From Candidatus Latescibacterota bacterium (GTDB lineage Bacteria > JAAXHH01 > JABIQT01), in contig JABIQT010000460.1 of the NCBI GenBank assembly GCA_018667995.1, positions 1 to 7,253 on the forward strand: 7,253 nt of DNA. The letters run 5' to 3'. The translations under genes and the position numbers were made by a program. Shown piece by piece: positions 1-7,253 of this stretch. How positions within the stretch are numbered: position 1 is the first letter of the stretch; each line of letters opens with the position of its first letter. Under the pieces are notes generated by a model that worked only from the letters and a program-made list of their open reading frames with translations, ran no database searches and was not told the origin of the DNA.

Positions 1-1
1 G

Positions 2-2563
2 GGGCAGAACGTCCTTCGCGGCTTAAAAAAGTCGTCCCTGTTGATGGCGCCGATCCTTGTCGTGGTCTTGTGGCCATTGTTTCATGTCGGTGCTGAGACG
101 TTCCTCGGAGCTGTCAACCCAGATTACTACGCATCCCTCATCGACAACAATTTCCTTCGCGACAACCCAATCACCGCTCGTAGTAGCGTTTACGACAGCT
201 ACTATCCCGTCAAGAGTCTCGAGGGCAGACTTCCCATATCGGCCCGTTTTGGCAGCACGGTTTACCCGATCCTCCTCGAGGCCCTGTTCGGGATCGATCC
301 ACGTACGGCGATGACAATTTCCATCGCAATGTTTCTTAGTTGCCTGCCCCTTTCCGTCTTCTTCATGTCTCGCGTGGTTACCAACTTTACCGAGCGCGCA
401 GCATGGTTCGCCGCCATCCTAGCAAGCATCAGCGGCTGCATCGCAATGAGCTACGTCTACTACTACGTAGGGCAGAATTCAGGTATCGGATGCCTGCCGG
501 TCGTGATCGGTGCCCTCTATCTGTTGGTGATCCGACCCAGTTTCCGACTGACCGTGCTTGCAGCCCTGCTGGTGAGTTCGTTCTTCACCATGTACATGGG
601 CATGCTCGCCTACGCGCTGGCGCCGATCGGCGTCTTGGGACTCTACATGTTGATCTGGCGCGAGATGAGTCTCAAACGAGGCGCGGCACTGGTCTTCGGC
701 TTTATCGCAGCGCTCGTCGTCGTCAATCTAGGCATGTTGACCCATGTTGCTCGTGGCTTCGCCGGTTGGCGTGACCTCGTAGGCCTCTCACTGCAAGGAC
801 AGTTTTTCCTCGATTTTTTAACCGAGCAATACGTCCCCATTTTCATCGGTCTCGCCAACTATCCGTTACCTACGTCATATCTCAGCCAATGGCTGGGGTT
901 GACGATGGTACCGATCCTGACGGGACTATCCATTGGGTTATTCGGAGTGATGATTTATTTCACAAGCCGATGGGCCCAGGAACTGGATGATCGCAAGACC
1001 GTGGTGATGATGGTTGGGGGGGTGTTCATCTATGGCGTCGTGTGGTTTATCTACACCTACTTCCGCCAATACGGATACGCTGTGTTCAAGATGAGTTCGT
1101 GGATGCAATTCGTTCAAGTTCTTCCCTGGGCATATGGCTTGGACTGGTTACTCCGCAGGCAGTCCACCCAGTCGGGAAGATCCCGGATCGCCACACGATC
1201 AATCCTGGGTGTTCTCACGATCGTCATCGTAGGCGGAAATCTATTAGCGAGCCATCGACTCACGTCCTTCAGCCTCGGGCGTACCACCGAAATCGGTTAC
1301 ATCGTCAATCACTACGAGGTCTCCGGTAATCGCGACTACTTCGACCTCGCCGAGGCGATGGAGGGTATCGTCAAGGACGATGAGAGCATAGGTCTTGGCT
1401 TCACGGACGTCATCCAGAACTCCTGGGTGTACTACTATTTGCGTGACTTCCGCGTTTCCGTTCTTGCTCACTATGTCTTTCCAAGCGACGACGAGAATCT
1501 CCCCGACATCAAGACCCGTCTCGTCACTGACTACTATGGGAATGTCGGGCCCGACTACAATCAGTTCTTCCACGGTGCCACGGACGACTACTTTCTGACG
1601 CAGACAGCTGATAATCTCAACACAGAGATCGTCGACCAGGAGTTACCAGCACCCATCTGGCGCAACCAGACATTCCAGCTATTGCGCACAGACGAAGCTA
1701 GTGCGTTTGCCATGACCGGACGAGGCTGGTACCGGATCGAGTATCGAGGCGCCGCCCGGTCGGGGGTGGTGAGAGACTACTGGTGGCCGAAGAGCTATCG
1801 CTGGACAGGTGAGGGTGGCGAGCTATACATGTTCGGTGCCGATCCATCAGTTGCACGACGGCTGGCCTTTACCGGCATTGTCGGATTCGGACTGGATTCG
1901 TCCAGTCGGACGGTCCAGCTGTGGCTGAACGGCGAAGTGTTCGACGAGGTAACCATCGACGAAGCAGCGCGGGTTGTCTCCAAGCCATTTTATCCGACAG
2001 GCGACGCTGATCGTATCGTGATTAAGGTCATCGAGACCGTTCAACCACCGCCTCGTCAGTTCCGTTTGTGGAATCGTGATATCCCAGGCGACTACCGGCG
2101 TCTCAACATGGCTGTCTCCAATGTCACCGTGATGGAAGCGGGGCGAGAGCAGAAGAGGCCGATGGAGGTCTATGACGGGCACTCGCTCTTCAGTCACGCC
2201 CACTCGTTCAACGGACTTAAGCTGAATCAATGGGTCGGAAAGGGTGTTTCCCTGACTCTACCAATTGCGGCTGACCCCTCCTCCGTCGACCTGCTTCTTT
2301 TCGTCCCAGGGCATCCGGCCTTGAAGTTTCCCTACAAGCTGAAGATCTCCCTCAATGGAATCGAGCATGAGGCTGTCGCAGAATTCCCTGGAGATCTCGC
2401 CCTGTCGATACCTGTAACGAAGCGATCTGGGAGCAACACCCTTGATCTCGCCATCACGCCGGAACAGACGTTCGTCCCCGACGACGTAGATCATGACTAT
2501 AGACCCACAGTCCAGAGCTTTCGCCTGATGAGAGTCGCTTTGAAGTCAGGAGCAGGCGCGTGA
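2..2563 (+). CDS. GT-C-like membrane glycosyltransferase with two C-terminal beta-rich domains (5' end outside window)
   Basis: The frame is open to the left window edge. The first possible starts are TTG at 41 and ATG at 44; neither has a ribosome binding site, and a Lys-Lys pair typical of a membrane-segment flank lies before them, so the true start is probably upstream. Counting residue 1 at base 41, about 10-11 hydrophobic segments lie near 3-23, 90-110, 119-139, 148-164, 170-206, 214-234, 285-308, 320-341, 348-370 and 386-404. The loop after the first segment carries NPDYY (Asp28), placed like the acidic residue of the first external loop in GT-C enzymes. Residues 405-840 are soluble and probably periplasmic, with two beta-rich modules at about 560-700 and 722-835. 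Each ends in a D-x-R-like motif (GDYRRL at 683-688; FVPDD...DYR at 811-821). Known of the family: GT-C proteins transfer sugars from polyprenyl-phosphate donors. The specific substrate cannot be told, and a flippase- or polymerase-like role is an alternative. The stop overlaps the next gene by four bases, suggesting coupled translation. Confidence 0.8.
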   Translation, partial: GQNVLRGLKKSSLLMAPILVVVLWPLFHVGAETFLGAVNPDYYASLIDNNFLRDNPITARSSVYDSYYPVKSLEGRLPISARFGSTVYPILLEALFGIDPRTAMTISIAMFLSCLPLSVFFMSRVVTNFTERAAWFAAILASISGCIAMSYVYYYVGQNSGIGCLPVVIGALYLLVIRPSFRLTVLAALLVSSFFTMYMGMLAYALAPIGVLGLYMLIWREMSLKRGAALVFGFIAALVVVNLGMLTHVARGFAGWRDLVGLSLQGQFFLDFLTEQYVPIFIGLANYPLPTSYLSQWLGLTMVPILTGLSIGLFGVMIYFTSRWAQELDDRKTVVMMVGGVFIYGVVWFIYTYFRQYGYAVFKMSSWMQFVQVLPWAYGLDWLLRRQSTQSGRSRIATRSILGVLTIVIVGGNLLASHRLTSFSLGRTTEIGYIVNHYEVSGNRDYFDLAEAMEGIVKDDESIGLGFTDVIQNSWVYYYLRDFRVSVLAHYVFPSDDENLPDIKTRLVTDYYGNVGPDYNQFFHGATDDYFLTQTADNLNTEIVDQELPAPIWRNQTFQLLRTDEASAFAMTGRGWYRIEYRGAARSGVVRDYWWPKSYRWTGEGGELYMFGADPSVARRLAFTGIVGFGLDSSSRTVQLWLNGEVFDEVTIDEAARVVSKPFYPTGDADRIVIKVIETVQPPPRQFRLWNRDIPGDYRRLNMAVSNVTVMEAGREQKRPMEVYDGHSLFSHAHSFNGLKLNQWVGKGVSLTLPIAADPSSVDLLLFVPGHPALKFPYKLKISLNGIEHEAVAEFPGDLALSIPVTKRSGSNTLDLAITPEQTFVPDDVDHDYRPTVQSFRLMRVALKSGAGA
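2548..2552 (+). promoter_or_regulatory. Ribosome binding site deciding the GTG start at 2560
   Basis: AGGAG lies seven bases before GTG at 2560, inside the end of the upstream gene. It supports GTG as the start and, with the GTGA stop/start overlap, translational coupling to the membrane protein gene. Confidence 0.7.
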
Positions 2564-3129
2564 GGGCAGCCTATTCCATCGTCTTCGTCGTGACAGGGGC
2601 GTGGCTGCTCGGTTGTGATGGTTCCAACTACGAGCAGGCAACATGCGGCAAGACCTACTTTCCGAGGCCGTGGAATGTTTTGTCCTCAGGTAGTCTGGAT
2701 CAACTGGAGTATTACACGCTAAAGACTGGCAAGAGACCGGGTGATCCGAGCTACGACATCTGGGCCGACAAGAAATTCGAGTTCGATACATCCCTTGCAT
2801 ACAGATACGAACAGGAGGGGACGAGCAACGAATTCTGCCTCCGATCGGTCACGCTCAATGTTCGACATCCTGTGGATACTGTGGGGATGATGAAAGCGCG
2901 CGACTTCCTTGGTCATTTTGAGGGACATCTACAGGCTCGCGTCGACACGATTCGGGCCGCTCTCGACGCTCAATCTGAAGCCATGCGCCCATTTGAGGCA
3001 GTCACTCAGCCGGCCGGCAGGCTGGTGGCTGAAGTAAGGGGCATCCACACGCCCAACCGTGGAGACTTCGTTTCACTCGTATTCTACGATGTGGTCTACC
3101 ATCAATCCCTGACAGAGGCCACCCAGTAA
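2560..3129 (+). CDS. Small lipoprotein of unknown family, paralogue of the next gene
   Basis: This 189-residue protein begins at GTG with a good ribosome binding site and overlaps the preceding stop codon (GTGA). It has a short signal peptide (Arg2, hydrophobic 5-17) and lipobox LLGC, so Cys19 should be lipidated after signal peptidase II cleavage. Residue +2 is Asp20, which in enterobacteria retains lipoproteins in the inner membrane; whether the rule holds here is unknown. Cys29 and Cys93 are matched in the neighbouring paralogue and could form a disulfide. Shared features are KTG at 55-57, P-S-Y-D-I-W at 63-68, YRYE at 81-84 and a Cys followed by R.V.L..R. The N-terminal two thirds look beta-rich, and an amphipathic helix follows near 105-145. 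I recognise no family and assign no function. The position between a GT-C protein and an SGNH enzyme suggests a role in glycan assembly or export at the envelope. Confidence 0.82.
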   Translation: MRAAYSIVFVVTGAWLLGCDGSNYEQATCGKTYFPRPWNVLSSGSLDQLEYYTLKTGKRPGDPSYDIWADKKFEFDTSLAYRYEQEGTSNEFCLRSVTLNVRHPVDTVGMMKARDFLGHFEGHLQARVDTIRAALDAQSEAMRPFEAVTQPAGRLVAEVRGIHTPNRGDFVSLVFYDVVYHQSLTEATQ

Positions 3130-3143
3130 AGGCGGCTGCCTTC

Positions 3144-3147
3144 AAGG
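3144..3147 (+). promoter_or_regulatory. Ribosome binding site favouring ATG 3154 over TTG 3148
   Basis: AAGG sits six bases before ATG at 3154. The in-frame TTG at 3148 directly abuts AAGG, with no spacer, and is therefore a poor start. Confidence 0.5.
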
Positions 3148-3153
3148 TTGAGC

Positions 3154-3684
3154 ATGAACCGAGCAAGAAGCTTCGGATTCACTTTCGCCCTACTCGTGTT
3201 GCCCTTCGGCTGCTCAAGCAGCCGGTTCAACGAATCAGAGTGCTCACAGGGGCTGATCCCATCACCAGCCCAGTTCCAAGCATTCGAGTCGCTGCGCGAA
3301 TTCTCGTTCTCTGGCCAGAAAACAGGTAGGGGAGTTCAACAGCCAGACTATGAGATCTGGTCGACGAGTGGATCTGGAGACAGGACGCGAATCTACTACA
3401 GATACGAGAAAAGCGAGGTGTGCCCCCGAATGGTCGCCATGCGCCTTCGGTATACGCTCTCAAACGAAGACATTCAGAAGGCGATTGACTTCGTGGCCTT
3501 ACTCGAAACTACCTCGAATGGTCGTCTGCCAGACGCCCGGGATGCGATTCGTCATTTTGCACAGAAGCGAGACTACTACAAGCCTCGTGTTATGATTCTC
3601 CCTGATGCGAGAATTGAGGTTGTGGTAACCCACAATGCAGTTTACGGCGACCTACTGGAGGTCGCCGCCCATATCGACCACTGA
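3154..3684 (+). CDS. Second small lipoprotein of the same unknown family
   Basis: This 176-residue protein starts at ATG 3154, chosen because AAGG lies six bases upstream; an in-frame TTG at 3148 would add two residues. The signal peptide (Asn2-Arg3-Ala-Arg5, hydrophobic 7-18) ends in the lipobox-like LPFGC, making Cys20 the lipidated residue. Residue +2 is Ser21, which in enterobacteria allows Lol transport to the outer membrane, unlike Asp in the upstream paralogue. Cys30 is exactly ten residues after the lipid Cys, as Cys29 is in the paralogue, and Cys90 matches Cys93. Other aligned features are KTG at 56-58, P-D-Y-E-I-W at 64-69, YRYE at 82-85, and A-x-D-F-V at 110-114 against A-R-D-F-L. 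The DNA has diverged well beyond a recent duplication. It lies 24 bases after the first lipoprotein, so very probably in the same transcript. The function is unknown. Confidence 0.82.
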   Translation: MNRARSFGFTFALLVLPFGCSSSRFNESECSQGLIPSPAQFQAFESLREFSFSGQKTGRGVQQPDYEIWSTSGSGDRTRIYYRYEKSEVCPRMVAMRLRYTLSNEDIQKAIDFVALLETTSNGRLPDARDAIRHFAQKRDYYKPRVMILPDARIEVVVTHNAVYGDLLEVAAHIDH

Positions 3685-3796
3685 TCCGCCGCTACGTCAG
3701 TTCCTGCCACCGTCGTTCACCGGATAGCGACACGTGCACTTCCTATCCCAGAGAGCGCATAGCCCTGACGTGTGAGATTGGGTCCTCGCCCACTCT

Positions 3797-3800
3797 GAGG
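3797..3800 (+). promoter_or_regulatory. Ribosome binding site for the SGNH gene
   Basis: GAGG lies five bases before ATG at 3806 and supports that start. The 121-base gap before this gene shows no promoter hexamers that I would defend. Confidence 0.55.
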
Positions 3801-3805
3801 CCAAG

Positions 3806-5329
3806 ATGCCTGAAGCGAACAACGGAAAGAGCAGAAGGATCCTGCTCGTCACCATCGCGTCCATCCTGACCGTCATTGTCACGGCGATGCTCGCAGAGCT
3901 TCTCGGCTACGTCCTGTACCAGCAGTTCAGGGCCTATCACGTGCCCGTGAAAGCGTTTCTGAATCGGGGTGAACCCTCGATTCCGAATACTATCTCACAC
4001 GCCCTTTGGGGGCACGCGCCCAATCCCGAATACGAGCATCACGGGCTCAACGAGCAGGGCACCCGGGGGCCTGGGTTCGACCCTGTGAAGAAGGAAATTG
4101 GTGAGTTCCGCATCATCGTCTCAGGAGACTCCGCAACGGAGGGCACCGGCGTTAACTGGGACATGACCTACGCCTACCACCTGGAGAGATTTCTCCAGGA
4201 GATGGCACCCGATCGGAAGATCACGGTCATCAACGCCGGTGTCGCCGGCCACAAGACCACCAACATTCTGGCCTACATCGCCCATCGCTTAGTGCATTTG
4301 CAGCCGGATGTGATCGTTGTCAAGGCGGCATACAACGACTACGTGTTCTTTGCTCGTTCTGATCTGTCCGCGTCCTATACCACACCCGTGAAACCCATGC
4401 AGTCAAAACCCACGATGATCGATTACCCTGGACCGTCCCCTTTCTGGACCGTGTCGTATCTGGGGAAGTCCTATGTGGCCTATCTGTACTATCAAAAACA
4501 ACGGGAGCACGAGATCCGTCAATTACAGGCCCCCGCCGGTCGTTCAACGACGGATATCTGGTCGACTGTTGAGGGAAATCTCAACCTAACACATATCTAC
4601 CGGCGACAGATTCTCGGCATCCTAGGAATCATACGTGCCAATGGAGTACGCCCGTTGCTTCTCGACCTGCCTCTTGCCGAAGATTTGGCTGGCTGGCCCG
4701 AAGAGTTCAGACACCTCGTTGGACAGTTCAACGTCGAGTTAGCGCACGCCGCCAAACAGACGGATACTGCACTGATTCGCAGCGAAGAGTTCCTCGATGG
4801 CTACATGGACTTCCTTGACCACTGTCACACGACCTCGCAAGGGAATCAGCGAATCGCTGCGGCCCTCGCGAACCACCTGAGCGAGGATCTCGGTCTCAGC
4901 AATCGTGTGAGTGAAGTGCCGCTGAGCGAAATCTCTCTTCCCGACGCCGAGGAGGCTTTCAAAGCGGGCCACTTTACCGCCGAGGAAACGCTGCTGCGCG
5001 TCAGGCCCGACATCCGAGCGGCCTTCGCTCAAATGACCGGCCCGGGCTCGTTCACTGTCGAGTTCGCGAAGCCTCTGAACCATGGATTGCTGAATCTGGC
5101 TTTCGAACTCAACGAGCGCATGCCGGAGACATTGGCGGCATTCCGGGAGGGCGAAGCAGAACCATTCTACGAATTCGTCAGTGAGTCAACTACAGTCGGT
5201 AGTGTGCACATACCGATCAGGGAGCCGACCCAGACCATCCGATTGGAGATGACTCCTCGATCTGGGACATCGCCTGCGGTGATCCGGATCATGCGCCTGA
5301 ACGCATGGGAAATTGTCGAGAAACTCTGA
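3806..5329 (+). CDS. Membrane-anchored SGNH/GDSL-type hydrolase or O-acyltransferase
   Basis: This 507-residue protein starts at ATG with GAGG five bases upstream. A basic N-terminus (Lys8, Arg10, Arg11) and one hydrophobic segment at about 12-37 should anchor it with the rest outside the cytoplasm. The SGNH blocks are in order: GDS with nucleophile Ser109 (strand RIIVSGDSATEGTGV, 102-116), Gly148 in NAGVAGHKT, Asn177 in AAYND, and Asp338/His341 in DHCH followed by GN..IA. The entrance L-N-x-x-G-T-R-G at 81-88 is typical of SGNH proteins in exopolysaccharide and capsule loci. Family members remove or transfer acyl, usually acetyl, groups on glycans; which direction applies cannot be read here. 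Residues about 375-507 form an extra beta-rich C-terminal domain, perhaps a glycan-binding or interaction module. It lies 121 bases after the second lipoprotein on the same strand, so co-transcription is likely but not proven. All catalytic residues are present, so it should be active. Confidence 0.88.
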   Translation: MPEANNGKSRRILLVTIASILTVIVTAMLAELLGYVLYQQFRAYHVPVKAFLNRGEPSIPNTISHALWGHAPNPEYEHHGLNEQGTRGPGFDPVKKEIGEFRIIVSGDSATEGTGVNWDMTYAYHLERFLQEMAPDRKITVINAGVAGHKTTNILAYIAHRLVHLQPDVIVVKAAYNDYVFFARSDLSASYTTPVKPMQSKPTMIDYPGPSPFWTVSYLGKSYVAYLYYQKQREHEIRQLQAPAGRSTTDIWSTVEGNLNLTHIYRRQILGILGIIRANGVRPLLLDLPLAEDLAGWPEEFRHLVGQFNVELAHAAKQTDTALIRSEEFLDGYMDFLDHCHTTSQGNQRIAAALANHLSEDLGLSNRVSEVPLSEISLPDAEEAFKAGHFTAEETLLRVRPDIRAAFAQMTGPGSFTVEFAKPLNHGLLNLAFELNERMPETLAAFREGEAEPFYEFVSESTTVGSVHIPIREPTQTIRLEMTPRSGTSPAVIRIMRLNAWEIVEKL

Positions 5330-5401
5330 CCCAGCACCCAACTTTCGACGAAGTCGCTCTCCTCCGTAGGAAACTGTGACTGGGCAACATCGAGTCAGAG
5401 T

Positions 5402-5415
5402 CAGGCGCTCGCCTG
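5402..5415. terminator. Short GC-rich hairpin in the convergent junction (weak terminator candidate)
   Basis: CAGGC at 5402-5406 pairs perfectly with GCCTG at 5411-5415 around a four-base loop, directly after the methyltransferase stop on the minus strand and 72 bases after the SGNH stop. Neither strand has a following U-tract, so a classical intrinsic terminator is not supported. The rest of 5330-5415 shows only a four-base-pair CGAC-GAA-GTCG stem (5346-5356) and nothing else that I can support. Confidence 0.25.
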
Positions 5416-6138
5416 CTAATCTGCCTCGGGCTTGGTGGCAATGAAGACGAGGAACCTGCCAGGGTAGAACCAACCCGGGATCTTAATGGTTCCGGGAAAA
5501 CTCCCGCCCAATGGATCAAAGCTGTTCCTGATTTCCAGTTCATGGACCATGACACTTTCCGGACGACAAAGCAGGCATCGGGCAAGCTTTTCTAGTATCA
5601 CTGTCTGGCTAAACTGATAGATCATCGACACGCCGAATGTTGCCAAAATCAGCTTCGTGACTGGGAAGAGGAGGCTCTGCAACGTAAACATGAGACGGTT
5701 GAAGACAGGCTCTCCAATGATCAGTTTGCCGCCTCGCACAAGTTTCCGGTTACTGGCGCTGATTACGTCTTCTAGTGTCTGAAGGCTCTCTCTGACATTA
5801 CTGCCGTTGATATGGTGGAGCGAGAAATTGAAAACGATCGCATCTACCGATTCATCGGCAATGCCGTCCATGGATCTAGCGTCGGTGACAATTTTTTCAA
5901 CTCGATCATCTTGAATCTGAGCAAGCATCGATTCTGCTATGTCTAGACAAGTCGTCTTTTTAGTCAGGCCCGGGTCAAAGACGAACACGCCTCCATTGCC
6001 GACATCTGCAACTCGTTTGCCCGTTACAATCGGGTTTAAGAGCTGGCGAGTCTGCACATAGAGTGTTTCCCACGACTTTGCCGTCTCATGGTACTTGCCC
6101 GCGATCGCGTTAAAGTGGCTCTTCTCGTTGTCTCCCAA
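5416..6138 (-). CDS. Class I SAM-dependent methyltransferase, probably for a sugar or glycan precursor
   Basis: This 240-residue protein begins at TTG (6138), supported by AGGAG five bases upstream and an in-frame stop at 6160-6162; no ATG or GTG lies between. The opening H-F-N-A-I-A-G-K-Y-H (8-17) is the usual lead-in of class I methyltransferases. SAM-binding motif I is V-A-D-V-G-N-G-G at 43-50. The acidic residue after strand 2 is Asp66 (CLDIAESML), motif II Asp is Asp86, the D-A-I-V-F-N-F-S-L-H-H-I stretch is 99-110, and the R-G-G-K-L-I-I-G-E-P strand is 135-144. Residues about 149-172 are unusually hydrophobic for a cytosolic methyltransferase, so membrane association or a lipid-linked substrate is possible. 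The gene looks less GC-rich than its neighbours and has several A/T runs, which could reflect separate acquisition. It is convergent with the SGNH gene and downstream of the second GT-C gene. The substrate is unknown; glycan or sugar-nucleotide methylation is inferred from context. Confidence 0.85.
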   Translation of the reverse strand: MGDNEKSHFNAIAGKYHETAKSWETLYVQTRQLLNPIVTGKRVADVGNGGVFVFDPGLTKKTTCLDIAESMLAQIQDDRVEKIVTDARSMDGIADESVDAIVFNFSLHHINGSNVRESLQTLEDVISASNRKLVRGGKLIIGEPVFNRLMFTLQSLLFPVTKLILATFGVSMIYQFSQTVILEKLARCLLCRPESVMVHELEIRNSFDPLGGSFPGTIKIPGWFYPGRFLVFIATKPEAD

Positions 6139-6163
6139 CTCGTCTCCTATTTGGTCGACTCAT
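6110..6163 (-). CDS. Possible 17-residue leader peptide overlapping the methyltransferase start
   Basis: On the minus strand an ATG at 6163 is preceded by AGGAG (6169-6173) with a five-base spacer, as good a site as the methyltransferase has. The frame reads MSRPNRRRVGRQREEPL and stops at TAA (6112-6110), 26 bases inside the methyltransferase gene in another frame. Six of 17 residues are Arg, including two rare-type codons (AGG, AGA) that form the methyltransferase ribosome binding site itself. Translation across that site could couple or tune methyltransferase expression. The alternatives are chance, or an indel in the sequence with this ATG as the original start. Confidence 0.25.
   Translation of the reverse strand: MSRPNRRRVGRQREEPL
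6144..6148 (-). promoter_or_regulatory. Ribosome binding site deciding the TTG start of the methyltransferase
   Basis: On the minus strand AGGAG is followed by a five-base spacer and TTG at 6138-6136. It is the only plausible start signal between the upstream in-frame stop and the conserved N-terminal motif. Confidence 0.65.
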
Positions 6164-6238
6164 GCGTTCTCCTGTCTCGAGGGTTTCACTGACCTCTCGA
6201 CGGAGCGGAGTGCACAGTCTGAAGTATTGCGGCGGCAC

Positions 6239-6313
6239 GGTTCGAAACCCAGTCCCGGCCACGTGCATGAATCAGTTTCGAAAGTAGAGCGGAGGACCCA
6301 GTGGTTTGAACCC
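6239..6313. repeat. Three near-palindromic TTCGAA/TTTGAA elements in the intergenic gap
   Basis: The 192-base gap 6139-6330 holds three related near-palindromes: GGTTCGAAACCC at 6239-6250, TTTCGAAA at 6276-6283, and GGTTTGAACCC at 6303-6313. The outer two also share adjacent CCCAGT. They could be operator-like sites for the methyltransferase or decayed repeat units; no protein coding or defensible promoter was seen in the rest of the gap. Confidence 0.3.
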
Positions 6314-6330
6314 AAAATGACGTTGATTCG

Positions 6331-7253
6331 CTACTGAGTTCGTCTCACCTGCCCGCCACTTACAAGCTCAGGCAGTGCCGTGAGATCCATGTCATCAACA
6401 GCGACAAGGCGAATGCTGAGTTGTCGGGTGTCCAAAGATCCCTCGGATAGATCGGAAGGGATGAAGAACTCGCTGGCCTCGACATGAACAGTATGGACGC
6501 ATTCACCGGTCTTTTCCAAACCCGGGAGCAAAACATCAGACCGACCCGGTTCCAGTATCGAAACTTCGGCAATTGCAGTTCCATCGTCCAGGCGAAACGT
6601 GAGGTCAAGGGGATAGAGCGCCTTCGGTCCCAAGGAGTGAAACTCGAGAAGATGCTCGGTGCCATCAGAGTCAGGGAAGCCGATCCACATCTGCCTTCCG
6701 AACCAAAGATCGTCGCTCAGTCCACCGATGATCGTGGCCTCCTTGCCACAATCGTTTGCTTTGGAGCCTGCTTGCAACATGCCAACGACGTCTTCAACAG
6801 GTACGACGGGGTCGAAGGACGGAGAATCAATCGCCAGCAGGACGTGTCTTCCGTCGTTGTAAATGATAGGACTGGACGCAACCAATTCCAGAGCGACTTT
6901 TCTGAAAGAGCGCTTCGTGCGACGGGAGGCGAGCACCCATGGGTGAGTCATTCGGGTGTACTCATTCTCAATCTGGGTGTCAGCCAGATTGTAGCTGTAG
7001 GCAAAATGAGTAACACCTTGATTCCGAAGATAGGCCCTCACTGAATCGACGCCGCCTCCTACGGGAACCGGACTATGTGGCCCGCATAATCCCGGATTGT
7101 GAGTCGTATAGACTGTCTCATCCGTGTAGTTCAAGGCGAATGGCATATCAATAGCCGCCAAGAGAACACTCCCTGATGGGATCTGGGCCTGCATCTTCCT
7201 GATCGGCCCACCAACTGACTCGAAGGTATCATCTCCATGCAGGTAACCGGACA
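6331..7253 (-). CDS. C-terminal part of a second GT-C-like membrane glycosyltransferase (5' end outside window)
   Basis: The minus-strand frame is open from the TAG stop (6333-6331) to the right window edge. The first Met codon at 7194 is internal: the residues before it continue sensibly (S-G-Y-L-H-G-D-D-T-F-E-S) with no stop. Counting from Met 7194, I-P-S-G-S-V-L-L-A-A-I-D-M-P-F-A at 5-20, the G-x-V-D-S-V-R-A-Y-L-R-N-Q-G-V-T-H-F-A-Y stretch at 48-66, and the R-H-V-L-L-A-I at 116-122 form the soluble region that follows the membrane part in many polysaccharide-locus GT-C proteins. Residues 156-271 are a beta-rich module opening with GGLSDDLWFG and closing with FFIPSD..EGSLDTRQLS. The transmembrane catalytic part would lie beyond the window, so the GT-C assignment rests on the tail alone. 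The tail module resembles that of the plus-strand protein at the left edge, supporting a shared pathway. The methyltransferase follows on the same strand. Confidence 0.75.
   Translation of the reverse strand, partial: SGYLHGDDTFESVGGPIRKMQAQIPSGSVLLAAIDMPFALNYTDETVYTTHNPGLCGPHSPVPVGGGVDSVRAYLRNQGVTHFAYSYNLADTQIENEYTRMTHPWVLASRRTKRSFRKVALELVASSPIIYNDGRHVLLAIDSPSFDPVVPVEDVVGMLQAGSKANDCGKEATIIGGLSDDLWFGRQMWIGFPDSDGTEHLLEFHSLGPKALYPLDLTFRLDDGTAIAEVSILEPGRSDVLLPGLEKTGECVHTVHVEASEFFIPSDLSEGSLDTRQLSIRLVAVDDMDLTALPELVSGGQVRRTQ

Follow-up and report, generated by a model that had tools for sequence, protein, structure and literature searches.

The window analyzed here is one entire 7253-base contig of a fragmented draft genome (6.06 Mb in 1165 contigs, 85% complete). 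Its + strand carries a polytopic membrane protein recognized by hydropathy, with a 5' end cut by the contig (positions 2-2563); P0001, a lipoprotein of 189 aa (3129 being its last position and 2560 its first); P0002, a lipoprotein-like protein of 178 aa when counted from a TTG (3148-3684); and an SGNH/GDSL hydrolase-type protein with an N-terminal membrane anchor, identified by a Pfam match and by its residues (3806-5329). The - strand has a methyltransferase (5416-6138) and the end of another protein (6331-7251). P0001 was assigned from its open reading frame, translation, lipobox, and paralogy with P0002, and P0002 from its open reading frame, translation, and homology to P0001.

The start codon of P0001 (2560-3129) is a GTG that overlaps the stop codon of the upstream membrane-protein gene as GTGA, and the co-directional P0002 gene is spaced 18 bp from that of P0001. 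On the strength of this overlap and this spacing, the two are most likely translated jointly with the membrane protein. The start of P0002 is more likely the ATG at 3154, which has AAGG ahead of it, than the TTG at 3148. A 121-bp gap precedes the SGNH gene, which may for that reason form a separate unit. Third-position G+C is elevated in P0001 and P0002, as it is in their neighbors, and so both look coding. As for operon ends, no + strand terminator or promoter rose above chance in the window, and an Rfam search of the window gave no match; a 16S rRNA gene was looked for in the draft genome and was not found.

Judged from their sequences, P0001 and P0002 are tandem duplicates of one ancestral gene, with homology far above chance. 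They align by BLASTP at E=3e-16 with 26% identity over 159 columns (26 to 27% according to the alignment), and the mature proteins reach a local score of 127, whereas 5000 shuffled pairs averaged 28.6 and went no higher than 72. The half beyond the third cysteine, taken alone, scores 44, a value equaled or bettered by 20 of the 5000 shuffles. Identity of the DNA over aligned codons is 41%, falling to 29% at third positions, a level at which synonymous sites are saturated and which makes the duplication either old or fast-evolving. The sequence-only reading from which this analysis started had described a real, old duplicated pair with little DNA similarity, and these values bear it out on both points.

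The two proteins share a skeleton of cysteines and short motifs, all encoded on the + strand. A second cysteine lies exactly ten residues past the lipid-type cysteine: in P0001, Cys29 (2644-2646) follows Cys19 (2614-2616, from the translation and the lipobox pattern), and in P0002, Cys32 (3241-3243) follows Cys22 (3211-3213, from the translation). A third cysteine stands ahead of R.V in each, as Cys93 of P0001 (2836-2838) and Cys92 of P0002 (3421-3423). A pattern search for KTG-x5-P-x-Y-[DE]-I-W gave exactly two matches in the window and none in 200 shuffles; the matches are KTG-x5-P-x-Y-D-I-W of P0001 (2722-2763) and KTG-x5-P-x-Y-E-I-W of P0002 (3319-3360). The corresponding in-frame DNA pattern is AARACNGG-N16-CCNNNNTAYGANATHTGG. 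Twelve residues past the IW comes YRYE, at residues 81-84 of P0001 (2800-2811) and 84-87 of P0002 (3397-3408). Every motif of the skeleton first noticed from sequence alone was found again, in register. The conserved cysteines probably pair as a disulfide, Cys29-Cys93 in P0001 and Cys32-Cys92 in P0002.

Both proteins begin with a signal peptide, and both had been called lipoproteins. We used a PROSITE-type lipobox, [LIVMFWSTAG]2-[LIVMFYSTAGCQ]-[AGS]-C behind an uncharged stretch. P0001 matches it with FVVTGAWLLGC (lipobox LLGC), and here the call stands; P0002, with LPFGC and therefore Pro at -3, fails the strict pattern, yet it keeps the position of the cysteine, Gly at -1, and a CSSS linker, and so we term it lipoprotein-like. 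The residue at +2 after the lipid-type cysteine is Asp in P0001 (2614-2622) and Ser in P0002 (3211-3219). In E. coli, Asp at +2 is a retention signal, one that is less common outside the enterobacteria (PMC6469965). The draft genome encodes LolA, which makes outer-membrane sorting possible, and by the E. coli rule it is possible that P0001 sits in the inner membrane and P0002 in the outer.

Hydropathy gives the upstream membrane protein (2-2563) about 10 to 11 hydrophobic segments followed by an extracytoplasmic domain of about 430 aa. Its layout, with a large first outer loop at 33-101 and a C-terminal soluble region from about 420, agrees with a GT-C topology test. Searches of Pfam, NCBIfam, and PDB gave no match for it, GT-C profiles and solved GT-C enzymes included, and no relative appeared in 384 sampled genomes. 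The GT-C neighbor proposed at the outset thus fits by topology but not by membership in a recognized family. The C-terminal outer domain of this + strand protein is weakly similar to that of the - strand protein at 6331-7251 (E=0.004, 25% over 113 columns), and the similarity ends in F-[VI]-P-x-D; the two may represent one kind of beta domain shared by a pair of envelope glycosyltransferases.

The downstream protein (3806-5329) matches Pfam Lipase_GDSL_2 at E=4.9e-8, with 34.1 bits compared to a cut-off of 32.9. It has the GDS serine (S109), the pair D338-x-x-H341, and a single anchor segment at 9-38, and the blocks GDS, NAGVAG, AAYND, and DHCH follow in canonical order (NAGVAG and AAYND having been read from the sequence). 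An SGNH enzyme does adjoin the pair, as had been claimed. SGNH homologues are present in every genome of the phylum looked at, but at just 24 to 37% identity, so they do not serve as a marker of this cluster. Another contig of the draft genome, read by eye over positions 1-8383, encodes a pair of ABC-2-type polysaccharide exporter proteins together with glycosyltransferases, a sulfotransferase-like protein, and one more SGNH-like protein; it is a separate glycan cluster without the P0001/P0002 lipoproteins.

By the searches for relatives made here, the pair forms an orphan family with members in a single genome. P0001 has no Pfam, NCBIfam, or PHROGs match at E<=1, the best match of P0002 in these collections has E 0.24, far below the cut-off, and PDB sequences searched with P0001, P0002, and their profile gave no match, in keeping with the initial view that the family is unrecognized. 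The two-sequence profile found only the P0001 and P0002 genes in their own draft genome, no member in any of the 15 other genomes that the collection has of this phylum (16 in all), and none in four sets of genomes sampled outside it (384, 301, 346, and 349), which overlap heavily and amount to about 700 distinct genomes, or <1/100 of the species in the collection; in searches of this kind an empty answer without a positive control shows little. Three profile hits at E of about 0.001 to 0.003 were dismissed as chance, being short or stop-interrupted. Scanning viral and genome collections for exact P0001 peptides found none, nor did the P0001/P0002 alignment among viral contigs, and the six viral hits to a relaxed form of the motif DNA pattern were all unrelated. 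Nothing convincing came from tblastn with an E limit of 10, used for P0001 and P0002 in phages and for P0002 in plasmids, or from P0001 in plasmids with a limit of 0.1. Further members may well exist in collections beyond those searched. The idea of a conserved system, to be recognized by recurrence of the family beside GT-C and SGNH genes, is as yet without support, since the roughly 700 genomes searched with the profile yielded no second genome with the family; with no relatives of the pair or of the GT-C-like neighbor in the sampled genomes, the neighborhood cannot be called conserved.

Structures were predicted with AlphaFold from alignments of two sequences only, each protein serving as the other's alignment, and the models are of modest confidence (pLDDT 64.4 and pTM 0.67 for P0001; pLDDT 70.8 and pTM 0.69 for P0002). 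Comparison of the models, which had been suggested as a check, gave the same order of elements in both: a helix, three to four strands, two helices, and two to three strands. The models agree with homology but, given the shared alignment, are not independent of it. Convergence of two unrelated small lipoproteins on a common likeness might be argued from an identity of just 26 to 27% and from the few sequences there are to build on; against a shuffle maximum of 72, however, the pair scores 127, the Cys, KTG, YxIW, and YRYE elements are spaced identically, and the genes are adjacent, and we regard such convergence as hardly credible. Against PDB, neither Foldseek (at E<=0.001) nor VIA-align (at Z>=5) gave a match, the best Z being 4.7 to 4.9. 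In predicted viral structures, the matches of P0002 are a pair of phage proteins without clear function (E 5e-5 and 3e-4) and, at E 8e-3, a phage "lipoprotein", with TM 0.33 to 0.50 and 8 to 18% identity in these comparisons. The P0001 model, an alpha-beta3-alpha2-beta2-alpha arrangement, has chance-level matches to MOG1 (1eq6), PsbP-like 9gnw chain P, MTC28 (4pws), and Apa (5zxa), which we take to share one common fold. This theme appears at Z 3.0 to 3.3 and for the P0001 model only (pLDDT 64). Together with the element order of P0001, it raises the thought that the pair belong, in diverged form, to the Mog1p/PsbP-like superfamily, as the lipoprotein DcrB does, and act as adaptors of membrane complexes. 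DcrB is a Mog1p/PsbP protein anchored in the membrane (PMC7716261). Every such match nevertheless falls within the chance range, the theme is absent from the best 50 matches of the better P0002 model, and there is no Pfam match, so that we consider this assignment unlikely.

What the pair does is read from its position, in one 7.25-kb contig of one draft genome, and from precedents, and on these grounds we propose tentatively, at somewhat less than even odds, that P0001 and P0002 serve a glycan operon as accessory lipoproteins in the periplasm. The operon itself, as first proposed, retains one confirmed SGNH protein, but its GT-C member is called by topology only. A small, secreted, membrane-anchored protein would have been duplicated in tandem long ago, keeping its signal peptide, lipid-type cysteine, short linker, single compact alpha/beta domain, and probable disulfide. 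The two products would be non-catalytic, a view for which we count the lack of any enzyme family match, and would secure or steer an envelope glycan, or else attach to the membrane enzyme; the GT-C-like protein could thereby extend the glycan, and the anchored SGNH protein could add or remove acyl groups. Any interaction and any function of the operon are what we infer beyond the homology, the motifs, the signal peptides, and the SGNH neighbor described above. About as likely is a role unrelated to glycans, in which a lineage-specific lipoprotein family, for instance one that binds small ligands or answers envelope stress, merely lies between envelope genes. That neither the family nor the GT-C-like neighbor has a relative in the sampled genomes speaks for such a role, and so does the most recurrent weak resemblance of both models, which is to UTRA/chorismate-lyase-like ligand-binding domains (Z 3 to 4.7, rmsd of about 6.4 to 8.5 A, at chance level); yet the way the P0001 start overlaps the upstream stop suggests co-translation, and a Z below 5 with an rmsd of about 7 A is what chance would give. 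An extension of the accessory role, in which duplication gave rise to an inner-/outer-membrane couple that meets across the periplasm and hands glycan surfaceward from the GT-C-like enzyme and the SGNH modifier, strikes us as a long shot.

With this pair, a phylum represented by few genomes gains an orphan family of duplicated envelope lipoproteins, whose conserved motifs are precise enough to serve as search queries. Should a glycan role hold, the family would be a new accessory component in assembling or modifying a polymer; taken by itself, it is a further lipoprotein family specific to one lineage. Of the systems already known, DcrB and its fellow Mog1p/PsbP-like lipoproteins also have a lipid anchor followed by a small alpha/beta domain, with a roughly similar order of helices and strands, but they have no detectable sequence similarity to P0001 and P0002 and a structural match at chance level. 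AlgF acts in alginate O-acetylation alongside the SGNH proteins AlgJ and AlgX (PMC9487903), and by analogy only it is, like the proposed P0001 and P0002, a helper adjoining an anchored SGNH protein; its system differs in having no tandem lipoprotein pair, P0001 and P0002 gave no profile match, and, unlike alginate O-acetylation, the window has no MBOAT acyl carrier gene. Mycobacterial LpqW channels an intermediate to lipomannan, whereas PimE directs the same intermediate elsewhere (PMC3229680). Here too P0001 and P0002 gave no profile match, and their own partner is called GT-C from topology only, while that of LpqW is the mannosyltransferase PimE; as an analogy only, LpqW offers what we propose for P0001 and P0002, an envelope lipoprotein thought to work with a membrane glycosyltransferase.
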